64,000 nt of DNA from Favolaschia claudopus (taxonomy: Eukaryota > Basidiomycota > Agaricomycetes > Agaricales > Mycenaceae). The notes beneath the pieces are model-generated. The model ran no database searches. It was not told where the DNA came from and worked only from the letters and a program-made list of their open reading frames with translations. Every line of letters starts with the position of its first letter. The stretch's first letter is position 1. Positions 1 through 64,000 of this stretch are shown here, piece by piece. The translations under genes were made by a program, and so were the position numbers. The DNA lies in contig JAWWNJ010000019.1 of assembly GCA_037176885.1 (NCBI GenBank), forward strand, positions 868,001 through 932,000, written 5' to 3'.

Positions 1-1297
1 CCATGGAAGTCACCGAACGCCGGTTCGGACGCAAAAGCCCAAAATATGTGCGCAATGAAAACATACATGGAGGAGGATGTCGTCCGCACGCAAAGCAAGA
101 ATTCTCGCGATAAGCTCAGTAGGTTTTTGAACACTATGTTGTCTTTGGTTGAAATTCGGACTTTTCGGGCAAGTGTCAGATCGTTTGACTCATCTTACCT
201 GCGCTTCGTTTCGCCACTACTGTCATGCAACGACGAGCAAAATACATACCTAGCAGCGGCTACAAGAGTCTGCGCAACTAATGTTCGCGTGTATCTGCTC
301 CGAGTCGCATCGTATTTACCAAGATCTCAATACCGACTCTTGACTCTCGGCCTGGAGTCCCCGAATTCCTTGTATCAAGTTGAACAACGACACAACGACA
401 CGGACTCTCAAGATAGCTCAAGATGAGCAGATCCTTTGACGATTCCTTTTGAGATTCTTGTCGGCTTGGTACCGCAATCTATTGCACTTTGGGACTGGTA
501 CGCTGGCTAGCTATAGGTCCTGGCTATCTCCAACTTATGTATGTCACCCGCTCAGTTACGGAAACCCGCTCAGGAGTCAGAGTTTTATACCTCTCCAATG
601 TCGCGAGGAGCTTTCCCTACGACTTGTACCATCCCACGAAGAACTTCACTGTCTTACGAACCCTTGACGATTTCTTTCCATGTTGCTCCCACTCTCTCCT
701 CTGAATCGTTGCAAAATGTCGCCGACTACCACGACTGCCAGTGTTGTCGACCGTGCGCACCCCAAGGAGTCTACTTGCACGTCGAATAATGCCTTCCTTG
801 CCGCCCTGGCAGCACTACAATCTATCTATGGCTTCACAAACGGAGTCGGCTTTTTCTCGAGTACCTTGGACATCGCTGCGCCCGAGGTCGCCTCTTCCAA
901 ATTAGAGGAAACTCGGCGCATCGGTATGCGCCTATGTACGCCACGACTGGAGTCGGTAGGAGACAATGTCTCTGGCCCAGATAACAAAATGCGGTTTTCA
1001 CTCAAACATACCCTGCGGGCTCCGATTTTACGTGCATCCCTCAAGCGCCACTTTCGGTTCCTTCAGTGGAGAACTTGATCGGTAGGTCTAATTCTGTGAC
1101 CAGACAAAGTTCAATCAATGATGAGCTCGTAGTTCACTTGCTTTGGCCACCTGCTTTTGACGTTGAATTCGGCTCATGATCCATTTATTATATTTACGAA
1201 CAAAGAGGGTGTAATGCAATTACGAACTGTCCGGCCGTGACCAAAAATAACAAACAGAAAGTTTGAGATGAAGCATAGTTCCGTCCCATTATATATA
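1..1297. other. No recognisable gene
   Basis: Short overlapping open frames occur on both strands, the longest being 680-1078 (+), but none shows a motif I recognise, a consistent exon chain or a clear start context. The last part before 1297 is the 3' flank of the GMC oxidoreductase gene on the minus strand. Confidence 0.4.
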
Positions 1298-3790
1298 TCA
1301 AACCGTTCTCGCTCGGGCATCCGCCATGATGACATCCGCTGCCTTCTCTGATATCTGCAAGTGAAAAAAACCACTGACAGTTAATAAACAGCACAGGAAG
1401 CTGGCACAGGTGACAAACCATATAAGTAGGCGTGGTCACAAAATACCCTGGCACATTCGCCCACGAACTCAAATCCACAACGCGAAGTCGCTCTACCCCA
1501 TGTACGTGGAAATTATTGTCCAAAACGGCTTGAGGATCTGAAAACCATTCCGTGTCAATGGACCAGTCCGAATTCTTGCGATCCGTCTGCAGAATGTACT
1601 TACCCGTACTCGGACCCATAGCATTAGTGCAACAAGCGTGATGTCCAAAGACGCGATCCAAAATATATTCTGTCAAATTCGCATCCTTTCCCGGAACTGC
1701 TTCCTCGATAAGGAATGGTCGGATCAGCGAGTTTTCAACCAAAGAACGAATACGGTTGATTCCGTCCTCGAGCGCTTGTATGTCTGCGTGTCCTTGTTCG
1801 GCTTCGAAATGCATCTTTTCGATGTCCAGAGGATCCTGTGGGTGGGAGCCGGTGAGACGGACGAATCCCCGAGAAGAAGGGTGAGCTTTGAGAACGATGG
1901 CACTCAGTGCGTTGGGATGATCTGCAATTTGTTGTGCGAATCCTGGGCAGAGAAGTCGGCCGACGATTCATCATATAAAAACGGGAAGCCGACCTCTGAA
2001 AATACCACCAAAGTAGGCAGGTGCGGCATATGTGAATACGTCCGGCACCGCAAAATTTTCATTCGACTTGGTTATTATGACGTCCAAGACGGGGGTGAAC
2101 CCGTAAATGTTCATATGGTCTGACTGCAGCCAATCTTCAAGACAGGGATCCTGCGCGGGATCAGAGAGGAATTTGCAGCCTTGTAGAAGCTTGAAATTCT
2201 CGGTCAGATTCCAGATGATCGCAATTTCATCGTGATCTAAGCGAGGGATAAATGTTGTTGAATCTTTATCGAAGACATCCATGTAGGCCATTACCTTGCA
2301 GATTGGACCCAACTCCGGGTAAGTCTACTACGGTTTCGATACCAAATTCATTTAGTTGTGTCGAGTTTCCGATGCCGGAGAGCTGTTTGCATCAAGCCTG
2401 AGTATCATATCGCCTTAGTGATTAGGATGCGAACCATGAGCTAGTATCGATATGGATCAGAAAACGACGCAAAATAAACTGAACCAAAGACGCACGAGTT
2501 GTGGGCTTTGGAAAACCCCCGCAGAGACAATGACTTCGTGACGCGCCATGACGCTCTGTGTCCGATTTCCAAAATCTTCCTTTCCCTGAAAGTTGCCCGC
2601 CACAGGTAAGGCGGCATCTCGCACAAAGTCTACACCGTACGCCGTTGTTGAACCATCGCTACTTTCACATAACAATATTTTCGTAGCCAGAGAATTCAAG
2701 GTGATATTCAGATTACTTGTTGAAGCTTTGACAGCGGTCAGTCTGTTGTACACCGAAGAGCGGATATGATTGTTGTCGACGGTAAAACTGGGTGTGTTGA
2801 TCCCCACACTGCTGTCCTCAGCCAGGCTATTGAGGTCGAGTATAGGAACATTTGGAGACAGCGTGAATGAGGTGAAAATTGCTAGCAACTGGAGATCGAC
2901 CACATCTGCAGAGATTCTACGTTAGCCAGATTTCAAAAGTACGACTGATACCCCACCAAGATCGTGGAGAAGACTGAGATACGGAAGTAATGTCGTTTGC
3001 ATCCACCCCTCGAAGCCGTGGTCAGCCAGAGTCAGCAAAGTCGGAAGAAGATATAAGTTCTTCTCAATCTTTTTGAAATATTCCTGCATGTTGCTCCTGC
3101 TCCAGGATGGATCATTGAATATTGTAGAGACATTGTTGAAATCCTCCGTGGTTGCCGCTATGATATTGATCAACGCATTGTGAATCTATCGAGTCGTAGG
3201 TCAGTTCAGCGTCACCAAATGTACGGATCAACCATCGCACTGTAGATCCTCCTAAGCCGCGTGCACGCGGATACCTGTTAAGCATTTGTATCGAGGCTAG
3301 GATAAATACCCGTACAATGAAACTCACCAAGCGATCCGAGAGTCAGGATCACTAAATTCCTTGATGTTGTACGCTAGCTCAGTCGTCTCATCTGCGAGAT
3401 CGGTCAAAAGGTAGGGAGGAGTGGACGTGCAAGCTACCTTCTGTAGCGCGGGCGAAGTACGCAGGAAGCGTGGTATTGAATGTATTGACATCATTGCCAG
3501 CATCCAATAAAAACACTGTCCACGTTCGAATAAACAACGGTAAGAAGCGGCTCACGAAGGAGGTGAATACCAGAGAATCCGTTCTCTGCTAAGCGAGAAG
3601 CAAGAGGTCCACCACCTGCATGGGAGCACGAAATGAGAATCACGACGGTCTGATATATATACTTACCTGCACCTGATCCAACAACTACAAAGTCAAATAC
3701 GTCCGGGGCATCAGCGAGATCTGGACAAGAGATAAGAGCACGAGTCAAGGGGATCAGAGCAATCGCTGCGACTGCGATGCAACACTTCAT
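1298..3790 (-). CDS. GMC (glucose-methanol-choline) oxidoreductase, secreted, multi-exon
   Basis: FAD-dependent alcohol/sugar oxidoreductase of the GMC family, probably extracellular. The product starts with MKCCIAVAAIALIPLTRA, a signal peptide, at the Met at 3790. The FAD-binding stretch DFVVVGSGAG is followed by an intron and then GGPLASRLAENG, so the glycine-rich dinucleotide motif is split by an intron. Further family signatures follow in order: RGLGGSTV (about 3250), GFEGWMQTT (about 3000), HEVIVSAGVFQSPQLV (about 2530), GHHACC with the first catalytic His region (about 1640), HGVERLRVVDLSSW and PGYFVTTPTYM (about 1450). After a last intron the exon reads ISEKAADVI and ends in a TGA at 1298. 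I see about eight or nine introns and no frameshift that splicing cannot explain. The exact substrate (aryl alcohol, methanol, pyranose) cannot be read. Such enzymes supply H2O2 or reduce quinones in lignocellulose decay. Confidence 0.88.
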
Positions 3791-3842
3791 TCTTGATGCT
3801 GGGAAGGAAATGGGTGGGCAGCGTTCAATGAATTGAAGCTAC

Positions 3843-3849
3843 TTATACC
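3843..3849 (-). promoter_or_regulatory. Possible TATA box of the GMC gene
   Basis: TATAAGT on the minus strand, about 55 bases upstream of the GMC oxidoreductase ATG. Position fits a fungal TATA box; no other support. Confidence 0.3.
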
Positions 3850-5224
3850 ACCCCGAAGAGCCTGATGAGAGAGAGTAAAAGAAGAGACACGTTTGGCGTC
3901 GCTTTGACTGCCGTTCACCTTGCCGTGAGATGAGCCCTTTGAGAATGGCCTTTGGCGTCGGGCGGGGAAGTCAATAGTCAAACGCAGCTGCCGATGAGAT
4001 TGACCGATGAATTGGAAGAAGAGAAGGGACTGCCAGATGGATTGTGAAGCAGGCAGTCCGTTGTACAGAATTTTGCCATGCAGTTATTTGGGTACCATAC
4101 CAGGGAAAGCATGACACGCCTGAGAACCAGTTCGAGATTCGGAGAAGGTGGAGTGAGAGAAAGATGTTATATTGGTGAACGTCGAAGCCGACCAGAATTC
4201 GCGAACGTGAGAATGCCTTTGATTGAAGGGATAATATTGCCCAATTTATGGGTGAACCGAAGTAGATGACTCGGAAGCCAACCACCGGAAGCATGAAAGA
4301 CTTTCTGGCACGGTTCAACCGCTGATTTAAAGTTGCCAGCGCCCGCGTTCAATCCGCAGGCCATGAAGAACGATGCATTCGAGGCTATTTTAAACATAAT
4401 TTGAGCAAGTCGAAGAATAGGTGCGCAGAATCAACGGCGTTGAAGAGACAGGTGAGTCATGTCTGCACCTGTTTATAAGGTAGTGTAATTTTTTTTTTCG
4501 TCTCAGTGAAAGGAAGAGAAAGGAAAGGGAAATGGTGAGAGGAGGAGGAATGGGGAGGCGTTAGGGTCAGAGTGGATTCCGAGTCGTGGTTTGTGCGGGT
4601 GAAATTGGCCGTGCAGATGCCCAAGGATCTGCGTAGTAGGCTGGGAATCGGATCCGGGGGAAGGAAACGGGACCCAATTCCAGTATGCAAGGTGCTACGA
4701 GGGCCTTGAAAGAGGAGGGACGCCCGAAGCAACCAAGCGCGAGAGAATAGGGATGGGCGGGTGGGGCACGAAAATTGGTGGTAGAACGCGAGGAGTTGCT
4801 GGTACAATACACGACGAAAGTGTAGAACTTCTAGAAGTAAAGCAGAATGATCACGTAAAACGTGGGAAAATGGACTTGGAGCAGGAGAGAAATAGAGCGA
4901 CTACAAAACTACTTATTTAAGTACTTCCACTACCTTATTGAGGCCCCGCTCGCAAGCTCGCATAGCCTCAGCTCACGATCTGTCTTTGCGCAATCACCAG
5001 ACTCGTCGGACACTGCCAGGACAGCCGCGACAAACAAACAATGGTTGAAGTTTCAGTTCAAGTTGCCAATAATCTTGCCATGAAGGATCGAAAAAGACTT
5101 CGTTCCTAGCCAATTTCCTAGCAATAAAAATCATCCGTCTACACCAATGAATGAGGAAACCCTTCCTGAGGTACTACACACGCAAATACACATAACATAA
5201 ACAAAAAACAAAACAAGACACGAA
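3850..5224. other. Intergenic, no recognisable gene
   Basis: About 1.4 kb between the GMC gene's upstream side and the 3' end of the DUF6534 gene. A Ser/Pro/Thr-rich open frame on the minus strand (4457-4807) is low in complexity and shows no family motif. I see no repeats or RNA gene. Confidence 0.4.
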
Positions 5225-6611
5225 TTAAACGGCGTAATTTCCGACTCCTTCGTTATATTTTTCCGGCCCAGGGCCACTGAGTTGGTAGCTTTGCACTGTC
5301 GTTGATGCCGTTGGACCCGTTGAAAATTTGATAGAGGAGTGCTGGTTCTGCGAAGTGGGTGAGCCATGGCCGATTTGCGCTCGCGAGTTCAATATCTGGT
5401 GAACTTTGAATTAGCCAAGTGGACGGCATAGAGGCGTCTTTTGAAAATAGCTGACCAGCATGATACTGTTTGAGTAGACCTTAGAAAGCCAGATACAGAC
5501 AGCCAGATGATAGTTGTTTCCTCGAGTCTGGACGTAAATAGCGAGATCCGTGCTAGAAACATATGAGCAAGGATTTATGAGAGAGTCGAAAGAAATCTTA
5601 TTCACAGCGCAAATAAAGCACAAAGCAATCCTGTTTCCACAGTGATCTTGGGAAACAGTTGGGTGAACGAAGCAGAGCACGAATAGATAAAATTACCATA
5701 ATAATGCGGGTGACCATCCGATTCGTCGAATGTTTGAAGTCACTACGACGCGGTTTGAGCAGATAATAGCAAGTGCTTGCGACGATGATCAGGTCGCAAG
5801 CTGCAGTGGCTGATAGCCAAGCCTGGAGACGTAAAGTCAAGTCGTTGGTGTGACGATGGTGCGACTAACCACAGGTTGTTGGAAGCTATCATATCGTAGC
5901 TGGAGGCTAGAGTACTTGCCCGCGCGACTGATTTCAATGCCAGTCCACAAGCCAGCGCCGAGTTGGAAGGTGGTAACCTTGGTTTGTTAAACAATGCAGT
6001 TTGTTGGATAAATTGAAGATAACTCACTATTGCGATTACAACTGGCATGACGAAACTACGGCTGATTACCCAGATTCGCCAGGCGAAAAAAATCTGCCCC
6101 ACGCAGGCGACTTGTGTTGAGGAACAATCAGTCTTAGAGAAAAGAACTGGAGTCTGTAGCGTGCTCACCTATCGAGCCAACGACTGGAACACTGAACCAA
6201 GACCACCCTACGCCATCGAGAGAACCGAAGTCGCCCCAGTGCGAGCCGAAAGTGCGAACGGTGTCACGAGTGTCCGACAAGGTCTGCAAAGCCTCGACAA
6301 CGAAAATGAAGCCAACGAGGAGCTTGAAGCGCAGCTGGTCTTTCGGGAAAGCGAGGAAGTAGAACACTGCAACAAGAGAGTCAGCTTCATGAAGATATAA
6401 TACTGTACTGCCTGACGCACTGAATTGAACAGCGAGGGTGCCGAGAAGTGCCCAGTTCATGATAGTGCCAACAAACTAAGTTGAGAAGTTAACTTCAGCT
6501 TGGTTCTCTTTGAAGGGAAAGTCAAGAGACCAGTGGTATCGTCCTGTACATTCCGATTACCGTTTGTAAGATGAAAAAGTTCAACAAAGCGTACCGTTCT
6601 CCAATGTTCAT
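5225..6611 (-). CDS. DUF6534-type multi-pass membrane protein
   Basis: Member of the large Agaricomycete family of multi-pass membrane proteins of unknown function annotated as DUF6534. Read as spliced exons from an ATG at 6611 (MNIGERYALLNFFILQ). It then gives FVGTIMNWALLGTLAVQ, YFLAFPKDQLRFKLLVGF, VGWSWFSVPVVGSI and QIFFAWRIWVISRSFVMP. DUF6534 proper follows, with hydrophobic segments around AWLSATAACDLIIVASTCYYLL and SFDSLINPCSYVSSTDL. The last exon is polar, ends in NEGVGNYAV and stops at 5225. The order of helices, the FPKD loop and the WFSVP...RIWVISR pair are the usual marks of this family. I infer about seven transmembrane segments with the N-terminus outside and a polar C-terminal tail inside. 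No substrate or signal is known for the family; the neighbours give no hint. Confidence 0.75.
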
Positions 6612-9105
6612 CGTAAATCCAGACCCCGGCATGGTAGAATTTGACATTATTTATAGAAGACTCGGGAGTCGATTCTCAAGCGATTGTGCGAGCTGAGATT
6701 CCGAGCCACCTATTGAAAGAAAGGAGTGGACGGCGACGCTGTTAAGACGAAAGATCCAGAGAGAACTCAGCGGTCAGTCGATCGAGCTGAACTTGGCGGG
6801 TTAAATCAAGGGCCTTCCGAGTCTAGAAATTTTAAATGTACTCAAAATCTGAAACTAGGATGAAATCGGAGCAGGAATATACCTTCCCCAAGGTGAGGGG
6901 TATCCGGAACGTTGAGCTAGAAAGCAAAATATTATTACTTGATTTGGGAACTCGCTATCGCACAGCCATCACCGATATGGCAATCTCCCACGGAGGGTCA
7001 GTCACGGGCGGGATACTGAATTTTATTTTCGATGCTACAATGCTTCAAACTCTTCAAAAACACTCGAGGCATCCATATATGACGTCAAAGCGGCCGAATT
7101 ATCGTATCTGCAATGCTTTCAAGCGCGGAAGGATCACGTGAAATTGCCTTATATGGAGCTATTACGGCAACGAGGTGAGGGGTGGTCCGCCGAAGTCGCT
7201 GAAAAAAAAACTTCGACCCCCGGTACGGATTTCGCAGATCGGTATCCCCTTGGGTTAAATGAGCTCGTAAAGAGCCGTGATCCTCGCTTGGAGATATCCG
7301 ATATCTCTATGTCACGACTCACGACGCATCTTTTCATCCAGATTTGGGAAGATCATCTTGTGGCATCGAAGCTGCAGTTGCCGAGTTGCCACGAAGGGTC
7401 GGAGAGGGCCGAGAGGGCGCCTCCCATGCTGCTTTTTTGAGGTAGCTTGAGGGTATGTAAGGCCTGGTAAGGCTGGGTAAGGATTGGACCAGGATAAGGA
7501 AAGCTTTCGAATATAGAGAATTTGAAGCGGTCGTTTCGGGCTGCGAACACATTCACAATAACAACTTGCCCAACCAATGACAATTCTACCGTTCGAATGA
7601 CGGCAAAAACCAAGTGGGCTTCTGAGTGGCCTTAGAGAATGAAAGACCCAAGAAGAGAACCAGCATCACGGCAGGTGTTGGGCAAAATGTTTGTGCCTCG
7701 CAGAGACTCTATAGATCTGCAAAAAGAGAAGAGTGAAAATCTCAAGGATCAAAATTGATCAAAACCGGTACCGGAACCTGTTCGGCCGAACCAAATTTGG
7801 TATCTCGTCTAGCGATTCACGCGGATTCAATCCACTTTCCATCCTTCCGGTTCGCAGAGGGCCTGTACATCGGAAATACTTCCCTCTTGTTGTTATACGA
7901 TGCTGACCGCAACACTGGACCACATCGTGCACCTTACACCGCCAGGATCGCTGCAGGAAACTGCCGAACAGTTTCGCAAACTCGGGTTCAAGTAAGGCTT
8001 GCCCTGTCTGCAAATAGAGGTTGGCCTTGAATTTCTGTATTCAGCGTCGTGGAAGGCGGGGTGCATGCCGATGGGCTCACAGAGAATTCCCTGGTGGTAA
8101 TCAGTCATCCAAATTTCTTGCAGTCAGTTTCCACCACCGTATAGCACCTAGATTCTGAGGGATGAGGTCTATCTCGAGTTGATCTCGTTCACGAAACCGC
8201 CAGAAGCCTATCCGCCTTCCTCCCGTCCTAGACGAGAGCGTGAATCGCACAAGTGGGCCTCCAAATCGCCCGGCTGGAATCGGACTATGCCTTCCTCGGG
8301 AACGGCTCACTGACCCCCGGCGGACGGATTTCCGACGTCATAAACGGTCGGGCAATGGACGACGATTTGGACCCTCCATATCTCGATGAGGTACCTGGTG
8401 GACGAACCCGGCCAGACGGAGAGGCTCTAAAGTGGGTTATCACCGCACCAACGAAGCGCAACAGTATTCTCCCGTTTTTCTGTGGTGACTTGACCGATCG
8501 TAGCAGACGATGTACACATCTCCTTCAGTTCGGTTCTTTCAGCAGTTAAAACCGTAGCATGGTACCGACACGTCCAGCGTCGTATATGGATCACCCTTGT
8601 GGCGCCCGCGGCATCGCACATATTCGTCTAGTGACAGCCGAGGCTGAGTTCGCAAGTGTGCAAAGAGAAATCAGCGTCGTCATGGTGAACCTCCGATCTC
8701 GAGTACTTCCACGGAAACAAAATGGCAACCTTCAACCTTGAATGGCCCACGCCCGCCTACTCTAATCTTATCCACTCCATCCGATCAAGAGCAGTACGAC
8801 TTCGTTTCCAGAAATGATTCCATTCTGGCATTTACGAAGTAGGTTTTTGGGTCGGCGAAGACAACGGGGAAGGGACTGTTTCGACTCCGTTCGGGAAAAT
8901 TGTTTGGATAATTGAATAAGGAGAACACTGATGGTACAATTCAAAGTATAAGATAGATTGAAAGAAAAACGAACGCATGTAGGATCGAGGACTATGCACT
9001 CTTCCAGGAACCACCGAACCTTCTAAACGCCAACGATTTTTCCGCCAAGCCAAGTGAACATCTGCTCCTCTTCTCCAAGACTTTGCTGAGAAACGTCAGA
9101 CCCAG
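6612..9105. other. Intergenic, no recognisable gene
   Basis: About 2.5 kb with scattered short open frames on both strands (for example 6836-7141 and 7138-7440 on plus, 7334-7613 on minus). None carries a motif I recognise and they do not join into a plausible exon chain. No tandem repeat or tRNA is evident. Confidence 0.35.
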
Positions 9106-10482
9106 TCACCAGACAGATCGGTAGAAACCTACAGCGGCCATTGAGTTCCCAACCGTGTCACCAGTGTAAATCCACAACATCGGCCGCGCCCGCGATAAGA
9201 CTTTGACTCCCGACTGGACTCCAGTTTGTTGGTCGATCAGAGAAAGGCTCTTGAGCTTTGGCGCCAAGTATGGCCGGGACGCAAGTGTCTTGAGCGCAGT
9301 GCCGCTAACATTGCCGTGTACCTTGTCGTGACCCGTCAAGCAGATCATCTCGATGTTGGGCCAATGCTCAAGATCGTGAGGAGGCTAGCGTCGGAGAGGC
9401 TCGTGAACGCGTTGAGGCGGAAGATACGCATACTAGAGCAGAGCTTCACGAATCTGATGAACACATCTTCGTCCCAGACACCTCTCCCACAGCCTGTGTT
9501 ACTGTCCCCAGCGGTGAAGCGCTGAAGGCGGCGACAGACGGCTGGATGTGCACAAAATTGAGCAATGTGAGAGCTGAGCAGAGAGAGATTGAGTTAGGTT
9601 CAAACTTGATAGGGTCCCAGCGTACTCTTGGATGTGGAAATCAGGTCCGAATTGTACATCAATCGTCGATGGATTTTCCAGCAGTCCCAGTCAGCAAAAA
9701 TTTCTCGTCGATTGTTGTCCGTAAGAGAGTACGAGTTCCGTGCAAACGAACGGTTTGCCTGGGAGAAAAGGTGGGCTCTCGGTACACGGGGTCCGTTTTC
9801 TTGAGCGGCGAAAACAAATCCATGTCTCCAAAGTCTTCATCTTCATCTCCGACTCGTCGTCATAATCCATCTCCTCTTCCGAGTTGTGAGCCGTGTGGCA
9901 ATCTTCTGGCATGCGTCCGCGAATGGCCTCGATCACATCTTCAAGGTCGCCTTCTTCCAAACAGATAACTTTGTTCATGACATGAAAGAATTCATCGGAT
10001 TTATCGAGAGCTTCTGCCCAGCCGAAACTCGTAGCGAGTTGATAGCTTCGACAAGCTGTGAGCTCGGGTTTACTGGACTGGGATTCGAGCGAACTGCTCC
10101 GAATAAAAGCATGGGCCCAGTCCCAATGACAGGGCCGGATAGAATGCCACTTATGCTGGCTGTTCCTGCGAGGATGTGCCAGCTGTGAGACCAGACATAT
10201 TGCTAGGGAAAAGAAGTTCTCGAGAGTCCTTCTGAGGAATGAGAAAAGTGACATCTTTCCCCGAAACGACAGCGTCCTGAGCACGATACGATACTTGTCT
10301 GCGATCGACGATTCAAATGGTAGCAAACCTTCTTGGAAAAATCTGCAAAGACGAGGTCTGGAAGTCATTGTGGAGGGAGATGGGAGACAGCGACGAGAGA
10401 GGAGCCATTTGAAATTCGCTATGATGAGTCGTTGGTCTGAGACACAAATCATTTGTTGCAGCCAAACAGGGCAACAATTCAT
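9106..10482 (-). CDS. F-box/leucine-rich-repeat type protein, frames disrupted
   Basis: The minus strand carries the 3' half of an F-box/LRR protein of the kind that is abundant in Agaricomycetes and acts as substrate adaptor of SCF ubiquitin ligases. Around 9480-9340 one frame reads DEDVFIRFVKLCSSMRIFRL and SLSDASLLTILS, a leucine-rich repeat with the usual L-x-D-A-S-L-L core. A one-base shift then leads into WPNIEMICLTGHDKV, TALKTLASRPYLAPKLKSL and SLIDQQTG, and the frame stops at 9106. Upstream a long open frame (9691-10482) contains an acidic stretch (EEEMDYDDESEMKMKTLE). I do not find a clean F-box, so start and 5' exons are uncertain. At least one indel interrupts the repeat region; whether this is decay or sequence error is open. 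Confidence 0.45.
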
Positions 10483-13400
10483 TCCTACTCCAGATCACGA
10501 GTGGTTCACTTTCTAGTATTCACTTGCGAGTCTGGTCCCTTGACGAGTATACGATTGCGCCAGAGTCGCTTATTCCAAGAGTTTTCTGCAACCTGCCTCG
10601 AGCATCTTCAACATGATTTTCAAGTTGGATGACGCAGTGGCGACTTCCTCAGAATACGACGAACGAGGGCAAATTCAGGCCAACGGGAGCAAGGACTTGA
10701 ATTGATCATGAAGTTTTGACTCGGACTCACAGACTCGAATAACGGCGTCGATAGTTGGAAGCCATACTCTGGTTTGTGTTCTTTGTCCCCATTCGACCCA
10801 ACTTGCTGAACCCCTGCTCAAAGCCCGTCCTGTATCAAGAGCCTGGGTTCGGGAAATATCGATAGGCTTGAGCTACATCCTCCCTGCGCTGGACCCCCAT
10901 TGTGCTGATGCAGAACGTCGGTGCCCAGACAGTGACTCGCTGTATCTGCCTGCAGCGGCTGTCTTCTACCAGTCGACTAACCTTGGGGATCTTCATACGA
11001 GGCTCGGTCTCAATACTCGATGCGCCTCGAATTTACCGCTTGCTCAGGCTGCACATTCAACATCGAAGTCTTGGTGTGGGTTTGCTGTTCGGAAAACACT
11101 CATTTGGTTCTTCTGATAAATGATGAGATCCTCGCTCGCTCTACGACATGCATGTAAGCACATTGTCTCATCTCGTGAAATAACACTAACTCGACTAGTA
11201 GTAGATTTACTGTCTCGTCGATGATCACGTGACTATTGATTGACCTTTGATCTTCGAATGCTGGCAACTGCGTCTGGCGGCGTTGGCGAGCGAAACGGAG
11301 GAGAGCTCCGAGCTATATGCATTGACTCCTGCTGATTCCATCCAGTTGTCGCCCAGTCAAAATGAGTCTGGTGTCGACTGTGGTAGTGACACAGTTTCAA
11401 ATTTAAATTCTTTGAAAGTCTGGCTAACGCACCGGCTGACAAGTCGAAAGCGCCTCCTTTTGTATCACCCATCTCCCGACCGTCTCCGAATTTGGTCCTC
11501 CGATCCTCTAAAGTGGCCGCTTCGACAGTCGAAATCAGTTCTGTGTTTTTGTTGTGCGGTCCAGTGTGCCGGATTCCCAGTGTGGCTGCTGAAATTTGGT
11601 GTTTTGGATTCATGGTCTTGACTTTGCAGGCATATTCTGCAAGTGCAACTGAAGCCACAGATCCAGGCTATCCCTTTTACCGTTCGATTATTCCGCAAGA
11701 ATTGAATTTTGGTGGCTAATTGTGGGCGTCAATCGATCAGCGACACAAGAACGTCACAGAAAGTCTTTCACCTCATATCTGGGACACGAAAAACTCTCGC
11801 GAGGTGAGCAGGCCAATTTCTTCAACGACGTTGGAGAAGGTTGAATTCGATTAGGCCCACACAAGCGGCATGTTCCAAAGCGCAAGAAACAAAGCGGCAA
11901 TGCATCTGTGGCACTTGTTTGGCTCGGGCATGCAAACGGCTTCACGAATTTACCCACCGTTTAAACGGTGTTTGCGCGATTTTATGGCTGTTTTTTGCCA
12001 GTTTGCTCTCCACAATGAGACAAGAAAGCCCAAACTATCCTACTTTCACAACAGCGATGCTATCACTGAGCAATACTCTTGTCCTCCGCAATCGTCGAGG
12101 GAGTTCACATTTCCCTTTACGATCCAACCGCTCACAGTCAGTATTTTGTTCGACTATCATGACCAACCATAAAGATATCTTACAGTTGAATTCCACTGCG
12201 GTCACTTATGCTGTTCCTTCAGCCGCAGCGCCAGCAACCCTTACCACAAATCCCACCAACTCGAGTTTTGAATGCGCCGGCTAGTACCACTGTAAGTTGA
12301 TTTGAACATTGGGTGTCGTCGTCGTTTAACTGTTTGTTCAAGGGACCAGTGCCTTCTGGCAACCAAGCCCTTCGTGGGCTTAAGAAGGTACTCATTGATT
12401 CGAGTAAAGACTGTCCAGCGCTGACACTCATCCAGATCATCTCGAAGGTTCCCCGCCTTCGATTCAGCCGACGCCGTGAACCGTGATGGAAGAACGTACA
12501 CACTCCCTGGCGGACAATCTCAATAACAACAATAGCGGGCGATGGTCGGGAGAAAAGCTGAATCTTGGGAATTATGGCGGCAGGGAAGATGAATGATTTT
12601 GTTCAACTGTTTGTGCTCTGTAATATAAGGTCCCATATTCAACTGATGAAGTTCAATGATGAATTCGTGGGAGACGCGCAATACAACGGTGAGAGCGGTA
12701 CGTCGAAATATGACTCCCGCTGGGAACGCGTCGGACCTAGACGCTCGGCGCTGTTAACCACTCCGAATCTGCCCTCCGCGGGTTTCAACAGTTGAACTTC
12801 TCGGAACAGATGGGGTTGGCGCAAAGGAATATCTTGCTAACAACATCCAATGCGCCATAAGCCCTCTTCAATGTGCGCAACATTGCGAACACACTGCTCG
12901 ATTGCTACGATTTTCAGTTTTGAAGTTGGCCGTGACCAGCATCCGAGGCTGGATGCCAACTGTGACTGATCGCGTCTCATTTTCTACCTCACCGACCACC
13001 ACTCCATTCTCAGGCCATGTTGATACGTTTCGAGAGCTTCTTGTCGTGCCAGGTCGTGCCTGCGTGAGCACACGGTGTCCTTCACCTATCATTCGCGTTA
13101 ATGACGCCGTTTTCTAGGCTCTATGTTGAGGTAAGCAATTTCCCTGTCCACACGACACTGCGCTCCGACAAAATTCGGTGGGATCGATGATGGGCTCGTA
13201 TCTGCGTTGACTGATTGAAGCCCGTATGCAGCGCTGCAACCGCTGGCGCGCTCTAACGGCAACACACCTTGCCTAATTGAGAATTCCCAGAGTCCAGACG
13301 ACGCAACGGAGAACATCCGACCCCGGGCACCACTTTCCTGAGCACTAGCGTCAGAGAAACTTGAGAGGGTGTTGACCCCAGCATACAAGCTGCGAGCCTG

Positions 13401-13704
13401 GTGTTCCCAAGATCACAGTGTCAGAGAAGATCGGAAGCCCCAGTATTTGGGCTGTGATGGTGGAATGCAGAGGAGACGCGTTGTCGACAATTCGTGTGAC
13501 CTGAAATTCGTTGTTCTGCCAATTCAACCAGCTCATATTAATCCCTATTTTTACGTGACATACTGGCAACCTTGTCTGAATACCCGTCAAGGACTGAGGA
13601 CCCTGTGCTTCCAATGCCGTTGCGAATCGAGAGTCAACTCGGGCGGGCGGCAATGCAGGCCCCCATCGTATACAAAACCTCGATTCTCGAATGATTTGCA
13701 TCCA
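10483..13704. other. Intergenic, no recognisable gene
   Basis: 3.2 kb in which several open frames of 80-147 codons lie on both strands: 11233-11658 and 13351-13701 on minus, 11247-11621 and 11841-12284 on plus. The minus frame at 13351-13701 has an even amino-acid mix and could be an unrecognised exon. I cannot tie any of them to a family, and no repeat structure stands out. Confidence 0.35.
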
Positions 13705-14796
13705 TCAATAACTCCAATCTGCATCCTCGAAGACAAATTGCTGGATTGAAGGAAACGTCGTTCGGTAGACGTTCCCCGAAACCAACATTTCGTTGGATGT
13801 GATACGCACATACTGCAGCGGGCAGCCGCATCTCGATACAAAGGTTGTCAGGGCAGCAATTGGGTCTGGCCCTAACAAGCCTTCGTCGATATCGAGATGG
13901 GATAGAGTAGGGAGGGTGAAGAGGTCGAGATAATCTATTTTTGTACGGCTGTCGGGCTGCATGCTGAGCGCTTTCAAGTGGGGAAGTTCGATACGGGGCC
14001 CTAAATCGGAAACTTCGTCCGGATCGTCCATGGTGTGCAGGTCGAGATTACAGTAGACCAGGTTAAACGCCTTTTTGATTTCATGATATGCATGGTAGAA
14101 AGCGATCTCGAACAGATGTAGGGAGGTCAGTTGTGTCCACGGAAATGCTACTACGTTGACCGTGATAACGTCGCAACTTGCTGAGTCTAGGAGTGGTGCA
14201 TCGCGAAAGTCCAGTGTGCCTTGGAAGTCTGGAGTAATCACCTTAAGTTGCCGGAGAATTGGCATCGGACCTTCGAGTATTGGCGCTTCTGTGTGACAGA
14301 AGGAAAGATCCAGATACTCCAGCGGTTTCGGTAAAGTGAGATGGCGGACAGAATTTCGCCCGAACCTGGGGGCGGGTTTGTTCTGACTCCCCAAAACCTA
14401 GTATCAAGTTCAATGGCAAGGGGGTAGGAACCCGATCTATCAAGCCATATGGCATCCAGGTCGCGAGGCATGAGTGCTCTGTGCAGCTGTACTGCTCGCC
14501 ACAATTGAGGCGTTGCAAGTGCAATCTCTCGCCATCCACTGCAGATGTGCGTCAGAGTTACGGGAGACTCTATTCCAAAGAGTGGTGGGCATTCAGGATA
14601 TGGCGGAAGGAAATTCATGAAGATTTCGAAAACTAGTTCGGTTGGTAATGTGACAACGGGGTACTGGTACGCGTCGACTCGGTACTTCAGCGCCTGCCTC
14701 TCGCGGTGCAGGGAGGACGAGGAGGCGTTCCAGTCGTGGAATTTGGCTATTGAGCTGGTCTAAACGACGGCGTTCTGCTTCATGTGCGGCGAGCAT
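13705..14796 (-). CDS. F-box protein A (LPPYPECPPL type), frameshifted
   Basis: Typical Agaricomycete F-box-like protein. It opens with a short coiled coil, MLAAHEAERRRLDQLNSQI, as in the related copies at 19.3 and 20.9 kb. The F-box region follows: YPVVTLPTELVFEIFMNFL, then LPPYPECPPLFG, LTHICSGWREIALATPQLW and the W-x-D-R-S-G-S-YPLAIE segment. The C-terminal half has leucine-rich spacing (LEYLDLSF, PILRQLKV, PWTQLTSLHLFEI, LPTLSHLDIDEGLL) and ends in FVFEDADWSY. Two one-base shifts are needed: one at about 14,710 between the coiled coil and the F-box, one at about 14,310 before LEYLDLSF. The family's role is to present proteins to an SCF ubiquitin ligase; the target is unknown. Confidence 0.65.
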
Positions 14797-15059
14797 GCGA
14801 AGCCTTGGAAATGTGGATCGTTCGAGGGCGATTGAAGGATTGAGACGGAGCCTCAGAAAAATGCGAATAGTTATTTGACCAGAGAGAAAAGAAATAATCC
14901 CAAGATTTTTCTTTCGACAGGATGTGGCAAGACCAAGGCAAGACTGTGGTGGTTGTGCTGTGGGAAAAAATGATCAAAACGAGCTTACATACCTTCAACC
15001 AACATTCAACTCTACCATGCAACTAACCTTAACCGGATTCGAGTCGTCGACGAGTGGCG

Positions 15060-15920
15060 ATGAATCCTCTGAGCATTGAAGAGCTGCTATATCATTCCTA
15101 TCGTACCTTGAACAAAGCGACCTCTTCGCGTGTACTCTGGTCTCGCGGAGTTGGACCTATCCTGCGCAGTCGTACCTTTTCGCGACTGGCGGCTAGTTTT
15201 GAGACAAGATGAGGGCCAGGGATGGGAACGTTTGACTGGCTTGAAATCCGCCCCTCACTTGATTCGCCACATCGATTCCTGGGTCTGCATCTCAGCAGCT
15301 TCTCCGTCAGAGGCGGTATCAAGACCCTTTCGCGACTGTCTGCCATGCAGTTCACACACCGTAGAGACTTTGGTGCTGGAGTACGTTGACTATTTATCGG
15401 AAGGAGCGTTGCCGATTCTCCGGAATATCCTCAATTTCCCAATCTTGTGCGCATTAGACTTCGATGTGCTTTCAATGACACGCGACAGTTCGCTTACCTG
15501 TGGAGTTCTTGCTCTCCCGCTATTCGACATCTTTCACTGACTACTTCAATTACGATCCTGTCATCTACGAGCAGCCCGACCTCTTCGTCAATGTCAGCTC
15601 TCCTGCGGCGGCTGCTACGCTCGAGTCTCTACAGATGCTCTCCTGGGACACCTGTGACTATCAGTTGATTCAGGACTCGCCTCTGTTGGATCTCTCTCAA
15701 CTCACGTTTCTCCGCGTGGGTTGGCAGACTCGGATCCCATGGCTGGATTTCGCACCTGTCGTCCAACCATCAAAACACTCCATATCGTGCTCAATGTATG
15801 TGGAGCCCATTGTGTTCCCTTCTATCTCTCACAGCAAATCAGATGACCGCAATATCCATCCCCCTCTTCTCCTTCCCTCACCTTACAACCTTACGCGTCT
15901 GTCTGCCTGACTGGATTCCC
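15060..15920 (+). CDS. F-box protein of a second type, frameshifted
   Basis: From the ATG at 15060 the sequence reads MNPLSIEELLYH and, after a one-base shift in CATTCC, continues LSYLEQSDLFACTLVSRSW, which is a clear F-box core (L-x-C-x-L-V-S-R-x-W). After another shift the longer frame (15130-15540) holds LVLEYVDYLSEGALPILRNI. A neighbouring frame then holds LESLQMLSW and DSPLLDLSQLTFLRVGWQTR, giving a leucine-rich C-terminal half. This is a different F-box subgroup from the three LPPYPEC-type genes around it and lies divergently from gene A (about 260 bp between starts). At least three indels break it. The end is uncertain and may lie beyond 15920. Confidence 0.5.
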
Positions 15921-16635
15921 GCTAAGGGGAGAGTACAAATGGCTGATCAACTCTTTTCAACATTGGGCCGTCCAATGTAGTACAACGAATCATCCTCGCT
16001 GCCAAGGAGAACAAAATATTGGACGGCCCCCTCCGCGAATCGCTTGACTCCAAACTCTCCTATCTTCCCATGGCCAAGCGCCCATGATTGCTGTTGGAGA
16101 TGACGCCTAATAGATACGAGGGGATCTGGCCATTTTTCATTCGTATCAACTCGGAAATATGGTAGGTTTCCTCCTAAGTGTCTATCAGACCTCTCACTGA
16201 CATTCAATAGCTTTGTCGCGTAGACGAGCTCGGAGAAACGTGGTTCAGGCCCAATGATGCCGTGACGCGGGATGTTGACTGAAGATGTACAAGCCAACAT
16301 CCCGCGTCCGTTCTGGGATTATGCGCGTGCAGCTGGACTAATCATTGGGCGAATCAGCCCCCCGACCCTGGATTGAAACCAAGTCCCAGGCTAGTGTGAG
16401 CAGGAGCAATGCGACGGATGCGAGATCTGCTTCCCGGAGTATATTAGGCTCGGTCGTTCGTCCTTCTTTTTCACTGCATTCTTCAGGACCTGATCCATTT
16501 ATAGATGCCTAGTTGGAGAGACAGGCTAAAACATACGCTGGACGAAAGAACCACAGTCTCAGTCCAATCATACAGCAAGTCGTTCGTTGTATACGAGTAT
16601 TAGGGCGGCGACGCCACGCCACGTATTCACTAACA
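15921..16635. other. Intergenic, no recognisable gene
   Basis: About 700 bases between the second-type F-box gene and the 3' end of the Zn2Cys6 gene. A minus open frame (15947-16300) has no recognisable motif. Nothing else seen. Confidence 0.35.
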
Positions 16636-18620
16636 TTAAACAAATGGTCTGTTAAGTATTGCGCTTTCTGCTTCCGGGCACGAGTGCCACGTCTCAAAGC
16701 TAATGACGAATGGCAGAGCTTGATGGAGATTGTCGTTACAATCCCGGATGGCGGTAATTATCGACTCTTGATTCTCATAAACGACTTCGTTGTCGAGAAT
16801 TCTTCTGGTAGCCACCGACCAACATAGCTGGAATCCGGTGGTGAATGATGAGAGAGGCGTCGAGCAAAGACAGAGAAGGGTAACATACCGGGAGGATAGG
16901 ATCAAGATACCGGCAGTCGTCTGCGGAGAGGTACTCGTGATGGTGACGACTTCAAATACTGCGTCTCGGTATCGTCTCCATGACTCGGAGTGCGATGGCG
17001 CGAATATCCCGTGGAGGCCGGCAAGAGCTGCGAGGGTCATGGTGGAGCAAAGTTTTAGTACAAGGGCGATGGTATGTGAATCGGGAATGAAGGAAATGCG
17101 CAGTTGTGTTGTGTGCAGCACTCCGATGTGAGCATGAATCTTTCGAGCAGCGACCAATATTGTTGGAACCAGAGTGCCGGAGGGGCTGGATCTGTGCCAT
17201 GAGTTGAATAACGCGGTTGCGTGTGCGCTATGATAGACATAGACGCACCGTTTCTCCAAACTGAAGTTAATTGCCGACTATGTATAAAAATTCGGAGACT
17301 TTTTTGCTCTCAGAAAATTCACGTCCGCGCTGTTAGTCGGCTGTGTATTCTAGTAGAATTTTAGTAAATCAGTTTAAAAGCGGAGAGAGCGTCGTCACAT
17401 ACCATAATAACTTCGAATTTATCTACCAGACGTGCATCAATTATTGGAGGGACAGCTAAAACCGCACGGGCTGCCGTCGCCGTATAAATCAAGTGCGAGA
17501 ATGTAGAGCGTAGTTCGCTGGCGTCATTGAGAGGGAGGATGGAATACGTGCCATCGTCCGCAGGGACAGGAGCCTGTGCGAGAACGGCCAAGTCCAGATC
17601 ATGCTTCAATGCAGTCTCACTGGCGACCTTCAAAAACTCGGTTCCTCGGCACATGTCGGCCTTGTGGAAGAAGTAGAGCGAAATGCTTGAGTACGTGAAC
17701 AAGGTCGTGATGGGGTCCGGAGGAGGACCTAACATGCCAGACAGAGATCCGAGAATGAGACGCATTTGCGCCACTTCGTCGTCATGTTGGTCTGGATGAA
17801 AAATCCAAGTCTGGGTCTTCTCGTGGTCATAGAACAGGTACCCCCAAAGATGGCAAACGTGGACGAGTACGGGGTGCACAATGACACCCGACAGATCACC
17901 CGCTGCGACGGCATTGAGTTTGTGGGCGGGCAACACGAATCCAAATTGCCATTGTTTGGTGAGAAATAAATTCCGGCTAGGGCAGAGTTAGGTCAAGAAT
18001 CTCCCGCAAAGAGAATCTCCCGTACTTACATATGTGTCATTTTCTCTATTGGGAATTCGGCAGCCTGAAGAGATCGGGAAGGCCTCTCCTGGAGTGCTTC
18101 CAAAAGTTGAAATACATCCTCTTTCGGCGGTGGGGGCATCGCTGCGCCACGACCCAATTCCGGCGGATGAATCGATAAATCTTGGTGCAAGAGGATGGGA
18201 TCGGGAGCGACGAAGGTCGTTGTTGAGAGCAGTTGGTCCAATTCGGCTGATAGGTCAGAACCTACAGTGTAGTCCAATATATTAGGAGCTGCCGTTTGTT
18301 TAGCTTCCGAGAGAAGCTTTTCTAATTCATGCGTTCGCTCAATCAAAGCTCGAGTGAAGCTCAGCTGGCTCCCATCGTCGTACTTGCAACCATCCTCCTT
18401 TTTCGAAACAATGCAAGTCCGACAAGGCCAATCGCCCCGAACACTTCTGAACGTCTGCTCAACGCTAGCTTTGGAAATGAGACAATTTTTGTTACCTTCT
18501 TTTTGCGCCTGCAGTTCGCTCAATCGTGAACAAGCAATTGTACGAATAATTTGATGCTAGAGCTTACCGACAAGCCGAACATGCAGCTCCTTTACGAAGC
18601 TCTGGACCATGACTTAAGGG
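16636..18620 (-). CDS. Zn2Cys6 fungal transcription factor
   Basis: Fungal-specific nuclear regulator. The zinc cluster starts as GAACSACR and is cut by an intron (18567-18509). A 13-base microexon (18508-18496) supplies RRKKK, and after a second intron (18495-18447) comes KCSG. The cluster resumes as DWPCRTC, six residues and a further Cys in DGCKYDD. Six cysteines are thus present in C-x2-C-x6-C...C-x2-C-x(n)-C order, but a run of four G (18435-18438 on minus) shifts the frame by one between the third and fourth Cys; three G would keep it. A linker/coiled coil follows (RTHELEKLLSEAKQ). The middle region (17361-17944) and the C-terminal helical region (16636-17259) match the fungal transcription-factor domain layout. 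The true start is uncertain: the frame stays open upstream to 18938. Confidence 0.72.
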
Positions 18621-19337
18621 GAGAGCTGTATATTTGCAGTTCAGACTGTCGACTCGTGCTCGGGAGCAGGGACCGCATAGTGGTCGTCTCCGTCGCAACG
18701 CTACCAAGATGTGAGCACTGGAAAGGATACGGTCGGGCCCGACTCGAGTCTCCCGAGCCACGAGAAATGTGGACTTACGATCTTTTTCGTGCGGCAGCGT
18801 CCACAAGTTGGTTTGCAGGTCTTTTCCATGCAGCAGAAGCTTTGCGAAGAGGTGGGGTGGTGGGTGTACTGGCGTAAGCCTCTGTGCAGCCATTCGCGGC
18901 GTCCCGAACCCGAAATTAGCTGTAGCGACGTGACTCAATCATTATGGGAACGCGATCAGTCACATAAGCCACGAAGTTGCAATTGTGTCACGACTTGTGA
19001 CTTCACGCGTCATTACTTTCACTCGAACCACCACCACCAAATCATCGAATTTTCCTTTGTTCTCCTTTTGACGATTCAGACAGGAAACTTGAAATCTTCC
19101 TCGGATTCTCGCTCTCAGGTATGCTCGAAAAACGAGATCTGTAACTGGCCTGCGGTGTGCTTACCATAGTACTACCTTACTCAGCTCAGAACTATTTCCC
19201 GGTTCCCGGATTCGGAGTCGCTACCGCTGCACTACGGTGTTCAAACCCGGATTCAAGTTAAATACCTCCTGCCTGAAGGAGTGAGCATCGAGCTCACCTC
19301 AGTTTCCTGCGCAGGCTCAAAATTGCATAATCTTGTC

Positions 19338-20440
19338 ATGCTTGCCACTCTGGCCGCAGATCGCTTCCGGCTCACAGACCTTGAATCTCAAATCTCTGCC
19401 TTGAAACGCTCTCTTGCTGCCCTCAAAGGCGAACACTCGATGGTCAAAAAACGACTGGACGCATTCAAATACCCCGTCTTGACATTACCATACGATATCA
19501 CTTCCGAAATCTTCATCAACTTTCTTCCTCCATACCCTGAATGCCCGCCTCTTGTCGGTCGACTCTCTCCCGTCCTCTTAACGCATATCTGCCGCAAATG
19601 GCGGCAAATCGCTATCACTATGCCCCAAGCTCTGGCGCGCTGTCCAACTGGACGGAGAGAAGATTCCTCGCAGCATCAACCTACGCAACATTTGGCTCAG
19701 CAGAGCGGGCAAATACGCACTGTCTGTTCGAGTCGATGCATATTGTAATGGTGACGAACCCCTTCGTAAAGCAAAGGATCTTCTGGCAGCGATTCTACCA
19801 TACCGCACTCGATGGGAGCATGCAGATCTCGGTATCGAAAATGGTCGATCGTCCAATTATCAAGGGATCGATGCCACTCCTTCGCCGTTTACATGTAGCC
19901 ATGGATGGTTTCGACGGAAAGCTTGATTTTAGCGACGCCCCCTTGCTACGTTCGGTCGAGCTCAATGTTTGCGCTGCTGAAGGGATCAAATTGCCTTGGA
20001 CGCAACTGACGTCTTTCGAGCTGTATAACACATACCTTGACGGCTGTGTGGAATACCTGCAGAAGGCGACTAACCTGCAGCATTGTTATCTCAGCTTATG
20101 TGAAATAGGCGACTCAGACGACGAATACGAACCGACCATACCCCGTATCGAACTGGCCCATTTGGAGTCCTTGATAGTGACAGGCGATTTCCCCAATCGA
20201 TCCTCTCGGTTGCTTCATTGTCCCCTCCCTGTCTCGCCTTGACGTTGACGAAGACCTTCTCCGGCCTGACCCAATTACTTCAATCAAGTCCCTGATATCG
20301 AGAAGCGGCTGCAAGCTGCAACAAGTGCATATTCAGGGCGGAGGAAGGTCTGTGCCGATGTGTCGTACCGGAAGGCATTTCCCTTGACTCAATTCGTGTT
20401 TGACGCTGAAAACTCGGACGATGAAGACTCGGAGACGTGA
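19338..20440 (+). CDS. F-box protein B (LPPYPECPPL type), frameshifted
   Basis: Closely related in layout to genes A and C. Starts at MLATLAADRFRLTDLESQI (coiled coil), then VLTLPYDITSEIFINFL, LPPYPECPPLVG and LTHICRKWRQIA (the F-box core). The frame then breaks and the rest continues in other frames: PLLRRLHVAMDGFDGKLDFS, APLLRSVELNV, PWTQLTSFELYN and an acidic end NSDDEDSET before TGA at 20440. Three or more indels are needed, mostly near homopolymers. Function expected as SCF substrate adaptor. Gene C follows on the same strand 450 bp further on, so B and C look like a tandem duplication. Confidence 0.62.
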
Positions 20441-20545
20441 TTTGTGCGAGGCTATACGCGTTCCTGTGTGCCATCCTTTGTTCTGCTCCATGATTTGTCT
20501 GCAGTCGCTTGCTCTCTTGGACAAAGGACGCTGGTGCTATTTTGA

Positions 20546-20563
20546 CCCCCCCCCCCCCCCCCC
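20546..20563 (+). repeat. Poly-C tract (18 C)
   Basis: An uninterrupted run of 18 C between F-box genes B and C. Such a run is prone to slippage in replication and in sequencing. Confidence 0.9.
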
Positions 20564-20892
20564 ATTGACATGCAGATGTGTCTTTTGCCAAGTAGTTGAC
20601 CGTTGTACGGTACCTGAGTGCTAGCTTGAGTCGTTGCAGTTTCACGCCGATATATACTACCATTCTCGTATAGAAGTATAGCCATTTTCTCTCCGTACAA
20701 CCTCAAACGGTGAACCTTGAAATCAAGGGTCGGTGCCACAGTCACTGCAACCTGACGATACAATCATACATCATCGTTTTTGTTGATGGACGCGATCAGT
20801 CACAGTTGTGACGCCTCGCAATTTACCTTGGATTTAAATTTTACCTTGCCACCAGGCTCCATTTGCAGCTACAGGGTCTTACAGACTTTATC

Positions 20893-22052
20893 ATGCTGGC
20901 CACCCTTGCGGCCGACCGGGAACGTCTGGCGGAAATCCAACATCAAATATCCGACTACAACGCACCCTCGCTGCTCTCAAACTCGAGAATTCGACTGTAA
21001 AACAGCGACTGGACGCATACGAGTACCCCGTCTTGACATTGCCAACGAAATCATCTCCGAAATCTTTATAAACCTCCTCCCGCCGTATCCCGAGTGCGCA
21101 CCATGCCTCGGGCTATACTCTCCTCTCAATTTGACGCATATCTGTCGAAAATGGCGGCAAATTGCTCTTGCCACACCCCGACTGTGGCGCGCCCTATTGC
21201 TGGGTCCAACAGATGTTTGGAACGACCTACAGGGTGTTTGGGTCGACAGATCCGGGTGCTGTCCGCTCTCTATCGTGGTGGATGATGGGTACAAGGAAGA
21301 GCAAGACGTCTATCGAGGAGGGGAGTTTTTGGAAGCTATTCTGCCTTATCGCGACCGCTGCGAATATGTTCAATTGGTCACCACCAATCTCCATCTTCCC
21401 CTCATCCTAGGCTCGTGGCCTTCTCTTCGCCATCTAGACCTGGACCTTTCCGAGTCGGATCCAGATGGTCGACACCACGATTTGGGTAGCGTCCCGCTGT
21501 TGCGTTCCGCCGCCTTGAGTATGTCTCGGCTTACTCTCTTGAGCTGCCTTGGACACAGTTGACCTTATTGCGCATGCACACTATCTACCTCGAGCAGTCC
21601 TGGATGTTTTGCAAAAGGCAACCAATCTCCTTCGCTGCGAACTCGACTTAGTAATCGACTTTCCTGCTGATGATAACGTGCTGCAGTCCGGCCTCAGAGT
21701 TTTTATTACGTTGCCGCACCTGAGTCGTTGAGGCTATCTGGGGACGGCGAACTAATCACAGACACCCTCAGCTACTTCAACCTTCCTGCTCTTTCCCGTC
21801 TCGAGGTCAGCGAAGAGCTCTTGGACCCCTCCCCAATCAGTTCGCTGCGGTCCCTGATATCCAGAAGCAGCTGCAAACTGGAGCATGTGTGCATCGGCGG
21901 ATTAAGGTCTGTCGTAGATGAGGTCTACCGTACCGCCTTTCCTTCGACTATCTTTACATTTACGACCCCGACTGCCGATAGTGTGACGGGGGCTTCTGGG
22001 TGTGTCGGGGGCTTCTGGGTGTGATGATGAATCAGAGGACGGCGACTCGTAG
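20893..22052 (+). CDS. F-box protein C (LPPYPEC type), frameshifted
   Basis: Third member of the local family. Starts at MLATLAADRERLAEIQHQIS, then RLDAYEYPVLTLP, NEIISEIFINLLPPYPECAP, LTHICRKWRQIALATPRLW and VDRSGCCPLSIVVDD. A leucine-rich half (SLRHLDLDLSESD, VPLLRSAALSM, LPALSRLEVSEELL) leads to an acidic end DDESEDGDS with TAG at 22052. Frame changes are needed near 20,960, 21,040, 21,530 and 21,720. The first (TACAAC) and second would be cured by single missing bases. The C-terminal half also contains a directly repeated GGGGCTTCTGGGTGTG motif near 21,990-22,020. Confidence 0.62.
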
Positions 22053-22474
22053 ACTGAATTACAACTGCCGGCCGACATTATGTATGTCTCCTCAGTTGTT
22101 TCTCTCTCCTTGCCACTAACTGGATGCCCAGAGACGATATATCCACTAGTCCTGCTCTATTTGATCAAAGAATCTCCGTTTACCCTGCTCATTGTCGACG
22201 AATGACTCGCATACAACTTAATACAAGTGGCTCAAGCGCGTCTACTGATCTCTGCTGGCTCTGCTCCATTTCTTTCGCTTCTTGGACCTCGTTACAATAC
22301 AGCTGTATATGCTTCTGGCTCGAGCGCTGTCGATTACAGTGGGCTCGTACATCTGCATATAAATATGAGAGAGCACTTCATGTCAGCGGGCGTGGACACG
22401 TCGATGCGGTGGGTCTGACGGAAAGTAGTACATTCGTTTCTCATACCATACAACCAAAAGAGTATTCAACTACA
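22053..22474. other. Intergenic, no recognisable gene
   Basis: Short region between convergent F-box C and the esterase 3' end. Open frames here (22124-22633 plus) run antisense into the esterase and look like shadows. Confidence 0.4.
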
Positions 22475-24853
22475 TCATTTCTCAAACTCGTTGAGGACCT
22501 CAGGAGAGCTCAGGAAGTTGGTCTTTTTCGACGTCGAAGTCTGGGACATATTGTCAGCATCATTGTACTTGCGAGCGAAGGGAGGCATATAATAACATAC
22601 CGTCCGGGATCATCGTCACGTTGTTTCTCATGAGTTGCATTATTGGCCTCTTCGCTGCGGGGGAAAAGGGGGTCCACTCAGCTGTGGAGAGAAGATGAGT
22701 TGTCGAAGTCCGGCCACACTTCAAGGTCACTTTACTCCAGGATTGAGATCGTTGATGAAATTGATATAAAAGTCTATCATCTGTAGTGCGAACTGGTCCT
22801 CGATAGGATTCGGATGGGACCGAATAATAACTCCAATTCCGAGGCATGGAAAACTGGGGGTCCTACATGAATCGGCGCTCCAAGTAGGATGGTTAACAAG
22901 CACACCTCCTAGAGTAAGATCATTTCCTGGAATGAATTCCCGGAAATGATACGCAAACGTCTTTTGCAAAGACGAGGCATGTTGAAAGAAACTCCGGCGG
23001 GGACTCAGGAACATGATATCAGTGTACCAAGCCGCCGCGCGATCGTACAAGGAGTCTCCTGTATTAAAAGGTGCACCGAGCGACGGGTCGTTAGCTGGGA
23101 AGAGGGCGAGCGTTTTGGCAAGCATGTCCGGCGTGAAGGTGCTGTTGTCGATTACAAGATGCCCAATGAAATTCTTGAAAGCTGCATCCTGTGCTGCGCC
23201 GACGAGTCCGAGGTTGCGGAGCGTTACGCTAAACGTATTGCCTTCGTTGAGCTGGAATCACCGTCAGATATGGTTTGAAGGGAAAAGCGAATACTAACGT
23301 TTGTTCCCGCAAGATAAGGGAGATGTAAGAAATCGCCGCGCGCAACTCGAGCAGAGGCTCTTTCCGGAATCAAGCTTCCTTTGGGCCCAACAGAGGGCTG
23401 CCAAAGTTGACTGTTCAAGGTATCGTTTATCATTGCGTTGCTTATATCCATGAGTGTCTGAGACCGTCATAAGGACTGTCAGCGTCGATGAGTGACAGCA
23501 ATAGAATACCTGGAAAGAAACTCTTTGGAGACATGTCAAGGCACTCGCTCCGGCTTTGCAACCAGTAGACGCAAGAAGCCGGGCAAAAGGTTTGCCGGGT
23601 TTATCGTAGGTGCTTGCAACCGAGAGTTTTTGCTGTAATCCCGTGTTACGGACGGTAGAAACGAGAGTGATTAGCGTACAAAGGACCGGTAGACGAGTCT
23701 GCGATTCCTGCTCGGAACAGAGGTTGGTTCGCTGGGAATAAAAAGTGACTTTCAACGCTTCCTGCCCCGGCCGACTTCAGCAAACAGGTGAGTGAAGTTC
23801 GTACCAATGGGTGATCAGTTTACCTGGCCCCAGATCGTAACCTAAGCCCGTACTGATTTCAACAGAAGCCTTCATACTGGGAACCCGCAATGACCCACCT
23901 TTGCGGGGTCGCCGCCAAAAGCTCTGATGTTCTCTTGTACGAATATCATTGCTTGCCGTTGGTCCAGCAGACCCACGTTTAGATTTTCTGGCGCAACACT
24001 GGCGCTGGAGAGCTACGTTCCGTCGATCAGCCTTGTATGACGAAGGAGACGTCAAGATATTGACAAAGCCAAAAGTATTCAGGCGATAATACTGCAAGGC
24101 ATGAGCGAATCTGACGCAAGAAAGATATCACATTGAGACTGACGTGGAAACAAAGATTATTGGCTTATTGGTGGCCACGCTTCGTTGTAAAATCTCTAGA
24201 ATGTATTCAGTATAATGAAGCGTTGTGGCGAGAGTTACTCACGCGTTGGATCGTACTGAGGGCTGGATGCCGAGCTATATTGCCTTCAGTACACCCGAAA
24301 TCCAAAGACTTTGAGCCATCCCCCGAAGTATATACGCTCCGCCCTACACAAATATCAGGTCTACGTTTAGTATTTGCATAGCTGCCGTACATGAACCCAG
24401 AACAGCACCGGCAGGCGGGCGTCAGCTGAGTATTTTGCGGTCGCCAAACCTACGGAGAACAACATAAATTCCTTCAAGTCTGGAGCCGATTGATGACAAG
24501 TCGAAGTACGTTGAGAAAAAGACAGCTCTCAGCAACTGCAGCACCCAAATCCCCCGGGGGCTGAGGACAAGCATTCCCAAACGCCGACGCATCTCTAATC
24601 CCTTCGAAAGCCCTAGTAATCGGCACAGGCGCCTTGAATCGCAGCGAGCCAACTGGAGGCTCAGCAAAAGGTATCCCCAGCCACTTCTCCGTGCCATTCG
24701 AGCCTGTCGAAACTCCACGAACCGTCCCGATATTCAGCGAGACGTCCAGTGAATTCGGTGCGGCTAGAGCCACCGCGATGGAGAATACGTGAAGCCCAGA
24801 AACCCCGAGCGCGTAAGCAGAAACATCGAGAAAAAGACAGCGAGGGTCAACAT
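22475..24853 (-). CDS. Type-B carboxylesterase/lipase, frameshifted
   Basis: Alpha/beta-hydrolase of the carboxylesterase/lipase (cholinesterase-like) family, probably secreted: a hydrophobic N-terminus [18 protein letters not shown] precedes [13 protein letters not shown]. Family marks in order: [56 protein letters not shown] with [18 protein letters not shown] (nucleophile Ser at 23774-23772) and LPYLAGTN. Then come [52 protein letters not shown] (His region), and [18 protein letters not shown]. The last exon ends [11 protein letters not shown] with stop at 22475. Several introns are evident. Frame breaks that splicing does not explain sit between the signal peptide and SLDVS and directly before the nucleophile Ser, where the usual G-E-S-A-G reads E, one extra base, S-A-G. 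It could be a pseudogene or carry sequence errors. Confidence 0.7.
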
Positions 24854-25388
24854 TCCAGCAGTTCTAGTTGTCCATCTTATAGGAAGGTAGAGAAAGGCTC
24901 TCAGGCTGTTCTCATGATCTGGGAGCTACGGCGCACGGACCGCAAACGGGATTCCGCAGGTGTCACCGAGTACGCGGGCCGTCTTCATCGTCCTCGCGGT
25001 CAGGGCTTGGAAGGCCAGTGCAGAAACAGATCTAGAAGTGTGCAAAAATATCCGTTCGGGAATAGCTCGTATTCATAGCTAATGGGATCTCAGAGTTGGG
25101 TAGTGGTGGTAGTTGAGATCTCACGGACTCTCAGGCATCGATGGCCACCGCTCAGTTTCCCGCAAAATCGAGGCGTATAAGAAAAAGTAGATTCCCGCAC
25201 CCAATTGTACAAGGTGCGGGGCAGGCAGAGAGCAGAATACAGACAGAACACGGGTAAAGTAGTAGGGCAGGCATATGTACGAGTACGATGAGATTATACA
25301 GACTCCACGAGATGAGACGAGACAAGCAGACAGAAGAGAGGAAAGAGGACGACAAAGAAACAAAGACAAGGGCGACGGGATCGGTCGC

Positions 25389-28300
25389 TTAGAGCTCGTC
25401 GTCCGTAACGTCCTCGCCACGCTTCTTCCGTGCCATACGCTCCTTCTTGAGCTATTGAAAGAATGTTTGTCATTAGGAAGAGCACGGTGAACAAGAAAAA
25501 GTAGAAACAAACAAACCTTGCGGGCCTCGGAAGAGGTGATCTTCTTCTGCTTCTTCGTGTCAATCTTGTTACCCATGGCGTCGTACTGGTCATCCTCCTC
25601 GCCATCAGCCTTGTCAATCCGAGGGCCGGATCCTTGTCCCTCGACCCAGTTGTGGCCAGACGCCTCGAGACGTCCGTCGCGCATAGCCCAGACTCTGCGC
25701 TTTCGCATTAGGATCGATAGAGCGAGCGAGGATGAAGAGAGAAGACAACGCACTCCTTGCAGATCGACTCGGTAAAAGTCCCGGTTGTGCGTAATAACAA
25801 GCACACCACCCTCGAAAGCCTTCAACGCCTCAATGAGCGCCGCGAGCGACTCACGATCGAGGTAGTCTGTACATCACCGACGCCGTCAGAAAACGCATCC
25901 CACACGGCGAAACAGAAAGCAAGACTCACTAGTAGGCTCGTCGAGACACATGACGTGGGGCCGGCGCCATGTAGCAGCACCGAGCACAATCTTGACCTTC
26001 TGTCCACCAGACAGACCACGCATGGTGTTGTGGCTGACGAACTCGGGCTCAAGACCGAAGTCCGCCATGTGCTTCTCAATCTCGCGACGGACGAGAGGGC
26101 GGAGCAGACCGAGGCGCTGCGCCTCACGGGTATCGACCTCGATGACTTTCTGCAACGACCAAAAGCATAAAACTCCACAAGGGAGGAAGAAAAACAAACG
26201 CACCTTCTCAAAGCCACGCTTGACGAGGTCATCACGAGGCATCCAGATGTTCTCCGACGAACTGAGACCCTTGAACGAAACCTCATACTCATACGACTGC
26301 TTCAGCTTCTTGCGAGTCAAGATCTCGTCAATCAACCGCTTCTGCCCCTCAATAACAACAACACCACCATCCTTCATCTTCTTCATCTCCTCCTCGCTGA
26401 TGATGCGGTTCGCCTTCTGCATCTCCTCCTAATCCTCACCCGTCTGGTAACGCCACAGCATGTACTCAAGCGGCGTCTTGTCGAGGTGGTTATCGATGTG
26501 GTGGAACGCATGCTGAGCAACGTAACCTATGACAAGGTTAGGGTGCTTCCAGATCTCACCGCCCTTGTTCTGCTCCATGTCACCGATGAGCAGCTTGACG
26601 AGCGTGGACTTGCCCGAACCATTCGGGCCAAGCACGGCGACACGGGAAGAGAGGGAGACCTGCAGCGTGATGTCGTGCAGCTGTTGGACGGGCGAGGTGG
26701 GGTACTGGAAAGCCGACTTTGCGCATCTTGAGGAGCGACTTCTCCTTGGTCTTGACACCCTCAAGCAGAGGTGGGTCGGGGAGCTATGAACTTGTAGTCC
26801 TCAGCGGCCTCGAGAGTGTAGTACGACTTGGCCTCGGGAACCTGCTGCACGAACTTCTCGAGGTTGCCGCGGTAGCGGCGCAGCTTGAAGCGGTTGAGGT
26901 GCAGCACGTCGGTGATCGTGTTGTGAGGAAGCCAGAGTCATGCGAGACGATGACTGAGAAGGGGGTTCATTATCATACACGAGACAGGTATCTGAACAAA
27001 GACTTACTCGAAGTGCAGGTCTTGAGGCCAGTGAGGTAGTTTCTCGAGCCACGCCACGTTGACGACTTCAAGATGGTTAGTGGGCTCGTCAAGGAGGAGA
27101 ATGTCAGCGCGGAAGAGCATGGCGCGGGCAAGAGCAAGCTTCATCTTCCAACCACCAGACAGGCTGCGATGGAGTGTCCCTGGCGGACATCGTCAAAGCC
27201 GACAGAGGCGAGGGTCTCATGATCTCCTCCCGGGTGGCGAGGTACGCTTGTCGGCGACGATGAATTCGAGGACGGTGGTGTCCTCCTCGCTGCCGTCAAT
27301 GTCGTGCTCGACGTAGAACGTGCGAACCTCATCGGGGGACGGGAAGCCCTCAACTTGGCTAAAGATAATGCTTAGCATCGGCTAAATGAAGAAATGAATA
27401 AGACGTACCCGTTGGTGATAGCACGCATGAGCGTCGAACTTGCCGGTACGTTCTTACCGCAAAGACCGTAGCGGTGACCACGCTTGAGGCGGAGGGTAGC
27501 GGTGTTTGAGCAAAATCTTGGCACCGTAGGCGAGCGAGAACTGCAGTTGCAGAGATCCTCGCCCTCTTCCTCGTCATCGTTGACGACTTCCTCGTCGTCA
27601 CCTTCAACAGCGGAACGAACAACCACTCGTGAGTGACCGAGATCGGGTCGGGGGTGGCGCGACGTAGGCGAGGTAGGGGCGAGGTTGTCCCACTCGGGCA
27701 CCTCGAAGTTCTTCATGTGGACGAGGTTGGCGGCCAACGACGAAGTGGTACATGATCATGGCGTCGGCGACGGAGACCTCACCGCCGAGCTTCTTGTAGA
27801 TGCCAACGAGGGAGTGAGCAAGGGTGAAGCCTCGGTCACCTTGAGCGGGGGGAGGTCGGAGCCATCGCCTGTGGGGACCTCACCGACTTGGCGAAGGGTG
27901 GCGATGGCTTTGCCGTTGACGCCACGAGCCTCGGGGTCTCCGATAGTGGTCTCGACCTTAAGGAGACCGGGGAGCAGCTTGGGGATGAAGGGGCGGACGG
28001 TGACAGGGGAGTCGACGAGCTTGGACATGTTGTCAACGATACTAGTGAATATTTGTTAGATTGCATTCGAATCTTCGAGTTAAAAAAATGACTTACACCG
28101 CGACCTTACGCTTGGTAGCGGTAAGCTTCTCCGAGAGACCACGGGAGAGAAGGGGGACCATGAGAGAAAGGGTGGGGGAATCTACTTCTGAACGAATGTG
28201 GTGGCCCGAGAGGAGCATAATGGTTCCAGGAACCTCCTCAACGGGATTAATTAGAGCTTTGATAAGAGCCGGGATAAAGCGTTCAATGTCCTTGTTTGAG

Positions 28301-28926
28301 ACCAGGGCGGTGGCCTTTGTAAGCGATCACGGGCAGCCTTCTTCACGTCGGCTTTGGTGTCCCAGATGGCGTCGGCGAGAATGGGGACAATCTCGGGCAT
28401 GAGACGAGCGTCTGGGTGGGGCAGCTGACAACAAGCTGATTGAGGACGACCAGGGAGCCGGTCTTGATCTGCCATTTGCCGGCAGTTTTGATTTCGTGAA
28501 GAAGGGCAGGAAGGATGAGGGCGGTAGCCCAGGGGTTCATGTTGGCGACGAACTCGCGCACGGCCTCGACGGCGGCTGTCCTAGCAGCAGGCATTTTGTC
28601 GGCAAAGGCCCTCGAGGAGGGCGGCATAGATGCCCGAGGTGATGAACGAGGGCTCGAGGGCTTTTACAGCGCCGTTCTCTGGCGAGGGCGAGGATGGTGT
28701 CAGCGGCTCCCTCGCGGGCAGCGGGTGACTTTTTATCGCGAAAGCCTTGAGGATGGCGTCTGAGACGCCGGTGAGCGCAGCAGGGCCCTTATTCTTGAGC
28801 AAGGGCGACGAGGGTAGCTGCGCTGGCCTCGCGCGTGGCTTTGTCGGAGACAAAAAGGCCGGAGACATCGAATTCTTTGAGAGAAACGGGGGCGGAGGTA
28901 GCAGCAGGCATTTCTTGGACAGTCAT
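25389..28926 (-). CDS. TEF3: Translation elongation factor 3 (ABC-F type), many indels in 5' part
   Basis: Fungal EF-3, the ribosome-bound ATPase that helps release of E-site tRNA. Start [19 protein letters not shown] at 28926; stop TAA at 25391-25389 after [13 protein letters not shown]-repeat region: [92 protein letters not shown]. First ABC domain: [12 protein letters not shown] (Walker A region, about 27,450) and [11 protein letters not shown] (about 27,090). Second: [61 protein letters not shown] with an intron inside, then the chromodomain-like insertion and a Lys-rich C-terminus. Introns lie near 28,042-28,095, 27,360-27,410, 26,960-27,005, 26,153-26,203, 25,870-25,930, 25,695-25,755 and 25,455-25,515. 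From 26,700 to 28,900 at least fifteen one-base frame changes occur, several as close minus/plus pairs. One in-frame TAG (26,431-26,429) lies after QTGED. I favour sequencing error over decay. Confidence 0.9.
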
Positions 28927-29392
28927 GAGGATGTTTGTCTAGAGCGGGGTTGGTACAGGATACAAACCTTTGAGAACGTTAAGGGTAAAGGTCTAAGTGA
29001 TTGCAGTACAAGGCTGGCTGACAGGACAGAGAACGCTCTATTGGCAATCTATGGTGGCTAAAGAGCCTATAAGAGAGGGTTAGTAGGAGACTAAGGGTCC
29101 TTTGTAGCCACTGACCGTCTATACGGGAAGATGAAGGGAGAAGGAAAGAAACAGCGGGGGCTGTGAGGCACAACAGCGGACTTTGAAAAATCGATAAGCT
29201 GCCAAATACTGTCAAATACCGGCAACGTCAGCTGCCGAGAACATCGTGCATCACTCATTTCACATTTTCGACTCATTCTCGGTTGCGATATCTCCTTGTT
29301 ATCACTCAGGGCGGCGACCAGCGTTATTCTACGCCAGGACCCCCGGCAACCAGCTTTGATGCCTGCCCACGGAATCCTGGATTTTGTGCTTT
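28927..29392. other. EF-3 upstream region, no recognisable gene
   Basis: Non-coding flank carrying the EF-3 promoter and 5' leader. A possible leader intron is not resolvable. No gene of its own is seen. Confidence 0.4.
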
Positions 29393-30424
29393 CTTATCCG
29401 GACCCCAAATCGGGCAATTCTTATCCGAATTTGACCCAGGCCTCAGCCAGGCCGGCGTTTTATCCGATTTGTGCACCAGGCTTCGGAAAATCACCAAAAT
29501 CAGCTAAAAACAGGGAAAAATGGGAAAATTGCTCCCAGGCCATTTTCGGTCGCTTGACAGCGAAAAAGCTGGGTTTGCTTGCCGAAGTCACATTTCCCCG
29601 GATGTTACCCTGCAAACGGACATTCCCGTTGATTTAACATCAATTCTGCCAGAAATCAAGTGTGAGAATAGGCCTGGTTTGCTTTGAGTTCGTTGATTTC
29701 GACTAGTCTCGGATACCCAGACGTTTACAAGCAATTCGAGTTGTAGGACACTGCTCGGATATCTTTCCGTATATGGTCAATAGGAGGACAGTTTTGACAG
29801 TTGACTGATCTTTGGCATGTGGGAAAATGGTTGGGCTTGTAAACGTCTGGGCCGATTGAGCCGCGGCACTACCATCACCCATTCCCCGCGTTATCTTCCT
29901 GTAAAGTGGGTGCCGCCTATAGCACCCTAGAATGCACCCAAGCGTAGACGGAGGGCTGGATGCCGCCCCTTGTTGCCCAGATGTCATTCCTTGAGGATCC
30001 TGGCGACTGGAAACGCGTCAACGTGCACAGAGCAATAAGAGCACAAGAGGGTGATGGTAGGTGTCACGGTTCAAATCGGCCCAGACGTACTACGGCCCAA
30101 AAATTCTCCACCCCACAAAATCAATCAGCTGTCAAAATCATCCTCTATTGACCATATACGGAAAGATATCCGGCAGCAGGTAGTGAATGCTGTAGTACGT
30201 CTGGGTATCCGAGACTAGATTTCGACGAAATTTGGCTGCAGATAGGTCATCGCTGTCACTTCATCAAACTCGGGTGAGTTTTATCCGGATCCCAAACCCA
30301 GGGTTGGTTGGCGGACCCCATGTTTTATCCGAATTTTCGACCTGACCTGGCTTCCGAAAGTTGGTTTTCTTATCCGAATCCGGGGAGGCTGACGGCCAAT
30401 TTTGCGCTTGTTTTATCCGAATTT
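29393..30424 (+). repeat. Dispersed TTATCCG repeat, seven copies
   Basis: TTATCCG followed by A or G and usually AAT occurs at about 29,394, 29,421, 29,457, 30,281, 30,325, 30,369 and 30,413, all on plus, three on the left and four on the right of the fold-back element at 29,706-30,215. The spacers are related in composition (CCCAAA, GACC, CAGGC). The layout suggests one older irregular repeat block that was split by the insertion. Confidence 0.6.
29706..30215. mobile_element. Fold-back/MITE-like element with long terminal inverted repeats
   Basis: The outer ends are perfect inverted repeats: GTCTCGGATACCCAGACG at 29,706 and its reverse complement ending at 30,215, each flanked by TA. Similarity of the arms continues inward for about 150 bp: both contain GGATATCTTTCCGTATATGG and TTTTGACAG in inverted order, and both end with CGTCTGGGCCGATT. 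No open frame of interest lies inside, so it is non-autonomous. TA flanks fit a Tc1/mariner-type mobilising transposase. Each arm also forms its own perfect hairpin stem (29,716-29,732 with 29,835-29,851; 30,080-30,093 with 30,192-30,205). Confidence 0.85.
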
Positions 30425-32102
30425 TTTTTTTCGCGGGCAGGCATCATAGGTGGTTGACGGGGGTCCTTCTACGCCTCGTCTCGCTTTCGACTAGAAAATT
30501 GGTCTCACTCTCGAGCTCGATCGCGTTGGAGACCCAGTACTTGTATCACATTATTAGCACCTTGGCAGCCGATCTTATCGTCCTTGGAGGCGTCTGTTTC
30601 AGTCCTGTTTCACCTTTGTTGAACAAAAGAAGGCAGTTCTAGATATAACTATCCTTCTGAGTAACACCCACCCGGGCTCAGGTCTGCTCAGCTAGATTTC
30701 AGAGACTGTTAGCGATGTCTGCGTACTACGTGGACAAAGGAGCGGACGAAGTAGCGACGACCACCTGGGTGCGGGGTATCTGTGGGGTATTTGACATCGA
30801 CATCGATTGCCAGCGGTTGCCCCGTACCCCGCATTGCTACAATCACCCGACCCCTAGAATTACGATACCAACGACGTCCTTAAGTATCTCCTTGATGGAC
30901 GCTCTGATCCTCGACTACCGTCCTCTCTCGTCGGACAACAACAAGACTCCGGTCCGTTGCAAATGGCTTCAGATGGACAGCAAGCATGCTCGCCACGTCG
31001 CCCTCTAGTCAAGCTTATCATGATTTTTTCTGCTGGCAAAAGGCTCCCCAAATTTACCCGAAACACTCCGAACAAACCTCGCCTCCGATTCCTCAGTGAC
31101 TGCCGACTCACCTTCCCGATGCACATACCATCCGGCGTCCGTCCTCGGCGCTATACGCCATCACTCCTCGCGGTGTCGTCTCCCCCAGTCTCGGACCCCG
31201 GATCAAAATCACCTCTCACTACCACACACGTTGCACTTCTTACACCGAAATCAAATTTATCTTTCCCACATTTCCCCCGCATCCACAAACGTTTCAGACG
31301 TTTCGCAAGTCAGGCATCCTTCCCCGCGTACAACGATCGAAGCAGACGTCTCACTCCTGAATCGGGAGATCCCAAGAAATCTAACGCTCAAATTTCGTTC
31401 CATTTCGTCGGCAATGCAAGGTCAGCCACAAGAATCTCTACGCCCCCGTCAGTATCCCAGCTCCCCGCGCTGCTCGTCGCCACACGGACGGTGGACCGAT
31501 AGCAAATTTATCTTCCCCTCACTTCCACATTTGCACTGATCGACGCAAGACATCCATCTGGCTCCGAGTCCCGATCCGCTTGACATTCTTGCGCCTTCCC
31601 CGCATTTCTCGATCGAAGCAAGACATCAATTCGATCTTTCTTGTACCACCCTCCTCCCCTCTCAGACGCCTCGCTATGAGCCTGTAACTCTCTGTAAGAA
31701 ACCTAGTCAACCGAAATCAATTTCACCGCCTCAAGGCATCCGGCTACTCGGTATTCAACATACAGCTATGCCTCACTCTACAAGCACTCGATGTAAGAGG
31801 GCCACTGACATGCCTTGATATCTTCAAAGCACCAAATCGAAAAACGCCTTTGATACATGTACACCAAGCTCGCATTGTGCAATAAAATATATACAGTAAA
31901 AAGTCCAGACGCCTAGAGCAGCCCAATAACTTTCTTGTTCCCCTTGTCTCAAAAACCATGACTGTAGGTACTTGAACCTGTCCTCAATCTCCTGCTCGAT
32001 TTCTTGAAAAGGTGATCCGTGCGACCGGAACTGATCACATTACGTATTGCCATCATCTAGTTCGACTTTTCAACTTCAACTTGCGCCACCACGGAGAGGA
32101 TC
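30425..32102. other. Intergenic, no recognisable gene
   Basis: About 1.7 kb. Open frames on plus (30715-31008, 30957-31502, 31096-31539) are Pro/Ser/Arg-rich and unrecognised. A loosely repeated block is visible: CAAATTTATCTT and the stretch CCTTCCCCGC...CGATCGAAGCA occur twice, about 260-300 bases apart (31,250-31,350 and 31,500-31,625). Confidence 0.35.
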
Positions 32103-35100
32103 ATGAAGGTGGAAGATACAAAGCCCTCTGTTGCGTCCGCGTTGAAAGAGGACTTGGACGTGAGCCCGCTACCAACTCATTGTTTTCGTCACAACTGAGG
32201 CGTGTTTTGCAAGCAGAACGTCTCCGAGTTCGAGATACATCCAAATTCCTCGAAACGACGACAAGAAAGCTTTCAAGCAGTGAACATTGAGACAGACTTA
32301 AAGCCTCTCATTTTGAAAGCGGATGAGGTCGTAAGTTTATATACTCGTCCATTCAAGCAATTGCAATTGAAACTTCTCGTCGTCAGCCTGACTCTCTTTC
32401 TCAAGAGGACAGCAAAAAACCAGTTAAAATCGAGACCAACTTGGCTGTAGGTCTCACAGTGTCATCGAGTTTATTGCGGTTGAACCTACTTATTCGCTGC
32501 CCAGCCTGTTCCCGAGTTACCTCTTTTCTCGAGAATGCGACAGAAAACCGATCAAACCCGAGGCTAACTTGAACCAAGTCAAGTCGGATCTGGAAGAGCA
32601 GAAAGGAAACCTGCATCTGAAGGTCGAGAAAGACGAACCCAAAGTCAAAAAGCTTGATCACTCAAACGCAGCACTTGAACTTGGCGGCGAGACACCGAAA
32701 TCAGAGCAACTCGTAGCGGCTCACCCAAAGAAAGAGGAAGAGAAAGCAGTCAAGATGAACGCTATCTCGTCCCTTGACAGCGATTGCATGGTCAGTCTTT
32801 CTTGGGAATTGTTTCGCTCATGTTCGAATTGAACATCGGCAGGATGTCGTCGACTCTTTGAATCAGACGCTTCCGGCTACAGCTGGTGTTATTACTTCGG
32901 TCCGTCAACTCAACTCATTTTGTTTTCATTTCCATACTAATGATGCATATTACAGATTGCGCCGACGCCTTCTCCTCCGCCTCTCGAGCCGGCCCTGGTA
33001 GCAATGTTAGACCTGTTCTTACTGTAGACGAACCTTCAAAAATGGATGTCGACGTAGACGAGGCGGCGACGCCTACCACCAACTCCCGGCCGGCAAAGAG
33101 GCGCCAGGCTCTTGATGGACGCCGTCATCGTCCCTGTCGACAATGCATCAAGGGCTCATGCACTGGACGCAGAGCGTCGTGCATTGGCGCACCATATGCA
33201 GGTTGTTGCCAAGGTCTGTCGCCTCGCCTTTCTCATCGAGGAATGGGGTTCAAACATTGCAAATTTCAACCAGACGCCAAAACGGGAAACCTCGGTGAAC
33301 GAAGATCAACGTGAAGATGTTGACACAGCCATGGACGTGGATGTAGATGTAGTTCCGACGTTCACTGAAGGTTCTCCACGACCTGACTTGACAGCGGGTG
33401 CATCGGATCGTTATGGACGCCGTCATTATCCCTTTGATAGGACGTCGAGAGCGCATGCAGACGCAGAGCGCCGTACTTTGGTTCAGCCCGAGAATGCACT
33501 AGATCCGCATAGCGTATGCTCTTTTATTTTCTTCTCGACAGTTGAAGCAAATACTGATTGCTTTCCAGGACCCTCCTCCGACGACCCAGAAGGAGAAGGC
33601 TCGGCATGTAGTCGTTAAAGATGAACCTACGACATGGGAATACAGTGAGTTTCAACATCTGACCGAATTGAATGAAAAAAACAAGATTCAGGCCTCTCAT
33701 GGATGTCATCGTTATTCCTGACGACGAGCGCCAAGTTCTCCAACAGCAATTGAACTCTCTTGAGAATGTTGTTGGATTATTTCGTTGTTCTCGCACGAGA
33801 TTGATTTCACTTTGCAGCCCAAAGTCAAGAACCAAAGGACACGTTTGAATTAGACCTAGACTCGGTTATGGCCCGCCTCCGAATCCACAACATCAGCCTA
33901 GTTCCCTATCCAGTTGACTTGTCCGCCGACGATTCAGGCGTTACGGTGACCCGCCACGTTCATGTCTAAACATACGGCGGAAACACCCAAGACACATACC
34001 CCACTATCGCCAAGAAATTTTCGGACAAGACGCACCTGACGCGTTTTGCATACCTCAACCTCAATCTCAACCCGCACTGTCCGTGCATCCCTGGTGCGCC
34101 GGGGTTTCAGTTTAATGGCATCTGCGGGGGTTATACGGATGAGGAATGCGCCGCGTTTTATGAATACGAGAAGGAGGAGGAGGACAGGAAAGCGGCAGAA
34201 AAGGCAAAGAAGCGAAAGTAGGTAAGAAGGCGAAGAACAACAAAAAGTCTGATGAGGAAGAAGAGAGTAAAAAGAAAGTAAATGTGGATGTGGATGAAGA
34301 CAAGTCGGAGATTCTTTTCGCTCGCCTTGACAGAAACGAGTGGCAGTATGAAGGGCAGTATATCAAGCAACGAGTCCCAAATTTGACGGTCGACGAATGG
34401 AAACAGCAACCTGTCAAAGTGCGTTCGACCCGATTCATCATCTTGTTTGCTCCTCAGGTCAACTAATTCGCGTTAGGTCCGTCGTGCCTGGGGCAAGAAA
34501 CTGTCCTCTAAATCCTATGGGCGCACGATTCGCGCTAATATCACCCTCCGAAAACGCCTGGGACGAAAGCCTACACCAGCCGAAATGATGATGCGTTGAG
34601 CACAAAGGACCCAGTACTCGACGGTCACCCCCGAAGAAATATGTGCGGCTTTTGATTGTGGGCAAGCTGTAAGTCATGTTCTCAGAATCGAATAGTATGC
34701 GGATTCGGATCGTGCACCCAGGTTATCCATGTGATGTCAATGAAATGTGTCGGGTACAAGAATGATCTCCAGCGTAACATGCGAAGAAGATGCCAACTAT
34801 CGACCCTACGAAATTCGTTCAGCCTCGAAAAGCAGTCAAGGCCAAGGGTAGACCGGTTAGCAGATCCAAAGTTCAAGTTTCTCGGACCCGAAAATAGTAA
34901 GGCCGCGAAGGCGGTGGCGACTCAGAAACGCGCCGTCGCTAAGAAAGCCACCACGGCGAAGAAAGCGGCGTCCACTGGTAGCTCAATCTCTACTGTTGGC
35001 GGGAGGAAGAGGAGCGGGCAAGCGATGGAGAGCGAGAGCGAGTCAGAAGATGAGGATGTGTTTGTTGAAGAGAATGTTTACCGCCACACAGGAACGCGGT

Positions 35101-35204
35101 CCCGGCCCACGTTCTGTGATCCAGGATTTAGAGCCAAGGGGCAGTTGAGAGGGAATTCTGTTTGGTCTAAACCATGCTATACACATCATTTTTGTGTCTG
35201 TTAG
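32103..35204 (+). CDS. DUF6697 domain protein, multi-exon
   Basis: Starts MKVEDTKPSVASALKEDLD at 32103, with a donor GTGAGC directly after. A long charged N-terminal part follows in several exons (NVSEFEIHPNSSKRRQESF; Lys/Glu-rich VKSDLEEQKGNLHLKVEKDE), with MDVDVDEAATP and internal repeats. The conserved domain runs from about 33,890: RLRIHNISLVPYPVDLSADD, TYGGNTQDTYPTIAKKF, FAYLNLNLNPHCPCIPGAPG. After an inserted Lys/Glu-rich stretch come RLDRNEWQYEGQYIK, LTVDEWKQQPVKVR, SYGRTIRANITLRKRLGRKP and MKCVGYKNDLQRNM. These are the marks of the Agaricomycete DUF6697 family. The C-terminal tail is Lys/Ala-rich and then acidic (SESESEDEDVFVEE). An in-frame TAA at about 33,967-33,969 and a TAG-type stop after KKRK interrupt the frame unless extra introns or errors are present. 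Function unknown; the basic tail suggests nuclear or nucleic-acid contact. Confidence 0.65.
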
Positions 35205-36046
35205 TGTGCTGCAACCGGTTTTGTGCCTGGGCTCCTGACTGCTCCGCTTGAACCAAGTCCGAGCGGCATTTGCCGGTGTTTGATTGATCGCCCAATCCTC
35301 TTGCAGATCCTTCTACAACCCGACTTCGTTAACGTTGAAGCCGCCTGTATTCACCACTATAATCAACCCGGTCGTCCTACTAGTATGAACCTCTGCAGCC
35401 AGCGTCCTATCCCAAAATATTCAGTTCACAACAAAGCTTTTCCTCGCCGAGTCGCAACAACTCTGATTTGCAGCCCGAGTGTTGGTCCAATTGGTGGTCT
35501 GGCCAGTGCACAACATTGAACTCCATCTATCCTCCTCGGCTGTCTGCAAGAGTATGCATGTATTGGCTTGCAGGACTTGAACCTCCCCGCCGCCGGGCGT
35601 GTGTCACTGCCGAACATACATATGGATCACAAGCCTATCGCACCCCTTGCGCACCCCACAGTCGGGCCTCGATGGCCGCCGCGTCGCAATCACTCTACCG
35701 ACTCATTCCGCTGCCAATTCGCTGCCAATTCTCTCGTCGGCGCCCGATGATAAGTAGTGTTTGATTTGTTGCTGGGTCGTTGGCCCTTGCCAGGTGCTCG
35801 AGCTCATCGGTATTCAATTGCTGGGGTGCGCCGACGTTCAGCTTGTCACAGATCTTGGACGACACCACACGATACCCGAGACACAGAAGGCATTGTTTCT
35901 ATCAGGTGGCCGCGCTTCCATCCACTGCATCACAAGGTCCGTCGAGCGGAGTCCCACAACGTAAGGAGCTGGGCCACGGCCTATAAGAATACAAGAATGT
36001 CGCTGCTCCCAGGCTGAAGTTCTTTCTTTGGCCTCACGCTCGAGCC
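35205..36046. other. Intergenic, upstream of the MFS gene
   Basis: 840 bases with overlapping open frames on plus (35468-36017) that share the same DNA in all three phases and show no family motif. A small direct repeat CGCTGCCAATT occurs twice near 35,708-35,735. Confidence 0.35.
35982..35988 (+). promoter_or_regulatory. Possible TATA box of the MFS transporter
   Basis: TATAAGA, 65 bases before the ATG at 36047, a usual distance for a fungal TATA box. Confidence 0.35.
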
Positions 36047-38544
36047 ATGTCGAATCTTCAAGCCATCAATGCTGCGCGCAGAGCTGAACTCGCTGGTCCT
36101 GCCGGCGTTCGCGGACTCATCAAGAACCCCCGCCTGTTTCGTTTAGCCATCATTACGACGTAGGTCGTGTGCGATATACTATCAATTGCTCATTCATTGT
36201 GGTCGTAGACTCGGCGCACTCTGCTATGGCGGGTCTTCGGGATTTTCATCCGTTTTGTCTGCTAATGGGTAGATCTGTAGGATACGAACAAGGAGCTTAC
36301 TCCCAGGTTCTAGTCATGGATGCATTTGTGAACAACCCCAAATTTTCACGTATCGCCAACGACTCGTCGTTCAAAGGATGGAGTGTTTCGTGAGAATAGA
36401 TTTCATTTTACCTACACTCAAATGAATCTTTTTCGAAGGACTCTGGGTCTCGGTGGATGGGTGGGAGCACTGTCGAACGTCGGTTTCATAATCTTCTCAA
36501 TTGTGCAACATATGATATCTTTCACAATGTAGGGTTACCTTTGCGACATTCTATCACGGAGATGGACTTTGTTGGTTGGGGCGATTATATGCCTACTAGG
36601 AACAGGGCTCACGACTGGGGCCCGAGACTCGTCATATATGGTTGGCGCCTTCTCAGATTCGATAAGAAACCTCATCATATACTACATAGTTTGCCGGGCG
36701 GTTCTTCATTGGTTGGGCAGTCGGGAGTCTTTCTGCGGCAGTACCTCTGTGAGTATGTTCTTTTCTCGCAAGTGCCAACGCTGATCGAGTGATTCAAGGT
36801 ACAACTCGGAAATTTCGCCCCCTGAATTACGTGGCACGGTTGTTTCAATCCAACAACTTGCTATTGTAACGGGGATTTGCATCTCTTTTTGGTAGAGTTA
36901 ATTCGCGGATCTGCTCAGTCGCACGGACTTACTGCTGACTTCGTAGGGTTGGATATGGCACGAACTTCATCTCAGAAACAAACTCGGCTTCTTGGCGCGT
37001 GTGCCTCGCAGGCCAGGGTATCCCTGCATTGGCACTCGCTCTTCTCACATTCACTTTACCCTACACTCCAAGGTGGTTGATTCGTAAGGGGCGTGGGCCG
37101 GAAGCTTTGCAGACGTTGGCCTGGCTCCGCAAGCTACCCCAAGATTCAGAAATAGTTCAATTGGAGTATCTTGAAATTCAAGCTGAGGCCATGTTCGGTA
37201 CACTATTTCTGTCAAGGTCGCTAATGCTGTTCACTTACGGACGGATCAGAGGCAGAAACGACAGCAGAACGATTCCCGAACCTTGTTGGTGGTGGCGCAT
37301 TTACCGAGTTCAAGCTACAAATCGCTCATTTTGGGGAACTCTTCACCACTATTCACATGTTTCGAAGAACTGCGGGTAAGAACTTCGATTTCCATTCCCG
37401 GATATCAGATTTGAACTCGTTTACAGTCGCATGCCTAACTCAATTTTTCCAACAAATGTATGTTCTTCAAATTTGATCTGACTCGATGATATTCACAACT
37501 GTTTCAAGGTCTGGAATAGACGCCATTGTAAGCCGCGGCTTTGACTGCATATGCTTGTTGAATCAACGTCAATCCAGGTTTATTACGCCCCAACAATCTT
37601 TCAATCTTTGGGTTTGGGGGCCAAAACTGTTTCTCTGCTTGCCGCTGGAGTGATTGGCAGTAAGTCGTGTTTTCCCACTTCGAAGTAACTCCGTCGATGA
37701 ACGGTTTAGTTGTCTTCGTGATCTCGACGCTCCCCGCTATTGCTAGGTAACAAACCCTGATAATGTGTGCTTTCTGTTGATCATGTTCTCTGTAGCATCG
37801 ATCGAATCGGACGCCGACCACTACTAATCATTGGAGGAGCCGGAATGGCTTTGATGCTCATTCTCATTGCCGCGCTTACAGCCACTTACCAGCCGGAATG
37901 GAACAAACCAGCGGCTGCGTGGTCCACAGCCACGTTCATCTGGCTGTATGTTGCGTTCTTTGGAGCGTCGTGGGGTACCTTATGTTGTACTTTCTTTTTG
38001 CGATCTTTCTAACCGCTAGTAGGGCCTGTCTCCTGGACTGTTATATCAGAGGTTTTTCCGCTTTCCACCAGAGCGCACGGAGTCGCACTTGGTGCATCGG
38101 CCAACTGGATGACAAACGCAAGTACTATTCTTAGGAACGTTGCTCATGCTCACTGACTGCATCACCGTAGTTCGTTGTTGGAATCATCGTCCCTGATATG
38201 CTGGACCACATTACTTATGGAACATACTTGTTCGCCAATTGTCCTGTAATCTTGCATACCTGATAATCTGACCGACCTTCAGATTTTTCCTTATGTTTAT
38301 GCTCATGGGAATTGCTTTCGCGATCTGGGTGCTTCCGGAAACATTTGGAAAATCTCTCGAGGAGATGGTATGTGTCCCGCTACGTGATATTTCGGTAAAC
38401 CCTGATTGAGTTCAGGATCTCGCTTTCGGTTCTGGGGAGGGCCAAGCAGATATGGCGAGAATGGAACGAATCTTGATGTCTCTGAGAGATCAAGAAGAAA
38501 AACGAGGCAATTCTGTTGACAGTAATAAGAACGAAGCCGTCTGA
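36047..38544 (+). CDS. MFS sugar transporter, multi-exon, intact
   Basis: Major facilitator of the sugar-porter family in the plasma membrane, importing a sugar or related polyol/acid with protons. Start MSNLQAINAARRAELAGPAG; the rest reads through splice sites without a frameshift. Marks in order: LGALCYGYEQGAYSQVLVMD (helix 1), LGGWVGALSNGYLCDILSRR (R-x-G-R-R-like loop 2-3), AGRFFIGWAVGSLSAAVPLY (helix 4), PPELRGTVVSIQQLAIVTG, PYTPRWLIRKGR. Then QQWSGIDAIVYYAPTIFQSL (helix 7), DRIGRRPLLIIGGAGMA (loop 8-9), WTVISEVFPLSTRAHGVALG (helix 10) and LPETFGKSLEEMD (the P-E-T-x-G-x-x-L-E-E motif). Twelve helices are expected. The C-terminal tail is hydrophilic and ends SVDSNKNEAV. About ten introns, including ones splitting ISEVFP and SLEEMD regions. 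Exact substrate not readable. Confidence 0.9.
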
Positions 38545-38779
38545 AACTTTGATCTGACAACCCGGCCGGTAATGATATGTACTGCAAATGTACTTATACT
38601 GAGCTTCAAAAATCAAAATACATTACACGAAGGAGCGTGGAGCAGGTTGACAGTTTATGAAGACGTAAGTAATAGTTGGGAGTGGAACCGGCCCGGGGTA
38701 TTACCGCGGCAAGGTACACCGCTGCCGTGTGCCAGTGATCGTAAATCTCATTCGCAAGACTAGTACTTGCGCAACACTC
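38545..38779. other. Short intergenic between MFS gene and copy A
   Basis: Non-coding. Contains a GC-rich stretch near 38,690-38,730 (GGAACCGGCCCGGGGTATTACC) that resembles a tRNA-like fragment near 19,200, weakly. Confidence 0.3.
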
Positions 38780-39199
38780 ATGTCTGCCATCCATGCCACA
38801 AGGGCGAAAAAATGGGGAACCAATCCATTTGTTGCAGGTAAAAGTGACAAATCTGGCTACTAGTAGCTCCCTCTACATGCGACCTCTGTAGAATGGTTCG
38901 CGGCGGCGGCCGCATACTGTCAAACCAATCCGGAAGGGAAAAGGGCGTTCAATGCCTGGTAAGAATTCAAATCGAATCCATCCGCGTTGTCTGGTGGCGA
39001 GAGCTGGCTTTAGGTTGGTAACGGAATATGGCAGCGAGACCGCCAAGCAAAAACTGTTAGATTGCCAGAAACCACCAGCTATCAAGAAATCGGGAGCCAC
39101 CGGTACACTTGGACTGTTCAATTCCGCTGCTGTGAGCTTGAGACTCATCGCTGAAGAACTTTCTGATGAGAACTTGGAATTTATTTTCAGTCAGATTTG
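38780..39199 (+). pseudogene. Copy A of the HicA-like-domain gene, 5' fragment cut by transposon
   Basis: N-terminal part of a gene whose intact relative is copy B (50,577-53,390). Starts MSAIHATRAKKWGTNPFVA at 38780. An intron at 38,838-38,891 follows, absent from copy B, then EWFAAAAAYC, AFNAW, another intron and the segment corresponding to RETAKQKLLDCQKPP. The reading is lost where the 6.5-kb transposon begins at 39,200. The rest of this copy resumes at 45,706. The insertion lies just after a TTTTCAG acceptor-like sequence, so probably in or next to the start of an exon. The product is unlikely to be made whole unless the transposon is excised. Confidence 0.75.
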
Positions 39200-39200
39200 T

Positions 39201-39262
39201 ATGGAAACCCGGAGCACCACGCTGATGGTGATGTGATCGCATCATATATTGTGTGATCTCCG
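39201..39262 (+). repeat. Left terminal inverted repeat (62 bp)
   Basis: Pairs with 45,644-45,705 in inverted orientation; only two differences (C/T at two positions in the ATCATATATTGTG part). Inner 20 bases are themselves partly palindromic (GATCGCATCA...TGTGTGATC), a possible transposase-binding site. Confidence 0.92.
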
Positions 39263-39980
39263 GCCTCGGACACCGAATACCGCTCAGCCACTACCTTTTA
39301 TGGCAAGTAGTTGACTTGCTCAAGTATTTGATGTAGCAAGAAAGTATTCAGTAAGAATTAAAATGGTAGCTGGAGATTGTATCTAAACAATGGCAAGTTT
39401 CCAAGAGCAGAATTACGGCCCCCCATTAGTTCAAAAATAACGAAATTTATTCACCGTGACCGGTGTGACTTCCGTGTGACACTGTTCGACCTCAACGCAG
39501 AGCAGAGTAGAGATAGATGGCACGCAGCTTTATCGCATTAAATGAGACGATAAAAGGACTACATTGGCCTGTGAGACTCAGTCAGCTTTATTTTAGCAGC
39601 CCCGGCTTGTAATTACCTTGTAATTGCCGACAATCCGGGAAATGGCTTCCTTCGGAAAACCTACGTGTTATAAATTCAGCTGGACTTCAGGGAAGCCAGG
39701 ATTGCGCCAGAATAATGGGCACAGTGTGATGAAAAGATATATGTGTCACTACTCGAAATCTATCACGGAATTCTCTCAAAATTTCGATAATGATCATCCA
39801 CTGGCATTTTAATCTAAATGAAACTATTTCCGACAAGACAAGTTGAGTTGGGTGGATTCATGCGGTTAGGGAACCAGCGTGCATAGGAATCATAGGTGCA
39901 TAGTAGTCATATTCAACATACAGCATATCATATTGCTCATAAGTACTTGATTTCAGCCACACGGACAGAGTGAGTTTAAT
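39263..39980. other. Left non-coding arm of the transposon
   Basis: 718 bases between the left TIR and the kinase stop codon. No convincing gene. Presumably holds the kinase 3' end and transposition-end sequences. Confidence 0.4.
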
Positions 39981-42651
39981 TTACAGCTCGGGGAGTTTGA
40001 ACCATGCGCAGTACTGGTTGCAAACATGTTGGTCGGGGAATTGCTCAAACACGGAACCGACATTTCCATCTGCAAACAGATCCGCACCCTCCGCAATTTT
40101 CCTGGTCAAGATGTAAGCAAAAAGGAATGTCAAAGCAAGAAATCGGACTGACGGTGAGGTCATGATTTGTGGGTCAGTAAGTAAAATGTCAGATCCTAGG
40201 ATATGAATTGAGTAAGTCGGAAGCAATCGAAAATGAAAATACTCACCCTGGAGATCGGAGAGAAAGACCATCTCTCCACTCTTCCAATACTGAATATGCT
40301 GGGTGAAGCACAGGAAGTCCGCAATCCACCGCCAGGCGTCGTCTGCATCAAGAAGGGGAACAGCACTTCCATTGTGCACAAATTTGACGAATTCACTGTC
40401 AGAGTTAGTCTCGATATACTCCTCAAGAAGATATGTTTTTCGGATCGATGCTTTGCTGGAATTCTTCGCAGGAGTTTCATAGTATATTGCGACCCCAGCT
40501 TGAACGAAGCGTAGGTCTGGAATCGGAGGGCAATCCTGATGATCGAGGGTGTCGAATGAATAGATGTATGAATATGAGAAGCCCATGATGGAAATCGCCC
40601 AGTATAGATTGTTCGCCTCCTTCAAGATAATTTTGTGCTCCTCCGGAGAAGAGTAGCGAGTGTAAACCGTTTGACCTCCAGATTTGTTCGAAAGCTCGCG
40701 GAATGTACGTTTGACGACAACCAACTCGTTTTTGGTAGTCCCCAAGCCCGCGTCGCGCAAATGGTGCAAGGTGATCCAACCACGGTGAGCGGTTTTGAAT
40801 GTTCCGCATCCAATTGATAGGTTTGACTGAATGGCAAGGAATCCTTGAGATGCTTCATCTGGTGTACAAGTGAAGCGGGAAAGATGTTGAAGCTCTGGGT
40901 CCAAGAGCTCATGCAATGAAGGCGGCTCGATTGCATAGAATTCCACCTGCTCCGAACCCAGAGGAGCTTTGAAGATCAATGTAAGCGCACAGATAGACAA
41001 ATGAATTTAAAATTCAACGTACTGGCACCCGCAGTAACATCTGGTTGACCACCAACAGCTAGCACCTTTGCTAGGCGCGACCGATCGGGTGAAACATATG
41101 CTGGAGGGCCTCTCTTTCTAGATTGAGGAGGTGTTCGAGGCCGAGACTACAAATTTGCGTTAGAGATTATTGTAAAGTTGGGAAAGTAACGATTCGGTAC
41201 CTCTTCATCTTCGGAACTGTTGCTCTCTCTATCAGTAACATCAGGGTTATTTCCATTCTTTGATTGGTTAGCATGAGTGTGGCAAAGATTCAGTACCCGT
41301 ACCTCCCAGTCAGCCGCTCCTAGCGCTTGAGAGCGTAAAGAGTCCGGAACCGAAGCTTGAATGGAAAAGGACGACGATGATCGAGTCGTACGGGCGATTA
41401 CAGAATTCTGTGACTATATTGTTGATTGAAAATGATCAGAGCTTCATGTATCTTGCCTTCGGAGTGTCCTTTTCAAATTATCGGTGAGAAAGAATTCAGC
41501 AGAAATATAACAATCAAACAAACCTCATCCCAGTCGATGTAAGCTTCCCATTGTGGAGCTGGGATCACCAACGCGATGGCAATGGACACTTTAGGTCGTT
41601 TGTAGACCATCGTCTTGTCCTTCTGCTTGTAATTCGGCTTTCCCATATAGCGATTGTAAAACCAAGGTGAGTTTTGATCCTCTTGACCCAGGTCAATCCA
41701 GCGAACAACCTCTCGGAGAGGCATTTGCGCCAGGGGAAATGGATAGCCGTTAGTTACCTCAGCCAGCCGCGGACCCATGACCTGGATAATTAGTCCTCTC
41801 AGACCCGCCGGAGTGATTTTTGCTGGGACTTCTTTCCCCTCGCTGAGATTCTAAGATAGAAAATTAGCGGTTGAACTGACAAATATTTATACTCTTTTGC
41901 GCACCAAGACCAAGGTACCCTTTAACTTGCCAGGAACCTCGTGTAGAATCTGTAAAATCAGACCGATGCTCTCCGCAGGATCGTGGTGATATGCCCTCGA
42001 CGCCCATGCCTGTCGCTCTGCACCATAGGAAGCGTGTGCAGCCGAATATCCGTTGGGTTGAAAATATGTTGTACTGGAGGTAGATTGATGCCCAGGAGCA
42101 CCCCACGAGCTGGGTACATTGACGTGTGGTAGCATCGAGGCTTTAAGGAGAGAATGTAGTCAAATCTATTGAGTCGAACCTCAAAACGAACCGAAACTCA
42201 CCCGGTGGCGGTGGAGGCGGCATCGAATAATTTGGTGAAACAGCAGTAACCTGCCGCTGAAGCGGAGTCGCATCTGCAAAATTCGGGTGAAGCAGAAACC
42301 AATTTAAACACTGATATATCTACCTTTACGTTTTGCATCCAATGCCTGGCGACGTACTACCGCAGCTTGCTCAGAAATATCACCGCGCACTGAATATTCA
42401 AATCTCAGACCAAATGCATGCAAAATAGATAGGATTCCTCACCAAGAGTGTCGGGTTTGCCCAGAATCCAGTTGTAACAAGCGCTACATACAACTCGGTC
42501 CGGTAAATTTGGATTCTGATTTCTAACCAAGTGCCGATTTTGATCTCCAGGTGCAAGGACAACACCACATGAGGAGCGCTCGCACACAACAGGACGATTA
42601 GCCCTGACATCGTCCGTGAATTGAGCGTAGACTTCGAGTGGTCTAGACATG
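39981..42651 (-). CDS. Alpha-type (MHCK/EF2K-like) protein kinase, transposon-borne
   Basis: Starts MSRPLEVYAQFTDDVRAN at 42651 and ends WFKLPEL with TAA at 39,983-39,981. N-terminal module has paired cysteines, VCERSSCGVVL and VVCSACYNWILGK, a possible zinc site. A low-complexity Pro/Gln linker (SMPPPPPG) follows, then a conserved middle region (MGPRLAEVTNGYPFPLAQMP, LREVVRWIDLGQEDQNSPWF) and a basic Ser-rich linker. The C-terminal kinase domain (41,000-39,981) shows alpha-kinase marks: SIGCGTFKTAHRG (nucleotide loop), ELVVVKRTF (Lys), YLLEEYIE, EFVKFVHNG, FTQHIQYWKSGEMVFLSDLQ with G, an intron, then LLTDPQIMT, FADGNVG and CNQYC. These fit the atypical alpha-kinase fold rather than classical kinases. 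Seven or so introns. Role in the element unknown: it may phosphorylate the transposase or a host factor, or be selfish cargo. Confidence 0.82.
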
Positions 42652-43029
42652 AAGAAGAAAGCAAGGTGAAAGAATGTGAGACACAATGAGAGAGATAAGC
42701 TAGCAAGCAATTTATACAGCACCGAGGCAGTACAGAAAATAGCGGATGAGTTTGAGGCAGTGAGCAAGAACCGAAGCTAACTACGATTACCGGCAAAGCC
42801 AAGGTTCAACCGTGGGTATATTTGCTGTGCTGTTGATCGCTGAAACGAAATCTTTGCCTCTATCCGCAGCAACATAATTGAAAGCTGTTCAAAGCTGTTC
42901 TCGAGTCTGTGCAAGGCTATTCTTGAATCTGTGCAAACCCATCGCATTTTCATGTGGGTGAGCGAGTATAAAGACAGACATTTTCTTGACGATCCAACAT
43001 TCCAACTCAACACTTCATCTCAAAGAGCA
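42652..43029. promoter_or_regulatory. Shared divergent promoter of kinase and transposase genes
   Basis: 378 bp between the two start codons. TATAAAG at 42,967-42,973 is 57 bases before the transposase ATG. TATAAA on minus at 42,716-42,711 is 60 bases before the kinase ATG. Between them lie two AAAGCTGTTC units (42,881-42,900) and a 22-bp degenerate direct repeat (42,891-42,912 and 42,913-42,934, ending TCTGTGC). Symmetry suggests joint control of the two genes. Confidence 0.65.
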
Positions 43030-44967
43030 ATGTCCTTGAAAAATCAATATCTACCGAATCGTGCGTTGTACACGATATATCAAGTTCACAATGTCGATTC
43101 TGAACTTTGTTCAAAGCTCCCTTAGATCTGATCCGAGCCCCACTTCTCAAGTACTGGAAGATGGGCAAAAATGACAAAGAGATTCTTCGTCTTTTGCTCC
43201 TGCACGACATTGATACAACACAATATGGTCTAGGGTAATGATCTACAGTCTTCGCTGTCTTGACTCTGTCCTGGCTGAAATTCTTCGTCACAGGATCACA
43301 CGGTTTCGAGAAGTTAGAGAGTCTCTCGGCCTCTACCGCTCTCGGAAACAAAACCATGACACCACCTCTATACGAGCAGCAATGATTCGACTCCGGGAAC
43401 AGTATCCCAAAGCAGGGGCGCGAGAAATAGTCAGTCTTTTGTTCCATGAGGAGAATATGAGCGTAGCACGGCAAGTTATTTCTTCCACTGCGAAGAATTT
43501 CGGCTATTGATTCGGCCCTGAACAGGAGCACCGTTACGGAGTACTTCCAAATTTATGAGCCGGAATTAGTGAAGGAACGCCGCAAGAATCGACTTCGACG
43601 AAAGAGATTCTGGGCCGCAGGAGCCAACGACGTGTGGGCCATTGATCAACACGATAAATGGAAGTATAAGTTTGGACTTGCTCTCCATACCGGCATTGAC
43701 CCGTTCCTCGGTCGAATTGAATGGGTGAACATCTGGTGGACTAATAGCAATCCACGGCTCATTTTGAGCTATTATCTTGATGTCGTTGAAGCTCTTGGAG
43801 GTAAGCAAAGTCGCTCTTAATCAAAACAATTTCTCTGTTATCATTGATTTTGATTCACTGCATTCCAGTGATGCCTCTAATCTCACAAAGCGACCCGGGA
43901 CCGGAAAACAATGGCGTGGCAAATGGCCATACTCTTCTTCGCCACTTGCAAGATCCGACACTCGAAGGCACCTTGCAGCACCGCTGGATGCGAGAGAAGA
44001 AGAATGTGCCACCAGAAATTTCCTGGCGGCAGCTTCGCCATCGGTTCACTCCCGGTTTTGAAAATATCCTCGATCACGGTGTAAACAATGGGTGGTATGA
44101 CCCGAATATTTTACTTGAAGCGTATGCTCTCAGTTTCCTTGACCGATTCTTTTTTTCATTTTTTTGAAAGGCTGGTATTCCGTTGGGTATTTATTCCCTG
44201 GTTACAGAAAGAGCTCGACGCCTATCGCGAGAGGGTGAACAACACAAAGAAGCGCGCTGACAGGAACAAAGTTTTACCTATTGGTGTCCCGAACGACATG
44301 TTTGAACACCCAGAGGATTATGGTGTCTTGGACTTCAAGGTTCGTTCATTCTCTTCCAGTTCTGGAATTCAGATGCCTTACTCACAAAAATCAAGATCAA
44401 AGTCCGGAAAGAGAACATCGATCGTGTCCGTGAGATATGGGCACCTCGAGATCATGAAGTCTTTCAACTGGTTCCTCCATCCTTCGCTGTAATCATTGCA
44501 AGGATGTACGAAGAAATCAACAGTCCAGAAATAACGCGCCAGAATTGCTGGGATGTTTACCTCGCTCTTCTCGCTAAGTTCCATGCGCTTGACGCGGCTC
44601 ACGAGATACCAGAAAATCTTGATGAATGCTGGGGTCGTGCCCTCACATTGGCGCGTGAGGACTGTGCGAGTGATATTGAGCTCATGCCCAACTTGCAACC
44701 TCTTGCAAACGATGACGATGTAATTGGAGACGAGGGCGGTTTTTATATGGGCGGAGTGAATAACGGCAAGGGTCTTGGTATGGTCTGTTTCATATCACTT
44801 GCAATGGAGCGGCTGACATCTCATTAGATGCACAACAATTGGCTCGGCTCGATGAGATGCTGAACAATGATGAGCCTCAAGTCGTAGACAATGATAGAGA
44901 TGAAGGAGTTTTTGCATGGTTCTCCGATGATGAACAGGAGCAGGATGCCACCGCAGATGACTGGTAG
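43030..44967 (+). CDS. rve-type integrase/transposase of an Agaricomycete DNA transposon
   Basis: Starts MSLKNQYLPN at 43030; stop TAG at 44,965-44,967 after EQDATADDW. After the first intron the product reads LLKYWKMGKNDKEILRLLL, then an N-terminal helical (HTH-like) region with MIRLREQYPKAGAREIVSLL. The retroviral-type catalytic core follows: DVWAIDQHDKWKYKFGL (first Asp codon at 43,644), IDPFLGRIEWVNIWWTN, LISQSDPGPENNGVANG (second Asp at 43,892), TLQHRWMREKKN (Glu 34 residues after the second Asp). Then RHRFTPGFENILDHGVNNGW, VFRWVFIPWLQKELDAYRER, NKVLPIGVPNDMFEHPEDYG and an acidic tail. The D, D, E triad is therefore present. Six or so introns with good splice sites; no frameshift seen. 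This family is usually labelled integrase core domain protein in mushroom genomes; it is not the KDZ family. Confidence 0.88.
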
Positions 44968-45643
44968 TTTACTTCAATTTACTTGTAATCTCTGTTCAAC
45001 TTTTCTCTGCAATTCACAATGTCCAGTCCTCCATTCATCATACTATGTGCTATAGTAATTTATAATTTATTAAAGTTTTGTTTCAAACTGACAGAATAGA
45101 AATCGTACTCGAGGGTCTGTTCGAAGAATTTTGTGTACAGATAGTCAAACACTTCCATTTCTCGGCCAAACCTCGCTGTTTTTGGCTGAGAACACCAAGA
45201 AACGTTTATTTAGATTCAAGCTCTGTGTGTATATATTTAAAAAAATCAGACTGCCGCCAATGCAGAGAAACACGAAGAAGAAGAGGAAATTGATACGGTC
45301 ATGTGACCGTGTTTTACTTCACCATTTCCCATCAAAGCCCATTGCTTCGCGTCCCGATGGGTTTTAAGAGTGTCCGAGGTAACAAATATTGTTTATTACT
45401 ACAGTAGGAACATACCTGTACCAATAAGTGGGGCCATAGGATCCTCATGGCAAATCGGCGGTGGATTTGTCTGCAAGGTGACCTCGTACAGCCACTCGGC
45501 TACCTACTGTATCTGCAAGTCCGATGACAGATTAAAAGTCAAAATCAATTTGCCGCAAAAATAAGCATACCAAATGCCAGTCAACAAAGTTGCGCCAAAG
45601 GGGGTGTTCCGGGTCCATATAAGCCATAGTGAAATGCCACAGA
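44968..45643. other. Right non-coding arm of the transposon
   Basis: 676 AT-rich bases between the transposase stop and the right TIR, with no gene seen. Length is close to that of the left arm. Confidence 0.4.
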
Positions 45644-45705
45644 CGGAGATCACACAATGTGTGATGCGATCACATCACCATCAGCGTGGTGCTCCGGGTT
45701 TCCAT
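45644..45705 (-). repeat. Right terminal inverted repeat (62 bp)
   Basis: Inverted partner of 39,201-39,262, followed directly by the second copy of AGATTTG (45,706-45,712). Confidence 0.92.
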
Positions 45706-48700
45706 AGATTTGGGTCTACATGATTTGCTTCTCCATGCCGCCTTAGCTCATAATTTGTGACAGGCATTTCTGACGAAGCAATGCAAGAATACCACAAATT
45801 CACTGCTGCATCCAATCTGTGCTCTCCCCCTCGGACCAAACCTGCCCCAAAGCGACGTCGAGGTGAGACATCTGCCCAGTGGCTCGCGGTATGTCTGTTG
45901 CTGGCGAATTTCTGTGGGACAATACTCATCGATTTTTCATCTATATACCAGCGTCGGCACGATGCTCTTTTGAATGGTTGTAAGGTTCCGGATATCGACT
46001 GGAGACTCGCACGCGCTACGGCCATCTCTGAGTTTGTCCGTTTTCGTTATCATTTCTTCGTATTCGATCTTCCTTTTTTGTGACGTTTTTGTACATTAGG
46101 ATAAGGCCAGAGACACATACGAGATTTGGCACTCAGACTTGAATGTGGTTCTCGATGTTGTGCTCCCTCGCGCTCCATCGGTTCTTATAAGTTCCGAAAC
46201 TAAGCTCGGAACTTCCGAAGCAGCTATCTCTCGCCTGAACTACGCTTTTAGTGCCAAGCTACACACAATAACGGTACGTGGAGGCCGCGTCTGTTTGGCG
46301 AAAAAATTCTGATATCAGTATATATAGTTTTCACACATGGCCTGGGGCCACGCAGTGGGACTATTCGAGGAACTCGATCGTCGGGGATTGTCTAGTACTT
46401 CAGCAATCGAACGAGCCTATCGGCAGGATTCAACTCTCATGTGGCAGTTGGTGGTATGCCTCTGTAACACATCCTATCTATCAAACGATCTGTGGGCCCA
46501 ATTCATCGAGGTGATGAGTTGGTGCGAATATTATCGCCCGTACTTCACACGCGTTCGAGTTAGTGCATTAAATACTCTGACTGAGAAGCTTTCTGATGAA
46601 CCGTCCACGATAGACTCGAGGGAGAGCGCAAATCGAAATCGATCGCCAATATCTGAGGCAGAGTGGCGGTTACAAGACCGACCTTGATAATGTCATCATT
46701 GAAAATATTCAAACCAGTGCGACAAGGATTCCCTCCTTCTATGACGACGTGCACAAGTACATTGTGCGTACCGAAACGTTGAATTCATGAATTTAATTTT
46801 GCTCAATTTTCACAAGGAAAAAAGTCCTAACGAGGCGGAAAAATTTAGTCACGAGGCGTACGAAGCTCTGGGAGACGTCGCCAATGGTAACTTCCCTGTA
46901 CAACTTTTCTCCGTGTTGGCTGACAAGTTTAAGTATCCGAATTCCAGCTCCAGTTAATTCATTCTGCCTTCGGACAACGTCTTATCGAATTCGCTCAATC
47001 CAAAGATAAACAACAGTGCCTTGATGATCCAAAATTTCTGGCGATTGCTACTTTTATGGACCCCTCAAAGCTTCGATGGGTTGAAAGAAACAGCAACGAC
47101 TGGTCTTATGTCCGCACCATCGGCCGTTCGTTAGGGGCCACTTGGGGACACGCTACCAATCAAATGGGTATCGGGGAATTTCTGGTTCGATGTTCCCCCG
47201 GGCCTCAAGCCGAGGATGAGCGGGAATCCTTGAATCTTGCGTTCGATCATGTGTGGCTAGGAATCGATACAGCTCTCTGGGATTATGCACATACCCTCGA
47301 TAGAAGCAGCTCGAAGGGTACGGTCGCTCGCAATTTTGGAATGTTTGATCCCGCAGATCCACAACGACCAAGCTACATGAAAATGTTCGTGAAGAAAGTT
47401 GGAGCCTGCCTTTCCGAAGATCTACGACGAGATCTTACCACAAAAACCCCTCCGGCTTCGAAGGACGTATTTGTGCCTGAAACACACCAAACTGCGGCTA
47501 CTTCTGGACATGCCTATATCTCGAACACTCAGCATCTCCGGGCCAAAAACAAAGTCAAAACGAAAGGTAATACAGATTTACAAGTGGTAGGTGGTCCCGC
47601 ACAGGAGGGAGAAGAAGAAGAAGAGGACGAGGACGAGGATCTTCCTGTCCTTCTCCCGTCAGATTTCAAAATGGGGAAAAAACTATTGAAGGTCTGCGCA
47701 GTTCGCATCGTGTTGCCTTATCGAAGGCGACTGACTTTCCTATTGTTCTAGGTTTTCCACCGCATCATTCAAGCCTCCGATATGCCTGGTGCGGAAGATA
47801 CCCAAGGGCCGAAACCGGGACAGATCCGATGGGGGGAATTTGAGCGGGTAAGCTTTCATATTCTGCACCATTTGTTCCAACTCCAATTTTTTTTACGTTG
47901 ATAGGCCATGAAACGAATCGGTTTTGGAGTGGTACAAACAGCGGGATCTTCTGTACGATTCGACCCGCCGGCCAAATCAGCTCGGCCGATCACATTCCAT
48001 CGGGTGGGCAGATCGTCTCCTTGCTCACCGTGGTCGCGTATTAATATTGAAGGTTTATGGCAGCCCGGGCCTCAAGCCGAGGATGAGCGGGAATCCTTGA
48101 ATCTTGCGTTCGATCATGTGTGGCTAGGAATCGATACAGCTCTCTGGGATTATGCACATACCCTCGATAGAAGCAGCTCGAAGGGTACGGTCGCTCGCAA
48201 TTTTGGAATGTTTGATCCCGCAGATCCACAACGACCAAGCTACATGAAAATGTTCGTGAAGAAAGTTGGAGCCTGCCTTTCCGAAGATCTACGACGAGAT
48301 CTTACCACAAAAACCCCTCCGGCTTCGAAGGACGTATTTGTGCCTGAAACACACCAAACTGCGGCTACTTCTGGACATGCCTATATCTCGAACACTCAGC
48401 ATCTCCGGGCCAAAAACAAAGTCAAAACGAAAGGTAATACAGATTTACAAGTGGTAGGTGGTCCCGCACAGGAGGGAGAAGAAGAAGAAGAGGACGAGGA
48501 CGAGGATCTTCCTGTCCTTCTCCCGTCAGATTTCAAAATGGGGAAAAAACTATTGAAGGTCTGCGCAGTTCGCATCGTGTTGCCTTATCGAAGGCGACTG
48601 ACTTTCCTATTGTTCTAGGTTTTCCACCGCATCATTCAAGCCTCCGATATGCCTGGTGCGGAAGATACCCAAGGGCCGAAACCGGGACAGATCCGATGGG

Positions 48701-49097
48701 GGGAATTTGAGCGGGTAAGCTTTCATATTCTGCACCATTTGTTCCAACTCCAATTTTTTTTACGTTGATAGGCCATGAAACGAATCGGTTTTGGAGTGGT
48801 ACAAACAGCGGGATCTTCTGTACGATTCGACCCGCCGGCCAAATCAGCTCGGCCGATCACATTCCATCGGGTGGGCAGATCGTCTCCTTGCTCACCGTGG
48901 TCGCGTATTAATATTGAAGGTTTATGGCAGCCCCATCCTGATTCAACAATGACACCTATCATGCTGCGTTGGTAAGTCTGCAATTGTGTTGCTCGTAATG
49001 GATTTGATATGTTCATTGCAGGGTTGGTGCTCGGTTGAAGAGATGCTATGGGTGGACGACTGCTACCTTCTCTCGAGCTGCTGTGGAAGAAGATTAA
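45706..49097 (+). pseudogene. Copy A of the HicA-like-domain gene, 3' part, with internal tandem duplication
   Basis: Continues copy A after the transposon. Exons match copy B in order: GISDEAMQEYHKFTA, KPAPKRRRGETSAQW, KVPDIDWRLARATAI, WGHAVGLFEELDRRGLSST, VMSWCEYYRPYF, then STSKGTVA-type (SSSKGTVARNFGMFDPADP) and SGHAYISNTQHLRAKNKVKT. Then come an acidic Glu/Asp run, VFHRIIQASDMPGAEDTQ and finally the HicA-like end (RIGFGVVQTAGSSVRFDPP, then HPDST), stopping at 49,097. An 867-bp block (47,197-48,063) is repeated perfectly at 48,064-48,930. It covers the C-terminal third up to the last intron of the HicA-like region, so the copy has one truncated and one complete HicA-like segment. Probably a disabled copy; I describe the break without joining it. 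Confidence 0.72.
47197..48930 (+). repeat. Perfect tandem duplication, unit 867 bp
   Basis: Copies at 47,197-48,063 and 48,064-48,930 look identical throughout, with CCC at both junctions and after the second copy (microhomology). One breakpoint lies inside an exon, the other exactly at a 3' splice site (TATGGCAG), so after splicing the reading phase would be kept. Confidence 0.92.
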
Positions 49098-50576
49098 CGC
49101 GCTTCATATACTTTTGTGAAGATGTCACGTTGTATAACTTTCAGGACTGCTATAAAATGTTTTCACCTTTGGCGATCTGCGAGTTTTAATGGTCAGTGTC
49201 GACGGCCCGAATTTCAATCCCAACCAATTTTCGACAGCCAAGAGTTCAAAAACGAGTTGTGCATGGAGGATTTTGACTCCACGCATCTTTAAATACCACA
49301 GTTCACAGTTGAACAAGCAAAATTTAGAATTATTGAATGCTATTTGTCTGCCGGCGTCTCGCAGATCCCGCTCTCCAGCATAATCTGCATTGTTTCCCTT
49401 CCTCCGCTCCATATTCCGATTGCGCGGTCTCCAATCCGCGACCTTCGTTGATCTACCTTTATTGTACAATTATTCTTTCGGCGAGGCTCTTTGTGCCATT
49501 TTGGTGATTACAGATGCTGTGCAAAAACGGGGGCGACGGGGGGCGACGGGGGCGTCTGGGGGGGTGACGGTTGAATACGGAGGGGGAGGAACCGGTTTCT
49601 TCTTCTGAACGCGCTTCTTCTTCTGAGGCTAGTTATTCGTATTATTGTAATCCTCTACAGCGTCTTGGACCGCCTCTCCGCTGAGGGTTTCCTGGCAAAG
49701 ATGCTGAGTGACTTGTAAAGAACAGGCAGGGAACATTGGCTTACTGATTTCACAATGGTTTGTTGCTGATCATCGTTGCGCACGTAGTGGTTCCAAAAGA
49801 GTCCTAGTAGTTTGTCCGAGAGATTCTTTAGAGAGTCCTCGTAAGTGGCCCGCTCTTTTAGGCGCCTTTGCGCCGAGGCGGGCTGGCCTTCCCATTCCAG
49901 ATTGCAGGGAATGTCTCTCCGGGAGATCCGCGAGAGCGCAGGGCCTACTACCCTTCCGTCGAAGGTTATTTTTGAGTCTACGCCGGCGTCGTGGGCAATT
50001 TTGGTATAGGTGACCATGGTGGTTGGGGTAGAAGGATACACAACCGAGATCAACAAATCAACGAAGGCTCGTGACCTTAAAAAAAACACCAATTGATCCG
50101 GTTCAACACGGCGAGGCCGAGTTGATTTAAGTATACGCAGCGAGCGCTCATCCTCTACAACACATATTACCAGTCGAACCAACGAGGTATTTACCTGAGC
50201 TATTTGTATAGCGTAGTTGGTCGTATCAATCGTATCATCGTATTATCGGAGTCAGTAGGAAAGAAGTTAACCGTGCCTGTGGTTGGCTATGTCTCGGCTA
50301 GACATGGCCGATTGATCCTTTCTGATCCTCACGATTCCGACATAGTCGGCAACGTTTCCCTTCCTCCAGCCGCTCCATATAAAAGCATGGAATCTTGAAT
50401 TCCGAGGCTTGCACGGTCTTCGTTGTAATAACTTGTATCTCCCTTTATTTTTGCCTTGATTGTACAAGTATTCTTCTTTCAGCGAGGCTCTTTGTTTGTC
50501 GTTCAATAAGAAGTACAGGTATCAATGATTGGCGATCTTAGAATGCCATCGGCGATTTCGGCCGCCGGATTCTTTC
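49098..50576. repeat. Region with two LTR-like direct repeats, possible retroelement relic
   Basis: Between copies A and B. Segments at about 49,373-49,500 and 50,335-50,494 are related in the same orientation. They share GTTTCCCTTCCTCC, GCTCCATAT, CTTCGTTG, TTGTACAA and GCGAGGCTCTTTGT in the same order. The right one has TATAAAAG (50,378-50,385). They enclose about 0.85 kb with one minus open frame (49,655-50,182) of no recognised family. This could be a short non-autonomous LTR element (TRIM-like) or duplicated promoter DNA. No primer-binding site or target duplication could be confirmed. Confidence 0.35.
50378..50385 (+). promoter_or_regulatory. TATA box in the right LTR-like repeat
   Basis: TATAAAAG, about 190 bases before the ATG of copy B, in the right LTR-like segment. 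It may serve as promoter of copy B. Confidence 0.4.
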
Positions 50577-53390
50577 ATGTCCTCCTCCTTGCATGTCGCT
50601 CGCGCAAAAGCTTGGGGAACCAATACTTTCGTAGCGGAATGGTTCTGTAACGCGGTGGACTATTGCCGAACAAAGGAAGGGCAAAAGGCGTTCAAGGCTT
50701 GGTGAGCTTTTGGGTTCCCTTTCATTGTACTTTCTTTGGAACAAAATGTAGGTTGGTTGACGAATACGGGAGAGAGACAGCCAAGCAAAAGCTCTTGGAT
50801 TGTCAAAAGCCTCCTCTGAAACGATATGGACGGGCGACTGGGAACGTTTCTCTTTTTAATGCCGCTGCTGTACGACTTTTCCAAATTCTTCTTGGAACCA
50901 CTGTAGTAATCTGGTTGCCATTTTCCAGGTTGAATTCGGTAGGCTCGTTAGCTCATAGATGGAGCCTTCGCTCACGTTCCTGCAGGTATCTCTGATGAAG
51001 CAATGCAAGAGTATCACAAATTCACTGCTAACTCCAATCTCTGCGCCCCTCCTCGAACCAAACCTGCGCCAAAACGACGTCGAGGAGAAACATCTACAGA
51101 GTGGCTGGCAGTATGTGACTCGTTGCATACCATTGAGTATCGTGTTGATAGTCCGCACTAGCGTCGTCATGATGCACTGTTACTTGGATGTAAGGTGCCA
51201 GATATTGACTGGAGGGTTGCGCGGGCTATGGCTATCGCTGAATTTGTTCGTCAATTTTCAATCTCGGTCCATTGTATTCATGTGTTGATTCGCTCTCACA
51301 GGACAAGGCGCGAGACACGTACGAGATTTGGCACACGGACTACGAGGTTCTTCTCGATGTGGTTCAGGAGCGCACGCCTTCATCGCTCCTCAGCCCCAAT
51401 GTCGAACTTGGAACTCTCCATGAGCGATTAGATCGAGTAAACCATGCATTCACGTCGTGTCTGCACGCCGTCACGGTATGTGAGCTGTCAATTCTCTATG
51501 TTCATAATCCTAAGGAGTCGATGTAGCTTTCATACATGATCTGGGGTCACGCACTCGACGTATTCGAGGAATTGGATCGCCGGGGACTTGCTTCCACGTC
51601 AGCAATTGAGAGGGCCTATCAACGAGACCCTGCACTCATGTGGCGGCTCGTGTTATGTCTGTGTCATATTGACTACTTGCGTGGGCATCTCTGGGAACGC
51701 CTCACCGAAGTGATGAGTTGGAGTGAATATTATCGACCCTACTTCAAGCGTTACAGAGTGCGCGTATCAACACAAATTTGTCCTGCTCATCCTCATCAAC
51801 ATCTGGTGACAGAGTCCGAATGCAGGATCGCGAATTGAGGTAGATCGTACATACCTCAGGCAGAACGGGGGCTTCAAGACTGTTTTGGACAATGTGATAA
51901 TCGAGGGTATGGACACCGACGCCTCGCACAATCCCGGTTTTTTTGACAACGTGCTCAAATATCTGGTATGTAACTGGTGAATTATAAATGCACTTACTGA
52001 GTCGGCAACAGGATCAAAATCCCACTGAGGCCAATAAATTTAGTAACGAAGCATTCCAAACTTTGGGAGACGTTGCTACAGGTTTTTCTCTTTGAATCCT
52101 TTCCCCCCAAGTGCTTCCTAATACACTTGCAGTGTGGGAATTCAAGGCTCAACTATTTGATTCGGCGTTTGGGCAACGCCTCATGGAATTTGCTAAAACC
52201 AAAGATGAGCTGCTCGAAGATCCGAAAAACTTGCGGATTGTAACCTTCATGGAGCCTTCCAAGCTCGAATCGCTGCCGCGGAACAGCAATGACTGGACCC
52301 GTGCGCGCACAATTATTCGCTCACTAGGCTTCACTTGGCTGCAGGTAACGAACCAAATGGGAATGGGGGAATTTTTCTTTCGCTCGGGGTCATCGCTTTC
52401 AGGTCCTGAGCGCCAGACGTTGGCCATGATGTTCGATTTCCTATGGGCTCATATCGACGGCAAGCTTTGGCAATGCGCAATGATGCTAGATAGAAGCACT
52501 TCGAAGGGCACCGTCGCTCAGAAATTCGGAGTGTTCGATCCTGCCGATCCCGAACGACCTAGCTTCATGAAAATGGCCGAGAAACGGGTTGGTGCATATT
52601 TGGCCCAGCGCCAGCGACGAGCGTTGCCCGCGAATCCTTCCAAACCAAAGGAGAGCTTTTCATTGCCAGCAGTGGAGCCGGCGGTGGCTGCTTCTGGCCA
52701 TGCTTATGTCTCTGATACTCAGCATCTCCGTGCAAAAGAGAAGGTTAAAACAAGAGGAACTGCGGCGCCCGAACAACCTGCCGATTTGGATGAAGAGGAG
52801 GCCGACGAGATCCTTCCCGACGCCCTTCCAACCGATTTCAAAATTGGCAACAACAAGGTCCTGAAGGTGAAAATAAATAGTCGTGCTTTGGTTTCTGCAT
52901 GAACTAACTAAACTTCTCAGGTCTTTCACCGGATTCTTCAGGCGCCGGATATTCCTCATGCCGAAGACGATTCTGGACCGAGGACGGGACAAGTTCGCTG
53001 GGGGGATTTCGAAAAGGTTAGTTTTCGTCTCGTTCACCTCTCAAACTTACTCACAACCGTTGAAGGCCATGAAACGAATTGGATTCGGAATCGCACAAAC
53101 CGCTGGTTCATCTGTCAGATTCGACCCACCTGCTAAGTTAGCGCATCCGATTACCTTCCATCGGGTGCGTTGTTCCCTTCGGGTGACTACATCGTAATCT
53201 CATCGCTTGTTCCAGCCTCATCCTGATTCGACGTTGACCCCGACTATGTTGAAATGGTAAAGGTTTCTTCCTGTCATGTTCACTTTGAGCATTCACCTAA
53301 TGATGTCTCAGGATTGGTGCTCGACTGAAACGATGCTATGGTTGGACTACAGCGACATTCGGTCGGGCGCCCGTAGAGAACGAAGACTGA
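50577..53390 (+). CDS. Copy B: uncharacterised Agaricomycete protein with C-terminal HicA-like domain
   Basis: Apparently intact spliced gene, start MSSSLHVARAKAWGTNTFVA, stop TGA at 53,390. Domains by eye: N-terminal unknown region (FCNAVDYCRTKEGQKAFKAW; RETAKQKLLDCQKPP), a basic patch KPAPKRRRGETST, then a long helical region (VPDIDWRVARAMAIAEF, WGHALDVFEELDRRGLAST, VMSWSEYYRPYF). Next are NDWTRARTIIRSLGFTWLQV and STSKGTVAQKFGVFDPADPE, a Lys/Glu linker, VFHRILQAPDIPHAED. The C-terminal about 70 residues (53,067-53,390) are MKRIGFGIAQTAGSS, VRFDPPAKLAHPITFHR, PHPDSTLTPTMLKW and IGARLKRCYGW. Their order (Lys/Arg-x-x-GF, then G-S-x, a strand, HP, L-T-x-x-M-L-K) resembles HicA mRNA interferases of bacterial toxin-antitoxin systems, but the catalytic G-S-H is G-S-S here. 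Function unknown. About ten introns; no frameshift. Confidence 0.7.
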
Positions 53391-53682
53391 GCTGACTTGC
53401 TTTTCAATACCGAATGCGCATGCTGTCGGTGCACATTGCTATGAAATACAAACTCGTACTGGTTTTGGAACGCAACATCATTGTCAGCTCAGAAATAAAT
53501 AGTAAGTATGTGTGATACAAAGTCACTAATTGCGCCAAATTCTCGGGCATCGATATCCTTCAGCGAACATCGACAACCAAGGTGAAATAGAAGAGACATA
53601 TCTCACTTTGCTTTACTTTCGGGCGTATCCAAGAGCCGAAGAGCACCGGTTCCATGGTCCTCGCAACCGACTTGGTTAGAGA
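53391..53682. other. Short intergenic
   Basis: 3' flank of copy B and of the small minus-strand gene. Nothing recognised. Confidence 0.35.
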
Positions 53683-53948
53683 TCATTGAGGTTTGAGCGC
53701 AGCAGGGCGCTCAGCCTTGTAATCAACCTCCTCAGAGGCAGTACCAGCGCCCCGCCAGTGGATGAAGTCCGAGTCGTGCCATGTGCCCTGGGAAGTTTTC
53801 AACTTGAAAACTCGATGCGACTCACCGGTTTGCATAAAGTCCGATTCCTTGGATCTTAGGCGCACTTAGCGGATTAGCTCACCTCTGAGCCAAACACGTC
53901 TGGAGTTGGTGAAATAGCAGAAGTTCCAGGGAATGAAGAGGTAACCAT
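53683..53948 (-). CDS. Small protein of about 82 residues, two exons
   Basis: Not recognised. From the ATG at 53948 the first exon reads MVTSSFPGTSAISPTPDVFG and SE. A 35-base intron (53,882-53,848, GTGAGC...AAG) is followed in frame by ESDFMQTGESHRVFKLKTS, QGTWHDSDFIHWRGAGTASE and a Lys/Glu-containing end ERPAALKPQ. The composition is like a folded, soluble protein, and the intron keeps phase exactly, which supports it as a real gene. The intron is short even for fungi, so the first exon could be different. It has no signal peptide or membrane segment. Confidence 0.45.
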
Positions 53949-54378
53949 CTAGTGCTTTTGATATACTTTTGTGTTTAATCTTACGCGGATTAATGCGAGG
54001 GACTCAACACTGGATTAATGCTGGCCTCTTGGCCTTGGTGGTGTCAAACTTCAAGCATGCTTCAAGAAGCACATGTATGGCATCGAGGTATGGAATCGAG
54101 CACTGCGACTGAGACCATTGCATCCTCATGTTTGGATGCAAAGAGCGCTAAAGGAAATAGGAGATGGTCCTTCACATTAATCCTCGATCGCAGGGCCTTC
54201 AAAGTTCAAACGAAGCAAGGAAGAGGCTGGCAGTCAACGGCACAAGAATAGCCGTTCCATCAACCTCTCGAAACGTCTTCCCTCCAAAACGGTAAAGCTT
54301 CCGGCGACTCGGACTTCTGTCGTATTTAAGCCAAGGATATCGGATGTGACTGGAAGCCATTCAACCAAAACTCCCCTC
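53949..54378. other. Intergenic
   Basis: Divergent spacer between the small minus-strand gene and the NTF2-like gene. Two near-identical words, TTAATGCGAGGGACTC and TTAATGCTGG, near 53,990-54,020; otherwise nothing seen. Confidence 0.35.
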
Positions 54379-54955
54379 ATGGCCGATTTCCCAAGCCTCG
54401 CAGCCCAATCTCCTATAGACGTTGGTATCGCCCTCCTGGATGCAATAACCGCGAACGACGCTAAGAGTATGGAGGTATTGATGGATGACGACTTCATCTG
54501 GCGACTCTGTCCTACGGCACTGGGAGTGCGAGAGAAAAACAAGCGTCAGTATCTCCTGCAGTCAGCCGAACTGAGCCGCATTTTTGCGTCACTCGAGGTT
54601 CGTTGACTGACACGTATTTGAATTGTATTTGAACGTGAAATTAATACTGTCAATGCAGGTTCACCTACGCACACCGATAAATATTGTACAAAGCGAGAAA
54701 GCGGTGGCGGTCCAAGTGAGCTGGGCTTAAAAATCGAACGTCATGTTTTACTCATTTAGACGTGAATAGGTCCTCTGCGAAGGAGAACTGGCGACAGGTG
54801 CTCCGCACCACGCTGAATGCGTGATGATATTCGAGTGTCGGGACGGGAGGGTGACCAGGATGACTGAGTTCCATGATTCTGAGGCCATTCGAAAGGCTTT
54901 AGACGCGGGAGATGGGGCGGGATGGAAACTGCTAGACAAAGAGTGGGAAGAGTAA
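54379..54955 (+). CDS. NTF2/SnoaL-like small protein, three exons
   Basis: Starts MADFPSLAAQSPIDVGIALL at 54379, then AITANDAKSMEVLMDDDFIW and RQYLLQSAELSRIFASLEVR. After an intron comes VHLRTPINIVQSEKAVAVQ, after a second intron VLCEGELATGAPHHAECVMI, FECRDGRVTRMTEFHDSEAI and a stop at 54,955. The order of helix, then strands with the R-D-G-R-V-x-x-M-x-E-F-x-D-S pattern is typical of SnoaL-like/NTF2-like cone folds, about 135-140 residues long, which act as small-molecule isomerases, cyclases or binding proteins. Such genes often sit beside oxidoreductases, and an SDR lies 190 bp downstream in convergent orientation. No catalytic residues assigned. Confidence 0.68.
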
Positions 54956-55146
54956 TGAGTTTTTTTTTCAACTTTGTTGTTGTTTGCAATTTGAACATGC
55001 CGAGTTGGAGTGATCCGAGGCATGCACGGCACAAGGCGGCAGCCGCAAGAGCAAAGAGGCAACAATTGAATTCGCGTTCCGGCGAGACGTTCGGAACAGA
55101 TTTCCACAAGCTCATTTCTTGTACTTACACTAATTCAACTTGTATT

Positions 55147-56134
55147 TCAAAAACTTGTACCGGTACTCCATTCCTTCGTTGCCTCCATATCTGCCAAGCG
55201 TTGGGTGTATTCTTGCTTGATAGCTGCGAGAGCCTCGTCACCCAAAACGAACCTCAAGGGCAATTTCTGGTGCTTGGGATTCGTCACAAAAGTAACAATG
55301 TGCTCAGCACCTTTGACAGGATCCCCAGGTTGAGTGTCGCCGGTAGTGTTGATATGATGAATGACACCGTGCGCAGCCTGATATCCCTCGATGGATTTTT
55401 CAGCAGCCTTGATCCCCCCAGATCTGGTGCGGAATCCGCCGGGCTGAGTACAAAGGGTCAATCTCGAGGAAGAGAACGACAAACAGCCGCTTACCTGCAC
55501 CGACACGGACCGAATGTTATACTCAGCCAACTCGTGGGCCCAGGAGTCGCTGACAGCGTTGATGGCAGACTTGGCAGCCGCGTAAATTCCAATTCCCGGC
55601 GGTCCTAAAGTACCTGCTTCAGAGCTGACATTGATAATCGTCCCAGTTTTACGAGCACGGAAGTGCGGCAGGAAAGCATTGGTCGTGCTGACGAGGCCAA
55701 AGAAATTCGTGGTGAACAGGTGGACGGCGTCCGAGCGCGAGGTTTCTTCAATTGCTCCAGTGAGCAGATAGCCTGCGTTGTTGACTAGATAATCAACTTG
55801 GCCGCTACGAGATTTGAGTTAGAACAGAAGATGATCATCGAGATATCGATGGCATACTAGACTGCAATCGCTTTGGCGGCAAATTCGACGAGCTCGCTCT
55901 CTGACGCCGTGACGTCCAGATACATGGCCTTCGCTCCTTGTTGCTCAAGCGCAGCCAAAGTTTCTACCTTACGGGCAGTAGCTATCACGCGGAACCCGCG
56001 TTTCAGTGCAGCTATGCAGCATTTGAACAACGTTAACATTATTTCATCGAAAGAAAGCACTCACCGATAGAGAGTTCACGGCCGAGACCAGACGAGCAGC
56101 CGGTAATCAGGAAGACTGGCGAGTCGGTAGCCAT
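55147..56134 (-). CDS. Short-chain dehydrogenase/reductase (SDR)
   Basis: Classical SDR, NAD(P)-dependent oxidoreductase, soluble. Starts MATDSPVFLITGCSSGLGRE at 56134 (T-G-x3-G-x-G cofactor motif). After an intron come ALKRGFRVIATARKVETLAA and KAMYLDVTASESELVEFAAK, after another VDYLVNNAGYLLTGAIEETS (N-N-A-G). Then TTNFFGLVSTTNAFLPHFR, TGTIINVSSEAGTLGPPGIG (catalytic Ser), IYAAAKSAINAVSDSWAHEL (Y-x3-K) and PGGFRTRSG. It ends KEWSTGTSF with TGA at 55,147. About 280 residues, full length, no frameshift. Closest layout: fungal retinol-dehydrogenase-like SDRs that accept steroid/ketone substrates; substrate not readable. Confidence 0.85.
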
Positions 56135-56551
56135 TGAAGATCGCAAGTTCGATAGCGGGATGGTGCTTTGAGATGTTCAATTTGCGCCCTAAGCTCCGAG
56201 CTTTATACCGTTGCCCTCGCGCTCCAATTGGCTCTCCATTGAGAGCACACAAAGCGCCGAGGCTTGCTTATTCGACACTGTTTTGCGTTTGTAAGGTTGA
56301 AGTTGGTGACTTTTGTCGGTGTTCCGAAACATAAGTTTTAGTTCAGGCAATCTTGTAGACCTGAAGGGACGCAGAAGGGTATAGAGCACAAGAGTACTTG
56401 CGTAGAAGGCCAACAGGTGAAGGCGGCTGTTAAACCACAATGGTAAGAAGAGTGGTCAGGGTGTTGGCGAAAGGGACGCCGCTAACCGGAAATAGCCGGG
56501 GCGGCCTTTCGTCACCTTCCTTTTTGGGCTTTTGTCGGTTTGCTTCAAAAA

Positions 56552-58206
56552 ATGTCGCTCCTCAACCTGCCATCCGAAATACTGACTCTCGTGCTCCTCC
56601 CCTTGGACTTGCGCTCCCTGATCTCATGCTCTGAAACTAGCAGACACGTCAAGGCTGTCATTGATGGCTCACCATTGCTTCAGTATCGTCTCGCCTCTCA
56701 GATTGCCTGCGTCGAGTATATACCCCCAGAGAATACGCATGTCACATCATCGGACCGAATCTCTGCTCTTGCGAAGCTTCAGAATGGTTTCGAGGAACTA
56801 CGCCCAAGCTCGACGCACACCGTTCAGATGGACAACTGCCCTATTATGCACTCCTATGGCTTAGCTGGTGGCATCTTCGCTATGACTGAGCCTGCAAGGA
56901 AAGCTTTCAGAACCCTCTCATTGGCTTCGATCGATATACAACCCCCGGCCTGGGAGCGCCTGGAACTCAGTGAATACATCTACGACTTCGGACTTGACCC
57001 GGAGCAGGACCTTTTGGTCATCATATCGTCGTACGTCGTCTTATTTCAGCACGAGGATGCACCGAATTGAATCTCAAATCAAAGTGTTTTGCACCCGGAC
57101 AATCCCCCGCCTCCTGATACGGGTTTCAATCTCAGGTTCTACCGACTGTCCACGCTGTCACCTCATGAGGAAGCCCCTGCACTTATCATGCTGCCTTCGA
57201 CATCCATTGTCGACTGGATTGATTTTGAGGTGGACTGTTGTGAGGATAAGGTGGCTGTAACGGTATTCTTCCTTCACGGTTCGGTGGATCATCTTCTTGT
57301 GTATGACTGGAAAACGGGTGAACTGTGTCTGGTAATGAGGCATTTGAATGATCTTGGAAGAATGACTCAATCATTGTCCATTAGGACCTTACCGACGACG
57401 ACAGCTACTCAGCTTGTACGTTTCTCTCGAGGGATGTTCTTCTCCTAGGCAAACGAAGCGGAACTCTTGATTTATGGGCTTTTGGGCGTTCACCTGACTA
57501 TGTCTGTGAACGGGAAGTCTCATTGTTGCTTCCGCCCCTCCCACCCGGCTTGCTATATTTCCCTATGCGATTGGAATACAGTCCCAAAGGCCAGTGCTAC
57601 AAGGGCCAACAGTCGCGCAAATTCCGAGCATCGTACGCCGAATCTGTCGTTGCCCTTCGAATAACTTGCGAAATGGAAGAAGATAGATCTCTCTCTAAGG
57701 ACTGGATCGTGATTCTCTCCCGAAAGACCCTTTTGCAGCATCTCCAGTCGCCAGAGAATCGCGGAGTACACCTATTATGGGAGCAATGGGGACCGTCTAC
57801 CAGTCGATGGCTGCCTTGCGATTCCGATGCTTCCGGCCGCATATGGCCGACAGTGATTTGTGGCCAGCGACTAATAATCCTCAGGCACGGAGGCTTCATA
57901 CAGCTCCTCGACTTCAATCAGTACAGGTGGAGGAAGAGCTTGGCGAATGGAAATGCAACCGACAGACAGGACGAAGATGCAGATGAAGATCAAGATGGGC
58001 TCGGAGATGTACGACTGGGGTATATATCCAAAATATCCCAACAATCTGTGGATTGGAAGGGGGTGATGCTAGATGACGAATGGATTGTGGGGATTAATGT
58101 ATGTTTCGTTCTGTTTCTCTCCAGACGACTTTAAATTCAAAATGTATCACAGGACACGACTGATACTGATGGCAAGTTCTCGCTCGAAATATGGCGGTTC
58201 GGTTGA
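56552..58206 (+). CDS. F-box protein D, first of a tandem pair
   Basis: Starts MSLLNLPSEILTLVLLPLDL at 56552 (56540 is only an in-frame TTG), with the F-box continuing RSLISCSETSRHVKAVIDGS and LLQYRLASQIACVEYIPPEN. After an intron near 57,030-57,080 the protein continues NPDNPPPPDTGFNLRFYRLS, VDWIDFEVDCCEDKVAVTVF and LLVYDWKTGEL. Later exons give LVRFSRGMFFS-type and YSPKGQCYKGQQSRKF, WIVILSRKTLLQHL, WGPSTSRWLPCDSDASGRIW and DWKGVMLDDEWIVGI. The last exon ends KFSLEIWRFG. The V-Y-D-W-K-T-G segments suggest a beta-propeller-like C-terminus that would bind substrates for an SCF ubiquitin ligase. Frame appears intact when introns are allowed. Confidence 0.75.
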
Positions 58207-58453
58207 GTGTGTGTTGATGCAATTTACTGGATATATTTTTTTAATTCTTGTACGGGCGGCTGAATTTGCATGAAACGCTGGAAAGGCGGCGATTTTTCTA
58301 TAGAATTGTTGGGCTGTATGTTGTCTCACTGAGGGTCAGGTCGCTGGAGTTTGGTTACGGGCTGGCCGTACTCCGCGTGGGAAACCTAGTGTCTTATTAT
58401 TATTATTCCTTTTCTCTTTTCTGGCTTTTGAAGTTTTGCGTCTTTCATCGAAA
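58207..58453. other. Spacer between tandem F-box genes
   Basis: 248 bases holding the end of gene D and the promoter of gene E. TTATTATTATTATTCC microsatellite at about 58,394-58,410. Confidence 0.4.
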
Positions 58454-60211
58454 ATGTCGTTTCTCGACTTTCCATCCGAAATTTTGACTCTTATCCTCCT
58501 ACCCTTGGACTTGCGGTCCCTTATTTCGTGTATTTCGATTAGTCGACGCATCAAGGCGGTCATCGACGGCTCAGCGCTCCTTCAGTATCGTTTGGCGTCT
58601 CAAGTTGCCTGTGTGGACTATATCCCTCCAGAAAACACCCATACTGCCTCTGCAGACCGGACTTCTGCCCTCAACAGCCTCCAAGATGGACTCGCGCAAT
58701 TGCTTCCAAGTTCGACGCACACCATTCAGATGGACGTTCCCCCGTCCAGGCGCTCCTCAGTGATCATTCTTGCTGGCGGCATTCTAGCTTTGACGGAGCC
58801 TACGAGAACAGCTTTGCGAAGCATCAATCTGGCTTCCCTTGAAACGCATCCTCCGACCTGGGAGCGTTTGGAACTAACTGAATACATCTATGAGCTCGCA
58901 TCGCTGCCTGAGGAAGACCTTCTGATACTTGTGACATCGTGCGTATTCTCACTGTGGCTTGTATATTCATTGACAAAACAGAAACAGGACTTTGAACCCA
59001 GACAACTTCGTTGTTATCCCAGGTTCCGATCTCGTGTACAACCTCCGTTTCTATCAACTTTCCACGCTATCGCCTCATGACGGCGCCCCAAAACATACCA
59101 TAAATCTTCCCATAATCTACGGCGGCTCTTATTACTTCGATGTGGACTGTTGTGAAACGAAAGTGAGCGTCGCGGCCGCAAAGAGGTACTCGGATGATCC
59201 GCACAATCATCTCTGGGTATACGACTGGAAAACCGGCCGGCTACACATGGTAATTATCCAGACGTCCCTTCCCATCATTCCTGGTTTATTACTCAACTCC
59301 CACTGTAGGACATCTTTGGCGACACTGCTTACTCTGCTTACATGCTCCCTGCCCATATCTTGCTACTGCCACAAAGCACTCAGGGAGCGCTCGAGCTATG
59401 GGCCATTCAGGATTCGCCCAACTATCAGTCTGGTCCAGAGCTTTTTCTGCTTCTTCCCACGCTGGAACGAGCGCCAGGCTTCCAATATCTGTTTGACAAA
59501 GTGGAATATACCCCCAAAGGTCACTGCCCAACGAATCGAGGTTCTCAAAGATTCCATTCCTCGTACGACGAATCTGTGCTCGCTTTCGACCTGACCTGTG
59601 GGGATGTAGAGGGCGGAACAATGTGTCTTAAATGGCTCGTCGTTATATCTCGGAAAGCATTGCTGCAGCTGCTTTCTTTGTCAGAGAACCCCGGAGCGAA
59701 GCTGACATGGGACCAGTGGATTCCGTTTACAAGTCGGTGGCTGCTTACGGATGGTGTCAACTACACCTGGCCGACAAATATTTGCGGCCAACGAATAGTC
59801 TTCGTCACGCATGAAGGCTCAATTCTGCTATTGGACTTCAATCAGCACAGGTGTGGAAAGAACCTCAGAATTCAAGCAGGAGATGAAGAGGAACCCATCG
59901 ATGATGAAGGTGAGGACCTAGCTCTCCCGCTCCGAACATTGCTTGAATCCATGCGTTAGACCTTCGGCGGGACCCGTGCATCAAAGACGAGCCCGAAATG
60001 TTCGGCGAGTCTGCACATCGGCGACTAGAGTATGTGGTGAAGACCTTCCTGGCGCCGACGGATTGGCGGGGGGTGATGCTGGACGAGGACTGGATTGTGG
60101 GTTTTAAGGTGTGTCTGTTATGTCTTTCCGTATCCGTTTTCGCTAACACACGTAAAGGACACAAGAAATGCCGATGGCAGATTTACATTTGAAGTATGGC
60201 GGTTCGGTTAA
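58454..60211 (+). CDS. F-box protein E, second of a tandem pair
   Basis: Paralogue of gene D with the same exon plan. Starts MSFLDFPSEILTLILLPLDL, RSLISCISISRRIKAVIDGS, ALLQYRLASQVACVDYIPPE. Then WERLELTEYIYELASLPEED, after an intron NPDNFVVIPGSDLVYNLRFY and VDCCETKVSVAAAK, LWVYDWKTGRLHM. After the next intron HILLLPQSTQGALELWAIQD, YTPKGHCPTNRGSQRFHSSY, WLVVISRKALLQLLSLSENP, WIPFTSRWLLTDGVNYTWPT and an acidic loop. It ends DWRGVMLDEDWIVGFK, one intron, FTFEVWRFG. Compared with D it has an extra acidic loop before LRRDPCIKDEPEMFGE. D and E arose by tandem duplication; both appear functional. Confidence 0.75.
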
Positions 60212-62877
60212 GGACCCCACGTACGCTCCTGTTGTGTCATGCTGTCCACTACTTTGACCGGGACACTATCGAATCTGGCCGTTGAAGCGTCTACCTCTGC
60301 ATCGAATGAGCATACTAGTAAACATCAAGCCTCTGTTGCCACAATCCTCATCATTCCGACGGCGTCAATGAAATGCATACCTCGAGCTGGACCATGGGCG
60401 CCGTGATGCCGTCGTTGTGGGTTTCAGCCTTCAGGCGCCGTTCAGGAACGTCGATGAGCCCCTTGAGTACGTATTCCCGAGTCCTGACTACTCCGCTTAG
60501 CGAGGTCCGACTTCTGGCCCGGACATTCGACGCCAGCGCGCATCTTTTCATTTTCGCGTTTGCATTCTTCTTGCTTGCGGCTTTCTCAAGGTGCCAATCC
60601 TGCACCCACAACCACCTCACATTCAAGTCCGAATCCGAAAACGTCCGTTCCGCTCATAGGGCCGTATACGTATTTGTTTTCATTCCATTACCCGCGTTTT
60701 GGCAAGAGATTGAAGTTTTCTCGCGTATCCGGTCGGCGTTTGCGGCTTGTCAAGCCCATCCCGAGTAGCGGGATACGACATGTATAGAGACCTATAGAGA
60801 CCGGCTTTCGTCGTCATAACTGTGTGTTCCTCGGGAGCAGATAATCATCGCGGGGTAAGCCACCTACCTGTGTACCTGTGTGTACATTTTTCTCTTTCAT
60901 TCTCTCTGGTTGATTGGATGCCGCGGGAAGGGGACCTATATAGATTCGGGAATCAAGCTCGCATGAAGGGCCGGTCTGTCGGTCGGTGCTTGGGGGTATA
61001 TTTGCGCCTCACCGCTCTCCGAGTTTGTGGTTGCTCCAATGCCGTTGTTGCTCTCGTTGTCTTGCTCCGGTTTGATGACGATGACACGGTGGACGATGGA
61101 ATGCGCGTCAATCCTTGTGTAATGTATGAGCCTGACGACTACTTCCCCCAATTCGCGACGCGTTGAATAAAAGTTTCGGAATCGTGCAAGAATCGTGTCG
61201 AATGCAATGCAGGGTCGTGCCGAGGTCGGTTAGAAATGTCCATATGCGAATCTTATTGCGATTCGCGCCTGACCGTTGCGCAAGGCCATTGAGCAGCACG
61301 AGATACACAGACCTTCCCATCATCTTGGTTCTGCTCCACGGTGACGACGCCCTATTGACTGCCCCCGTACGCACCGGGATGGCTTGAATGTACCGCTCAC
61401 CTCATTTTGTCCTATGACCTGGTCTTTTCGCTGAACTCAAGTTATTTCGAGCGTACCATGACGGTGGTAGTCGACAGTTCCGGCTGTGAGATGGCTGCCT
61501 TATCGGCAAGAGCTAATTTCGAGTTGGCGCTCGGCCGCCACAGAAATTGAGGATTTCGATGTGTACCTCCTGTAAAGTTCCTGTAGACGAAAATGTGCCA
61601 GGTCAATCATTGACGCCATGCAAAATTATTTGATTTCCTTGTGGCAGGTAGGAGAAGAAGATCGCGAGTCCGACAGCGGCAAAACTGCATTGACATTGAA
61701 TTGAACGTGGTAGCGAAAATTCAAATGAGGGAGGATGGGAAGGTTTGGGTCATGGTGGGAAGGGAAAAGATCTTCTATTGACTGCCGACGGAGGTTGTTA
61801 TATCCTTTGTAAAATCTGAGACGGAATGCGGGAGGATGTCGACGTTGAGCTGAAAACAAGCTGGATGTTGGATCTCTAAGGGTCCCTTCGCGGTAAAACG
61901 CACGTTTTGTTGGAAACCTGAGGCCGATAGACAAGCCGATAGACGCATTTGGTCGGCCTCCGCCTACGTTCCGGATTAGGAAGGAGCATCTTGGCTCGTC
62001 ATGAATGACGATGTCAAGAGTGGCCGCCGCTGGGTAGACTGTTTGCCTGTTCCCAAGGTACTGTACTCGAAGTCAGGAGACTGTTCTGTGTTTTTCTCCC
62101 GTGCTCTGACGACGTTTTTTCAGGACAGAATTCCCTGGAGAACCGGAGAAAACCAAGGAGCCCGGAGTTGCCCCAGAAGTTGTCTGGGCTTGGTTGGCCT
62201 TTGTGGTGAGTGGTGTGTGGATCGACTGGACCATAACCTGCTTCTGACATGGACTGGAAGGTACAAGAGACTTGGGGGTCCGTTGAAGGCCGCTGGATAG
62301 GCCGAGACCTTGTGTTATCTATTATCTGAGGTGAGTATTGCAATTTGATGACCGATCGAGGCTGACAGAAATAAATTGTATAAATCCCAGTTTAGGGTTT
62401 TCTTTTCTCCCCAACCTCCTTGTATCCCCCCCGAGCGTGCCCGCCCCGCCGCTTTCGGGCCCTTGGTCCTTCTCCTCCTCCCGCTCCGCTCCTCGCCTCG
62501 TCGACCCCATCGCTCCAAGTCTTCTCGGTAGCTTTAGTACCCCCTGTCCTCCCAGCATATCAAACGCCCGCCAGTCTACCTCGTCCTAGGTCTTTTTCAG
62601 TTACTGGCTCCCAGTATCTCTACGTGGTCTCTGACGTCGATTCGGCGGCCTCCGGAATCTACTTGGCTTGATACCACTAAAATCCATCGTCCAGATTAGC
62701 TGGCGAGCCTCTCGCTGCTTCGTTAACTTCTTGGGCTCTCGAAACAACAACTTTCTTTTTTGCCTTTCCTCCTTTGAGCCAAAGGAAGAACGCCATTAAG
62801 TTTAAAGTGAGTCTACCCCACCTCATCTTTCAGGTACTTCTCTAATACACCCCCCGCCTGGCTCAGCTGCCCCTCTG
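60212..62877. other. Intergenic, no recognisable gene
   Basis: 2.7 kb. A minus open frame at 60,351-60,626 has a balanced composition and ends LKAETHNDGITAPMVQLEV then CISLTPSE. It might be a last exon of an unrecognised gene, but I find no matching upstream exons. Other minus frames at 60,936-61,151 and 61,108-61,374 are unrecognised. The last few hundred bases are a C/T-rich promoter and leader of the next gene. Confidence 0.35.
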
Positions 62878-64000
62878 ATGCTCGCAACTCTGGCTATGTC
62901 CCCCACCATGGACTTTCGCGATTCCAATACTGCTGGTTCCCCGCTACCACTCCTCCCCCGTCGTACTTCCTCGGCCCACCGCTCAACGTTTGCGACTCCC
63001 TCGACCTCGACAATTCCTCCAAGGTTGAGCCCGCCAATAACGCTCGTCGTACAACATGCCACTCCCCCAGATGAAGATGCCGACGGCTCGCCGTCTTCCT
63101 CGTCTTCTGAGGCTGGGCGGCCAAAGCTCAGACTTCGGGTCAAGCGTGTCCGTGGCGTTCGTGCGCCAGAGCAGAGCACTCCAACACCCCTAGCTTTCCC
63201 CTCACGACGCAACAACTCACCGCCCGAGACTCGAGACAACGATACTACGCCAAGGGCTCCATCTCGCCCGCTCGTTTATGCCCCTGGAGGTGGCATCGGG
63301 CTTCGTGCACTGTCTACATCGCATATCCCCGCTGTTCCGTCAACCCCGTCACCGTCCAAGCAACAGGAGGACGAGACGCCGCGGATCATCCGTAAAAAGT
63401 CTGGCCAGCCAGTCAAATCGTCGCTCAAAGGCTCCGCCCCGCGCATTCGTGGCTCGCTTGCCGTCGTTATCGGCGGAGGCAACAGCAAGAGTGCGCCGAG
63501 CACCCCGATCTCTCGGCCGAGTGTGCACTTTGACTCGCAGCTTGAGCACGTCAAGCTCTTTCTCGCGGAGCAAAAGCCGCTTGCAGTCAGCCGAGACGGG
63601 TCTCCAACGGACGATACGAGTGGCACGGACGGCGAATTCCCCGACTGGATATACGGTCGCGACACCCGCGAGGAGCAGGGGCAGCTTGAGATGCTTGTCG
63701 ACGTACCGCCACCCGCGCACGAGCTCGACGTAAAGCTTCAGGCGCTTAACCTCGGCGATGATGGGACGAGCGTGACGGGGACGGTTGCCGTACGCAATCT
63801 GGCATTCGATAAGTGGCTCGCTGTGCGGTTCACGTTTGACGACTGGCAGACTACAAGCGAGGTCACCGCTCGGTATTCGCATTCGCTGCCGGGAGGCGCG
63901 GTGGATGTGTTCTCGTTCAGCATCCGACTCAACGACCTCCTCGCGCGCATCGAGGGGAAGGTCATGGTTGTGGCCGTGCGCTACACCGCAGCGGGCCGCG
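62878..64000 (+). CDS. Glycogen-targeting PP1 regulatory subunit with CBM21 domain (5' part)
   Basis: One open frame without stop from ATG 62,878 to the window end (about 374 codons, 3' end missing). Ser/Pro/Thr-rich disordered N-terminus with RPKLRLRVKRVRGVRAPEQ, then a conserved SGQPVKSSLKGS. The PP1-binding R-V-x-F-like element is SRPSVHFDSQLEHVKLFLAE at about residue 214, in the arrangement usual for PPP1R3/Gac1 proteins. The CBM21 carbohydrate-binding domain begins near residue 285: VKLQALNLGDDGTSVTGTVA, VRNLAFDKWLAVRFTFDDW and VDVFSFSIRLNDLLARI. Role: brings protein phosphatase 1 to glycogen and activates glycogen synthase. Frame is clean and GC-rich, unlike the broken genes upstream. 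Two further in-frame Met (codons 7 and 11) could be alternative starts. Confidence 0.85.
   Translation, partial: MLATLAMSPTMDFRDSNTAGSPLPLLPRRTSSAHRSTFATPSTSTIPPRLSPPITLVVQHATPPDEDADGSPSSSSSEAGRPKLRLRVKRVRGVRAPEQSTPTPLAFPSRRNNSPPETRDNDTTPRAPSRPLVYAPGGGIGLRALSTSHIPAVPSTPSPSKQQEDETPRIIRKKSGQPVKSSLKGSAPRIRGSLAVVIGGGNSKSAPSTPISRPSVHFDSQLEHVKLFLAEQKPLAVSRDGSPTDDTSGTDGEFPDWIYGRDTREEQGQLEMLVDVPPPAHELDVKLQALNLGDDGTSVTGTVAVRNLAFDKWLAVRFTFDDWQTTSEVTARYSHSLPGGAVDVFSFSIRLNDLLARIEGKVMVVAVRYTAAGR

Follow-up and report, generated by a model that had tools for sequence, protein, structure and literature searches.

The closest described systems are DNA transposons of the IS3EU superfamily, which one paper (PMC12730594) defines by TAYGG..CCRTA ends, terminal inverted repeats (TIRs) longer than 30 bp (stated for the rust families) and 6-bp duplications, and to which another (PMC10045372), under IS3EU/GingerRoot, ascribes TA..TA ends, mostly 6-bp duplications and a DDE transposase. 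Kojima (2025, PMC12730594) reports that every IS3EU family bearing a TET gene has this gene between transposase and alpha-kinase genes of opposite orientation; these families come from rust fungi and Tuber indicum. The alpha-kinase itself receives two mentions, without analysis, in the main text of that paper, and the word kinase is absent from the main text of PMC10045372; a third source describes the alpha-kinase family as highly expanded in rusts (PMC4469406). Given the statement in PMC12730594, the pairing of kinase and transposase was already on record, as a brief mention, for rusts and a truffle, and the view of a sequence-only reading of our locus, that no element of such make-up had been described, gives way to it. 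Apart from that paper, our searches of the open PMC literature yielded no report of such a transposon with an alpha-kinase, and in the papers found there the pairing, mentioned for TET-bearing IS3EU elements, is left without analysis.

We analysed a 64,000-nt stretch of Favolaschia claudopus DNA (hereafter the window; C19:868001-932000 in an assembly of 264.6 Mb and 460 contigs) that contains an element of 6,507 bp (39200-45706) with one transposase and one alpha-kinase gene. The element fits the IS3EU superfamily because of its TATGG..CCATA ends, 6-bp duplication, TIRs longer than 30 bp and integrase-type transposase, a placement made by ends, duplication and fold rather than by tree. With the TET-bearing elements of rusts and T. 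indicum it has in common the 6-bp duplication, the ends, the TIR length above 30 bp and a kinase opposite the transposase, and with IS3EU/GingerRoot in general the TA..TA ends, the usual 6-bp duplication and the DDE transposase. The TET-bearing elements, however, hold a TET/JBP gene between these two genes, whereas the window element has none there (the 379 bp between the two starts being too short for one), and it resides in a mushroom (Mycenaceae). An extra enzyme likely helping against the host also occurs in other TET-bearing fungal DNA transposons, KDZ elements among them (PMC12730594), but theirs is a dioxygenase, beside transposases of other superfamilies, where the window element has a kinase. 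We are highly confident that this is an IS3EU element whose kinase is a maintained transposon gene, a confidence that leaves the kinase's target aside. New here are the retention of the kinase-transposase pair across F. claudopus copies, selection on both genes and their co-descent in Mycena; it is unusual for purifying selection to maintain a protein kinase within a transposon.

The borders of the element are formed by two 63-bp TIRs, a left one (39200-39262, plus strand) beginning TATGGAAACC and a right one (45644-45706, minus strand), which agree at all but two positions (61 of 63), with the target-site duplication GATTTG on either side (39194-39199 and 45707-45712). The earlier reading had been right about the repeats and their two differences, but it gave them as 62 bp, placed the right border one nucleotide short (45705 instead of 45706) and took the 6-bp duplication for one of about 7 bp. 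With up to 3 mismatches allowed, the terminal 31-mer occurs at 2 places in the 64-kb window, which are the two TIRs (0.00 expected from 100 shuffles). The genes inside stand head to head (transposase on the plus strand, kinase on the minus strand), with a 379-bp spacer between their start codons (42651-43029) that is presumably a shared divergent promoter region. Both gene models (an 8-exon transposase and an 11-exon alpha-kinase) are predictions with splice sites read from the sequence, and their frames are open, in agreement with the proposal of two long spliced genes. The element is complete and probably autonomous.

The IS3EU-type DDE transposase gene (43030-44967, plus strand; 511 aa; modelled from splice sites) has exons at 43030-43060, 43126-43234, 43294-43470, 43526-43800, 43869-44121, 44171-44339, 44396-44777 and 44828-44967; the intron at 43471-43525 has a GC donor (GCAAGT..CAG) and is thus of the GC-AG type. 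Its product matches Pfam rva_4 (PF24764) at 41.3 bits (cut-off 26), and across 29 aligned relatives the columns of the candidate triad D146, D206 and E247 are nearly invariant, invariant and invariant, respectively, so that the rve-fold transposase with a D, D, E triad proposed earlier is upheld. In Foldseek, a predicted structure of a transposase relative (P0016, mean pLDDT 75.3) matched TnsB (E 6.6e-4), the only match below E 0.001, and more weakly IstA and retroviral integrases.

The alpha-kinase gene (42650-39981, minus strand; 696 aa; modelled from splice sites) has exons 1-4 at 42443-42650, 42324-42389, 42202-42273 and 41893-42140, exons 5-8 at 41524-41850, 41303-41407, 41201-41257 and 41023-41146, and exons 9-11 at 40247-40966, 40153-40195 and 39981-40101. 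Exon 1 (42443-42650, minus strand) encodes a C-x4-C ... C-x2-C pattern (C23, C28, C55, C58) that is possibly a zinc finger and might bind zinc. The protein scores 56.2 bits against Pfam Alpha_kinase (PF02816, cut-off 21.3), and the motifs GCGTFK (455), K488, SDLQG (639), LTDPQI (648) and HVCNQYC (682) could be located in the 696-aa model, which substantiates the earlier identification of an alpha-kinase by its nucleotide loop, Lys, TDPQI and CNQYC. Across 13 aligned sequences, K488, D640, Q642 and H626 are invariant and D650, H682, C684 and C688 nearly so; we take these residues to be catalytic and zinc-ligand positions with roles as in MHCK A and TRPM7, which together with eEF2K are the nearest well-known alpha-kinases. 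Where the two align, our model shares 98% of its residues with an annotated kinase of F. claudopus, P0001 (BLASTP 93% over 99%). P0001 lacks one exon of the model with a few adjoining residues and differs at its end; its AlphaFold structure is poor (mean pLDDT 57.9).

Searching the whole genome with a TIR 23-mer (up to 3 mismatches) yielded 120 ends, as against 1 for the reversed pattern. Pairing plus and minus ends at most ~12.3 kb apart among 100 listed of these 120 gave a set of 23 elements including that of the window, two wider pairs (C1, 36.8 kb; C202, 19.5 kb) having been excluded before counting. Kinase sequence is present in all 23 of these elements, so that no paired-TIR copy examined lacked it and the claim that the transposon encodes the kinase stands, and transposase sequence is present in 21 of the 23, none being seen in two short elements. 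The kinase-keeping elements represent two TIR variants, and wherever both genes are held (21/21) their orientation is divergent. By their flanks the 23 elements occupy 19 distinct sites, with four pairs at a common site that are probably haplotypes; across the distinct sites, the duplication is exactly 6 bp in 16, 7 bp in one and missing in two, while mismatched flank pairs, as a control, gave a 6-bp match in 2 of 342. One of the site-sharing pairs is the window element and a second full-length copy on C314, which was rejected as an independent insertion and is probably the other haplotype because its flanks are those of the window; exons projected onto it show frame breaks. Among 12 single-ended TIR loci that were fetched, five hold both genes, one the kinase only, one the transposase only and five neither, two of these last being cut off by a contig end after less than 450 bp of the element. 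Several copies owe their greater length to retrotransposon-like reading frames inside them, recognized by eye (LINE-like, with a 1,838-codon frame, and Gypsy-like, nested in C56:674686-686637, C86:1094088-1106158 and C129:65288-77578). Along an annotated 517-aa F. claudopus protein (P0002), matches to the right TIR, to the transposase end in antisense and to the kinase follow one another as they do in the window; the protein is therefore a read-through of another element copy.

For both genes, we calculated dN/dS between the window element and three near-complete copies (C214, C129 and C30, in this order below), with gapped codons set aside. Values were 0.08, 0.07 and 0.07 for the transposase and 0.17, 0.12 and 0.14 for the kinase, and no stops occur among the codons compared, which shows that both genes are under purifying selection between copies; the low values of the kinase in turn imply that it was kept functional during the spread of the element.

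Beyond F. claudopus, protein searches returned 15 kinase relatives, nearly all from Mycena and Favolaschia (a profile search added two more kinases), and 461 transposase relatives, of which 120 were listed. With contigs equated by equal size, four of 16 kinases apparently share a contig with a listed transposase of the same species, namely in M. olivaceomarginata (contig of 90,647), M. polygramma (1,316,473), M. pura (230,403) and M. crocata (100,784); the chance of at least four such matches is 0.0044, 0.0003 or 0.00007 for assumed genomes of 50, 100 or 150 Mb. In M. olivaceomarginata, the kinase model runs into the TIR, its C-terminal QRGAPGFHT being a translated TIR end. Trees of kinase and transposase for the five pairs (window plus four Mycena) have the identical topology (window, (M. 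olivaceomarginata, M. polygramma), (M. pura, M. crocata)), with bootstraps of 100 in both genes at one node and of 68 and 67 at the other. Distances of the two genes correlate across the five pairs (Mantel r 0.87), a value reached by 1 of 120 permutations, itself the true pairing.

Because the copies keep the pair, both genes are under purifying selection and the Mycena pairs are concordant, we interpret the kinase as a maintained gene of the transposon and not as a chance capture. As in its family, the transposase would bind the TIRs, excise the element and insert it into target DNA cut with a stagger of 6 bp. The kinase may be expressed jointly with it from the 379-bp spacer and might phosphorylate a protein that restrains how far the element spreads. 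As that protein, we find a host factor acting in silencing or repair slightly likelier than the transposase itself, both being put at less than an even chance.

A kinase that disarms a host response, be it silencing, translation control or DNA-damage signalling, is for us slightly ahead of the other roles, though at less than an even chance. Among the five pairs, kinases have diverged faster (pairwise identity 35-47%) than transposases (58-70%), which indirectly favours such a role, as does the putative anti-silencing gene between transposase and kinase in TET-bearing IS3EU elements (PMC12730594), by which such elements would gather counter-defence genes; the similarity to eEF2 kinase and MHCK A, however, is shared by the entire fold family and points to no substrate. 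Nearly as likely is that the kinase phosphorylates the transposase and thereby sets its activity, copy-number control or timing. Divergent pairing and co-descent fit cooperating proteins, and phosphorylated transposases are known from other elements, but the faster divergence of the kinase fits a host-facing partner at least equally. We regard as improbable that the kinase is a passenger retained apart from transposition, through host benefit or element persistence. In its favour, at one locus (L037) the kinase match spans 689 residues and the transposase match only 51, with a kinase dN/dS of 0.16 against the window, yet most paired elements retain both genes together and the kinase dN/dS of truncated copies is mixed (0.13, 0.16, 0.23, 0.26, 0.26, 0.46, 0.54 and 0.78, some from fewer than 10 changes), so that selection after transposase loss is neither shown nor excluded.

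A recent chance capture of a host gene, or a separate element nested inside, is very improbable and was rejected as contradicted by the other copies: capture would be easy in principle in a genome with at least 133 alpha-kinase matches, and against the three near-complete copies the kinase half differs in dS from the transposase half (0.06-0.11 vs 0.20-0.29), but the kinase is kept in 23 of 23 paired elements on two TIR variants, with 21 of 21 divergent, the linked Mycena pairs yield kinase and transposase trees of identical topology, TET-bearing IS3EU elements are stated to share the arrangement (PMC12730594), and the disparity between the halves resembles the outcome of recombination between two subfamilies, each with the kinase. 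The window element thus looks like a recombinant of two such subfamilies, and an old capture that became fixed belongs within our preferred reading of a maintained transposon gene. A bolder extension of that reading, which we consider doubtful, is that basidiomycete IS3EU elements carry the alpha-kinase as an ancient part of their standard gene set, one that pre-dates the TET gain in rusts and is dedicated to switching off host defence; if so, transposon genes would make up much of the alpha-kinase families that lack an explanation in rusts and mushrooms.

We evaluated how far the element accounts for the alpha-kinases of F. claudopus itself, where PF02816 has at least 133 matches (exon-level rather than genes; 150 of 229 candidates scored). 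At least nine of these 133 lie within 15 kb of any of the 100 listed TIR ends (chance ~1.5), and at least nine are no more than 10 kb from one of the 46 related transposase loci that a search with P0019 retrieved (chance 0.46); the union, counted by hand, links at least 12 of 133 to this element type, the window's kinase included. The transposon therefore accounts for part of the kinases, and the earlier suggestion that it explains their expansion holds to that extent and fails as an explanation by itself. None of the 133 matches lies within 20 kb of the 141 listed PF24764 places (the high-scoring ones, which comprise other families), so a general linkage of alpha-kinases with rva_4 integrases was rejected and the kinase link is specific to this transposase type. 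Where kinases are counted in such genomes, checking for TIRs is advisable, since the annotation of F. claudopus contains at least one element read-through as a gene (P0002); it can now be tested what the transposon gains from its kinase, and which share of the alpha-kinase expansion consists of transposon genes as against host signalling. The best eight PF02816 matches (L001-L008, on C59, C27, C175, C20, C9, C46, C9 and C136) form a second, different repeated alpha-kinase family, with blocks of ~0.9-2.8 kb that are 91-100% identical between loci. On C9, two copies of this family are inverted with a 1,967-nt stretch identical between both, and beside L003 lies a weakly transposase-like sequence (26-36% identical).

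Elsewhere in the window, an exact 867-bp tandem duplication (47197-48873; 100% over reported stretches of 300 nt and 104 nt) lies in a reading-frame family (46933-47751, 47905-48618 and, more diverged, a third member at 52096-52902) and is either a recent duplication or an assembly artefact. Further along, tandem frames at 56486-59594 resemble F-box proteins by eye (LPSEILTLxLLPLDLRSLISC).
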